Positions 1-35,739 of a stretch of DNA of 35,739 bases are shown here, in pieces. The notes beneath the pieces are model-generated. The model worked only from the letters and a program-made list of their open reading frames with translations, was not told where the DNA came from and ran no database searches. Made by a program: the position numbers and the translations under genes. Source of the stretch: a virus; IMG/VR virus record IMGVR_UViG_3300045806_000134, positions 1 to 35,739 of that record; one strand, given 5' to 3'. Position 1 is the first letter of the stretch. The number at the start of each line of letters is the position of its first letter.

Positions 1-127
1 AACAATGAACAACATATCTTTAAAAATTGCGCTATTGTCACTAAAGCAAAGACAGCTAATGATTCGTGCTGATGCAGCTAGCGATAAACACAAATGGATA
101 ACCACCGAAACTGGCAGCCATATCAAA
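1..127. repeat. Terminal overlap identical to 35613-35739
   Basis: The first 127 bases recur exactly as the last 127 bases. An odd-length exact overlap of this size is what a de Bruijn assembler with k=127 leaves at the ends of a closed circle, so I infer a circular or circularly permuted molecule of 35,612 unique bases. The overlap also coincides with the start of the 383-bp internal repeat, which explains why the contig was cut here. It should be counted once. Confidence 0.9.
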
Positions 128-874
128 GTCGATGGCGATGGCAATATCGTTGCTGGCGCGGGTGGTAAGTTCAACGGCAAACCCTTGTCTGAAATGGGAG
201 GCACTAAGAAGTTTACGAAGTATGCGACCAATGCTGAGCGTGCGGAAACGGCTAAGCAAGCTAATCAGACGCAAACTCTAGCTTCAAGCCCTGTTTTGTC
301 AAATAATTTGACAAAACAAGAAAGTGCGGGTGCACTTTCTTCAACGTCTCAGTCCGAGGCGGCAAACGGAGATAGGACAATGAACTCACATTCTGTAACA
401 AAAGTTTTAAAAAGTGGAAATTATGTAAAAGTTGACGGTACGCCAGAGTCAAAAGACAGAAATTCAAGTATGATAATTTCAATCATCGGGAAAGATGGCA
501 ATGTAATTAAATCTAGACATCAATCGTTTGTTAAATCGGCTAACTTAGAAGATAAAAAAGAAGGGATTTATGGATGGGTAGGAGATCAGGCAGTAGGAAG
601 CGAAACATGGTATGAAATAGAAAAAGCGATGTCGGAAGTGCAAAAAGGAATGCCTAAATATGAGTATTCTGTAACCGATATTGCCAATTCTAAAAAGGCT
701 GATGAGTATGACGATATAGTTAATGAGGGAGACAGAAGCGGCGGCAGCTATAATCCGTACAGAGATAAAACGCCTAGCACAGAGCAAATCAAAAAAGACG
801 ATTTAGCAGCTAACGAGGCCAGAAGAAAAGCTAATTCTGAAAAATTCAAAGACACTGATTTTTTTGCTAACTAA
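5..874 (+). CDS. Head-module protein, constant N-terminus with variable C-terminus A
   Basis: 289 residues. Residues 1-126 are identical to the protein at 33725; the rest is unrelated to it. Around residues 38-60 is a WITTETGSHIKVDGDGN segment followed by VAGAGGKFNGK. This glycine-rich motif recurs, from memory, in phage proteins encoded beside portal and MuF genes and in MuF-linked effectors. The C-terminal part (127-289) is hydrophilic and AT-rich with no motif I recognise; it ends in a charged helix-like tail. On the circle the ATG overlaps the stop of the MuF-like gene by 4 bases (ATGA), so translation is probably coupled. A virion-associated cargo or accessory head protein is my inference; the biochemical function is unknown. 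Confidence 0.85.
   Translation: MNNISLKIALLSLKQRQLMIRADAASDKHKWITTETGSHIKVDGDGNIVAGAGGKFNGKPLSEMGGTKKFTKYATNAERAETAKQANQTQTLASSPVLSNNLTKQESAGALSSTSQSEAANGDRTMNSHSVTKVLKSGNYVKVDGTPESKDRNSSMIISIIGKDGNVIKSRHQSFVKSANLEDKKEGIYGWVGDQAVGSETWYEIEKAMSEVQKGMPKYEYSVTDIANSKKADEYDDIVNEGDRSGGSYNPYRDKTPSTEQIKKDDLAANEARRKANSEKFKDTDFFAN
293..341. repeat. Two abutting perfect hairpins inside the constant region
   Basis: GTTTTGTCAAA (293-303) pairs with TTTGACAAAAC (307-317) across a TAA loop. Immediately next to it, AAGAAAGTGC (318-327) pairs with GCACTTTCTT (332-341) across GGGT. Both stems are perfect and lie in coding sequence close to the border between constant and variable parts. The same pair recurs at 34013-34061. 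Confidence 0.85.
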
Positions 875-875
875 G

Positions 876-1076
876 ATGAAAACATCAACCATAACGCGGC
901 TAACAGGAGTAAGCCGCGCCACGCTGTCAAACTGGAAGAAGACCAAGCCAGACTTGTACGAAGTTATAGAAAGGGGCTGTGACGTTAAGAAAGCCAAGCA
1001 GTCTAATCAAGCAGAGTACGGCTACGATGGTCACTGGTACTCAGAAACAGGCGAGCGATTACCAGTCAAGCAATAG
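876..1076 (+). CDS. Small helix-turn-helix protein
   Basis: 66 residues from ATG 876, one base after the preceding stop. Upstream in-frame TTG at 864 would overlap the previous gene and is less likely. Residues 4-20 (STITRLTGVSRATLSNW) have the spacing of a helix-turn-helix as in MerR/Cro-type DNA-binding proteins. The C-terminus is short and polar, with a YDGHWYSETGERLP segment that resembles the EDGSWYDAETG tail of the protein at 33725, so this gene may carry a remnant of that family's tail. It is probably a DNA-binding regulator of the neighbouring accessory locus; the target is not visible. Confidence 0.65.
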   Translation: MKTSTITRLTGVSRATLSNWKKTKPDLYEVIERGCDVKKAKQSNQAEYGYDGHWYSETGERLPVKQ

Positions 1077-1088
1077 CCCTAGCCCCAC

Positions 1089-1118
1089 AACGCCCACTTT
1101 AAACGGCGGGCTTTTTTG
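1089..1118 (+). terminator. Intrinsic terminator after the HTH gene
   Basis: CGCC and GGCG arms with further GCCC/GGGC pairing possible are followed by CTTTTTT. It lies 12 bases after the HTH stop and separates the head operon from the promoter at 1122. Confidence 0.65.
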
Positions 1119-1121
1119 TGT

Positions 1122-1134
1122 TATAATGTATAAT
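1122..1134 (+). promoter_or_regulatory. Two overlapping -10 boxes upstream of the antirepressor leader
   Basis: TATAAT occurs at 1122-1127 and again at 1129-1134. No convincing -35 box is present at 16-18 bases for either, partly because the region upstream is the preceding terminator. A promoter here would start the attenuator-like RNA that precedes the antirepressor gene. Confidence 0.5.
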
Positions 1135-1138
1135 TGGT

Positions 1139-1237
1139 GTCGTAGCCAAAACGAAAATTCAAACAAAGCCGTATCTATTTATCAGATGGGATAATTTTCG
1201 CCCTCTACGACCTGATATTTTTAGAGCGGCTTTTTTT
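1139..1237 (+). promoter_or_regulatory. Attenuator-like leader RNA with mutually exclusive stems
   Basis: Fold 1: GTCGTAG (1139-1145) pairs with CTACGAC (1205-1211), and CGAAAATT (1152-1159) with AATTTTCG (1193-1200). Fold 2: AAAGCCG (1165-1171) pairs with CGGCTTT (1227-1233), running into seven Ts, and TATCAG (1180-1185) with CTGATA (1212-1217). The two folds interleave, so they either compete or form a pseudoknot. Fold 2 is a terminator ending 11 bases before the antirepressor ATG. This architecture suggests attenuation of antirepressor transcription. Confidence 0.6.
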
Positions 1238-1248
1238 GTGAGTAAAAA

Positions 1249-1932
1249 ATGAAAAACTTGATTGATGTTAAATCCGTTGTTATCGGTGAAGAATCTGTGC
1301 AGGCTGTTAGTGCCAGAGAATTGTATTTAGACTTGGGAATGAATCCTGCTAAGTGGGCAAGATGGCAAAAACGAATGATTGAAAACAACGAATGGTTTAT
1401 TGAGGGTAGAGACTGGGTAATACTTGCCACTTGTGGCAAGTATTCAACGGCTGGGCAACCATCAAAAGACTTCGCTATTAATTTACGTTTTGCTCAACAT
1501 ATCGCAATGATGGCTAAAACACTCAAAGGGCATGACTACAGAAACTATTTAATCGACTGTGAAAAACAGCTAGTTAAATTATCACAAGCCGATGAAAATA
1601 CCAACTGCTTAAAAGCAATCACGCGAAACAATAACGAGGTACGAGAAAACTACAAGGCACTGATTGAAGCTGGCTTACTTGAAGCACACGCCAAGAGTAT
1701 TTTTAAGCGTGTTTATTTGCCAACAGCGAAAGGCTTGCAATATGTCAAAACATCCAATCATGACATTGCGCGATTTAAGCCAAAGTATCATGACTTGATT
1801 ATTGAAGCCGTTGGAGAGTACCGCGAAAAGTTATCATGTGATAACGCAGACTTATTTTTGGAGTCATTAGCCAATCCAACACGCGACGGCTACTTCACAT
1901 GTGATAGCGTAGACTTATTTTTTGAGGGTTAA
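1249..1932 (+). CDS. AntA/AntB-type phage antirepressor
   Basis: 227 residues. The N-terminal 100 residues match the AntA/AntB antirepressor pattern: SARELYLDLGMNPAKWARWQ, then NNEWFIEGRDW, then a DFAINLRFAQHIAMMAKT helix and a KGHDYRNYLIDCEKQL end. Family members bind phage repressors and lift repression. The C-terminal half looks like a wHTH/KilA-C-style domain but I cannot assign it. Near the end (about residues 207-216) is a LANPTRDGYFT insert flanked by a 29-bp imperfect direct repeat. The gene sits alone behind a terminator and attenuator-like RNA. No cognate repressor is encoded in the window, so its target may be a resident prophage or host regulator. Confidence 0.8.
   Translation: MKNLIDVKSVVIGEESVQAVSARELYLDLGMNPAKWARWQKRMIENNEWFIEGRDWVILATCGKYSTAGQPSKDFAINLRFAQHIAMMAKTLKGHDYRNYLIDCEKQLVKLSQADENTNCLKAITRNNNEVRENYKALIEAGLLEAHAKSIFKRVYLPTAKGLQYVKTSNHDIARFKPKYHDLIIEAVGEYREKLSCDNADLFLESLANPTRDGYFTCDSVDLFFEG
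1835..1926 (+). repeat. 29-bp imperfect direct repeats flanking a LANPTR segment
   Basis: 1835-1863 and 1898-1926 match at 26 of 29 positions. They code for CDNADLFLE and CDSVDLFFE. The 34 bases between them include 22 bases (1864-1885) repeated exactly at 22475-22496 in the primase gene. Confidence 0.8.
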
Positions 1933-1947
1933 ACAATAAAAGGATCA

Positions 1948-2040
1948 ATGCCAGACTACCGACAAACCGAAGACTACCGTGAGGCAGTCATAAACGCTTA
2001 CTTGCAGGGCGCGATAACAGCAAGAAGAATTGTTGTATAA
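1948..2040 (+). CDS. 30-residue peptide, unknown
   Basis: A short frame preceded by AAAAGGATCA, a reasonable ribosome-binding site, 15 bases after the antirepressor stop. The peptide MPDYRQTEDYREAV...ARRIVV is charged with no membrane segment. Its last codons overlap a TATAAT box at 2036-2041. It may be a genuine microprotein, a leader peptide, or a gene remnant; nothing identifies its role. Confidence 0.35.
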   Translation: MPDYRQTEDYREAVINAYLQGAITARRIVV

Positions 2041-2240
2041 TGTGGGCTTATGAACTGGTAACTGTGCAAATGTATAACTTTGCAGGTTTAAAAATCCTCA
2101 CTCATAAAACTAACAACACCCGCCACGCCTATTAACAATGCGCAACATAGTGGGTTAATTGATTTAACACGGCTCTTGTCGTTCAACGCTAAAGAGTTAT
2201 TTAAAAGAAAGCCCATTGCCGTACAGCTTTGGGCTTTTTT
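2036..2240 (+). ncRNA. Putative structured, terminated RNA between antirepressor and capsid operon
   Basis: A TATAAT box (2036-2041) is followed by about 200 bases without a convincing frame, then a terminator: AAAGCCCA (2208-2215) pairs with TGGGCTTT (2230-2237), followed by Ts. Inside, TGCAAA (2065-2070) pairs with TTTGCA (2079-2084) and CTCTT with AAGAG around 2173-2195. TGGGCTT at 2043-2049 duplicates the 3' arm of the terminator and could pair with its 5' arm, giving an antiterminator form. No good -35 box is visible. A small RNA or attenuated leader is an inference. Confidence 0.4.
2208..2240 (+). terminator. Intrinsic terminator upstream of the capsid operon
   Basis: An 8-bp perfect stem, AAAGCCCA with TGGGCTTT, has a 14-base loop and a T-tract to 2240. 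It insulates the capsid operon promoter from transcription through the accessory locus. Confidence 0.8.
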
Positions 2241-2258
2241 AATGTCTAAAATCCACTA

Positions 2259-2278
2259 TGTAATGTTATAACATTACA
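2259..2278. promoter_or_regulatory. Operator palindrome 1 upstream of the capsid operon
   Basis: A perfect 20-bp palindrome with half-site TGTAATGTTA. It shares the central ATGTTATAACAT with sites at 2290-2309 and 15402-15421. Its centre is 31 bases from that of site 2, about three helical turns, so a regulator would bind both on one face. Confidence 0.8.
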
Positions 2279-2289
2279 CTCAAAAAATA

Positions 2290-2309
2290 TGTTATGTTAT
2301 AACATAACA
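2290..2309. promoter_or_regulatory. Operator palindrome 2 overlapping the capsid promoter
   Basis: A perfect 20-bp palindrome with half-site TGTTATGTTA. It covers the -35 position for the -10 box at 2315-2320, so a bound protein would either block or replace recognition of the -35 element. Confidence 0.8.
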
Positions 2310-2314
2310 AGGCA

Positions 2315-2320
2315 TATAAT
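2315..2320 (+). promoter_or_regulatory. -10 box of the capsid operon; transcript may be leaderless
   Basis: TATAAT lies with its last base 7 before the ATG at 2327, so transcription would begin at or next to the start codon. No Shine-Dalgarno sequence precedes that ATG. The -35 position carries TTATGT within operator 2, a poor match, which fits a promoter that needs an activator. Confidence 0.55.
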
Positions 2321-2326
2321 AAGCGC

Positions 2327-3550
2327 ATGAATGAACACGAAATAGCACTAGCGATTAGCACAGGACAACTGCCAAGCCCTCAGGTTGTAGGCAATGCGGC
2401 ATTGTTTGCCATGCGAATAACAGGTACAGGCGCGGCATATCGTGAAAAGTTAGACGAATACACATTTAGAAACCCTGCTAATTATTTGAATGATGGCGGG
2501 TTAGAGCTGTGCAATGGCGCACCCGTGATATTTAACCATCCAGATGGTGACGTTTTAACCAGCGAAAACTTTAAAGAACACATTATTGGCACTGTCATTT
2601 ATCCTTATCTGCAAGATAGCGAAATATGGGGTATTGCAAAGATACTCGACACGGACGCAGCAATAGCAATTATTGACGACAACTTAAGCACTTCACCGAC
2701 TTTTATACTTTCAAAAAACAATCAGAAGCGATTAACCATCGATGATATGACGGTGTTAATTGAAGACAAACCCGAACAGTTAGACAGCCTTGCAGTATGC
2801 GCTACTGGTGTTTGGGATAAAGGCAACACCCCCAGCGGTATTTTATTAAACAATGAGGAATTAACAATGGATAACCAAAATCCAGAGGATCAAAACGTGG
2901 CGGCTGATGCTGATATTCCAGCAACAGAACCCGAACCAGAAAACGATGATATTGTCGTGTCACGCGCCGACCTTGAAAAAGTATTAGCATTAATTGATGG
3001 TCAACTGTCAGAACACGCAGGGCTTAAAGAACGCCTAGGTGGTACTGAAAAAGCACTAGCAGCTAAAGCTGATGCGACTGAAACAGGCGGCTTAGCGGAT
3101 AGATTAAACACTATCGAGGGCAAAATGAAAGAGCCCGAAGAATTAAAAGACGAAGAAGTCGCAGAAGTGGCGGACGCTGAACAAGAAGCCGAAAAAGTGA
3201 CACAAGCGTTTGGTGACAGTGCAAAACATGCGATGAAAGGCGAAAAACCAGAGGCTTACAAACGCCGTATTGCTAAGCTCTATCAAAAGAATTCGGCTAC
3301 TTTTGTTGATTCCAACTTGGACGCAGTTCAAGACAAAAATATGCTCAATTTAGCCTTCAAAACAATCTGCGCTGATTCTGTCCACGCAGCAGAGGTCATG
3401 CCACGCAACAACGGGCGCGGTGTGTGGGTTACTGAAACACGCGGCGGCAGAACTATCGAAAGCGTGAAAGGCATGAGCGATGATGCAGCTTTCACTGAAT
3501 TTAGAATCAAAGCACGCGCGGGCGAGCTTACACAACGGAGTAACATCTAA
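2327..3550 (+). CDS. DUF2213-type capsid maturation protease with scaffold region
   Basis: 407 residues. Residues 1-170 match the DUF2213 prohead-protease pattern: FRNPANYLNDGGLELCNGAPVI, NHPDG, EHIIGTV and STSPTF. The middle (about 180-320) is acidic, rich in E, A and D and predicted coiled-coil, as in scaffold domains. The C-terminal 90 residues are basic. This family occurs with DUF1073 portals and DUF2184 capsids, which is the set found here. It probably cleaves head proteins while its tail acts as scaffold inside the prohead. The start at 2327 lacks a Shine-Dalgarno sequence; a second ATG four bases later is out of frame. It is the first gene of the capsid operon and overlaps the next by one base (TAATG). 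Confidence 0.8.
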   Translation: MNEHEIALAISTGQLPSPQVVGNAALFAMRITGTGAAYREKLDEYTFRNPANYLNDGGLELCNGAPVIFNHPDGDVLTSENFKEHIIGTVIYPYLQDSEIWGIAKILDTDAAIAIIDDNLSTSPTFILSKNNQKRLTIDDMTVLIEDKPEQLDSLAVCATGVWDKGNTPSGILLNNEELTMDNQNPEDQNVAADADIPATEPEPENDDIVVSRADLEKVLALIDGQLSEHAGLKERLGGTEKALAAKADATETGGLADRLNTIEGKMKEPEELKDEEVAEVADAEQEAEKVTQAFGDSAKHAMKGEKPEAYKRRIAKLYQKNSATFVDSNLDAVQDKNMLNLAFKTICADSVHAAEVMPRNNGRGVWVTETRGGRTIESVKGMSDDAAFTEFRIKARAGELTQRSNI

Positions 3551-4116
3551 TGAATCCTTACTCAAGCGGGAATTTTGCTGGTACTTTTGTTTCAAACGCT
3601 AAAGGTTTCGTACAAGGCGGTTATGCCGCTGATTCAATTGCAAAAACTAAACTGGTCGCTGTTCGTGGTGCGTCTACTGAAACACTGCCTTTTTGGGGTG
3701 GTTTAGCAGTCACTGAAACATTGGCGGCGGTTAATGGTGGTTTAAACACGGTAGCACGGGCAACAGCTTACGCCGATGTAACTGGCTTTACAGTCAACGC
3801 GGCAAACTACACATCGTTAGTTACTACTGATAACACCGTCCCTGTTTCTCCAGTTAGCACAGATTTAACAATTTTTAGACTTGGCGAAAAAGTTCGTATT
3901 TATTTGCCGATTGATCCCGCGCTTGACTTAACGACTTTGCAAGTCGGTACATCGGTATCGTTTAATTTTACAACAGGACAAATTGTCGCATTTAGTACAA
4001 CCGCATTGCCTGTCAAAGTGCTGGCAGTCGATCCCGCTGGTTTAGTTGCTAGCTACTCTAGCGTAACTGGTAATGTAATATGGGCGACTGGTGCAGTCGC
4101 AGAGGTGGAAATCTAA
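3550..4116 (+). CDS. Putative head decoration or cement protein
   Basis: 188 residues, lying between protease and major capsid gene and joined to both by TAATG overlaps. The sequence is rich in T, A, V and G with alternating hydrophobic residues, suggesting a beta-rich structural protein. It starts MNPYSSGNFAGTFVSNAKGF. In related phages a structural cement or decoration protein occupies this place. I do not recognise a catalytic motif. The assignment rests on position and composition. Confidence 0.6.
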   Translation: MNPYSSGNFAGTFVSNAKGFVQGGYAADSIAKTKLVAVRGASTETLPFWGGLAVTETLAAVNGGLNTVARATAYADVTGFTVNAANYTSLVTTDNTVPVSPVSTDLTIFRLGEKVRIYLPIDPALDLTTLQVGTSVSFNFTTGQIVAFSTTALPVKVLAVDPAGLVASYSSVTGNVIWATGAVAEVEI

Positions 4117-5147
4117 TGGCTTCAAATTATTTTACAGCGAAGATTCAAGTACAACCTAGTTACACAGTGCCTGGTATGGTTGTTCAGCAATCGCTTGTTT
4201 CGGGTTTTACAGGTTTGTTGGGTGGCGGTAATGTTCAGGCGCGTTTAAATACGTCTGATGTTGCAGTTTATATGCAATCGCTGAAATTCAAAGCTAACAG
4301 CGTTATCAGTCAAAATCCCGCGAATCAATTACCTAGTGGTGTTGAGTTAATCCCAGAAATGCGCTCGATTCCAACTTATTTTATCCGTGCTAAAGCCGAA
4401 TATGATAGCCATGACGTGGCGGCGGCGGGTAACTGGAACGTATCACTGGAAGCGGCGATTAAATTGGCATTAAAACAATCGCACTTTGAACGTATCCGCG
4501 ATGCGGCGTTATATGGTGTGAATGCAACTAATCACGAAGGCATTTTAAACGCGCCAAATATCTCAACTGCAACACTACCAGCGGATAGCCATGCTAATAC
4601 AGGCTTTATCGACTACGATAACGGCGAGTTGCTGGTCTGGTTATTGAATCGAATCAATGACATCACAAGCCGTACTTTCACAAGTGGCGCGCCTGTTCGA
4701 TTAGCGTTCTTGATGCCTGTCCGTTTGTTAAATAAATTAACAACTGGCATTGTGCAGTTGGTTACTTACCAACGCATTGGCGCGGGTTCTGATTCTGTTC
4801 AAGGCACTTTACATTCTGTCATGTCATGGAACGGCAAAACGTTGGAGTTTTACGTTGACAACACGCTGATTGGCAAAGGTGACGGCGGTACAGACGGCAT
4901 TATTCTTGCCATTCCTGAACTGGTAGACCAAAGCGATAACGCGTTCAATACCAACGTTTTTGCATCTTTACAGCCAAACATCACGGCTAACATTGTGCAA
5001 ATGTGTGACACGCCAGAGCCAGTGTTTTACACCGTTCCTTTGTCTATGCAAAACAACGAAATCATGTCCGAACAAAAAATTATCCCTGCTTGGGGATTGC
5101 GTCCAGAGGCGATTACGTTTATCAGCGCGAAAGCCACTAACACCTAA
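4116..5147 (+). CDS. Major capsid protein (DUF2184-like)
   Basis: 343 residues from ATG 4116, which overlaps the previous stop by one base; the open frame runs 36 bases further upstream, but that extension lies inside the preceding gene. The protein has the DUF2184 pattern: NPANQLPSGVELIPEMRSIPT, then YDSHDVAAAGNWNVSLEAAIK, ERIRDAALYG, and a GILNAPNI segment, followed by a SRTFTSGAPVRLAFLMP beta region. It forms the icosahedral shell. Length, position after the protease and high A/N/T content fit. The gene has no internal stop or frame problem. Confidence 0.8.
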   Translation: MASNYFTAKIQVQPSYTVPGMVVQQSLVSGFTGLLGGGNVQARLNTSDVAVYMQSLKFKANSVISQNPANQLPSGVELIPEMRSIPTYFIRAKAEYDSHDVAAAGNWNVSLEAAIKLALKQSHFERIRDAALYGVNATNHEGILNAPNISTATLPADSHANTGFIDYDNGELLVWLLNRINDITSRTFTSGAPVRLAFLMPVRLLNKLTTGIVQLVTYQRIGAGSDSVQGTLHSVMSWNGKTLEFYVDNTLIGKGDGGTDGIILAIPELVDQSDNAFNTNVFASLQPNITANIVQMCDTPEPVFYTVPLSMQNNEIMSEQKIIPAWGLRPEAITFISAKATNT

Positions 5148-5175
5148 ACCTAACATTAATTAATCAGGAATATCA

Positions 5176-5619
5176 ATGTTATACATAGCTAACCTAAGAC
5201 CGTCAGTCTATAACTTGGCGATTAGATTGCCAGAGAGAAAAGAGCCATTGACGCGAGAAATCGCGCCTTATGGCACTGTGCAATTGAATTTGTCGAAAGA
5301 TGAAGAAACCGCTGTAATTGAGCATTTGCAAAATTATGGCGGTCGCTCTTTATCTGAGTTTGTTGGCTATCGTAAAGATAACCCCACTGTAAAAACGCCG
5401 ATTGTCTACCATGACAAAGAAATCAATTATGACAGCGTTCAAATTGGCGCAGACTTGGTTAAACAGGTGGCGCAAAACGTGGCAAACGAACAGCTAGCCG
5501 ATTCAACAGCGGCGAGTGTTAGAGCGACTGAACAAAAAACTGGCAAGATGATGAACGGCAGTTCAGGCGTTCAAATAATTGATGAAAACGGTAATGTGGT
5601 GTCAGAGGTCACGAAGTAA
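5176..5619 (+). CDS. Head-associated structural protein, unknown
   Basis: 147 residues, ribosome site AGGAATATCA before ATG 5176. Residues 1-60 contain IRLPERKEPLTREIAPYGTVQLNL, which looks like a small beta domain; the C-terminal half is polar with a short helix (LVKQVAQNVANEQLAD) and a flexible end. It lies between the major capsid and connector genes and overlaps the next start by TAATG. A vertex, decoration or connector role is possible; I recognise no family. Confidence 0.55.
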   Translation: MLYIANLRPSVYNLAIRLPERKEPLTREIAPYGTVQLNLSKDEETAVIEHLQNYGGRSLSEFVGYRKDNPTVKTPIVYHDKEINYDSVQIGADLVKQVAQNVANEQLADSTAASVRATEQKTGKMMNGSSGVQIIDENGNVVSEVTK

Positions 5620-6056
5620 TGAGTGATTTGGCTGGATTTGTGGATTTTGTTAGAGGCTCTATGCAAATTAGCGATATGTTTCTACCGATTGATAGCCCCG
5701 TTATTTCTCAATCCTACGAGTTAGCGGTGGTGGTGGTCAATCCACAAATTCAGCAAGTTGGCGCGTTAATTTATGATACAGCCGTCTATAACCTAGCGGC
5801 TGATTATCTGATTAACTACGCGCCTGATGTTGCGCCGTACACGTTTTTTGAAGACCTACGCGCGAAGTTTGATTGTATCGGATTTGTGAGCGGTGTAATC
5901 ACTAGCTCAAGTGATGCGGGTACAAGTCAGTCTTTACAAGTACCTACGGCATTTAGTGAGCTAACTATGTCCGATTTACAACGGCTGAAAACCAAGTATG
6001 GGCGGCGTTATGTTGAGATTGCTCAACAATGCTCAAACAGTTGGGGATTGTCGTGA
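5619..6056 (+). CDS. Head-tail connector (adaptor) protein
   Basis: 145 residues. The layout is that of DUF4054-like adaptors: a helical region (VGALIYDTAVYNLAADYLIN), a segment GFVSGVITSSSDAGTSQSL where family members have a serine-rich GxVSSxSxG turn, then LTMSDLQRLKTKYGRRYVEIAQQC near the end. Such adaptors sit beneath the portal in the neck. Position after head genes and before tail genes agrees. The stop overlaps a GTG start of the next gene by four bases. Confidence 0.6.
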   Translation: MSDLAGFVDFVRGSMQISDMFLPIDSPVISQSYELAVVVVNPQIQQVGALIYDTAVYNLAADYLINYAPDVAPYTFFEDLRAKFDCIGFVSGVITSSSDAGTSQSLQVPTAFSELTMSDLQRLKTKYGRRYVEIAQQCSNSWGLS

Positions 6057-6484
6057 GTATCACGCTGCATTTGGGCGTGATGGATGTTCCCTATGCTAAA
6101 GGTGCATCGACTGGAAGCGTGGCTGAAATTCTCGAGCAGAAATACGGCATTATGGAGTATTTTGCTTACGTTAAAGGCGATGAAATCGCAGCCGAATTAG
6201 AGAAAGATTTAGTCGATTTTATTGACGATTCTCTAAGCGGCAGGGCGATTCATTCAGAACCGTTTTCGAGTTCGTGCAGTCACATTGAAAGACTGTTCAA
6301 GCGTGCGTTGACTGAACAGTTTATGGATGGTTCAAATTTTAGCGGTAGACCAGTGCCAACAATGGCTTCATTACTTGGAATTAGTCACCGATTCAAAGGT
6401 AAAAAGAACCGCAGAGGCGTTAGACCGTCATTTGTTGACACAGGCACTTATCGGCAATCGTTTAAAGCGTGGGTTGAGTTATGA
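6053..6484 (+). CDS. Neck or tail-completion protein
   Basis: 143 residues from GTG 6053, which forms a GTGA overlap with the preceding stop. An upstream ATG at 6029 lies inside the connector gene. The end of the protein (RPSFVDTGTYRQSFKAWVEL) matches the FVDTGxLRxSxxxWV ending of HK97 gp10-like tail-completion proteins. The middle has a long acidic helix (GDEIAAELEKDLVDFIDD). It probably acts at the head-tail joining step. The stop overlaps the next ATG (ATGA). Confidence 0.55.
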   Translation: MSITLHLGVMDVPYAKGASTGSVAEILEQKYGIMEYFAYVKGDEIAAELEKDLVDFIDDSLSGRAIHSEPFSSSCSHIERLFKRALTEQFMDGSNFSGRPVPTMASLLGISHRFKGKKNRRGVRPSFVDTGTYRQSFKAWVEL

Positions 6485-7452
6485 GTGTTACCGAGGGCGT
6501 AAGCACTACACCATTAAATTCAGCACTTAAAGAGGGATTGCGGTCACTTGATAGACTGCAAGAAATCACCTTTTCACGCTATCGCCGTTATGTTTTGCCT
6601 GTCGATGGCTTTGTATTTTGGATTAAAAAGAGCTTGCTTACTAATCCAAGCGGGGCGTTAAACTCATTCATAGTGGGCAGTGTACCGTTAAACACACTGC
6701 AAACAGTGACAAGCGCGGGCGATGAATTTACAGTGCTAGGCTCTTTGCATTACAGCACTAACAACGCGCAGGAAAATACTCAAGTTTTTGGTAAAAATAA
6801 CGTCACATTTACAACTGATAAAGACATAGCCGACTTTAACGATATTGGCGAGAGTGAGTTGTTTATAGGCACTTGGGATGGTATCCAGTGGGCATTTAGT
6901 CAGCGCGGTAATTATTACAGCCAGTCAGGACTTTATCATTACACAGGCGAAGCGATTAACCCTATTATGCGTAGCCAGATTATTGATGACTTGGCACAAT
7001 TAAAAACTGTCCAGATTGTCAATGACTCACTACCTATCTGGATGGGGCTAACAAAATACTCACCTGTTTATCCCGCTTATCGCGGTTTGCAGAACGTAAG
7101 ACCGCCATTTTTGAGCGTTGAAATAACTGATTCTACCACGCTGCAACAGTTACCCTTTGTTGACAAAGACAGTAACCGCGATCAACTGTGCAAGGACACG
7201 GTAGAGGTCACTTGTTATGGCTTGGACAATAACGCCATACTGGATTATATCCGTTACATAGTAATCGAACAGGCGTTATTACCATTTAGCGGTTTTGGTA
7301 TTTGCAATACACCGATAGCCAAAACTATCAATATTCCGCAATCTGAATTAAACGCCACAGCGAACGCTAAAAAAATCGTTTTTGAAATCAACTATTACCA
7401 GAGCCGAACCATTGATATTGCTAGGCAATTAATAACTCAAGCATTCATTTAA
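6481..7452 (+). CDS. Probable tail terminator / neck protein
   Basis: 323 residues. The N-terminal part has a FSRYRRYVLPVDGFVFWI segment, followed by a beta-rich domain. The C-terminal third (VRPPFLSVEITD, then CKDTVEVTCYGLDNNAILDYIRYIV, ending FEINYYQSRTIDIARQLI) reads like a tail-terminator fold, ending with a statement on response to an oligomerising ring. The gene directly precedes the sheath, the usual place for the terminator. Family names remain uncertain, but a structural neck role is well supported by position. Confidence 0.5.
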   Translation: MSVTEGVSTTPLNSALKEGLRSLDRLQEITFSRYRRYVLPVDGFVFWIKKSLLTNPSGALNSFIVGSVPLNTLQTVTSAGDEFTVLGSLHYSTNNAQENTQVFGKNNVTFTTDKDIADFNDIGESELFIGTWDGIQWAFSQRGNYYSQSGLYHYTGEAINPIMRSQIIDDLAQLKTVQIVNDSLPIWMGLTKYSPVYPAYRGLQNVRPPFLSVEITDSTTLQQLPFVDKDSNRDQLCKDTVEVTCYGLDNNAILDYIRYIVIEQALLPFSGFGICNTPIAKTINIPQSELNATANAKKIVFEINYYQSRTIDIARQLITQAFI

Positions 7453-7486
7453 TGCTTGCCACTACAAAACTTTAAAGGTATAAAAA

Positions 7487-8878
7487 ATGCTTCAATTACC
7501 TATAGTACAACTCAATGTTTCGGTCACGTCCGCGCCTGTACCGAACGACTTGCAAGAAAAAGGCGCGTTCATCAGTCAGGGCGGCACAACTGGCGCGGCG
7601 GGTAGCTTAACGCTATTAACCACGGCGGCAGATTTGTCGGGTATCTTGAAAGGCGCACAAACGCTTACAGGCTTAACTTACAGCTCAGGCACGCACACAG
7701 TAACAGGCGTAGTTGCGGGTGGTCATGGTTTCGCAGTTGGACAGCAAGAGCTTGTCACGGTTTCAGGTTGTACGCCAACGGGCTACAATGGCACGTTCCT
7801 TGCGACTATCGTTGATGCTACCACTTTCGCTTATGGCATAACACCAACGCTAGCGGCGGCTACGGCATTAGGTACTGTCACCGAGGAAGACGTTACCGAA
7901 TTGGTAGCGATGAATACCACATTCTTTGCCCAAAACGGCACACAAGCTGTTTTTGTGTTGGAACTGGGGGACGGTGACGCGGCTCACGGCGTAGCGGCTT
8001 TAAGCACTTGGCTTACAACGTACCCGAATGAGATTTATAGCTTCCTTGTTCCTCGCTACTGGGACACAGAAACGACTTTTAAAACGCTGTGCAATCTTTA
8101 CACTGCGCCCGACAAGAAAGTTAATTTTTTCGTAACGACCACGATTAGTACCTACACTGGTTGGTACACGGGCGCATACAATAGCGTAATCGCTAGCGTT
8201 GAAGCACCTGTGATTCCTGTCACGGAGTTCACAGCGGCGGCGTTCTTTTTCCGCACGTTAGCGCGTAGACCAAACAGCGGTAGTCCGATTATGCCTAGCG
8301 CGTATGCTGAAGCTTTTGGTGTAACGCCATATCCTACTTTTGGTAACGGTACTTTATTGCAACAATTACGCAATAATTACATTAACTTTGTGATTACAGG
8401 CATTGAGGGCGGCATCCCACAAAACACATATTGTGAAATTGGTCGTTGTGTCAGCGGTGAAACTTTCGATTTTTGGTATGCAGTCGATTGGGCGGCAATC
8501 ACGATGCAGCTGTACATTGCTAACGCAATCCTTAACGGCAACAATAACAACATTGCCCCGCTTTATTACGAACAATACAACGTAGACACTTTGCAGTCTG
8601 TAGCGGCAAATGTACTTAGACGTGGTACGGTGTACGGCTTGCTTTACGGTGATGTCGTTACAGTATCGCTAGATTCTAAAACATTCGCGAGTAATTTAAC
8701 ACAAGGCGTTTATGCTGGTCGTAATGTGATAAATGCTATCCCCGTGGCAATATACAACAATGATAATCCAAGCGATTATACACAAGGGCTATACGGCGGT
8801 TTCCAGGCGCGAATCATTCCACAGCGCGGGTTTGAGAATATCGTATTTAACTTAAACGCTACTCAATTCGCTAACTAA
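7487..8878 (+). CDS. Contractile tail sheath protein with inserted domain
   Basis: 463 residues, similar in layout to DUF3383-type sheath proteins. N-terminal LPIVQLNVSVTSAP and C-terminal YGGFQARIIPQRGFENIVFNL are sheath-like ends. Contains SFLVPRYWDT and a conserved helical NGNNNNIAPLYYEQYNVDTLQ region. Residues about 57-140 form a separate glycine/threonine-rich insert (GVVAGGHGFAVGQQELVTVS, then GTFLATIVDATTFAYG) with the pattern of small beta-sandwich domains found on phage surface proteins. The sheath contracts to drive the tube through the envelope. Its presence is the main evidence for a myovirus. Confidence 0.8.
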   Translation: MLQLPIVQLNVSVTSAPVPNDLQEKGAFISQGGTTGAAGSLTLLTTAADLSGILKGAQTLTGLTYSSGTHTVTGVVAGGHGFAVGQQELVTVSGCTPTGYNGTFLATIVDATTFAYGITPTLAAATALGTVTEEDVTELVAMNTTFFAQNGTQAVFVLELGDGDAAHGVAALSTWLTTYPNEIYSFLVPRYWDTETTFKTLCNLYTAPDKKVNFFVTTTISTYTGWYTGAYNSVIASVEAPVIPVTEFTAAAFFFRTLARRPNSGSPIMPSAYAEAFGVTPYPTFGNGTLLQQLRNNYINFVITGIEGGIPQNTYCEIGRCVSGETFDFWYAVDWAAITMQLYIANAILNGNNNNIAPLYYEQYNVDTLQSVAANVLRRGTVYGLLYGDVVTVSLDSKTFASNLTQGVYAGRNVINAIPVAIYNNDNPSDYTQGLYGGFQARIIPQRGFENIVFNLNATQFAN

Positions 8879-8892
8879 CTAAGGGGTAATTT

Positions 8893-9330
8893 ATGGCGCG
8901 TAGAATATTTTTAGGCAATTTAAATAAAGCTCAAGTTGCGATCCGTTTCGCTGAATACCCGTTACTTAATATCACGGCAGAGGCGCTAGGCGATAACATG
9001 GTTACGGTTTCGTCATCTGGCGAAATTACACCAATGTTGCCGACCGCAACGGGAGTTGTAGCCAGTCCTGCTCCATTTGTACAGCATACTATCAGCTTTG
9101 CGATTGTCAAAACTAACCCGCTGGCACAACAAATGCTTGATACTATCAACAATAATTCGATGTTAGGCAGCGTCGAAGTGACCACGGACGCGACAACACT
9201 GAATAAACAAACGTATGATAATGCTGTGTTCCAAACGTTTGAAACATTCACGTTCAACGGCAAAGAACCCGCTATTGGCTTCACTATTGGCTGTTACCAA
9301 GCTGTCAATAACTCGTTATTCGGTAGCTAA
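8893..9330 (+). CDS. Tail tube protein
   Basis: 145 residues, 14 bases after the sheath stop with a good AAGGGGTAA ribosome site. It begins MARRIFLGNLNKAQVAIRF and is beta-rich with few charges, and it is the right size for the inner tube of a contractile tail. It directly follows the sheath, as expected. A strong stem-loop region follows the gene and may limit read-through to the chaperones. Confidence 0.75.
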   Translation: MARRIFLGNLNKAQVAIRFAEYPLLNITAEALGDNMVTVSSSGEITPMLPTATGVVASPAPFVQHTISFAIVKTNPLAQQMLDTINNNSMLGSVEVTTDATTLNKQTYDNAVFQTFETFTFNGKEPAIGFTIGCYQAVNNSLFGS

Positions 9331-9336
9331 AAAAGT

Positions 9337-9400
9337 TTAACGCGCATAGGGTAGCCCCCGAATAGTTGACCTGACAGCGTGGCGCGTTAATTTTTCAGGT
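9337..9400 (+). terminator. Terminator-like structure after the tube gene
   Basis: TTAACGCGC (9337-9345) pairs with GCGCGTTAA (9382-9390), followed by TTTTT. A small GGG-TAG-CCC hairpin lies in the loop. ACCTGA (9369-9374) can also pair with TCAGGT (9395-9400), which interleaves with the main stem. It may be a partial terminator that lowers expression of chaperone and tape measure relative to capsid, sheath and tube. Confidence 0.55.
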
Positions 9401-9421
9401 TTTTAAACACAGGATTTAAAA

Positions 9422-10009
9422 ATGTCTAAAATCGGTCAAGATTTACGGTTAGTTAAAAAAATTGATGATGACTTGTGGATTCATCATGAACCCATTACTT
9501 ATGACGTTTATCGTACAAACTGGAAATCGTTGAAGCAGTGCGCTAATGAATCGCTAGGTGGTGGTGCAATTGATAGCGCGTTATCAGCGAATATGCTGTT
9601 ATTTGCGTTTAATGAATTTGCGAGCAAAGGCTGCGAAAAAGTCTATGATTTGCTTGGAATCACTGACGAAGAAATGGCTTCTAATCCAGAGTTAGCAAAC
9701 AATATTGAATTAAAACGGTGCAAGGCGTTTTTAAATACGTTGATCCAACGCACTAATGTAGTAACGCCGTTAAATGGCACATACAACAATTTGCCCTTGT
9801 TGGATTCACGCGCTAATTTGTCAGAGTCAAACCTTGATAGCATTCTGGGTAATATCCTTTTTTTTACATCATGGAACTATGCGGGGATACCGACACCAAC
9901 AAGCCTACTGAATTTAATAGACTGTCAGCCATCATTGTTGGACTGTGTGGCGTTTCAAAAATCCTTGCAGAAATCGATTGCCAAAGAATCTACCAAGGCG
10001 AAGGCTTAG
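9422..10009 (+). CDS. Tail assembly chaperone, upstream (G-like) product
   Basis: 195 residues. Position between tube and tape measure, size, and the slippery run near its end identify it as a G-type tail assembly chaperone, which coats the tape measure during tail assembly. Contains MLLFAFNEFASKGCEKVYDLLG and a polar middle. At codon 148 the frame contains eight Ts (9858-9865); a -1 slip there leads into the frame ending at 10143. Without the slip, translation ends with a KSIAKESTKAKA tail. No capsid or enzyme motif is present. Confidence 0.75.
   Translation: MSKIGQDLRLVKKIDDDLWIHHEPITYDVYRTNWKSLKQCANESLGGGAIDSALSANMLLFAFNEFASKGCEKVYDLLGITDEEMASNPELANNIELKRCKAFLNTLIQRTNVVTPLNGTYNNLPLLDSRANLSESNLDSILGNILFFTSWNYAGIPTPTSLLNLIDCQPSLLDCVAFQKSLQKSIAKESTKAKA
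9859..9865 (+). promoter_or_regulatory. -1 ribosomal frameshift site in the tail chaperone genes
   Basis: T TTT TTT in the zero frame fits the slippery heptamer rule; slipping back one base gives TTT TTT then TAC ATC ATG in the frame of the downstream gene. The downstream frame is open on both sides of the site. This is the known G/GT arrangement of tailed phages. Confidence 0.75.
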
Positions 10010-10143
10010 TTTATGAATCCCTTTCCTATGCAACAGGTGAGGGATTTAAAGAGGTTTTCAGTGAGTGGGATTTAGAGTTTCAGACAGCGCATGAGTTTAG
10101 GCAACGGCATATCACAGCGGCATTAAAGAGCATTTATGGCTAA
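9866..10143 (+). CDS. Tail assembly chaperone frameshift extension (T-like part)
   Basis: This is the -1 frame continuation of the chaperone gene, about 92 residues beyond the slip, giving a fusion of about 240 residues. An ATG at 9871 exists, but no ribosome site precedes it, so independent translation is unlikely. The segment ends with EFRQRHITAALKSIYG. Such extensions usually contact the tape measure. The stop overlaps the tape measure start at 10136. Confidence 0.7.
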
Positions 10144-12481
10144 ATCGATTATACAGATAGATGTTGATGATTCTAAATTTCTACAATTTAAGTCAGTTTT
10201 TGACGATTATAAGCAATCATTAGAATCAACACCCGAAGCGTGGAGCGATGCTAACTCAGAAATGGGCAACATGGTACAGGCTTCGCAGTTGCTTAAAAAT
10301 GACGCTGAGAAACGCCTAGCCTTGTTGCAGTCTGCCACACTTGAAGAAGAAAAAGCCGAAAAAGCACTAAGCAAGCAAGAACAAGCGCGTAAAAAATCAA
10401 CCGAAGACCGCAAGAAAAAAGACCTTGAATCAATCAAGCGCTGGAAAGAGCTTGGATCAACAATTGCAGGAGCAACTGCACAACTAGCCAAGTTTGCCGC
10501 CGTTGGCTTAGGTATCGCCACGGGCACAACTACGCTAGGCATGGGCAAACTAGCCAATGACGCGAGCGCGGCGCGTTTCCAGTCTATGGGGCTTGGAGTG
10601 TCAAGCGGTGCGATGCAGTCAGCGAATGTCAACTACGCAAAATTGCTAGGTAGTCCAACTGGTACGCTTCAATCTATCCGCGAGAGTCAAACCGATGTCA
10701 GTCAGGCGTGGAAGTTTTCGACCATCGGCGTACAGAATGCCGCGAATAAATCAACTGATCAGCTACTCCCTGAGGTCTTAACAAAAATTAGGGACACGCT
10801 AAAAGCTGCACCTGCTAGCCAGCGCGAAAACATTGCGAAGGCTTACGGCATGGACGGCTTCACGAGTGCAGAGGACAGACAGCGCATGATGTCTATGTCT
10901 GACGCCGAATTTTCCGCAGAAAATAAACGCTATCAGCAGGATTTGAAAAATTTAGCCCTGAGCGATTCCACGCTTAAAAGCTATCAAGACCTCAATACAC
11001 AATGGGAAAGATTTAAACAAAAAACAGAAAATACATTTATTAAAGGACTTGAGCCTCTAGCACCCGCTTTGACCAGATTTAGTGAGGCAATAGGCAGCGC
11101 GTTCGAGAAATTCATGGCGGCTGATAAGTTAAAGTCTATTATCAATAAATTAGCTGATGGGATTACCCGTTTCGCAGAGGGAGACCTAAATAAATTTATT
11201 ACGGGGATTGAGACAGCCGCCGCCACGCTTGGCACGTTTGCCGAGTGGATAGGCTCAATCACACCTGAGAAAGCTGCTTTGGTTGGTGGTGGTGTATTGG
11301 CGGCAGGTGCGGCAGCTACAGGGGTAGGTGCATTAGCAGCGGGGGCAGCGTCTATAGCGTTGCCATTAGCAGCGGCTGGCGCGGGCGGTGCGTATATCGG
11401 TAGCAAAGCCTACGAAAATGATACGCCCGAAAATCAGGAATGGACACAAAAGCTGGTAGGTAATGTGGCTGCTTTTTTTGGCGACAAAGATGCCCAAGAC
11501 GCACAAGCGCAATTAAAAAGTTTTGAAACCAACAACAAAATTGCAGAAGAAGCATTAAAAAACGGCACTACTAATAATGAATTATCCAAAGAAGCCAACG
11601 CTAGACTTAAAGAGCTAGGCAAACCAATGAGCAAGGATGAATACAAAAAAATAGACGATGAATCGAAAAGCGGGTTTATTGTCGGTATTGGTCAGGTGTT
11701 TAAAACGGCTTTATCTGACGTATGGGGAAAGACAAAGGAAGTGGCGGGGGATGTTGGCAATGCAATGATTGACAGTGCCGATGCAGGCGAATTGCCTAGC
11801 GTGAAAATTGGTGGGAATCAATTTGAAAAGCACAGCTCAGCGTCAAAAGCACTTGAACAGCTTGGCATGAAACAGTTTGAAGCTAGAGGGCTTGCTACAA
11901 ATATCATGGCTGAATCGAGTATGAACCCTATGATTGGAGGTGATGGCGGGAAGGCTTACGGGCTTATGCAATGGCATCCAGACAGACAAGCTAAGTACAC
12001 AAAGCTTATGGGGCATACAATGCAGAGCGTCAAGGATAAAAAGACAGCATTAGCAGAACAACTTAAATTTGCACACTGGGAAATGACACAGGATTCTTAT
12101 GAGAGTAAAAACTTTAGCAGGGCAAGTAAGGAATCAGGTGGTAACGCTTCAAAAATGGCGGGGCTTGTTTCAAAATATGTCGAACGACCAAAAGCCGTAG
12201 AAGAAGCGGCGCGTAACAGATCAGCACAAGGCGCGGGTTACGAAAAACAATACGGGTCTTCTATTTCTAAAGGCTCTCCAGTGGTTACAGGACGCGGTGA
12301 AAAGGATATAAACGGCAAGGTAAAAGATACTTACGCACTCAGAAAGCCAACAGCCGACCAACAAAAAAGCGTTATGTTTCAAGACCAAGGCGGAGGGTAT
12401 AATAGCAACTCAAACAGAGTACAAATTAATGTAAGTAACAGCACGGGCGGCAGTGCTACAGCGAGCGCGGTTAGTTTATGA
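10136..12481 (+). CDS. Tape measure protein with C-terminal lysozyme-like domain
   Basis: 781 residues. Residues about 55-110 form a charged coiled coil (EEEKAEKALSKQEQARKKS). Residues about 381-425 are a long Ala/Gly-rich hydrophobic stretch typical of tape measures. Residues about 560-700 match the phage tail lysozyme pattern: NIMAESSMNPMIGGDGGKAY with a Glu near 592 as likely catalytic acid, then GLMQWHPDRQ and a long helix. The protein sets tail length and is ejected on infection, and the lysozyme part probably opens a local hole in peptidoglycan. It is short for the family, implying a tail of roughly 110-120 nm if the usual 1.5 angstrom per residue holds. The next gene overlaps by ATGA. 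Confidence 0.85.
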   Translation: MAKSIIQIDVDDSKFLQFKSVFDDYKQSLESTPEAWSDANSEMGNMVQASQLLKNDAEKRLALLQSATLEEEKAEKALSKQEQARKKSTEDRKKKDLESIKRWKELGSTIAGATAQLAKFAAVGLGIATGTTTLGMGKLANDASAARFQSMGLGVSSGAMQSANVNYAKLLGSPTGTLQSIRESQTDVSQAWKFSTIGVQNAANKSTDQLLPEVLTKIRDTLKAAPASQRENIAKAYGMDGFTSAEDRQRMMSMSDAEFSAENKRYQQDLKNLALSDSTLKSYQDLNTQWERFKQKTENTFIKGLEPLAPALTRFSEAIGSAFEKFMAADKLKSIINKLADGITRFAEGDLNKFITGIETAAATLGTFAEWIGSITPEKAALVGGGVLAAGAAATGVGALAAGAASIALPLAAAGAGGAYIGSKAYENDTPENQEWTQKLVGNVAAFFGDKDAQDAQAQLKSFETNNKIAEEALKNGTTNNELSKEANARLKELGKPMSKDEYKKIDDESKSGFIVGIGQVFKTALSDVWGKTKEVAGDVGNAMIDSADAGELPSVKIGGNQFEKHSSASKALEQLGMKQFEARGLATNIMAESSMNPMIGGDGGKAYGLMQWHPDRQAKYTKLMGHTMQSVKDKKTALAEQLKFAHWEMTQDSYESKNFSRASKESGGNASKMAGLVSKYVERPKAVEEAARNRSAQGAGYEKQYGSSISKGSPVVTGRGEKDINGKVKDTYALRKPTADQQKSVMFQDQGGGYNSNSNRVQINVSNSTGGSATASAVSL

Positions 12482-13119
12482 ACAATCTAATACCAAACAT
12501 CATCGGTCAAGTTAGCCGTGCATTAAGTGTAGGTAATTTTATCAACACAGCCGCGCGGCAAAGGTTTCGTATGCAGTATGAATACGCGCCCATATTGCTT
12601 AAAAACGGCATTGCTAACGGCTATCCAGAAAAAGTAATGTCCATTTTGCAATTGACGCAGCAAAACGGCTACCCAATTGATGATAGTGGTTATTTTGGTT
12701 ATTTCAGTTTTGCCAACGGCGGTACATTTATGCAAAACACGGTAGCACAATACCCATTTGCTAATCAGTACACGGCAGCGAATGCAATCGTTAGACAGCC
12801 TAACAACATTAGCCTGTTAATGACCTGTCCAGCTCGTGCGAATATGCCGCTTGACCGTAGGCAGTCTATATTTCAATCACTAACGGCATCACTAGACAGA
12901 CATATAGCTCTGGGTGGTATGTTTGCCGTCTATACGCCAATGGCGATAATGCGGAATTGTTTATTGCTGTCGGTGCGTGATTCTAGCAGTGGTGAAAATG
13001 CCGTGCTTCAAAATGGCATAATTTTCGACTTTACACAGCCGCAGATTATGACCGATGAAGACGCAAGCAAAGCAACCAATCAGACAATGGATAAAATCAA
13101 CAAAGGGGAGAAATTCTAA
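12478..13119 (+). CDS. Baseplate or distal tail protein, unassigned
   Basis: 213 residues directly after the tape measure (ATGA overlap) and ahead of the plug and hub genes. The N-terminus is hydrophobic (MNNLIPNIIGQVSRALSV); the middle contains DSGYFGYFSFANGGTF and MTCPARANMPLDRRQSIFQSL; the C-terminus is acidic and polar. In Pam3-like and Mu-like baseplates a protein at this place links tape measure and hub. I infer a baseplate or tail-distal role without naming a family. Confidence 0.55.
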   Translation: MNNLIPNIIGQVSRALSVGNFINTAARQRFRMQYEYAPILLKNGIANGYPEKVMSILQLTQQNGYPIDDSGYFGYFSFANGGTFMQNTVAQYPFANQYTAANAIVRQPNNISLLMTCPARANMPLDRRQSIFQSLTASLDRHIALGGMFAVYTPMAIMRNCLLLSVRDSSSGENAVLQNGIIFDFTQPQIMTDEDASKATNQTMDKINKGEKF

Positions 13120-13376
13120 TGCAGTCATTCCCGTTTTTTCAAGAGCCTATCCAGATAAACCTAACGCTGGACGGTGACAGACACACCGCCCTTATACGCT
13201 GGAATTTTGCAGGCTTACGTTGGTTTATCTGGCTTTACACAAGCACTGGCGATTTAATAATGTGTAATCCAGTCATTGAATCAACACGCGATAAACCTAT
13301 CAACTTGTTAAACGGTTATTTCTTCAATAATTCCATGATTTATAACACGTTTGTTAATGTGTTTGAGTTGTCATAA
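13119..13376 (+). CDS. Baseplate plug protein (Pam3 gp18-like)
   Basis: 85 residues. The pattern QINLTLDGDRHTALIRWN followed by WFIWLYTSTGDLIMCNPVI fits the small beta-barrel plug family described in the cyanophage Pam3 baseplate. It lies between TAATG overlaps, before the hub gene, as in other phages of this layout. It would sit at the tube tip within the hub. The assignment is from remembered family pattern. Confidence 0.6.
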   Translation: MQSFPFFQEPIQINLTLDGDRHTALIRWNFAGLRWFIWLYTSTGDLIMCNPVIESTRDKPINLLNGYFFNNSMIYNTFVNVFELS

Positions 13377-14386
13377 TGCGCTACTACGAGCTAACAATCA
13401 CACCGCAAAACGCGCCAAGTCCAGCCGATGAAAAGGCTATGCTATGTACAGGTGTGCAGTCTAATAAACCAAACACCAAGCAAAAACCTATCGTATTTAG
13501 CTCGTTAAAAGAGGATGGCAGCCACAATCCAAACGCGTTACAGATTGAATTTGATTTGCCTATAGCGGGCTTTCATGACCCAATTGGTAACAGCAATAAT
13601 GCGTATATCAGGCTGTCAGGCATCCCGCTGGAACTGATTGCACAAGCACGCGATTTGAATAACTCACTGGTAGAAATTCAGGCGGGTATGTCGAAAGGTT
13701 TGCCGCTTGTTAATCCAGATCAGCGCGGTTTAATAATGTCTGGGCAGGTGTGGCAATGCTTCGGCAACTGGCAAGGCGAAAACACCACGCTTGATATTGT
13801 CGTAATGCCGCTAGGTAGCACTACTGGAAATTACACGTTTCAATGGAAAGCGGGTGTAAAAATGGTTGATATGATTACTCAAACGCTAAAGCGCAATCAC
13901 CCAGAATACACCATAAAAGCTACTGTCAGCGATAACCTTGTCATATCGAATGATGAAACGGGTATGTATGGCACTATTGCACAATTCGCTAGCTGGGTTT
14001 ATCAGCGGTCAAAGTCGATTATTACTGATTTAGGGTATCAAGGCGTGACTATCATCGTGCAGGGCAAGACCATCGTTATACAGGACGGCTCAAGCACTAA
14101 AAAGCCAAAAGTGATAAAATATACTGACATTATCGGGCAGCCGACATGGATAGAAATTAGCGTAATACAGCTAAAAGTTAATATGCGAGCTGATTTATTT
14201 GTTGATGATTTTATTACTATTCCAGAAAGCGCGGTTAAAATGTCTACAAAAACCGCAATGGCTTACAAAAAAAATAAAACATCATTTGATGGCAATTATA
14301 AAATAATCCAGCTAAGACACTTAGGCAACTCACGGCAACCAGACGCAAATAGCTGGGTTACTATTATTAACTGTATCGAGCAATAA
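13376..14386 (+). CDS. Baseplate hub protein
   Basis: 336 residues. Located between plug and spike, where hub (gp27/gpD-like) proteins are found. Contains a beta-rich N-terminus (ALQIEFDLPIAGFHDP), a central helical segment (GVKMVDMITQTLKRNHPEY) and a late domain with VNMRADLFVDDFITIPES and a RHLGNSRQPDANSWVT end, similar to the late-control D type order. It would form the trimeric base on which the spike stands. No enzyme motif is visible. Confidence 0.6.
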   Translation: MRYYELTITPQNAPSPADEKAMLCTGVQSNKPNTKQKPIVFSSLKEDGSHNPNALQIEFDLPIAGFHDPIGNSNNAYIRLSGIPLELIAQARDLNNSLVEIQAGMSKGLPLVNPDQRGLIMSGQVWQCFGNWQGENTTLDIVVMPLGSTTGNYTFQWKAGVKMVDMITQTLKRNHPEYTIKATVSDNLVISNDETGMYGTIAQFASWVYQRSKSIITDLGYQGVTIIVQGKTIVIQDGSSTKKPKVIKYTDIIGQPTWIEISVIQLKVNMRADLFVDDFITIPESAVKMSTKTAMAYKKNKTSFDGNYKIIQLRHLGNSRQPDANSWVTIINCIEQ

Positions 14387-14388
14387 AA

Positions 14389-14976
14389 ATGGCAGACGGT
14401 CAAAAACTCCCTTTTAATCAGCAAGTCAACCGTGGCGCAACACGGCAAGCCGAAACCGTTAAATCATTAGATGGGAAAAACTTGCCTTGTAAAATTACAA
14501 GCGTTAATGGTTCGATTGTTGAGGCAGAAGCGGAGGTATCGAGCGGGTACACCATCCCTAAAATAAAGATCCCTCATGTAGGGGCGGAGTGGATTAGATA
14601 CCCGACTCAAAAAGACGACAAGGGAATGTTTATCAGTGCTGATGCTAGCCTTAATACGATTAGCGGTCTAGGCGGTGGCAAGTCTGATTTAGGGAGACAG
14701 GGCAATTTAACGCCTTTAGCATTTTTGCCCATTGGCAATGCTAACTGGTTACCAACTCCTAACCCGAATTATTTAGTTTTGTACGGAAAAACAGGTGTAA
14801 AAATACAAAGCACGGTAAACGCTGAAACATACATTGAATTGACCGCTAGCGGAATTGCTATACATGGCGACATTACTATCACTGGCAAAATTACTGCTAA
14901 TGGTCACATTATAGATGAGCGCCATACACACATCGGCGTCCAATCTGGCAGTGGTACCTCTGGGGCGGTTACATGA
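14389..14976 (+). CDS. Membrane-puncturing spike protein (Gp138/gpV-like)
   Basis: 195 residues. The N-terminal half has the LPCKITSVNGSIVEAEAEV and IPHVGAEWIRYPTQKDDKG patterns of an OB-fold spike base. Residues about 145-180 form short beta repeats (GVKIQSTVN, GIAIHGDITITGKITANGHI), and the end has ERHTHIGVQSGSGTSG. The HxH pair near the tip resembles the iron-binding tip of P2 gpV and phi92 gp138. It would pierce the outer membrane. Its stop overlaps the next small ORF by ATGA. Confidence 0.7.
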   Translation: MADGQKLPFNQQVNRGATRQAETVKSLDGKNLPCKITSVNGSIVEAEAEVSSGYTIPKIKIPHVGAEWIRYPTQKDDKGMFISADASLNTISGLGGGKSDLGRQGNLTPLAFLPIGNANWLPTPNPNYLVLYGKTGVKIQSTVNAETYIELTASGIAIHGDITITGKITANGHIIDERHTHIGVQSGSGTSGAVT

Positions 14977-15062
14977 TAAGGGCGATATTTGTTATTTGCG
15001 CGATGATGACTATCGCTCTAATCGGCATAGTGAGCGTTATTTTTGCATTGGTGAAATCATGA
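14973..15062 (+). CDS. 29-residue single-pass membrane peptide
   Basis: Starts at ATG 14973 in an ATGA overlap with the spike stop and ends at a TGA that overlaps the next gene's ATG (15059) in the same way. MIRAIFVICAMMTIALIGIV and the following SVIFALVKS form one continuous hydrophobic helix with charged ends. No baseplate homologue is known to me. The two perfect overlaps suggest a real, coupled gene rather than chance. Confidence 0.5.
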   Translation: MIRAIFVICAMMTIALIGIVSVIFALVKS

Positions 15063-15397
15063 GAACTTACGGGCGCGATAGTGCGGGCAATTGGCAAGAA
15101 GTAACAACAGATTCCAACGGCTGGGATGATGATGTTTATTTAACGACTTTGGCACAAGTGTTACAGAGTGACATTAACGAAAGCTGGGTATTTCCTGAGA
15201 TGGGGATTCCAGCGCGGCAGTCTGTTGTTGGTAGAACACATCCCGACTATTTTGTTGATAGTGTGCGGGCTTACTTCGCTCAATTTTTTCCATCAATATC
15301 AATCACACGAACCACAGACAGCGACAATAATCCCGCTTATTATGTGGACGTACTTAAAAATGATGGTAGCGATTATAAGGCGACAATTTATGTATAA
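15059..15397 (+). CDS. Baseplate wedge / sheath initiator protein (gpW/gp25-like)
   Basis: 112 residues from ATG 15059; the longer frame from 14915 runs through the spike gene and is rejected. The motif DVYLTTLAQVLQSDINESW, with FPEMGIPARQSVVG after it, resembles the LQDIxxxLxTxxGxxxxxPxxG pattern of gp25/W proteins, which initiate sheath assembly on the baseplate. It lies just before the baseplate J gene, as in P2 and Mu-like phages. Its own ribosome site is weak, so translation is probably coupled. Confidence 0.6.
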   Translation: MRTYGRDSAGNWQEVTTDSNGWDDDVYLTTLAQVLQSDINESWVFPEMGIPARQSVVGRTHPDYFVDSVRAYFAQFFPSISITRTTDSDNNPAYYVDVLKNDGSDYKATIYV

Positions 15398-15398
15398 T
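15393..15398 (+). promoter_or_regulatory. Possible -10 box before the baseplate J gene
   Basis: TATAAT overlaps the end of the preceding gene. No good -35 box is visible 16-18 bases upstream. The operator at 15402 would lie over the start site. Confidence 0.4.
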
Positions 15399-15401
15399 GA
15401 G

Positions 15402-15421
15402 TGTTATGTTATAACATTACA
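15402..15421. promoter_or_regulatory. Operator 3, hybrid of the two capsid operators
   Basis: TGTTATGTTATAACATTACA joins the left half of operator 2 to the right half of operator 1, with the central 12 bases (15406-15417) perfectly palindromic. It lies between a TATAAT box (15393-15398) and the baseplate J start. Confidence 0.75.
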
Positions 15422-15433
15422 TAGGGGTTTAAG

Positions 15434-16636
15434 ATGGGGCAGGTAGCTTTAAATATCGGCAAGGACGGCGCAACACCGCAAGCAACCACAGACCTACGCG
15501 ACAATTTAGACGCTAAAATATCGGCTGTTTTGCCAGATTACACAAGCGGACTGCCTAAGTCATTAGTAGAGGACGTTTTAACGACTGGCACTTACATTGT
15601 GAGCCAGTGCGACCAGTCCTATATTGACGATATTAACTCCATCAGCTCAACAACAGCCAATATGCCAATCTTGGTGCAGATAGCAAACCAAGCGGGCATT
15701 CAGGGCATGAGCGTTCCATCACGCACTAGCGTTTATTGTGTGTTTAGCTCAACAGTTGGGCTGGTGATACCACAAGGCTTTTTGGTATCAGACGGCACAT
15801 ATCAATACGAAGTTCAAGACGGCGGAATTATCGGTAGTGGTGGCGTGTCAATCCCTCTCTACTGCCTTGCAACTCAAGATGGTGCGTGGGCGATTGCGGT
15901 AGGCGCGGTAAATGAAACCATCACGGGGTCGCCTACGGGCTTCACAATCACCGTAACAAACCCAAGCACGGGTACGCCCGCAGGCGAAGCAGAAACAGAG
16001 GCGCAGTTTAGATGGCGCGTAAATCGTGCAATGACAGTGGGCGGTCAGGGCATGGCTACCATGTTAAAGCAACTACTTTACCAAGTGTCAGGCGTGCAAC
16101 AAAGGCTAGTATCAGTTAGACAACAAGCTGGCGGATTATGGTCAATTATTTGTGGTGGTGGTGATCCGTTACAAGTTGCTAACGCGATATTTTCAGCAGT
16201 GTTTGATATTGCTAATTTAACAGGCAGCACAACAACGGCAAGAAACATCACGCAGGCTATTTATGATTTCCCAGATATTTATACAATCCCTTGGATTAAT
16301 CCACCGATGCAGACAGTCGCTATTACTGTCATATGGAATAGTTCAAGCGTTTATTTAGTTAGCAATAGTGCGGTTCAGTTATTAGCCGCGCCTGCGTTAA
16401 TTGCGTACATTAATAGTATTGGCGTAGGTCAGCCTATTAATGATTTATTAATGGCGAATGTATTTAAAGATTCGATAAAAGATATTATCGACCCTAATCT
16501 AATAACCCGCTTGATTTTTGACGTGTCAATAAATGGCGTTGGTGTATCGGTAGACGTTGGCACACATATTTATTCTAGTGAACCAGAGAGTTATTTTTAT
16601 GCCGCTACTGGTTCTATGACTATTAACAATGGTTAA
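15434..16636 (+). CDS. Baseplate J-like protein
   Basis: 400 residues. The J-family pattern is clear: IPQGFLVSDGTYQYEVQDGG, then GSPTGFTITVTNPSTGTPAG and EAETEAQFRWRVNRAM, followed by a GVQQRLVSVRQQAGGLWSII segment and a C-terminal YINSIGVGQPIN domain. It forms wedges around the baseplate hub. A GGGG ribosome site precedes ATG 15434. Placement of an operator directly upstream suggests separate control of this distal baseplate and fibre block. Confidence 0.75.
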   Translation: MGQVALNIGKDGATPQATTDLRDNLDAKISAVLPDYTSGLPKSLVEDVLTTGTYIVSQCDQSYIDDINSISSTTANMPILVQIANQAGIQGMSVPSRTSVYCVFSSTVGLVIPQGFLVSDGTYQYEVQDGGIIGSGGVSIPLYCLATQDGAWAIAVGAVNETITGSPTGFTITVTNPSTGTPAGEAETEAQFRWRVNRAMTVGGQGMATMLKQLLYQVSGVQQRLVSVRQQAGGLWSIICGGGDPLQVANAIFSAVFDIANLTGSTTTARNITQAIYDFPDIYTIPWINPPMQTVAITVIWNSSSVYLVSNSAVQLLAAPALIAYINSIGVGQPINDLLMANVFKDSIKDIIDPNLITRLIFDVSINGVGVSVDVGTHIYSSEPESYFYAATGSMTINNG

Positions 16637-16638
16637 AT

Positions 16639-17328
16639 ATGAGAGCTGATATTCCTATACCGCCTTATCCATATTTACCTTATGTATTTGACGACAAAAT
16701 AAACGCCATTTTCCAGGGCTTAACAAGTTACGCACAGGACTATATTGATAGTTTTAATGCGCTTAACTTGCCTATTTATAATAGCAAAATAGGCGCGTTT
16801 CTTGATTATGTAGGCGTTAATCTGTACGGCATATCGCGCCCTATACTGCCAATTGGCAATATAACAACGATAGGCGAAATTAATAACGCGGCTTTGAATG
16901 AGTTGGAATTAAATAAACTCATTACAAAATACCCTGAACAGTTTTATATCGCTACCGATGATGTGTATAAACGTGTAATTACTTGGCATCACTATAAAGA
17001 TGATGGTGATTTATTTACTATTCGCCATTTAAAACGGCGAATAATGCAATTCTTGAGTAATGGACATATTGACCAGACCTATCAAATATCAGTTAGTTTT
17101 GGGCAAAATAATCAGTGCAATGTTGTTATTTATAATAACGGGCGTATTAATTTAAGACCGTCAGCGATTATTAATGACGGTGAGCTTAATAACTACGCAT
17201 TTAATGAATTGAGAACGCAACAAATACCCTTTGTTAAATTCGATTTAGCAGAGATTTTTAAGAAATGTATTGATACAGGCGTTTTAGAAATGCCTTGGCA
17301 GTACACAACTAATGTAATTGTCGAATAG
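16639..17328 (+). CDS. Tail protein I-like (DUF2612-like) baseplate protein
   Basis: 229 residues. The sequence contains FYIATDDVYKRVITWHHYKDDGD and LKRRIMQFLSNG, matching the RFIGxxD...RxW...NxxTVxxLKRRIxRFL order seen in baseplate proteins that follow J-like proteins. It ends with PFVKFDLAEIFKKCIDTGVLEMP. It should anchor the fibre to the wedge. The ATG follows the J gene by 2 bases. Confidence 0.65.
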   Translation: MRADIPIPPYPYLPYVFDDKINAIFQGLTSYAQDYIDSFNALNLPIYNSKIGAFLDYVGVNLYGISRPILPIGNITTIGEINNAALNELELNKLITKYPEQFYIATDDVYKRVITWHHYKDDGDLFTIRHLKRRIMQFLSNGHIDQTYQISVSFGQNNQCNVVIYNNGRINLRPSAIINDGELNNYAFNELRTQQIPFVKFDLAEIFKKCIDTGVLEMPWQYTTNVIVE

Positions 17329-17336
17329 GCTAAATT

Positions 17337-18728
17337 ATGGCTAATACTATCGAAAAATGGGCAAACAACGCACGGACAACATTAGCGGGAAGTCTGTCTA
17401 ATGTCGCAACAAGCGTTGTTTTACAATCAGGCGCGGGGGCATTGTTTCCAAGCCCGAACAATTTAATCGGGGAATTTGCAAAGGCGACATTGCAAGACGC
17501 AGCAACGGGCTTACGAAATGAAATCGTGTACATCACTGCAAGGACAGGGGATGTTTTAACGGTTACACGCGGTCAAGACGGTACAACCGCACAGACTTGG
17601 AGCGCGGGCGATACTGTTTTCGAGGGCATAACAGCGGCAACTCTAGCGGGTTTCGTGCAGCCCGTAACCGTGCAAACTAACACCCTTAATCATGCAACCG
17701 CTGGCGGGGCGGCGGACGCAATCACCGTGACTTATACGCCAGCTTATACGGCGTGGGTTGACGGCATGACGTTTTTTGTAAAAATAACGACTGCTAATAC
17801 GACAACAACGCCAACGGTTAGCGTCAACGGTCTGACAGCTAAAACAATCGTTAAATCGCCTTCTGGTGGCGTGGGCATGGCTCTAGCAGCGGGCGATTTG
17901 CGACAGGGCATGATTGCGGAGTTTAAGTATAGTGGAACATTAGATCAAGTCATCTGTCAAAATCAAGATGATTCAACTAAATACGTTCCAACTGGTACGG
18001 TTTTGGAGTATACAGGCAATGGTGCAGCACCAGCAGGCTATGTGTTTGACGGCTCTGTTTTATCGCGGGCGGCTTATCCTGCACTTTTTGCATTGTATGT
18101 AACTAATTCTGGCTTTACCAGCCAAACGTTTACGGCTACCATTGCAAGCCCTGCCGTATTTACTAAGACAGCTCACGGTTTTACAGGAGGTGAACGATTA
18201 CGGCTATCTACTACGGGGGCGTTACCAACAGGTCTAACTACCACGACTGATTATTTTGTTGAAAAAATTGACGCTAATACTTTTTACCTGACAACATCCG
18301 TTTTCGGCATTGCAACACGCATAACAACCAGCGGCACGCAATCTGGAACACACACCTATATGCAGTCATTGTATGGTTTGGGTGATGGTTCAACCACGTT
18401 TAATACGCCTGATATGAGGGGATTATTTACGCGAGGCTTGGACGGTGGGCGAGGTATTGATAGCGGTCGTGCCATGGGTACAGTGCAAAAAGGCTCAATA
18501 ATGCCTTCCGACACGAACTATAGTGATGCTGCATTCGCCGTTGGTATTAGTACATCATCGATTATAACTCCGCTATTAACAATGGGGCAGGACGCGCTAA
18601 ACGTCAATGATTATGTAGGCGTAGCAATGCTTGCTGCTACGGTGTATGAGAGCTATGGCGCTACAATGAGTAGTAACGGTGTAGCTCGACCATCAAACAT
18701 AGTAGTCCAACACATTATTAAATACTAA
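17337..18728 (+). CDS. Tail fibre protein with split tail-collar domain
   Basis: 463 residues. The N-terminal 100 residues (LFPSPNNLIGEFAKATLQDA, VTRGQDGTTAQTWSAGD) form the attachment domain. A collar domain begins at TGTVLEYTGNGAAPAGYVFD and SRAAYPALFALY, then resumes at YGLGDGSTTFNTPDMRGLF. In most collar proteins these parts are adjacent; here about 75 residues (roughly 263-338) are inserted, with the pattern of FCCH-like beta domains (HGFTGGERLRLST, KIDANTFYL). The fibre recognises the host surface. It ends IVVQHIIKY. Confidence 0.75.
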   Translation: MANTIEKWANNARTTLAGSLSNVATSVVLQSGAGALFPSPNNLIGEFAKATLQDAATGLRNEIVYITARTGDVLTVTRGQDGTTAQTWSAGDTVFEGITAATLAGFVQPVTVQTNTLNHATAGGAADAITVTYTPAYTAWVDGMTFFVKITTANTTTTPTVSVNGLTAKTIVKSPSGGVGMALAAGDLRQGMIAEFKYSGTLDQVICQNQDDSTKYVPTGTVLEYTGNGAAPAGYVFDGSVLSRAAYPALFALYVTNSGFTSQTFTATIASPAVFTKTAHGFTGGERLRLSTTGALPTGLTTTTDYFVEKIDANTFYLTTSVFGIATRITTSGTQSGTHTYMQSLYGLGDGSTTFNTPDMRGLFTRGLDGGRGIDSGRAMGTVQKGSIMPSDTNYSDAAFAVGISTSSIITPLLTMGQDALNVNDYVGVAMLAATVYESYGATMSSNGVARPSNIVVQHIIKY

Positions 18729-18736
18729 GAGGCGTT

Positions 18737-19201
18737 ATGACAACTTTATATAATTACAATTCAAGCGGTTTTTTTACTTATGCCGATAATGCCGATATTT
18801 GCCAGATAACGGGTAATCCAATTATGCGCATTAACTCTACGCTAATCGCTCCGCCAGATAATATCCCCGTTGGAAGTTATGCGCTGTTTGATGTGTTTAA
18901 TGGTGAGAAATGGATAGTTTTTACACCTGAAATACCAGTACCCACATATCAAGAACTGGCACAACAACAATCGATAGCGATTGATATGTATATCGCAAAG
19001 CAAATAAAAACAGTCGGTTATGACGATATTGGACAGGTAGCGGCTTGCATGGCGGGCGGGCAATGGCAAGCGCAAGCGCAAGCCGTTAATGCTTGGATAC
19101 AACTATGCTGGGGAAATCAGGCTAATATCATTTTAGGCAGTGTTAGTTATTTAAGCAATAAAGATGCCATTGATGCTCTACCAGCTTTTACAGTCACTTA
19201 A
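18737..19201 (+). CDS. Tail fibre assembly or accessory protein
   Basis: 154 residues, 8 bases after the fibre stop with ribosome site AGAGGCG. The N-terminal YNYNSSGFFTYADNADI part resembles the start of phage fibre-assembly proteins, with a following PEIPVPTYQELAQQQSIAID helix and an AVNAWIQLCWGNQANII segment. Such proteins help the fibre trimer fold. It is the last gene of the late block and precedes a strong terminator. Confidence 0.6.
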   Translation: MTTLYNYNSSGFFTYADNADICQITGNPIMRINSTLIAPPDNIPVGSYALFDVFNGEKWIVFTPEIPVPTYQELAQQQSIAIDMYIAKQIKTVGYDDIGQVAACMAGGQWQAQAQAVNAWIQLCWGNQANIILGSVSYLSNKDAIDALPAFTVT

Positions 19202-19236
19202 TAAGCACCACTTTCTGTAGGATAAAATTGAAAAAT

Positions 19237-19301
19237 CTATGCACGTTGTATAACCGTGCATAGAAAACGGTGTTATTTGATATGGTGGTTTTCCACCATA
19301 T
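19237..19301. terminator. Double-hairpin, probably bidirectional terminator
   Basis: CTATGCACG (19237-19245) pairs with CGTGCATAG (19255-19263), and ATATGGTGG (19280-19288) with CCACCATAT (19293-19301). Both stems are perfect 9-bp arms, in the gap between convergent late (+) and recombination (-) genes. Confidence 0.75.
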
Positions 19302-19313
19302 TAAAACTTTGAA

Positions 19314-20177
19314 CTAAAACTCACTGATTATTTTCGTAATCATTTTTTCAGCCTCTACGAGTCTTGAGAGCATGAAATCCGCGTCAGCTTGCACTAAACA
19401 AAACGTGTGCATTATTAGCTGTTTGTCGGCATGGAAACGCGGGTCAAACGAGGCAAATAGATGTTGATTGACACCTACGCAGAGCATTTGCAATGTGAAT
19501 TGCCAGTAGTACGCTGAATTGTCGCGCTTGAATTGCGCGAATGATTGCACGTTTCGATTATCTATTCCGTGAATTCTACGATTGAACGGGCATTTAATAT
19601 CCACTGACATGATCGGATTATCATTTGCATAGATGATACCATCAGGCGTACAGCCTACTTTTTCAAAATCATCTAGCTTGATAAACGCTTGCTGTTCTTT
19701 AGTTGCCCGAATATCTGAGTAATACGCGGTTACAGCATCAACAGCAAGCGGTTCATTAGCTACGCCCCACGCACACTCTTTGCTTCTAAAATCCACGTCT
19801 GACTTCTCGCAATAGCCAGTTATCCGTTTCATTGCCAACTCTTCACAGAATTTAACCGCGCCGTCTGGTAGTTCGTCACTTAGCAAGCGGTCAAGTTGTT
19901 TTTTTTTGCTATCACGAGCATCGGTTGCTGTTTTAACTTTACCCGTGGTTGAGCTAAGTATTTTGTGCGTTAGCTCTTCTATTTCTGTTTCTAACTGTTC
20001 AATGGTGGCAACATCGGGCTGATAACTGCACAGTTTAGCCACGTTGCTGCCGCTTATAAAACCGCAGTGGGTTTTTGCGTAGACGGCGGCGGTTGATTCT
20101 TTTTCTTCAAAGCCAGTGTTCAGACTTTGCAATTGTTCTAACAGGTCTTGTGTTTCGATACTAATTTTATTCTCCAA
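19314..20177 (-). CDS. YqaJ-type (lambda exonuclease-like) recombinase
   Basis: 287 residues as drawn from TTG 20177. PD-(D/E)xK nuclease pattern: CAWGVANEPLA with Glu142, VGCTPDGI with Asp179 and SVDIKCP with Asp193/Lys195, followed by YYWQFTLQMLCVG. Residues 55-105 form a coiled coil absent from compact members. The enzyme would resect 5' ends for annealing recombination or replication concatemer formation. Start choice is unclear: TTG 20177 has GGGGA eight bases upstream, while GGAGAATAAA precedes an in-frame ATT at 20165, exactly the context that precedes ATG in other genes here. An AUU start, or an ATG lost by mutation, is possible. Confidence 0.8.
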   Translation of the reverse strand: MENKISIETQDLLEQLQSLNTGFEEKESTAAVYAKTHCGFISGSNVAKLCSYQPDVATIEQLETEIEELTHKILSSTTGKVKTATDARDSKKKQLDRLLSDELPDGAVKFCEELAMKRITGYCEKSDVDFRSKECAWGVANEPLAVDAVTAYYSDIRATKEQQAFIKLDDFEKVGCTPDGIIYANDNPIMSVDIKCPFNRRIHGIDNRNVQSFAQFKRDNSAYYWQFTLQMLCVGVNQHLFASFDPRFHADKQLIMHTFCLVQADADFMLSRLVEAEKMITKIISEF

Positions 20178-20195
20178 AAGTTGAATCCCCGCCGA

Positions 20196-20834
20196 TTAAA
20201 GCAAAGAAGAAAGCGAAGGGAAATCCATAACGCCTGTGTCAATTTGGTGACGAATATCAATAGCCATTTGTTCATATTCTGATTTGCTTTCGTTTTTCTC
20301 AAAAGTCAGAAACTTGTATTTGAAAACTTCTCCAGTGTCGGGATTTTTGCCAGTTGCATCGGCAAAGCGCATTACAAACGATAATCCTATTGGGTTTTCA
20401 TTTACTGCCATAGCAGCCTGTATGAGCTTGATAATACCTAGAATTGAACGTGTTTTTATCAACGTGCTTTTAAGATTACCGTGCTTTTCATCGACAAAAA
20501 GCAAGTGTACCCAATCTTGGTATTTGGGTTCTTCGCCTTTTTTCGTGAACATTGCGACGTTTTTATGCGGCATAACCGCTAACAGCGTGCCTTTCATTTC
20601 CTTGCCGATGTCAGTATCGCCGATTTTGAAACGACCTGCACTGGCTGAACAGTCGGGCTGTATGTGGATAAACGATTTATTCTGCATTGACAGAACATCG
20701 TTTGAGCTTGCGAGAGTATGGAACTGTTCACCCGTTTTTTCGTCAACGCGCATAAGGCTTGGATTTTGAGCTACTGCCTTGGCTTGGCTTTGCAGTTCGA
20801 TGACCGCGACTTCTTGTTTTTGTTCTTCTTTCAT
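20196..20834 (-). CDS. Recombination-associated protein, unknown
   Basis: 212 residues, 18 bases upstream of the YqaJ gene on the same strand, so probably in one operon. Contains FIHIQPDCSASAGRFKIGDTD, then LLAVMPHKNVAMFTKKGE and GLSFVMRFADATGKNPDTGE, a mixed beta-rich fold ending in an acidic helical tail (QIDTGVMDFPSLSSLL). An acidic tail and pairing with an exonuclease fit a single-strand binding or annealing partner, but no RecT, Beta or Erf signature is visible. Function is inferred from context only. Confidence 0.6.
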   Translation of the reverse strand: MKEEQKQEVAVIELQSQAKAVAQNPSLMRVDEKTGEQFHTLASSNDVLSMQNKSFIHIQPDCSASAGRFKIGDTDIGKEMKGTLLAVMPHKNVAMFTKKGEEPKYQDWVHLLFVDEKHGNLKSTLIKTRSILGIIKLIQAAMAVNENPIGLSFVMRFADATGKNPDTGEVFKYKFLTFEKNESKSEYEQMAIDIRHQIDTGVMDFPSLSSLL

Positions 20835-20863
20835 AAATAAATTCCAATAAAAAGCACGTTAAT

Positions 20864-21250
20864 TTAATAATTAACAGTTAATGCGCCTAGCATGCCTTTT
20901 GCAGCTAGCTTGATGATGCTAGTTGCCGTTTCATCATCTAAAAAATCCACCAATAACGATTTAATTTCATCGTTTATTTTGCGGCGGTGGCTTAACTTTG
21001 CAGCTTCGGCTTGTTTTTTTGCTTCGGGTTCTGCGCGTTCAGTTTCTACGCGCTTTCTATCGGCTTCGATTGCGGCTTGCTTTTCGCGCTCTAATAAATC
21101 AAGCCCAGTTTCGCTTATATAAGCAGCGGCGGCGGCATCTAGTATCCATTGCATTATGGATACCCTTCTTTGTGCCGCTAGGATTTTTATTTTCCCTACT
21201 ACATTGGTAGGTAGTTGTACCTGCATTCGTTCAGCTTTTGTTTTGCTCAT
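20864..21250 (-). CDS. Ribbon-helix-helix protein with coiled-coil tail
   Basis: 128 residues. MQVQLPTNVVGKIKILAAQR followed by SIMQWILDAAAAAYI fits a CopG/Arc ribbon-helix-helix DNA-binding domain at residues 8-45. Residues 50-95 form a highly charged coiled coil. The ribosome site AGGAGA is seven bases before ATG 21250. It is the first gene of the minus-strand recombination operon, and eight tandem octamers lie just upstream, so autoregulation by binding that array is a reasonable inference. Confidence 0.65.
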   Translation of the reverse strand: MSKTKAERMQVQLPTNVVGKIKILAAQRRVSIMQWILDAAAAAYISETGLDLLEREKQAAIEADRKRVETERAEPEAKKQAEAAKLSHRRKINDEIKSLLVDFLDDETATSIIKLAAKGMLGALTVNY

Positions 21251-21316
21251 TATTTATTCTCCTAATACTATTAATGATGTTTTGTTAAAATCGTTAAAGC
21301 GTGTTTAGTTTAACAC

Positions 21317-21380
21317 AACTAAACAAATAAACAAATAAACAAATAAACAAATAAACAACTAAACAAATAAACAACTAAAC
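21317..21380. repeat. Eight tandem octamers upstream of the minus-strand operon
   Basis: The 64 bases are exactly eight units of AAATAAAC or AACTAAAC: one T-type variant (AACTAAAC), four AAATAAAC, then AACTAAAC, AAATAAAC, AACTAAAC. A further GTGTT...AACAC inverted repeat lies at 21301-21316. This is an iteron-like or operator array, read most simply as the binding site of the RHH protein encoded next to it. Confidence 0.85.
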
Positions 21381-21412
21381 AAATTATTTTATGACCATAT
21401 CGGCACTATCAA

Positions 21413-21447
21413 AAAAATACCCAACTGTTGCATTTTTTGCAACAGTT
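21413..21447 (-). terminator. Terminator after the HNH gene
   Basis: AACTGTTGCA (21423-21432) pairs with TGCAACAGTT (21438-21447). Read on the minus strand the stem is followed by GGGTA and seven Ts, ending leftward transcription of the HNH gene before the octamer array. Confidence 0.65.
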
Positions 21448-21467
21448 CAACCATTGCGCGGGTTGGT

Positions 21468-22160
21468 CTAAATTTTATGACCATGAATAACCTCATGGCA
21501 CGATTTACAGACCGTAAGCAAGTGGCTCATAGGTTCATCGAACAGCTTTCCATAAGTGACGTGGTGAACTTGCAGTTGTGTAGTTGCAAAACACAAGCGG
21601 CATTGGTTCTGGTCTAGTGCCTTTCGGTTTTCTTTTTTACGATACCATTTTTCTGACTGCAAATAATACGAGTAGTCCTGATAAAGTATAGAGGGTATTT
21701 TTGGACGGTGTACTTGTTCAAGTGGCGTTATATCAACCATTGTCTTACACAAGCCCGCTAAAACTATCGCCCTAAATTCGCTTATATTGGCTGTTTCTGT
21801 GTAGGTTTCCCACGCTTTTATGACGTAGTGCGGAACGCTTCCTATAACTTCTTTGCACTTGTCGCAGAATAGCTGGTACATCATATTGTCACCACGTTTT
21901 GAAAACGCTATTTTTATGTCCGAGTGTTCAGTAATAGCTTTGTTATAATATTTAGTCGTGTAGTTATCAACGCGCCATTCGGTACTATCTCCTGTCATTA
22001 ACTCCAACTCATAACCGCAGTCCTCAGCAATTGCATAGGGTAGCAAAGCACCGACAAAGTTTAGGCACGTTGTACAGTATCGGCGCGTGACAGGTCTGCC
22101 GATTGAATCAACCGCACGGCAGAATTTTAAATCTGTGTTTAGGCAGGTGGGGCATTGCAT
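21468..22160 (-). CDS. HNH protein with N-terminal zinc ribbon
   Basis: 230 residues. The N-terminus has two Cys pairs (CPTC at 3-6, CTTC near 29-32), and a second pair, CDKC, lies in the middle. The C-terminal 46 residues are an HNH module: CRLC, QVHHVTYGKLF, then VCKSCHEVIHG. It could be a homing-type endonuclease, a nicking enzyme, or a host-takeover nuclease. Its place beside recombination and replication genes fits a DNA-processing role, and HNH genes near terminases usually assist packaging, but this one is far from the terminase. It is divergent from the RHH gene at 22218. Confidence 0.75.
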   Translation of the reverse strand: MQCPTCLNTDLKFCRAVDSIGRPVTRRYCTTCLNFVGALLPYAIAEDCGYELELMTGDSTEWRVDNYTTKYYNKAITEHSDIKIAFSKRGDNMMYQLFCDKCKEVIGSVPHYVIKAWETYTETANISEFRAIVLAGLCKTMVDITPLEQVHRPKIPSILYQDYSYYLQSEKWYRKKENRKALDQNQCRLCFATTQLQVHHVTYGKLFDEPMSHLLTVCKSCHEVIHGHKI

Positions 22161-22217
22161 TTTAGTTATCCTAGTGTGTTACGATAGCTTACATTTTACC
22201 ACAAAATAGGAAATAAA

Positions 22218-22391
22218 ATGAAGAAAGATGCCCATATCACTTGTAGAGTGCCAAGACATATTGCCGAGTTAATCGGTAAAGAGTGCAACAAAACAGGACG
22301 GTCTATGTCTGATTTTGTTCGTCATGCCGTGTTACTCAAAATAGCCGATGACAATAAAACAACGATTGAAGCCTTGTTAAAACGGGGTTAA
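22218..22391 (+). CDS. Small ribbon-helix-helix protein
   Basis: 57 residues from ATG 22218 with ribosome site TAGGAAATAAA. The order ITCRVPRHIAELIGKECNKT then GRSMSDFVRHAVLLKI is a standard ribbon-helix-helix fold as in Arc/CopG regulators. It is divergent from the HNH gene with 57 bases between starts, and the primase gene follows two bases after its stop. It may regulate the replication operon, or the late operators; the target is not known. Confidence 0.7.
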   Translation: MKKDAHITCRVPRHIAELIGKECNKTGRSMSDFVRHAVLLKIADDNKTTIEALLKRG

Positions 22392-22393
22392 TC

Positions 22394-24913
22394 ATGCTTA
22401 ATTATTCGATACTGACAGCGGACACAAACCAAGCCAAGAGCTTGTCGATAGTTGATAATAAGCTAGCAAAATCCTCATTAGCCAATCCAACACGCGGCTA
22501 CTTCACCGCTCACACTTGCAACACTTTACATGAGTTTGCCGACCATATTAACAAGCTCACTGTTAAGCAGTCGCTTATCATCGGCTCAGTCGTTAGACCT
22601 GACAAAACGGTTTTAGCAGTCGGCGAAAAAATCGCACTCACTACAAAAGCAAAACCGCGCGACAATGCGGTATCGCGCTCACTAGACTATCTAAAAAACC
22701 TCAACCACGCGGGTTTTATGTTGTTCGATATAGACGGTCGTCCTGAATCATTTGCCGAGTTACAGGCATTTATTCCAGAGTTGCATGACGGCGTGGGCGC
22801 GGTGGTTAAACCATCATCATCTAGCCTTATTTTTGACAAAAACGGCGCGGAAATCGTAGGCGACAAAGGGCGGCATATCTTTGTACCCGTGTTAGACATG
22901 AGCGACATAGAGCGAGCATCTAAGGCGATATGGGGCAGGCAGTGGTTAAAGGGTTACGGGCATTATCTGATAAGCAACGGCATACACCCTATGCTCTTGG
23001 AACGTGGTATCTATGACCAGACCGTGTTAGGGCATAGTGAGCGTTTAGCATTTGAAGCTAAGCCAATACTAAATAACGGCTTAACCCAAAAAAACAACCA
23101 TTGCGTTGTTATTAATGGCGGTTTTTTAGACACGCGATTAATCGCTGACCTTACCACCGAAGAACTAGAACAAGTTGAACAGCTCAAACACGCAGCTAAA
23201 AAACTTGTTCGCCCTGAGTATGACGCGGTTATCACCCGAAAAAAAACTGAATACATAGCAACTGGCAAGACAGAAAAAGACTGGAACGGGTTAAAAAATC
23301 ACGTTTTGCCTTTTGATTTTGAGGTAACGACCACCAAGGGCGTGTTTAAAGTCGAAGACCTTAACCAATCGCATGACGGCGTGACCATGCGTGACCCTTT
23401 CGAACCAGACTATGACGGCGGCAGCCTGACTAAAGCCAAGTTCTTTTGGAATGACGGGAAACCTAAAATATACAGCCAAGCGCACGGCGGGGTTAATTAC
23501 AAAATAGCAGGTTATGAACCCGTTAAACAAGAAAGCGGTGAACTTGCGTTTTTTGATAATACCTCGTGGGATTGGTGGATAGAGTTATGCGCCCATGTTG
23601 AACGTTTTAACAAAAGTCATGCACAAGTCGCCCTAGGTGGAAAACACAAGATTTTGAGAATTGTACCCGCTAGTCACAGTCCCAACGGGCGCGAAACACT
23701 AGAGTTCTTTAGCCAAAAAGAGTTAGTTTTACTCTACCAAAACGACAAAATCAAAACGGGCGAAAAGAAAACGCGCAACGGTGTAGAAGATGTTTATAAA
23801 GACAAAATTACAGCGTGGGCAACACATAAAGACTGCCAAACTTTTAAAGGCGGGGTTATTTTTAAACCCTATCCGCCAGGCAAAGAACCACCAGCGAACG
23901 GACATTATTTCAACACTTGGCGCGGTTTTGCGGTAGAGCCAAAAGAAAACAACGAGCTATTAACCACAATCAAATTCCATATTAATGAGGTAGTCAGCAA
24001 TGGTGATACGGCAGTAAGTGAATACATTTACAACTGGATAGCATACACGTTCCAGAACCCCGACAAACCCGCAGGAGCGGCGATTGTATTGAGAGGCGGC
24101 AAAGGTGCGGGTAAAGGCACTATTGGTCATTTTTTGGCAAAAATATGGGGTACACACGCTATGCACATGAGCAACTCTAAGCACTTGACGGGTAATTTTA
24201 ACGCTCACTTAGCCGATGTTTGTTTCCTGTTTGCCGATGAAGCGTTTTATTCTGGCGATAAGCACGGCGAAAGCACACTGAAAGCATTGATTACCGAACC
24301 CGTTATGACCATCGAACGCAAAGGCATTGATACGGTACAGCAACCGAACTATTTAAAAGTCTTTATGGCTACCAATAGCGATTTTGCCGTACAAGCCACA
24401 AAAGACGAACGACGATATTTAGTAACGGACGTGGCAGATAGTTACATGGGAAACCGCGATTATTTTAATTCGCTACACGCTGACGTTATTAATCAAGACG
24501 TGCAAGCGGCGTTTTTATATGAAATGTTGAACCGTGATATTGAAAAATTTCATACGGGACGGATACCCGAAACGCAAGCACTACGCGACCAAAGAACGCA
24601 CAGTCTGTGTAGCATCGGTAAATGGTTGATTGATAGTTTAGAGCAAGAGTGTTTTTTTTATTGCTCAGGCAGAGATATTTTAATGTATGAATGGAATGGG
24701 CAGAACATTCCCATGCGTGACCTATGGCAGTCTTATCTACTGTGGTGTGATGAACAGAAGCTAAGCGAGTATAAGCGCGTAACTTTAACCGCACTAGGTA
24801 TCTATCTTGGTAATGCGGGGTTCGCGCGGAAAAGGGGGGCAAGTGGTATCAGTCGGGTGATGATGACACACGATGATGCGGCTACCATGTTTCGCACCAA
24901 CAACAAACTTTAA
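22394..24913 (+). CDS. Primase-helicase (PrimPol-like N-terminus, DUF5906-type helicase)
   Basis: 839 residues. N-terminal half: FDIDG at 111-115 and KGRHIFV near 159-165 fit the DxD and sxH motifs of archaeo-eukaryotic primase-like domains. C-terminal half: Walker A GGKGAGKGT near 567-575, Walker B FLFADEA near 611-617, a KVFMATNSDFAVQATKDERRY sensor region, then a C-terminal winged-helix-like part. Together these make a replication initiator that primes and unwinds DNA, with host polymerase doing synthesis. Residues 29-38 (LANPTRGYFT) duplicate a segment of the antirepressor. Iterons lie directly after the stop, so the protein may bind them. Confidence 0.8.
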   Translation: MLNYSILTADTNQAKSLSIVDNKLAKSSLANPTRGYFTAHTCNTLHEFADHINKLTVKQSLIIGSVVRPDKTVLAVGEKIALTTKAKPRDNAVSRSLDYLKNLNHAGFMLFDIDGRPESFAELQAFIPELHDGVGAVVKPSSSSLIFDKNGAEIVGDKGRHIFVPVLDMSDIERASKAIWGRQWLKGYGHYLISNGIHPMLLERGIYDQTVLGHSERLAFEAKPILNNGLTQKNNHCVVINGGFLDTRLIADLTTEELEQVEQLKHAAKKLVRPEYDAVITRKKTEYIATGKTEKDWNGLKNHVLPFDFEVTTTKGVFKVEDLNQSHDGVTMRDPFEPDYDGGSLTKAKFFWNDGKPKIYSQAHGGVNYKIAGYEPVKQESGELAFFDNTSWDWWIELCAHVERFNKSHAQVALGGKHKILRIVPASHSPNGRETLEFFSQKELVLLYQNDKIKTGEKKTRNGVEDVYKDKITAWATHKDCQTFKGGVIFKPYPPGKEPPANGHYFNTWRGFAVEPKENNELLTTIKFHINEVVSNGDTAVSEYIYNWIAYTFQNPDKPAGAAIVLRGGKGAGKGTIGHFLAKIWGTHAMHMSNSKHLTGNFNAHLADVCFLFADEAFYSGDKHGESTLKALITEPVMTIERKGIDTVQQPNYLKVFMATNSDFAVQATKDERRYLVTDVADSYMGNRDYFNSLHADVINQDVQAAFLYEMLNRDIEKFHTGRIPETQALRDQRTHSLCSIGKWLIDSLEQECFFYCSGRDILMYEWNGQNIPMRDLWQSYLLWCDEQKLSEYKRVTLTALGIYLGNAGFARKRGASGISRVMMTHDDAATMFRTNNKL

Positions 24914-25205
24914 CCATACACAACTATACACACCATACACTAACTATACACGCTTTAAGTTATTGATTTAAAAAGGGTAGTGTATAGAGTGTATAGTTTG
25001 TATAGTTTAGAGTCATGTAAGAGAATATATATAAAATTACACGCTATACACGTTCGTTTTTTTATATTTTGCACACGTTATAAAACAAATTTGAAAAAAA
25101 CTACACAAACTATACACTGACAACATAAACCCACGAACGGCGCGGGGTGTAGCGCGTTAAAAGTGCCGTTTTTAGTGTATGTACAGTTTAGCGAACTGTA
25201 CACGG
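24913..25205. other. Iteron-rich region, probable replication origin
   Basis: Four decamers at 24913-24952 share C(C/T)ATACAC with exact 10-base spacing. Three inverted copies of GTGTATAG or TTGTATAG follow at 24980, 24989 and 24998 with 9-base spacing. Two more CTATACAC copies lie at 25044 and 25110. TGTACAGTT and AACTGTACA form a 9-bp inverted repeat around 25180-25202. AT-rich runs lie between. The 343 bases from the primase stop to 25256 contain no credible gene. Location immediately downstream of a primase-helicase supports an origin. Confidence 0.6.
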
Positions 25206-25278
25206 CGGCTTATTTTGGCGAACTCACCCGCGTTGAAAACCTGCAAAACAAATGTTTGTAATTATTTAATTTTGTTTA

Positions 25279-25389
25279 TTGACAAAACAATTTTATCGTT
25301 TATAATTTAACTCAAGTCGAGAGACTTAGCCCAAAGGGCAACCGCAAGGCTCACGCGGATAGTGAGCCAAAACTTTGGAGTTAGTCATG
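25279..25389 (+). promoter_or_regulatory. Promoter-leader module, copy 1
   Basis: TTGACA (25279-25284), 16-base spacer, TATAAT (25301-25306), then about 80 bases of leader to the ATG at 25387. The leader is the same as in copies 2 and 3 apart from one A fewer in the A-run near 25369. It carries AAGTC/GACTT, GCCC/GGGC and GGCTCAC/GTGAGCC hairpins and the CCGC/GCGG pseudoknot pairing. It drives a gene whose frame is broken. Confidence 0.85.
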
Positions 25390-25600
25390 AATAATAAATT
25401 TTTAGTAATTGGGTGTGTGCGTTGACGTTGAAGTTAAGTTTTTACACCCAACAGCAAAGCGCAAAGCGTTCATAAAAGCAAACGGAGGGAAAGACTTAAT
25501 GCACGAGTCTGGAGACGTGGTAGGGTGCGTGAGAATGGCTGTTTGGCTGCGTAGACAGCCGAACCTTAGTGTGGCATTCCATAATTTGCTAGTAGCGTAA
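25387..25600 (+). pseudogene. Early gene with broken reading frame
   Basis: The frame from ATG 25387 (MNNKFLVIGCVR) stops at 25425. The sequence from 25409 in the +1 frame stays open to 25600 and encodes about 60 residues (VEVKFLHPTAKRKAFIKANG, ending AFHNLLVA). Removing one G from the GGG at 25410 joins both as MNNKFLVIGVCVDVEVKF. Either a recent one-base insertion killed the gene, the assembly has an error, or translation shifts +1. The start MNNK is shared with the gene behind copy 2. Function unknown. Confidence 0.55.
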
Positions 25601-25649
25601 AAACAATATTTACAGCCAAGTACGGCTTAATTAACTCGGAGAAAATAAC

Positions 25650-25937
25650 ATGGGATATTTACACGAAACGTCTATTAAAGACAAACCAGAAGAGCACCCA
25701 GTTCGATACTGGGTGCAAATACTAAAGGATGGGAAGGAGATAGACCGCTTTAATGTTCGTGCCGATACCTACTCAAACATAGGTGGGTGGATTGTAAAGG
25801 ACATAAGAAAAGAGGTCAGTGACGAAATGAAAAAAAGAAATATTGCGCATGACACAGTGTGTCATGTCCATGACAGTAAGTACGGGAGTGACTTTAAAAT
25901 GTCATTTGATGCTGTACACCAATCAAAAAGGAAATAA
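25650..25937 (+). CDS. Small early protein, unknown
   Basis: 95 residues, ribosome site CGGAGAAAATAAC before ATG 25650. It is polar, with YWVQILKDGKEIDRFNVRAD in the first half and a basic tail. It could be nucleic-acid binding or a host-protein inhibitor; no motif supports either. It lies in the early island between copy 1 and copy 2 of the leader module. Confidence 0.6.
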   Translation: MGYLHETSIKDKPEEHPVRYWVQILKDGKEIDRFNVRADTYSNIGGWIVKDIRKEVSDEMKKRNIAHDTVCHVHDSKYGSDFKMSFDAVHQSKRK

Positions 25938-25938
25938 A

Positions 25939-26223
25939 ATGAAAAAATTTGCATTTATCAGTCGCCACGCTGCGACTAAAGAACAGCTAGAAATGGCAAT
26001 CTCCAAAGGGATTGAATTAATCCCTGTGGGAGATTATGACGCGTTCAGCGTCACACCAGATCAAGTAGGAGATTATGATGGAGTATGCGTGGTGCACCCC
26101 GCCGCAGCTTTACGATTAGCAAGTAAATTTACAGTAGCAGTGTTCGAGAACTCCCAACGCTCAGAAGAAGGGGGGAGATTAACTTTTTTCCCCAAAGCGT
26201 TGCACGTTTATTCTTTATCTTAA
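25939..26223 (+). CDS. Small early protein with alternating alpha/beta pattern
   Basis: 94 residues from ATG 25939, with AAAAAGGAAATAAA as ribosome site; the longer frame from 25843 overlaps the preceding gene and lacks one. The order FAFISRHAATKEQLEMA, then GIELIPVGDYDAF, VVHPAAALRLAS and VAVFENSQRS suggests a compact Rossmann-like fold: strands ending in loop, then helix. I have seen this VVHPA/FEN pattern in phage small proteins but cannot name the family. No catalytic triad is evident. Confidence 0.65.
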   Translation: MKKFAFISRHAATKEQLEMAISKGIELIPVGDYDAFSVTPDQVGDYDGVCVVHPAAALRLASKFTVAVFENSQRSEEGGRLTFFPKALHVYSLS

Positions 26224-26227
26224 TAAG

Positions 26228-26376
26228 ATGAAAGAACACGGCAATAAAGGGAACAAGAACGCACAGCGAGAAACACCGAAAAAAGCGGTTCTCGCTGTGC
26301 GTTGTACAGCAGAGCAAACGGCGAAAAGCTGCAATTGTGGGTTTTAAGAATGCTCGATTTAGCTAGCAAAGTTTAA
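26228..26376 (+). pseudogene. Decayed copy of the gene at 27305
   Basis: MKEHGNKGNKNAQRETPKKA matches the N-terminus encoded at 27326. After RCTAEQ the frame shifts, because about 25 bases present in the intact gene are missing, with GCAAA at both ends of the deleted piece. The remainder, from GCAAACGGCGAAAAGCTGCA onward, continues the homology in another frame to a stop at 26374-26376. As it stands the frame ends at 26347 (39 residues). A 15-bp inverted repeat (26258-26272 with 26289-26303) lies inside. Confidence 0.7.
26258..26303. repeat. 15-bp perfect inverted repeat within the pseudogene
   Basis: AACGCACAGCGAGAA pairs with TTCTCGCTGTGCGTT, with an inner CCG/CGG. The intact paralogue at 27305 lacks this symmetry. 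It could be a terminator, a structured RNA, or a trace of templated mutation during replication. Confidence 0.7.
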
Positions 26377-26429
26377 AAACGGGGAAAGTATTTTACAATA
26401 AAAACAACTGTAATTATTAAAATTGTTTG

Positions 26430-26541
26430 TTGACAAAACAATTTTATCGTTTATAATTTAACTCAAGTCGAGAGACTTAGCCCAAAGGGCAACCGCAAGG
26501 CTCACGCGGATAGTGAGCCAAAAACTTTGGAGTTAGTCATG
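26430..26541 (+). promoter_or_regulatory. Promoter-leader module, copy 2
   Basis: TTGACA (26430-26435) and TATAAT (26452-26457) with 16-base spacing, followed by the conserved leader and TTGGAGTTAGTC before ATG 26539. AATTGTTT and AAAACAATT arms flank the -35 box, a possible operator. Leader hairpins are as in copy 3. Confidence 0.88.
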
Positions 26542-26736
26542 AATAATAAATTAGTTAGAAAATTCGCAAAAGCAATAGAAAAAGCTGCTCTGGAATATCC
26601 AGAGCCGCCAGAGCGCGGTGCGCAATTCGCCAATAAATGCGCACTGACAGCAGTGCGCATTTATGGCATAAACGCCGCCTCCTCAACTGAGGAAACATGC
26701 GCTTTTCAAAAAGCGTATGACAATTATTTTAATTAA
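26539..26736 (+). CDS. Small early protein, unknown
   Basis: 65 residues from ATG 26539; an upstream TTG at 26527 lies inside the conserved leader and is rejected. The sequence starts MNNKLVRKFAKAIEKAALEY and continues PEPPERGAQFANKCALTAV, helical with a C-terminal acidic, aromatic tail. It belongs to the group expressed from the repeated leader. Function unknown; a host-directed early role is possible. Confidence 0.65.
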   Translation: MNNKLVRKFAKAIEKAALEYPEPPERGAQFANKCALTAVRIYGINAASSTEETCAFQKAYDNYFN

Positions 26737-26748
26737 AAAAATTGTTTG

Positions 26749-26860
26749 TTGACAAAACAATTTTATCGTTTATAATTTAACTCAAGTCGAGAGACTTAGC
26801 CCAAAGGGCAACCGCAAGGCTCACGCGGATAGTGAGCCAAAAACTTTGGAGTTAGTCATG
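26749..26860 (+). promoter_or_regulatory. Promoter-leader module, copy 3
   Basis: TTGACA (26749-26754), TATAAT (26771-26776). Leader pairings: AAGTC (26784-26788) with GACTT (26793-26797) across GAGA; GCCC (26799-26802) with GGGC (26806-26809); GGCTCAC (26818-26824) with GTGAGCC (26832-26838), and its loop GCGG (26825-26828) with upstream CCGC (26812-26815), an H-type pseudoknot. CCAAA and TTTGG can pair just before the GGAG ribosome site. A start near 26783 would put the first hairpin at the 5' end of the RNA. Confidence 0.88.
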
Positions 26861-27259
26861 AAAGCATTAAAAATTGAACTGAGCAATACAACTGCAATAG
26901 AAGCGGAATTGCACTCAGTGAACGGAAAAGCAAAAGCTCACAGTTACACCGATTTTTCGGAAATTAAAGCTATTGCAGATAAATTTGAAAGCAAAGTATA
27001 TGCTTTGCTAGGGAATAAAAAAGCGATGACGGGAGCAAAAATTATTTCTGAAAGCGGCAGCAGTGTAGCAAAAAGCTACAAAGGAAAAAGGGTAAGTACA
27101 ATTGTGACTATAGAGCGAAAAAGCTCAGGATGGTTTTTGATAGCCATTGGAACTGGCTATCTGTACAACGATAGCGGAAAATCTGAATTGTTTTTAACAG
27201 CGGCTCAAGATGTACGCGCAGTTGTACAGTTTCGCAAAAACTATAATTTAATTAAGTAA
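26858..27259 (+). CDS. Early protein, unknown
   Basis: 133 residues from ATG 26858. MKALKIELSNTTAIEAELHS is followed by a serine- and lysine-rich middle, then VSTIVTIERKSSGWFLIAIG and a LTAAQDVRAVVQFRKNYNLI end, predicted beta-alpha. The largest intact product of the leader-linked set. I do not recognise a family; the position after the third leader suggests strong early expression. Confidence 0.65.
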   Translation: MKALKIELSNTTAIEAELHSVNGKAKAHSYTDFSEIKAIADKFESKVYALLGNKKAMTGAKIISESGSSVAKSYKGKRVSTIVTIERKSSGWFLIAIGTGYLYNDSGKSELFLTAAQDVRAVVQFRKNYNLIK

Positions 27260-27304
27260 TATAGCACTCACAGCGCAAGGATGCGCTATTAACTGGAGAA
27301 TAAA

Positions 27305-27520
27305 ATGTCACCAGTAGTAAATGATATGAAAAAGCATGGCAATAAGGGCAATAAAAATGCCCAAAAAGGCGAAACTGCGAAAGATGCAGTGATCGCGCTG
27401 CGCTGCACGACAGCGCAAAAAAAAATATACACAATTGCGGCAAACGGCGAAAAGCTGCAATTGTGGGTACTCAAAACGCTAGATTTAGCTAGCGAAAAAA
27501 CTACTGGAGTAGAACAATGA
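27305..27520 (+). CDS. Small basic protein, RHH-like
   Basis: 71 residues from ATG 27305 (CTGGAGAATAAA ribosome site); ATG 27326 is an alternative. The HGNKGNKNAQKG start followed by AVIALRCTTAQKKIYTIAA and a LQLWVLKTLDLAS helix fits a widespread small family with a GNxGNxNA leader and a ribbon-helix-helix-like core, often DNA-binding. The gene at 26228 is a decayed relative. The stop overlaps the next ATG by ATGA. Confidence 0.6.
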   Translation: MSPVVNDMKKHGNKGNKNAQKGETAKDAVIALRCTTAQKKIYTIAANGEKLQLWVLKTLDLASEKTTGVEQ

Positions 27521-27579
27521 GATTATTTAATCAGTCGATTCTGCTGCAAAACAAGGTTTCGCGGCGCATAAGCCGTTGA
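27517..27579 (+). CDS. 20-residue peptide, doubtful
   Basis: ATG 27517 overlaps the preceding stop (ATGA), and CTGGAG lies about eight bases upstream. The product MRLFNQSILLQNKVSRRISR is basic. Very short; could be a leader or chance. Confidence 0.25.
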   Translation: MRLFNQSILLQNKVSRRISR

Positions 27580-27606
27580 GCCATATTATGTACAAAACGG
27601 AGGGGT

Positions 27607-27924
27607 ATGAAAAAGTTTATATTTGAAATTGAAAGAATTAATGTGGTGGCTGATAAAGCGACTACTGAGATTAGCTTGCTAGTGGGCAGAAAGTGCTTAA
27701 TAAGTGTACATACCTGTACTTCAATAGCGAATCCCGAAATTAGCGTTTTTATACAACCTGAGATGATAGATAAATTAAACATAGTTAAATTTGTCTCAAA
27801 CGCGAAATGCGAATTTTGGCGCACCTCATCAACAGATGAGGAACTTGAAAAAAGCGGATTAAAACCTTTTGTAAAAGAAATAGCAGAGACTTTAGGATTT
27901 TATTTTGGGGGCGACAATGGCTAG
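27607..27924 (+). CDS. Early protein, unknown
   Basis: 105 residues with a strong AACGGAGGGGT ribosome site. FIFEIERINVVADKATTEIS begins a beta-rich first half; the second half contains FWRTSSTDEELEKSGLKPFV and an amphipathic end. The sequence has an acidic middle region and no recognisable motif. It begins a chain of overlapping small genes continuing to 28848. Confidence 0.6.
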   Translation: MKKFIFEIERINVVADKATTEISLLVGRKCLISVHTCTSIANPEISVFIQPEMIDKLNIVKFVSNAKCEFWRTSSTDEELEKSGLKPFVKEIAETLGFYFGGDNG

Positions 27925-28054
27925 AGTAGATGTTAATGCTATGCGCGAGACTTGGTTAAACCAAGACCGCAGCCATGACGACGAACCAGAACCCGCGATT
28001 GATACGCGGGACGGTTCTGAATTTGAGGAATTTGAGGGCGAAGAAAATGAATAA
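27917..28054 (+). CDS. 45-residue acidic protein
   Basis: ATG 27917 lies inside the end of the preceding gene (8-base overlap). The product is very acidic: DDEPEPAIDTRDGSEFEEFE dominates its second half. Small acidic phage proteins can mimic DNA or inhibit host enzymes, but this is only a possibility here. The next gene overlaps it by eight bases. Confidence 0.5.
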   Translation: MARVDVNAMRETWLNQDRSHDDEPEPAIDTRDGSEFEEFEGEENE

Positions 28055-28223
28055 AAACGTAACGCAACTACAAAGCGGTTGCTTTGTTAAGCACGGCGAA
28101 TACAGCGGATTGAAGCTGTACTCAATGGATAAAAATGCTTGGTACAGCACAGAAGAGCGTGCCATTGTCGTACACAATACAAAAGCTGAAATTGCGGCAA
28201 AAAGACAATCGGTGATGTCATGA
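28047..28223 (+). CDS. 58-residue protein, unknown
   Basis: From ATG 28047; the longer frame from 27975 would run inside the acidic gene. GCFVKHGEYSGLKLYSMDKN and STEERAIVVHNTKAEIA suggest two short beta hairpins and a helix. The GAAGAAAATGAA ahead of it is a weak ribosome site, so coupling with the previous gene is likely. Confidence 0.5.
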   Translation: MNKNVTQLQSGCFVKHGEYSGLKLYSMDKNAWYSTEERAIVVHNTKAEIAAKRQSVMS

Positions 28224-28441
28224 AACCAAATTGGAATGACGCTCCAGAGTGGGCGCGGTGGCTAGCGTGTGATGAAGACGGAAATTGGTTCTGGTACGAA
28301 GAAAAGCCAGAAATCAAGAGCGATGAATATGGGTGGTCTGTTTTAGATAGCGTATTATTTGAATACGCTGGATGCACTGAAGCGTTTATTTGCGAAAACT
28401 GGGAAGAAGCGCTAGAGGCTAGACCATGCGATATGAAATGA
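28220..28441 (+). CDS. Tryptophan-rich acidic protein
   Basis: 73 residues, ATGA overlap with the previous stop. Aromatic and acidic: WNDAPEWARWLACDEDGNWF and YEEKPEIKSDEYGWSVLDSV. This pattern (NDAPxWAxW...DxxGxWxWxE) occurs, from memory, in small phage proteins annotated only as hypothetical. No enzymatic motif; it may bind a host protein. Confidence 0.6.
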   Translation: MKPNWNDAPEWARWLACDEDGNWFWYEEKPEIKSDEYGWSVLDSVLFEYAGCTEAFICENWEEALEARPCDMK

Positions 28442-28590
28442 GTATTGAAACACTCCATCATTTTAGCTGTCATAAATGCAAAAAATGGTGGTCAATAGCA
28501 GACTGGCAGCCAGTAAAAACAATTTTTTGCCCTCATTGCGGAGTGCTGGCAACTGTTGAATCAATCAAAGAGGAGGTCAATAATGAATAA
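28426..28590 (+). CDS. 54-residue zinc-finger-like protein
   Basis: Starts at ATG 28426, with AGAGG seven bases upstream, or at ATG 28438 (ATGA overlap). CHKCKKWW and FCPHCG give two CxxC pairs about 24 residues apart, enough for a zinc ribbon. Such small zinc proteins in phages often bind nucleic acid or host RNA polymerase. The next gene starts within its end. Confidence 0.55.
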   Translation: MRYEMSIETLHHFSCHKCKKWWSIADWQPVKTIFCPHCGVLATVESIKEEVNNE

Positions 28591-28714
28591 AAACGAACAA
28601 TTTAAAGCTGACGCTGAACGATACGAGCAGGAACAAGACAAAGAAGTGTTGTATTTTGTCTGCTTTGTAATTTTTGTTGTTAGTGTCGTTGCGTTTTGGT
28701 TTGGTGCGTCATGA
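28583..28714 (+). CDS. Small single-pass membrane protein
   Basis: 43 residues with an excellent AGGAGGTCAAT ribosome site. The first half is charged (KNEQFKADAERYEQEQDKEV); the second is one hydrophobic helix (LYFVCFVIFVVSVVAFWFGA). It precedes another small membrane protein by ATGA overlap. Perhaps a superinfection or lysis-timing factor. Confidence 0.55.
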   Translation: MNKNEQFKADAERYEQEQDKEVLYFVCFVIFVVSVVAFWFGAS

Positions 28715-28848
28715 GTACATTTATGAAAGACCAAAAAAACCGAGAAAAACCGCGCTATATTGACTATGCGCCAATGCCGAAAGAAATGATTTTTTTGATT
28801 GGCTTGGCGGTCGGGTTGTTTGCAACTTTGGTGATGATGTCACGCTAA
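28711..28848 (+). CDS. Small membrane protein
   Basis: 45 residues, ATGA overlap with the previous gene. The N-terminal half is basic (MKDQKNREKPRYIDYAPMPK), followed by a single transmembrane helix, MIFLIGLAVGLFATLVMM. It is the last gene before a terminator that separates the early island from the lysis genes. Confidence 0.55.
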   Translation: MSTFMKDQKNREKPRYIDYAPMPKEMIFLIGLAVGLFATLVMMSR

Positions 28849-28875
28849 CGCTTGGTTATTTGATTAATCCGTTAT

Positions 28876-28912
28876 GCCCTAACCTAGTTTTTATAGGTTA
28901 GGGCTTAGCTTT
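28876..28912 (+). terminator. Terminator between early island and lysis genes
   Basis: GCCCTAACCTA (28876-28886) pairs perfectly with TAGGTTAGGGC (28894-28904) and is followed by TTAGCTTTT. The T-run is interrupted, so termination may be incomplete. Confidence 0.65.
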
Positions 28913-28945
28913 TGAGGTATCATTTGTGTATTTTCGGGTGAGCAA

Positions 28946-29212
28946 ATGAGTCTAATAGACGAACGTGTTGCTGTGCTAGAGAGTCAATTGACGCGAGCTA
29001 GGGCGGATTTGAACGAAATCGCGAATGACAATAGAGAAGCACATAAAGCGCATCGTGAGAGAGATGACGCGCTAGAATCAGAAGTGGCAAGGCTAAAAGT
29101 GTCTATAGCAAAATATGAATGGTTGTTGGGCGGCGTGACAACGTGCGTTATTGTTGTCGCGTGGGTGCTTAATAGCACGGGTTTTTTTAACATTTGGAGC
29201 TTTAAAAAATGA
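28946..29212 (+). CDS. XhlA-like lysis protein
   Basis: 88 residues, with GGGTGAG ribosome site. LIDERVAVLESQLTRARADL begins a coiled coil through residue 55, and YEWLLGGVTTCVIVVAWVLN is a C-terminal membrane helix. This matches the XhlA/holin-associated layout. It probably works with the holin at 29209, whose start overlaps its stop. Confidence 0.65.
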   Translation: MSLIDERVAVLESQLTRARADLNEIANDNREAHKAHRERDDALESEVARLKVSIAKYEWLLGGVTTCVIVVAWVLNSTGFFNIWSFKK

Positions 29213-29403
29213 AAATTAATGTAGATTGGACGCAACCAAGCACTCAGAGAGGCATTATCTGGGCGATTTTTGGCTTGGTTGGTTTGGTTTTTAGTTGGTT
29301 TGGCAAAGATACCAGCTCACTTTTACCAATTTTTACCGCGATGTTAGCGGCAGGGGCGCACGGCGTAGCAGTTGACGATGATAAACAAGGTGGTGAAAAA
29401 TGA
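29209..29403 (+). CDS. Small holin
   Basis: 64 residues with two membrane segments (IIWAIFGLVGLVFSWFG and LLPIFTAMLAAGAHGVAV), a charged N-terminus and a hydrophilic C-terminus, as in class II holins. The stop overlaps the endolysin start by ATGA. It would form the inner-membrane hole that releases or activates the endolysin. Confidence 0.65.
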   Translation: MKINVDWTQPSTQRGIIWAIFGLVGLVFSWFGKDTSSLLPIFTAMLAAGAHGVAVDDDKQGGEK

Positions 29404-29957
29404 GAAATTTAGCGTTAGCGGATTTAATACATCAAGGTGAGTCAGTATCTGACGGTTACAACGCATATAATAGAGGCACGGCAGGTGGTAGGGTTTTAGG
29501 TGCAAAATTTAAAAGGTCGCTAGTTACAAGCCGTCTTAATGCGATTTTAGCTGACATGGCTTTGACCGCCGAAAACACAAATAGATTGTTTGCCGTTGGT
29601 CGGTATCAACTGATACCGACTACTTTTAAGGACGCTATCGAACGCCTAAAGCTAGACAAAACGGCGGTTTTTGATGAGGCGTTGCAAGATAGAATCTTGT
29701 GCGATTATCTTTTGAAAATCAAACGCCATCAAATTTATGATTATGTGTGCGGACTGTCTAGCGACATCAAAGCGGCTGCACTGGCGGCAAGCGAAGAATG
29801 GGCGAGTATTGCAGACCCAAATACGGGATACAGTCACTATGGCAATGGCAATGTTGCAAGCATAACCGCAGCGCAAATAAATACCGCGTTGAAAAATGCA
29901 AGGGTTGCTTATACAGAAATGGGACAGCCTTTTGAAAAAGCGGTCTTTCACGATTAA
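29400..29957 (+). CDS. Lysozyme-like endolysin
   Basis: 185 residues. LIHQGESVSDGYNAYNRGTA carries a Glu at 14 placed as the catalytic acid in lysozyme-like folds; AVGRYQLIPTTFKDAIERLK and FDEALQDRILCDYLL follow in the usual order. The C-terminal ADPNTGYSHYGNGNVASITA is substrate-groove-like. No signal peptide is visible, so export depends on the holin. It hydrolyses peptidoglycan at the end of infection. Confidence 0.7.
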   Translation: MRNLALADLIHQGESVSDGYNAYNRGTAGGRVLGAKFKRSLVTSRLNAILADMALTAENTNRLFAVGRYQLIPTTFKDAIERLKLDKTAVFDEALQDRILCDYLLKIKRHQIYDYVCGLSSDIKAAALAASEEWASIADPNTGYSHYGNGNVASITAAQINTALKNARVAYTEMGQPFEKAVFHD

Positions 29958-29972
29958 TTTTTAGGTGGATTT

Positions 29973-30365
29973 ATGAACGATGCACTTGGAATAGGCAGTA
30001 TTGCTGATTTAGCAAAAACGGCAATTGATAAATGGCTGCCCGATGCCGATGAAAAGCTTAAATTATCGGCTGCGGCAGAGATGGCACAATTAGCGCAAGA
30101 CAACGCTATACAACTCGCACAGATAAAAGTTAATGAGGTATCAGCAGCGCAAGGCAGTCTCGCCCGTGACGCTTATTTATGGGTAGGCGTGGCAGGGTTA
30201 GCACTCAACTATCTGATTGCACCATTTTTCAACTGGGCGGCTTCGGTATGGGGATTTAGCCTGTTTCCCGTTGTTGACTTATCAGCATTGAATGAGCTTA
30301 GCTGGGGCTTGCTTGGCTTAGGCAGCGTTCACTCTGTCAGTCACGCGTATATTGCGGGGAAATAA
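29973..30365 (+). CDS. Three-transmembrane holin (HP1/GTA type)
   Basis: 130 residues. Begins with ALGIGSIADLAKTAIDKWLP, then an amphipathic helix rich in E and Q, and three membrane segments (AYLWVGVAGLALNYLIAPFF, WAASVWGFSLFPVV, WGLLGLGSVHSVSHAYIAG). This order fits the Holin_3TMs family found in HP1 and gene-transfer agents. Having two holin-type genes suggests one acts as holin and the other as modulator. Confidence 0.7.
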   Translation: MNDALGIGSIADLAKTAIDKWLPDADEKLKLSAAAEMAQLAQDNAIQLAQIKVNEVSAAQGSLARDAYLWVGVAGLALNYLIAPFFNWAASVWGFSLFPVVDLSALNELSWGLLGLGSVHSVSHAYIAGK

Positions 30366-30367
30366 AA

Positions 30368-30565
30368 ATGAATAAAATTTTTACAGTATTGAGCGGTCGG
30401 CATCAAGATGAAGTTAAATTTTTAGATGCTATGGTAAGTGCTTTGCGTAAATGCGATTCTACGTCACCGCTTTATCCATCTTTAATAAGCCGTCTTTCTT
30501 GGCTTGAGTATCAAGCTGAGATAAAAGCGCGTTCAATCGTTAAGCTATGCCAGACAGGACGCTAA
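30368..30565 (+). CDS. 65-residue protein at the end of the lysis cassette
   Basis: Starts three bases after the holin stop, with GGGGAAATAAAA as ribosome site. It is a soluble helical protein (DEVKFLDAMVSALRKCDSTS, then LISRLSWLEYQAEIKARSIV) without membrane segments or lipobox, so it does not look like a spanin. Perhaps a lysis accessory factor or a terminase-linked small protein. Unknown. Confidence 0.55.
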   Translation: MNKIFTVLSGRHQDEVKFLDAMVSALRKCDSTSPLYPSLISRLSWLEYQAEIKARSIVKLCQTGR

Positions 30566-30647
30566 ATAATAACTTGCAAGAGATAAAAAAATAGCTATAA
30601 TAATTAGCGAGTGATTCTTGATGAGACTTTCTCAATTGCTTTTCCAT
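30540..30647 (-). CDS. Possible antisense 35-residue hydrophobic peptide
   Basis: On the minus strand, AGGAGA lies seven bases before an ATG at 30647. The frame gives MEKQLRKSHQESLANYYSYF and a hydrophobic ISCKLLFSVLSGIA end. It fills an otherwise empty gap and overlaps the end of the gene at 30368 by 26 bases. It runs against all neighbours, and it could be chance. Confidence 0.25.
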   Translation of the reverse strand: MEKQLRKSHQESLANYYSYFFISCKLLFSVLSGIA

Positions 30648-30673
30648 TATACTTTCTCCTAAGTTAAAATTGA

Positions 30674-30710
30674 CCCGCTTAGCCTTTTCCAAGCTAAGCG
30701 GGTTTTTTTT
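30674..30710 (+). terminator. Strong intrinsic terminator before the terminase operon
   Basis: CCCGCTTAGC (30674-30683) pairs with GCTAAGCGGG (30693-30702), followed by eight Ts. It ends transcription from the lysis cassette, so the terminase operon needs its own promoter. Confidence 0.9.
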
Positions 30711-30724
30711 GTCTATCGTTTTTG

Positions 30725-30733
30725 TGGTATAGT
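30725..30733 (+). promoter_or_regulatory. Extended -10 promoter of the terminase operon
   Basis: TGGTATAGT fits TGnTATAAT at eight of nine positions. No -35 box is needed for extended -10 promoters and none is obvious in the T-run upstream. It lies 64 bases before the small terminase start. Confidence 0.5.
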
Positions 30734-30796
30734 GTTTTTTATTTTGTGATAGCAAATGACGATTGAAATTGGAAATTTTAAAGCGCAGATAAAGCG

Positions 30797-31069
30797 ATGG
30801 AAGAACAAACCGACCTTTTTACCGACAATCTGTCTATTGACGAGTGCGACCTTTTAACAAAGGACGGCAGAAAGCGCGGCTTGGAAAAGATAGCGAAGTG
30901 GGCGATGTCGAAACCTTTAGAGCGGATAAAGGCTATTGAGGTGATTGGTAAGATGGACGGGGATTTTGTGACTAAGCAAGAAGTAACCAGCGAGATTACA
31001 ATCAAGGGCGGATTGCCGCTTGAACAGCAAAAGGATAACGGCGGCGTAGTCATTGACGAATGGAACTAA
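30797..31069 (+). CDS. Terminase small subunit, putative
   Basis: 90 residues, overlapping the large subunit gene by ten bases. GLEKIAKWAMSKPLERIKAI followed by EVIGKMDGDFVTKQE matches the C-terminal part of Terminase_2-like small subunits, but the protein is short and I see no full N-terminal HTH. An ATG at 30757 opens a 33-residue frame (MTIEIGNFKAQIKRWKNK) overlapping this start in another frame; a true start upstream with a shift cannot be excluded. It would recognise phage DNA for packaging. Confidence 0.6.
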   Translation: MEEQTDLFTDNLSIDECDLLTKDGRKRGLEKIAKWAMSKPLERIKAIEVIGKMDGDFVTKQEVTSEITIKGGLPLEQQKDNGGVVIDEWN

Positions 31070-32319
31070 TAATCCCAACACTACACACGGGGCAATGTGC
31101 AATTGTTACGCACGGGGCAAGATTTAAAGCGGTATCGTGCGGGCGCAGGTGGGGCAAGTCTGAAATGTTGCTGACTATTGCCGAAAACAGCGCGATTAAA
31201 GGTCAGTGCGTTGGTTATTTTGTGCCTCAGTACAAGCTACTTAGCGAGTTCTACGAGCGCATAGCACAAGATTTACACCCTATCAGAGCAAAAGCTAGCG
31301 GGAAGAATGACGGCGTTTTTAGGACTACAACGGGCGGCAGGATAGACTTTTGGTCGCTTGAAAATGAACAGGCGGGCAGGTCAAGAAAGTATCATGTTGC
31401 GCTATTAGATGAGGTGTCATTTGCGAAAGATAGCACGATGACAAATGTATGGGAACGCGCCATAAAACCAACTTTGTTAGACTTTCGCGGTCAAGCAATC
31501 GCGGCAAGCACACCAAACGGCATAAACGAGGAGAACTTTTTTTACAAAATTTTCCACGAAAAACAATATCAATTTACCCGCTTTCGCGCACCTACGCACA
31601 CAAACCCATATCTACCAAAAGAAGAACTGGACAAGCTAGAGCGCGATAATCATCCGCTGGTCTTCAAACAAGAATACTTAGCCGAATTTGTGGATTGGTC
31701 AAGTAGCGCATTTTTCACGCTAGATAGTCTGCTAGACAATAATCGACCTGTACCATACCCTAAAAAATGCGATGCTGTTTTTGCAATCATAGACAGCGCG
31801 ATTAAATCAGGCGTTGAGCATGACGGGACAGCCGTTATCTATGTGGCGCGGTCTATGCGGCACGGCTACCCGCTGGTGATATTAGACTGGGACATTGTTC
31901 AGCTAGACGGCGCATTGTTAGAAAATTGGCTGCCCGTTGTTTTTGAAAATCTCGAACACTACGCTAAACAATGCTGCGCGATATTTGGAAGCGGCGGCGT
32001 GTACATTGAAGACAAGGCAAGCGGACAGATACTTTTGCAGCAAGCTGATAGGCGTGGTTGGAACGCTCAAGCGATTGATAGCAAGCTGACAGCCCAAGGC
32101 AAGGATGAGCGGGCGATAGCCGTTAGCGGACACGTTTATCGTAGTGATGTAAAGCTATCCGAAAACGCTTATAATAAAACAACAACTTACAAACAAGTCA
32201 CGCGAAATCATCTATTATCACAAGTTCTAACATTCAGACCTTGCGACAATAACCGCAAAAGACAGGATGACTTGTTAGACTGTTTTACCTACGCAGTAGC
32301 CATAGGACTTTTAGAATAA
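31060..32319 (+). CDS. Terminase large subunit
   Basis: 419 residues. ATPase: Walker A in SCGRRWGKSEMLL (about 25-37), Walker B in VALLDEVSF (about 113-121), coupling motif AIAASTPNG. Nuclease domain: Asp in AIIDSAIKSG near 242, Asp in VYIEDKASG near 316, and DDLLDCFTYA near 403. The motor packages DNA into proheads and cuts concatemers. The end type cannot be told from the sequence alone, though the circular assembly fits headful packaging. The start overlaps the small subunit gene. Confidence 0.85.
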   Translation: MELIIPTLHTGQCAIVTHGARFKAVSCGRRWGKSEMLLTIAENSAIKGQCVGYFVPQYKLLSEFYERIAQDLHPIRAKASGKNDGVFRTTTGGRIDFWSLENEQAGRSRKYHVALLDEVSFAKDSTMTNVWERAIKPTLLDFRGQAIAASTPNGINEENFFYKIFHEKQYQFTRFRAPTHTNPYLPKEELDKLERDNHPLVFKQEYLAEFVDWSSSAFFTLDSLLDNNRPVPYPKKCDAVFAIIDSAIKSGVEHDGTAVIYVARSMRHGYPLVILDWDIVQLDGALLENWLPVVFENLEHYAKQCCAIFGSGGVYIEDKASGQILLQQADRRGWNAQAIDSKLTAQGKDERAIAVSGHVYRSDVKLSENAYNKTTTYKQVTRNHLLSQVLTFRPCDNNRKRQDDLLDCFTYAVAIGLLE

Positions 32320-33728
32320 TGAACACAGCAGAATTAACAATAAGTAGCGGTCAAACGCTACAAACAGCACTCGATAATGTTGAAGTCGGCAGCACTATCT
32401 CTTATCAGCTGTGCAAAGACATCTATCTAAAACACCCGCTAGGAGCGAAAATAATTGACCTGCCGATTGATAAAGGCTTGATGACTAAGCGCGAGATATT
32501 TATACAAGACGCGCCGAACGAAGTGGTAGAGCAGTTTCAAAAAACATGGACGCAGCAAAAAACCAATAGAGCTGTTGAAATGGTTGTGCGCAACAGTCGC
32601 ATGTACGGTACTGGTGCATTAGCGATTGTGTTTAAAGACAAGTCTATCAAGCCAGACGTTAATATGGATTGGCAACTATGCCAACGGCAACAATGGGTAT
32701 TTAACGCCCTAGACCCACTAAACACAGCGGGAACTGGAGTATTAACTCAAAACCCAAACGACTACGATTTTCAAGAAATACGAGGCGTAATGGTTGCGGG
32801 TAAAGATTATCATCACAGCCGCACGTTTCAAGTAGTGAACGAATGCCCTGTTTATCTGTCATGGACAGCTTCAGCTTTTGGTTTTACTGGCAGGTCTGTT
32901 TTTACCCGTGCCATTTACCCGTTGAAGTCATTTATCAGCACAATGATTGCTGATGATATGGTGGCGCAAAAGTGCGGCGTTTTAGTTCAAAAGACTAAAA
33001 AAAGCGGCAGTGTTATCGACAACATGATGCAGAAAATAGGCGCGATAAAACGCTCTTGGCTCAAGTCGTCAAGCACTGGCAACGTCTTAGAAATCGGCAT
33101 TGATGACAGCATCGAATCATTAAACCTGCAAAATTTAGACAGCGCATTAAACGCGGCGCGGAAAAACATTCTTGAGAATATCGCCAGTTCCGACAAAATG
33201 CCTGCGTTGTTGTTGTTGGCTGAAACTTTCGCTAGTGGGTTTGGCGAGGGTAGCGAAGATGCTAAACAGATTAGCGCGTATCTCGATAACTTCAGAGAGA
33301 AACACGCCACACTGTACGAATGGCTAGATCACATTATTAGGAAAGCAGCGTGGACTCCTGAGTTTTACACGACAATACAGGCGCGTTATCCCGCCGAATA
33401 TGGCGGCGTATCGTATGCGGTTGCGATTAAGCAATGGTGCGATAATTTTAGCTACGAGTGGGAATCGCTAATAAAAGAGCCAGAAAGTGAAAAGGTAAAA
33501 GTATCTGAGGCTAAGTTTAAGGCAGTCAATGACTTAATGACTGCTGTGTTCGACAAATTAGATCCCGCTAATCAGTCGCTGTTTTTGCAGTTTTACGAAT
33601 CGACAATTAACGAAGCTAAAGAGTTGTTCCCGAACAAATTACAGCTTGATTTTGATGCTTACGAACGCTATCAAGAAGAACAGCAGCAGCAGCCCGAAAT
33701 GCCACAAGACGGAGCAATGCAACAATGA
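32319..33728 (+). CDS. Portal protein (DUF1073-like)
   Basis: 469 residues. SYQLCKDIYLKHPLGAKIID with DLPIDKGLMTKREIFI, then RNSRMYGTGALAIVFKD and a GVMVAGKDYHHSRTF block, match the DUF1073 portal family. The C-terminal region has the long helical stem and crown part (NEAKELFPNKLQLDFDAYER), ending in a Q-rich tail. It forms the dodecameric portal through which DNA passes. Its start overlaps the terminase stop (TAATG), and its stop overlaps the next gene (ATGA). Confidence 0.8.
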   Translation: MNTAELTISSGQTLQTALDNVEVGSTISYQLCKDIYLKHPLGAKIIDLPIDKGLMTKREIFIQDAPNEVVEQFQKTWTQQKTNRAVEMVVRNSRMYGTGALAIVFKDKSIKPDVNMDWQLCQRQQWVFNALDPLNTAGTGVLTQNPNDYDFQEIRGVMVAGKDYHHSRTFQVVNECPVYLSWTASAFGFTGRSVFTRAIYPLKSFISTMIADDMVAQKCGVLVQKTKKSGSVIDNMMQKIGAIKRSWLKSSSTGNVLEIGIDDSIESLNLQNLDSALNAARKNILENIASSDKMPALLLLAETFASGFGEGSEDAKQISAYLDNFREKHATLYEWLDHIIRKAAWTPEFYTTIQARYPAEYGGVSYAVAIKQWCDNFSYEWESLIKEPESEKVKVSEAKFKAVNDLMTAVFDKLDPANQSLFLQFYESTINEAKELFPNKLQLDFDAYERYQEEQQQQPEMPQDGAMQQ

Positions 33729-34103
33729 ACAACATATCTTTAAAAATTGCGCTATTGTCACTAAAGCAAAGACAGCTAATGATTCGTGCTGATGCAGCTA
33801 GCGATAAACACAAATGGATAACCACCGAAACTGGCAGCCATATCAAAGTCGATGGCGATGGCAATATCGTTGCTGGCGCGGGTGGTAAGTTCAACGGCAA
33901 ACCCTTGTCTGAAATGGGAGGCACTAAGAAGTTTACGAAGTATGCGACCAATGCTGAGCGTGCGGAAACGGCTAAGCAAGCTAATCAGACGCAAACTCTA
34001 GCTTCAAGCCCTGTTTTGTCAAATAATTTGACAAAACAAGAAAGTGCGGGTGCACTTTCTTCAACGTCTCAGTCCGAGGCGGCAAACGGAGATAGGACAA
34101 TGA
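33721..34103. repeat. 383-bp perfect direct repeat, copy B (other copy 1-383)
   Basis: Identical to bases 1-383. The preceding base differs between copies (C here, A at 35612), so the repeat is bounded exactly. It begins in the portal stop-codon overlap and ends at codon 127 of the gene. The twin hairpins recur at 34013-34061. Confidence 0.97.
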
Positions 34104-34792
34104 CACCACAAATGGATTTCTTTGAACAAAGAATATCAGCAAAAGGCTATTCGCTCGGAAAAGAGAGCAACGGTCTAATTGAGATAAAAGACGCTAAAAC
34201 AGACACAATAGCTCTAATTGACCCGTCAACAATGGAAGTTGAAGACTTCAAAGGAAGAATGAAAAGAAAAGGAGTTTATTTACAAGTCGATGCCTCTGTT
34301 GCACGCGGAAAAAAAGAGTACGGGCTATACGAAGCCGAAAAAAATAGAGATAAAGAATATAACGACGCAAAAAGTTTGCTTGAAAAAAAATCTCAAGCAG
34401 CAAGAGACTTGGAAGCAAAGGCAACGGAAGAAAAGAACCAAGAAAAATTAAAGAATCTAAATAGCAAAAAAGATTCAATCGGTAAAACCGCAGAACTAAT
34501 TATTTTTAAATCAAATGGTTTTTTAAGTCAAAAAGAACGAGATTTTTTAAACTCAATTTCTAAAAAAAGAACATTGAGCGAAAAACAAGATTCGTGGCTT
34601 AGATCAATATCTGCTCGCTTTAGCATTGAGCATAACTCTAACATTAGAGCTAATCAGTCAAGTGTATATCGCGAAGAAGAGCCAGATATGCCGACACAGA
34701 GCGAAGACGGTAGCTGGTACGATGCGGAAACAGGTTTAACCATAGAAACGCCTGGTACCTACGCAGCAATGAAACATCGTTTTGGGGGTTAG
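33725..34792 (+). CDS. Head-module protein, constant N-terminus with variable C-terminus B
   Basis: 355 residues. Residues 1-126 equal those of the protein at 5-874. Residues 127-355 differ completely: a PQMDFFEQRISAKGYSLGKE start, a charged coiled coil about residues 205-255, then ELIIFKSNGFLSQKERDFLN with SISKKRTLSEKQDSWLRSIS, and a SEDGSWYDAETGLTIETPGT end. The FLSQKERDFL...LSEKQxxWL block recurs, from memory, in unrelated phage and plasmid proteins as a small helical module. The gene lies between portal and MuF-like gene, where virion effectors are often encoded. Role unknown; a packaged or ejected protein is my inference. Confidence 0.85.
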   Translation: MNNISLKIALLSLKQRQLMIRADAASDKHKWITTETGSHIKVDGDGNIVAGAGGKFNGKPLSEMGGTKKFTKYATNAERAETAKQANQTQTLASSPVLSNNLTKQESAGALSSTSQSEAANGDRTMTPQMDFFEQRISAKGYSLGKESNGLIEIKDAKTDTIALIDPSTMEVEDFKGRMKRKGVYLQVDASVARGKKEYGLYEAEKNRDKEYNDAKSLLEKKSQAARDLEAKATEEKNQEKLKNLNSKKDSIGKTAELIIFKSNGFLSQKERDFLNSISKKRTLSEKQDSWLRSISARFSIEHNSNIRANQSSVYREEEPDMPTQSEDGSWYDAETGLTIETPGTYAAMKHRFGG

Positions 34793-34831
34793 GATGATTT
34801 CTTTACAGTTTTACCCTGCCAATAATAACCA

Positions 34832-35620
34832 ATGCTAACGCCACAGCAGGTACTAACCAACGCAATCAAAGACTTGCAGCGGCACGGCTATGACAGCCCT
34901 GAGCGCGTGGAAAAATGGGTGCGCGAATTATCGATTGCAATAGAGCGAACAGGCATTAAAAACGATGATGAGCTAAAGCAGTCAGTACGCGCATCACTTG
35001 CACCCAAAATGCACAATGCAGCAAGTAGCGCGTTGCGTGGCATGGGTATCAGTAGATTCAATAAATCGAATCTATCACCACGCATATACAACGAGTTAGA
35101 CAGGCGCATACTTGCCAGCACGTCACTGATAAAGCTAAACCGCACAACGGCGGTTAATGACACGCTACAGCGGTTTATCGGCTGGAGTACGTCAATACCC
35201 ACAGGCGGTGCGGTCATTGATGACAAGGTGGAAGTTAAGCAGGGTATTAAAAAGGCACTGTCACAGCTTGATTTTGTCGAACGGCGGGTAATTATTGATC
35301 AGAACAGCAAATTAATTGCCAATGTTAATAACATTGTTGCGGTTGATGGTGGCGCGGTTGCGGTAACGTGGAATAGCCATTGGCGGCAAAAAAATTATGA
35401 TTACCGACACAATCACAAAGAGCTAGACGGCAAAACCTTTTTAATCCGTGACAGTTGGGCAGATAAAGCGGGATTAGTGAAAGGCGATTATTACGAAGAC
35501 CTGCCCGACCAATTCGGACAGGCTATATTTTGTCAATGTTATGGCTCATATTTGTTTAGGCTGAACCGCCTACCAGACGACATGCTAACTAAGAAAGGTC
35601 AGGAGTATAAAAAACAATGA
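34832..35620 (+). CDS. MuF/SPP1 gp7-like minor head protein
   Basis: 262 residues. The C-terminal domain has the MuF signature: NSHWRQKNYDYRHNHKELDG, then KTFLIRDSWADKAG, and LPDQFGQAIFCQCYGSYLF with the conserved CxC. The N-terminal two thirds is helical. Family members join prohead assembly near the portal and may be ejected. ATG 34832 follows a 39-base gap after the preceding gene. The stop overlaps ATG 35617, which is the ATG at position 5 on the circle. Confidence 0.8.
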   Translation: MLTPQQVLTNAIKDLQRHGYDSPERVEKWVRELSIAIERTGIKNDDELKQSVRASLAPKMHNAASSALRGMGISRFNKSNLSPRIYNELDRRILASTSLIKLNRTTAVNDTLQRFIGWSTSIPTGGAVIDDKVEVKQGIKKALSQLDFVERRVIIDQNSKLIANVNNIVAVDGGAVAVTWNSHWRQKNYDYRHNHKELDGKTFLIRDSWADKAGLVKGDYYEDLPDQFGQAIFCQCYGSYLFRLNRLPDDMLTKKGQEYKKQ

Positions 35621-35739
35621 ACAACATATCTTTAAAAATTGCGCTATTGTCACTAAAGCAAAGACAGCTAATGATTCGTGCTGATGCAGCTAGCGATAAA
35701 CACAAATGGATAACCACCGAAACTGGCAGCCATATCAAA
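35613..35739. repeat. Terminal overlap identical to 1-127
   Basis: The closing copy of the circle junction, identical to the first 127 bases. The partial frame from ATG 35617 is the beginning of the gene annotated at 5-874, not a third gene. Confidence 0.9.

Follow-up and report, generated by a model that had tools for sequence, protein, structure and literature searches.

The c4 RNA represses an antirepressor. In phages P1 and P7 the C4 RNA, like sRNA-Xcc1, is a same-strand leader of an AntA-type gene in which two sets of complementary segments are interleaved within one transcript in the order A5-B5-A3-B3, the second target being the Shine-Dalgarno sequence. Both c4 and the c4-a1b1 motif are listed by Weinberg et al. 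2010 (PMC2864571). C4 RNAs are characterised by an outer stem around two hairpins, the loop of the second being complementary to the Shine-Dalgarno sequence of the gene, and by trans action as a processed RNA of ~77 nt. IsrK of Gifsy-1 is a short antirepressor leader which ends at an intrinsic terminator, read-through giving the mRNA; this mRNA is also its target in trans (PMC4825925). The CI RNA of P4 base-pairs with complementary segments of the leader from which it derives, causing premature termination (PMC4825925). The sar RNA of P22, another small RNA that holds down an antirepressor, acts on the initiation of ant translation (PMC12197685) and is not a leader attenuator of the kind proposed here.

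The window, by which we mean the whole stretch of 35,739 nucleotides analysed here, carries at 1122-1248 a leader that lies on the same strand upstream of a putative antirepressor gene and has the topology of the C4 (L209) and sRNA-Xcc1 leaders. Its second target is, however, an intrinsic terminator where that of the C4-type leaders is the Shine-Dalgarno sequence. Its outer stem A encloses segments that match a terminator arm with a U-tract, the two-hairpin core of C4 is missing, and the RNA would start at its own predicted promoter, with no evident processing by RNase P of the kind that releases C4. IsrK activates translation via a small ORF, whereas the window leader has neither a small ORF nor a sequence match to IsrK. 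The P4 CI system (seqA / CI / seqC) comes closest in proposed mechanism, although it controls replication genes and CI is a processed RNA; a sequence relation between P4 CI and the window leader is not recognisable, nor is there an Rfam match of any kind. From its sequence, the leader seems to work like an attenuator, plausibly in the manner of c4 and P4 CI, and is not a member of the Rfam families C4, sRNA-Xcc1 or IsrK. The sequence-only reading had suggested an independent solution, which was too strong: C4-type leaders share strand, gene family and the A5-B5-A3-B3 order, and IsrK and P4 CI also act on their own transcripts.

An Rfam scan of the window and of the 321-base region at a lax threshold returned chance matches only; the window did not match C4 (RF01695) at the gathering score, a family search found none at E up to 10, and sRNA-Xcc1 (RF02221) and IsrK (RF01394) were likewise without a match in the window. 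No Rfam family matched the leaders of L139, L212, L217, L138, L227, L288, L258, and L293, or the C4-like leader of L219. The sRNA-Xcc1 model is present in four other leaders (L134, L210, L129, L208), and L209, counted here as C4, also matches the IsrK model. A terminator-type version of the c4 leader was not found described in the open-access collection searched, which takes in few subscription papers.

The genome belongs to a tailed phage with recognised portal, terminase, tail lysozyme, and primase genes. Its first 127 bp are repeated directly at the other end (1-127 = 35613-35739), and the genome is therefore probably complete, circular or permuted, so that the gene at 5-874 runs on from the other end of the record. 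Inside the head/portal gene region, the presumed antirepressor gene (hereafter antA) forms a self-contained unit with its own promoter, its function being assigned from the AntA/AntB domain. As a Pfam search of the window genome recognised 0 integrases and 0 repressors, a role of antA in lysogeny is something that we infer. The features of the locus are as follows.

1098-1127, + strand: sigma-70-like promoter from a promoter scan (TTTAAA, 18 nt, TATAAT at 1122-1127, TG upstream)
1134-1149, + strand: HP1, 5' hairpin (TTGGT/GCCAA) with element a in its loop; the first fold in growing transcripts
1139-1145, + strand: a, 5' arm of the outer helix of fold A, GTCGTAG, read from the sequence and unchanged in L139 and L288
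1152-1159, + strand: b, 5' arm of the inner helix of fold A, CGAAAATT; 4 of 8 pairs changed on both sides relative to L139/L288
1165-1171, + strand: c, 5' arm of the lower helix of terminator fold B, AAAGCCG; 2 of 7 pairs changed on both sides
1180-1185, + strand: d, 5' arm of the upper helix of fold B, TATCAG; 3 of 6 pairs changed on both sides
1188-1203, + strand: small GGG/CCC hairpin within the terminator loop, with b' in its own loop (minimum-energy structure)
1193-1200, + strand: b', 3' arm of the inner helix of fold A, AATTTTCG, from the structural-register alignment with L139/L288
1205-1211, + strand: a', 3' arm of the outer helix of fold A, CTACGAC, read from the sequence; directly abuts d'
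1212-1217, + strand: d', 3' arm of the upper helix of fold B, CTGATA, from the structural-register alignment
1222-1237, + strand: 3' arm of the terminator from folding, comprising c' (CGGCTTT, 1227-1233), TAGA pairing with 1174-1177, and the U-tract
1249-1932, + strand: controlled gene, putative AntA/AntB antirepressor of 227 aa (Pfam PF08346, E 1.7e-14)

The blocks thus follow one another as a b c d b' a' d' c', with fold A formed by ab/b'a' and fold B, the intrinsic terminator, by cd/d'c'. All elements of the two interleaved folds that had been claimed at 1122-1248, each with two perfect stems, were located there, including a terminator ending 11 bases before the gene (the U-tract ends at 1237 and the ATG is at 1249). 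The predicted terminator therefore lies between promoter and first codon. A consensus terminator scan limited to loops of 3-8 nt passed over it on account of its long loop. The U-tract is equally placed in L139, L288, L212, L217, L138, L227, L168, L171, L177, L178, L258, and L002. The promoter agrees with the consensus at 10 of 12 positions, which is weak on its own since shuffles yield 0.8 such sites; TATAAT stands at a comparable distance in four relatives (L139, L288, L002, L258), and TTGACA-type promoters are found in four others (L217, L227, L135, L141). Transcription would be expected to start at about 1133-1135. There is no leader peptide, the sole ATG of the leader opening a two-codon frame (ATG GGA TAA). 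Other details recur: a predicted hairpin holds a in its loop in L139, L288, L212, L168, L002, L258, L227, L171, and L135, GGG...CCC surrounds b' in the sequences of L139, L288, L168, L141, and L171, and a' abuts d' in L139, L212, and L288 and nearly so in L217 and L138.

Minimum-energy folding of growing transcripts was used to follow the order of these structures in the window and its homologues. In the window, HP1 alone is the best structure up to 1193, HP1 with b:b' at 1200, fold A from 1211 to 1227, and fold B at 1233, the change from A to B being abrupt once c' is complete. The probability of fold A is 0.98-1.0 before this flip and at most 0.01 after it, fold B reaching 0.94-0.97 once c' has been made, and full-length transcripts forced into either fold have energies of -19.8 (A) and -27.7 kcal/mol (B). 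The order HP1, A, B is also predicted in L288, L212, L258, L217, L138, L227, L171, and L193, and partly in L139, L168, and L135; for L002 and L177, there is no transcript length at which A is the predicted dominant structure. In most relatives a hairpin displays a in its loop and the loop of the terminator carries a', a geometry that suits recognition both between molecules and within one. L135 has a long 5' hairpin whose match to the terminator loop (CTTCCC) is confined to its own loop (GGGAAG), and a loop-loop contact is here the natural reading. The sequence-only reading had left the choice between attenuation and a pseudoknot; attenuation is now favoured, and a full H-type pseudoknot with both folds complete looks sterically unlikely and was discarded as the main model, as A3 abuts B3 with no linker.

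The overall folding energy of the leader is unremarkable (z -1.56). We also took the best-scoring interleaved repeat pair within 150 bases 5' of the gene, using a finder that separates helices, and its score was reached by 0 of 60 shuffles and by 1 of 100 in an independent run, so that support from the single sequence appears modestly to moderately above chance. Among 107 AntA leaders, 21 reached a level of at most 1 in 100 shuffles, compared with 13 of 243 controls, which were starts of other ORFs from these loci (Fisher p 1.1e-4); some of these 21 are C4-type, with B3 being the Shine-Dalgarno sequence, and the interleaved pattern is absent from about three quarters of the AntA leaders sampled. 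When a U-tract after B3 and a z above 3 were also demanded, 7 AntA leaders and 1 control remained, the lone control turning out to be another AntA gene, the second in L138, which has a nearly identical leader to itself. A wide terminator scan, its thresholds set after the members were known and its sample rich in AntA loci, serves as an illustration and not as a test.

It is the comparative data that we regard as the convincing evidence, namely compensatory changes in both folds and recurrence before predicted antirepressor genes. Both repeats persist, in unrelated letters, before AntA genes and two Rha genes of divergent phages; L003/L217, for example, with an AntA protein 56% identical, shows the same arrangement in a leader of unrelated sequence. 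BLASTN of the leader against phages gave spurious short matches only, and a pattern scan with ACAAAGCCGTATCT found random loci only, which served as background DNA. By leader, the nearest relatives are L139 (AntA) and L288 (Rha, PF09669), both of which share a and a' with the window. When HP1 and the helices of a to d are counted in structural register across these three, 93 of 96 cells are paired, and nine pairs differ on both sides (b four, c two, d three); both folds are supported because the changes in b back A and those in c and d back B. MAFFT had set b' of the window one base off, and b:b' was counted in a hand register that leans towards the structure; in the unadjusted MAFFT alignment support for fold B is weaker, in the same direction. 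The covariation in both folds that the sequence-only reading had named as a check is thus found, and the outcome that it had named as a refutation, homologues in which conservation is confined to the terminator stem, is not what the comparison shows.

In L002, L258, and L293, where the promoter, HP1, and B are nearly constant and mean column identity across the leader is 87%, 6 of the 7 pairs of the a:a' helix are changed on both sides, which none of 500 shuffles equalled and slid registers match less well. This joint exchange of a and a' looks like a change of specificity, as RNA-RNA recognition predicts. Six more pairs changed on both sides come from L217, the two L138 leaders, and L227. These alignments are small (3-4 rows each), and several of the closest relatives derive from one metagenome (IMG 3300020045). 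The earlier structure that competes with the terminator is conserved by covariation, and transcription attenuation, one of the two options raised from sequence, appears to be the best-supported reading with both the terminator and the competing earlier fold conserved. As Rha-type regulators are preceded by the module as well (L288 by Pfam, L293 by similarity), it seems to travel with antirepressor-type genes.

Several loci carry more than one such leader or a different form of it. L138 has tandem AntA genes, each with a near-identical interleaved leader (36-162 and 1222-1349), and one shared RNA could act on both. L218 has an AntA gene and an adjacent Rha-like gene, each with a terminator-type leader (~1330-1500 and 1950-2115) and with core sequence in common. 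L219, whose AntA is the nearest relative when the full domain is compared (72% identical), lacks a terminator and is laid out compactly like C4: at ~1395-1500 an outer stem is combined with two hairpins, and the loop sequence GCTTACC matches a GGTAAGC that precedes the start.

We put at roughly 0.5 the probability that the antA leader is an attenuator governed by mutually exclusive RNA folds, A being the ON state, B the OFF state, and the free leader favouring B. The attenuation part of this reading draws on the conserved anatomy and the computed energies. Transcription would start just 5' of HP1, whose loop would display a. As b' and a' emerge, A (a:a' with b:b') would become the best structure, keep c and d looped, and set a' against the next segment, hindering terminator B; a polymerase passing the U-tract while A lasts would read into antA. 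If A were not formed, or were resolved in time, c and d would pair with d' and c', transcription would stop 11 nt before antA, and a leader RNA of ~105 nt would be released. Fold A would in this way antiterminate, although its 3' arm lies in the terminator loop and uses no terminator arm, so that pairing of c with c' could go ahead while part of A persists.

The last step, action in trans, we infer throughout: once terminated, the leader probably shifts other transcripts towards B. With the free RNA in form B, a and b would be accessible and could pair with a' and b' of a new transcript; this would block A in cis and increase termination, so that leader RNA made by a resident copy would shut off antA on its own genome or on an arriving one that shares its specificity. 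Trans action is likely given the co-change of a and a', the two-hairpin geometry, the tandem leaders of L138 and L218, and the precedents of IsrK and P4 CI, two cases that differ in sign. Action of the P4 CI type at antA is pointed to only by the complementarity and the a/a' co-change.

Among the alternatives, the one that survives best, unlikely as we consider it, is a switch acting in cis only, set by a protein, a host condition, or the speed of transcription, with an RNA that has no trans action. Folding in cis alone accounts for all measurements made here, and the HP1/A/B series resembles classical three-state attenuators. However, the letters of the arms are unrelated between phages, so that a common protein site is not visible, a and a' have changed together while the rest stayed constant, which suits recognition between molecules, and L138 carries its leader twice.

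We hold it to be rather improbable that a C4-like antisense RNA controls translation at this locus. A processed, A-closed RNA (~1134-1212), with c and d in its loop, would pair in trans with d' and c' near the antA ribosome site and block translation. C4 and sRNA-Xcc1 leaders do stand before the same gene family with the A5-B5-A3-B3 order and B3 at the Shine-Dalgarno sequence (L209, L134, L208, L129, L210), and the layout of L219 is of this kind. Nevertheless, in leaders like that of the window B3 forms one arm of a terminator and has a U-tract, the Shine-Dalgarno sequence lies outside B3 or is not evident in relatives L168 and L193, and the Rfam C4 model has no match in the window.

An IsrK-like activation, in which the terminated leader would bind the read-through mRNA and turn antA expression on, seems to us quite doubtful, even though the Gifsy-1 RNA raises its antirepressor in this way (PMC4825925) and antA, too, should give rise to a terminated leader as well as a read-through mRNA. 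A counterpart of orf45 is missing between the terminator and the gene, only 11 nt apart, and a leader folded as B, with a and b as its free segments, would compete with A, not with B. Very improbable is the reading that a plain terminator protects an inserted gene against transcription coming from upstream and that fold A arose by chance: the self-contained antA unit, its own promoter within a head-gene operon, and the modest single-sequence statistics would suit it, but compensatory changes keep fold A in separate subfamilies, and a terminator 3' of the gene's own promoter would silence that gene.

As a tentative proposal, the leader may represent an undescribed and widespread class of phage immunity RNA, in which every antirepressor has a leader of its own and terminated leaders recognise sister transcripts via a fast-evolving a/a' code and terminate them. 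If true, such a code would allow copies to be sensed and would set specificity (homo- versus heteroimmunity) with no protein involved. Antirepressors trigger the lytic switch, and so the fate of the phage hangs on what restrains them. A leader of the terminator type whose code can be swapped, standing before AntA and Rha genes, would unite c4, IsrK, and P4 CI as versions of one design, and would also supply a compact, protein-free, sequence-programmable attenuator.

Further observations were made elsewhere. In an unrelated viral contig (L042, ~11300-11450), strong interleaved repeats (CGGGCGACC/GGTCGCCCG and a second helix of 20 bp) precede a 76-aa ORF without assigned function. Operator-like palindromes sharing ATGTTATAACAT occur in the window at 2259-2278, 2290-2309, and ~15402-15421, in the forms TGTAATGTTATAACATTACA, TGTTATGTTATAACATAACA, and one hybrid of these, each adjoining a TATAAT-like box ahead of structural genes; the exact palindrome core has 3 copies in the window versus 0.01 in shuffles. 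These are candidate operators and hint at a repressor, none having been found by Pfam. Finally, the noncoding stretch at 24920-25120, 3' of the primase gene, holds many TATACAC-type repeats, direct and inverted, and is a candidate replication origin.
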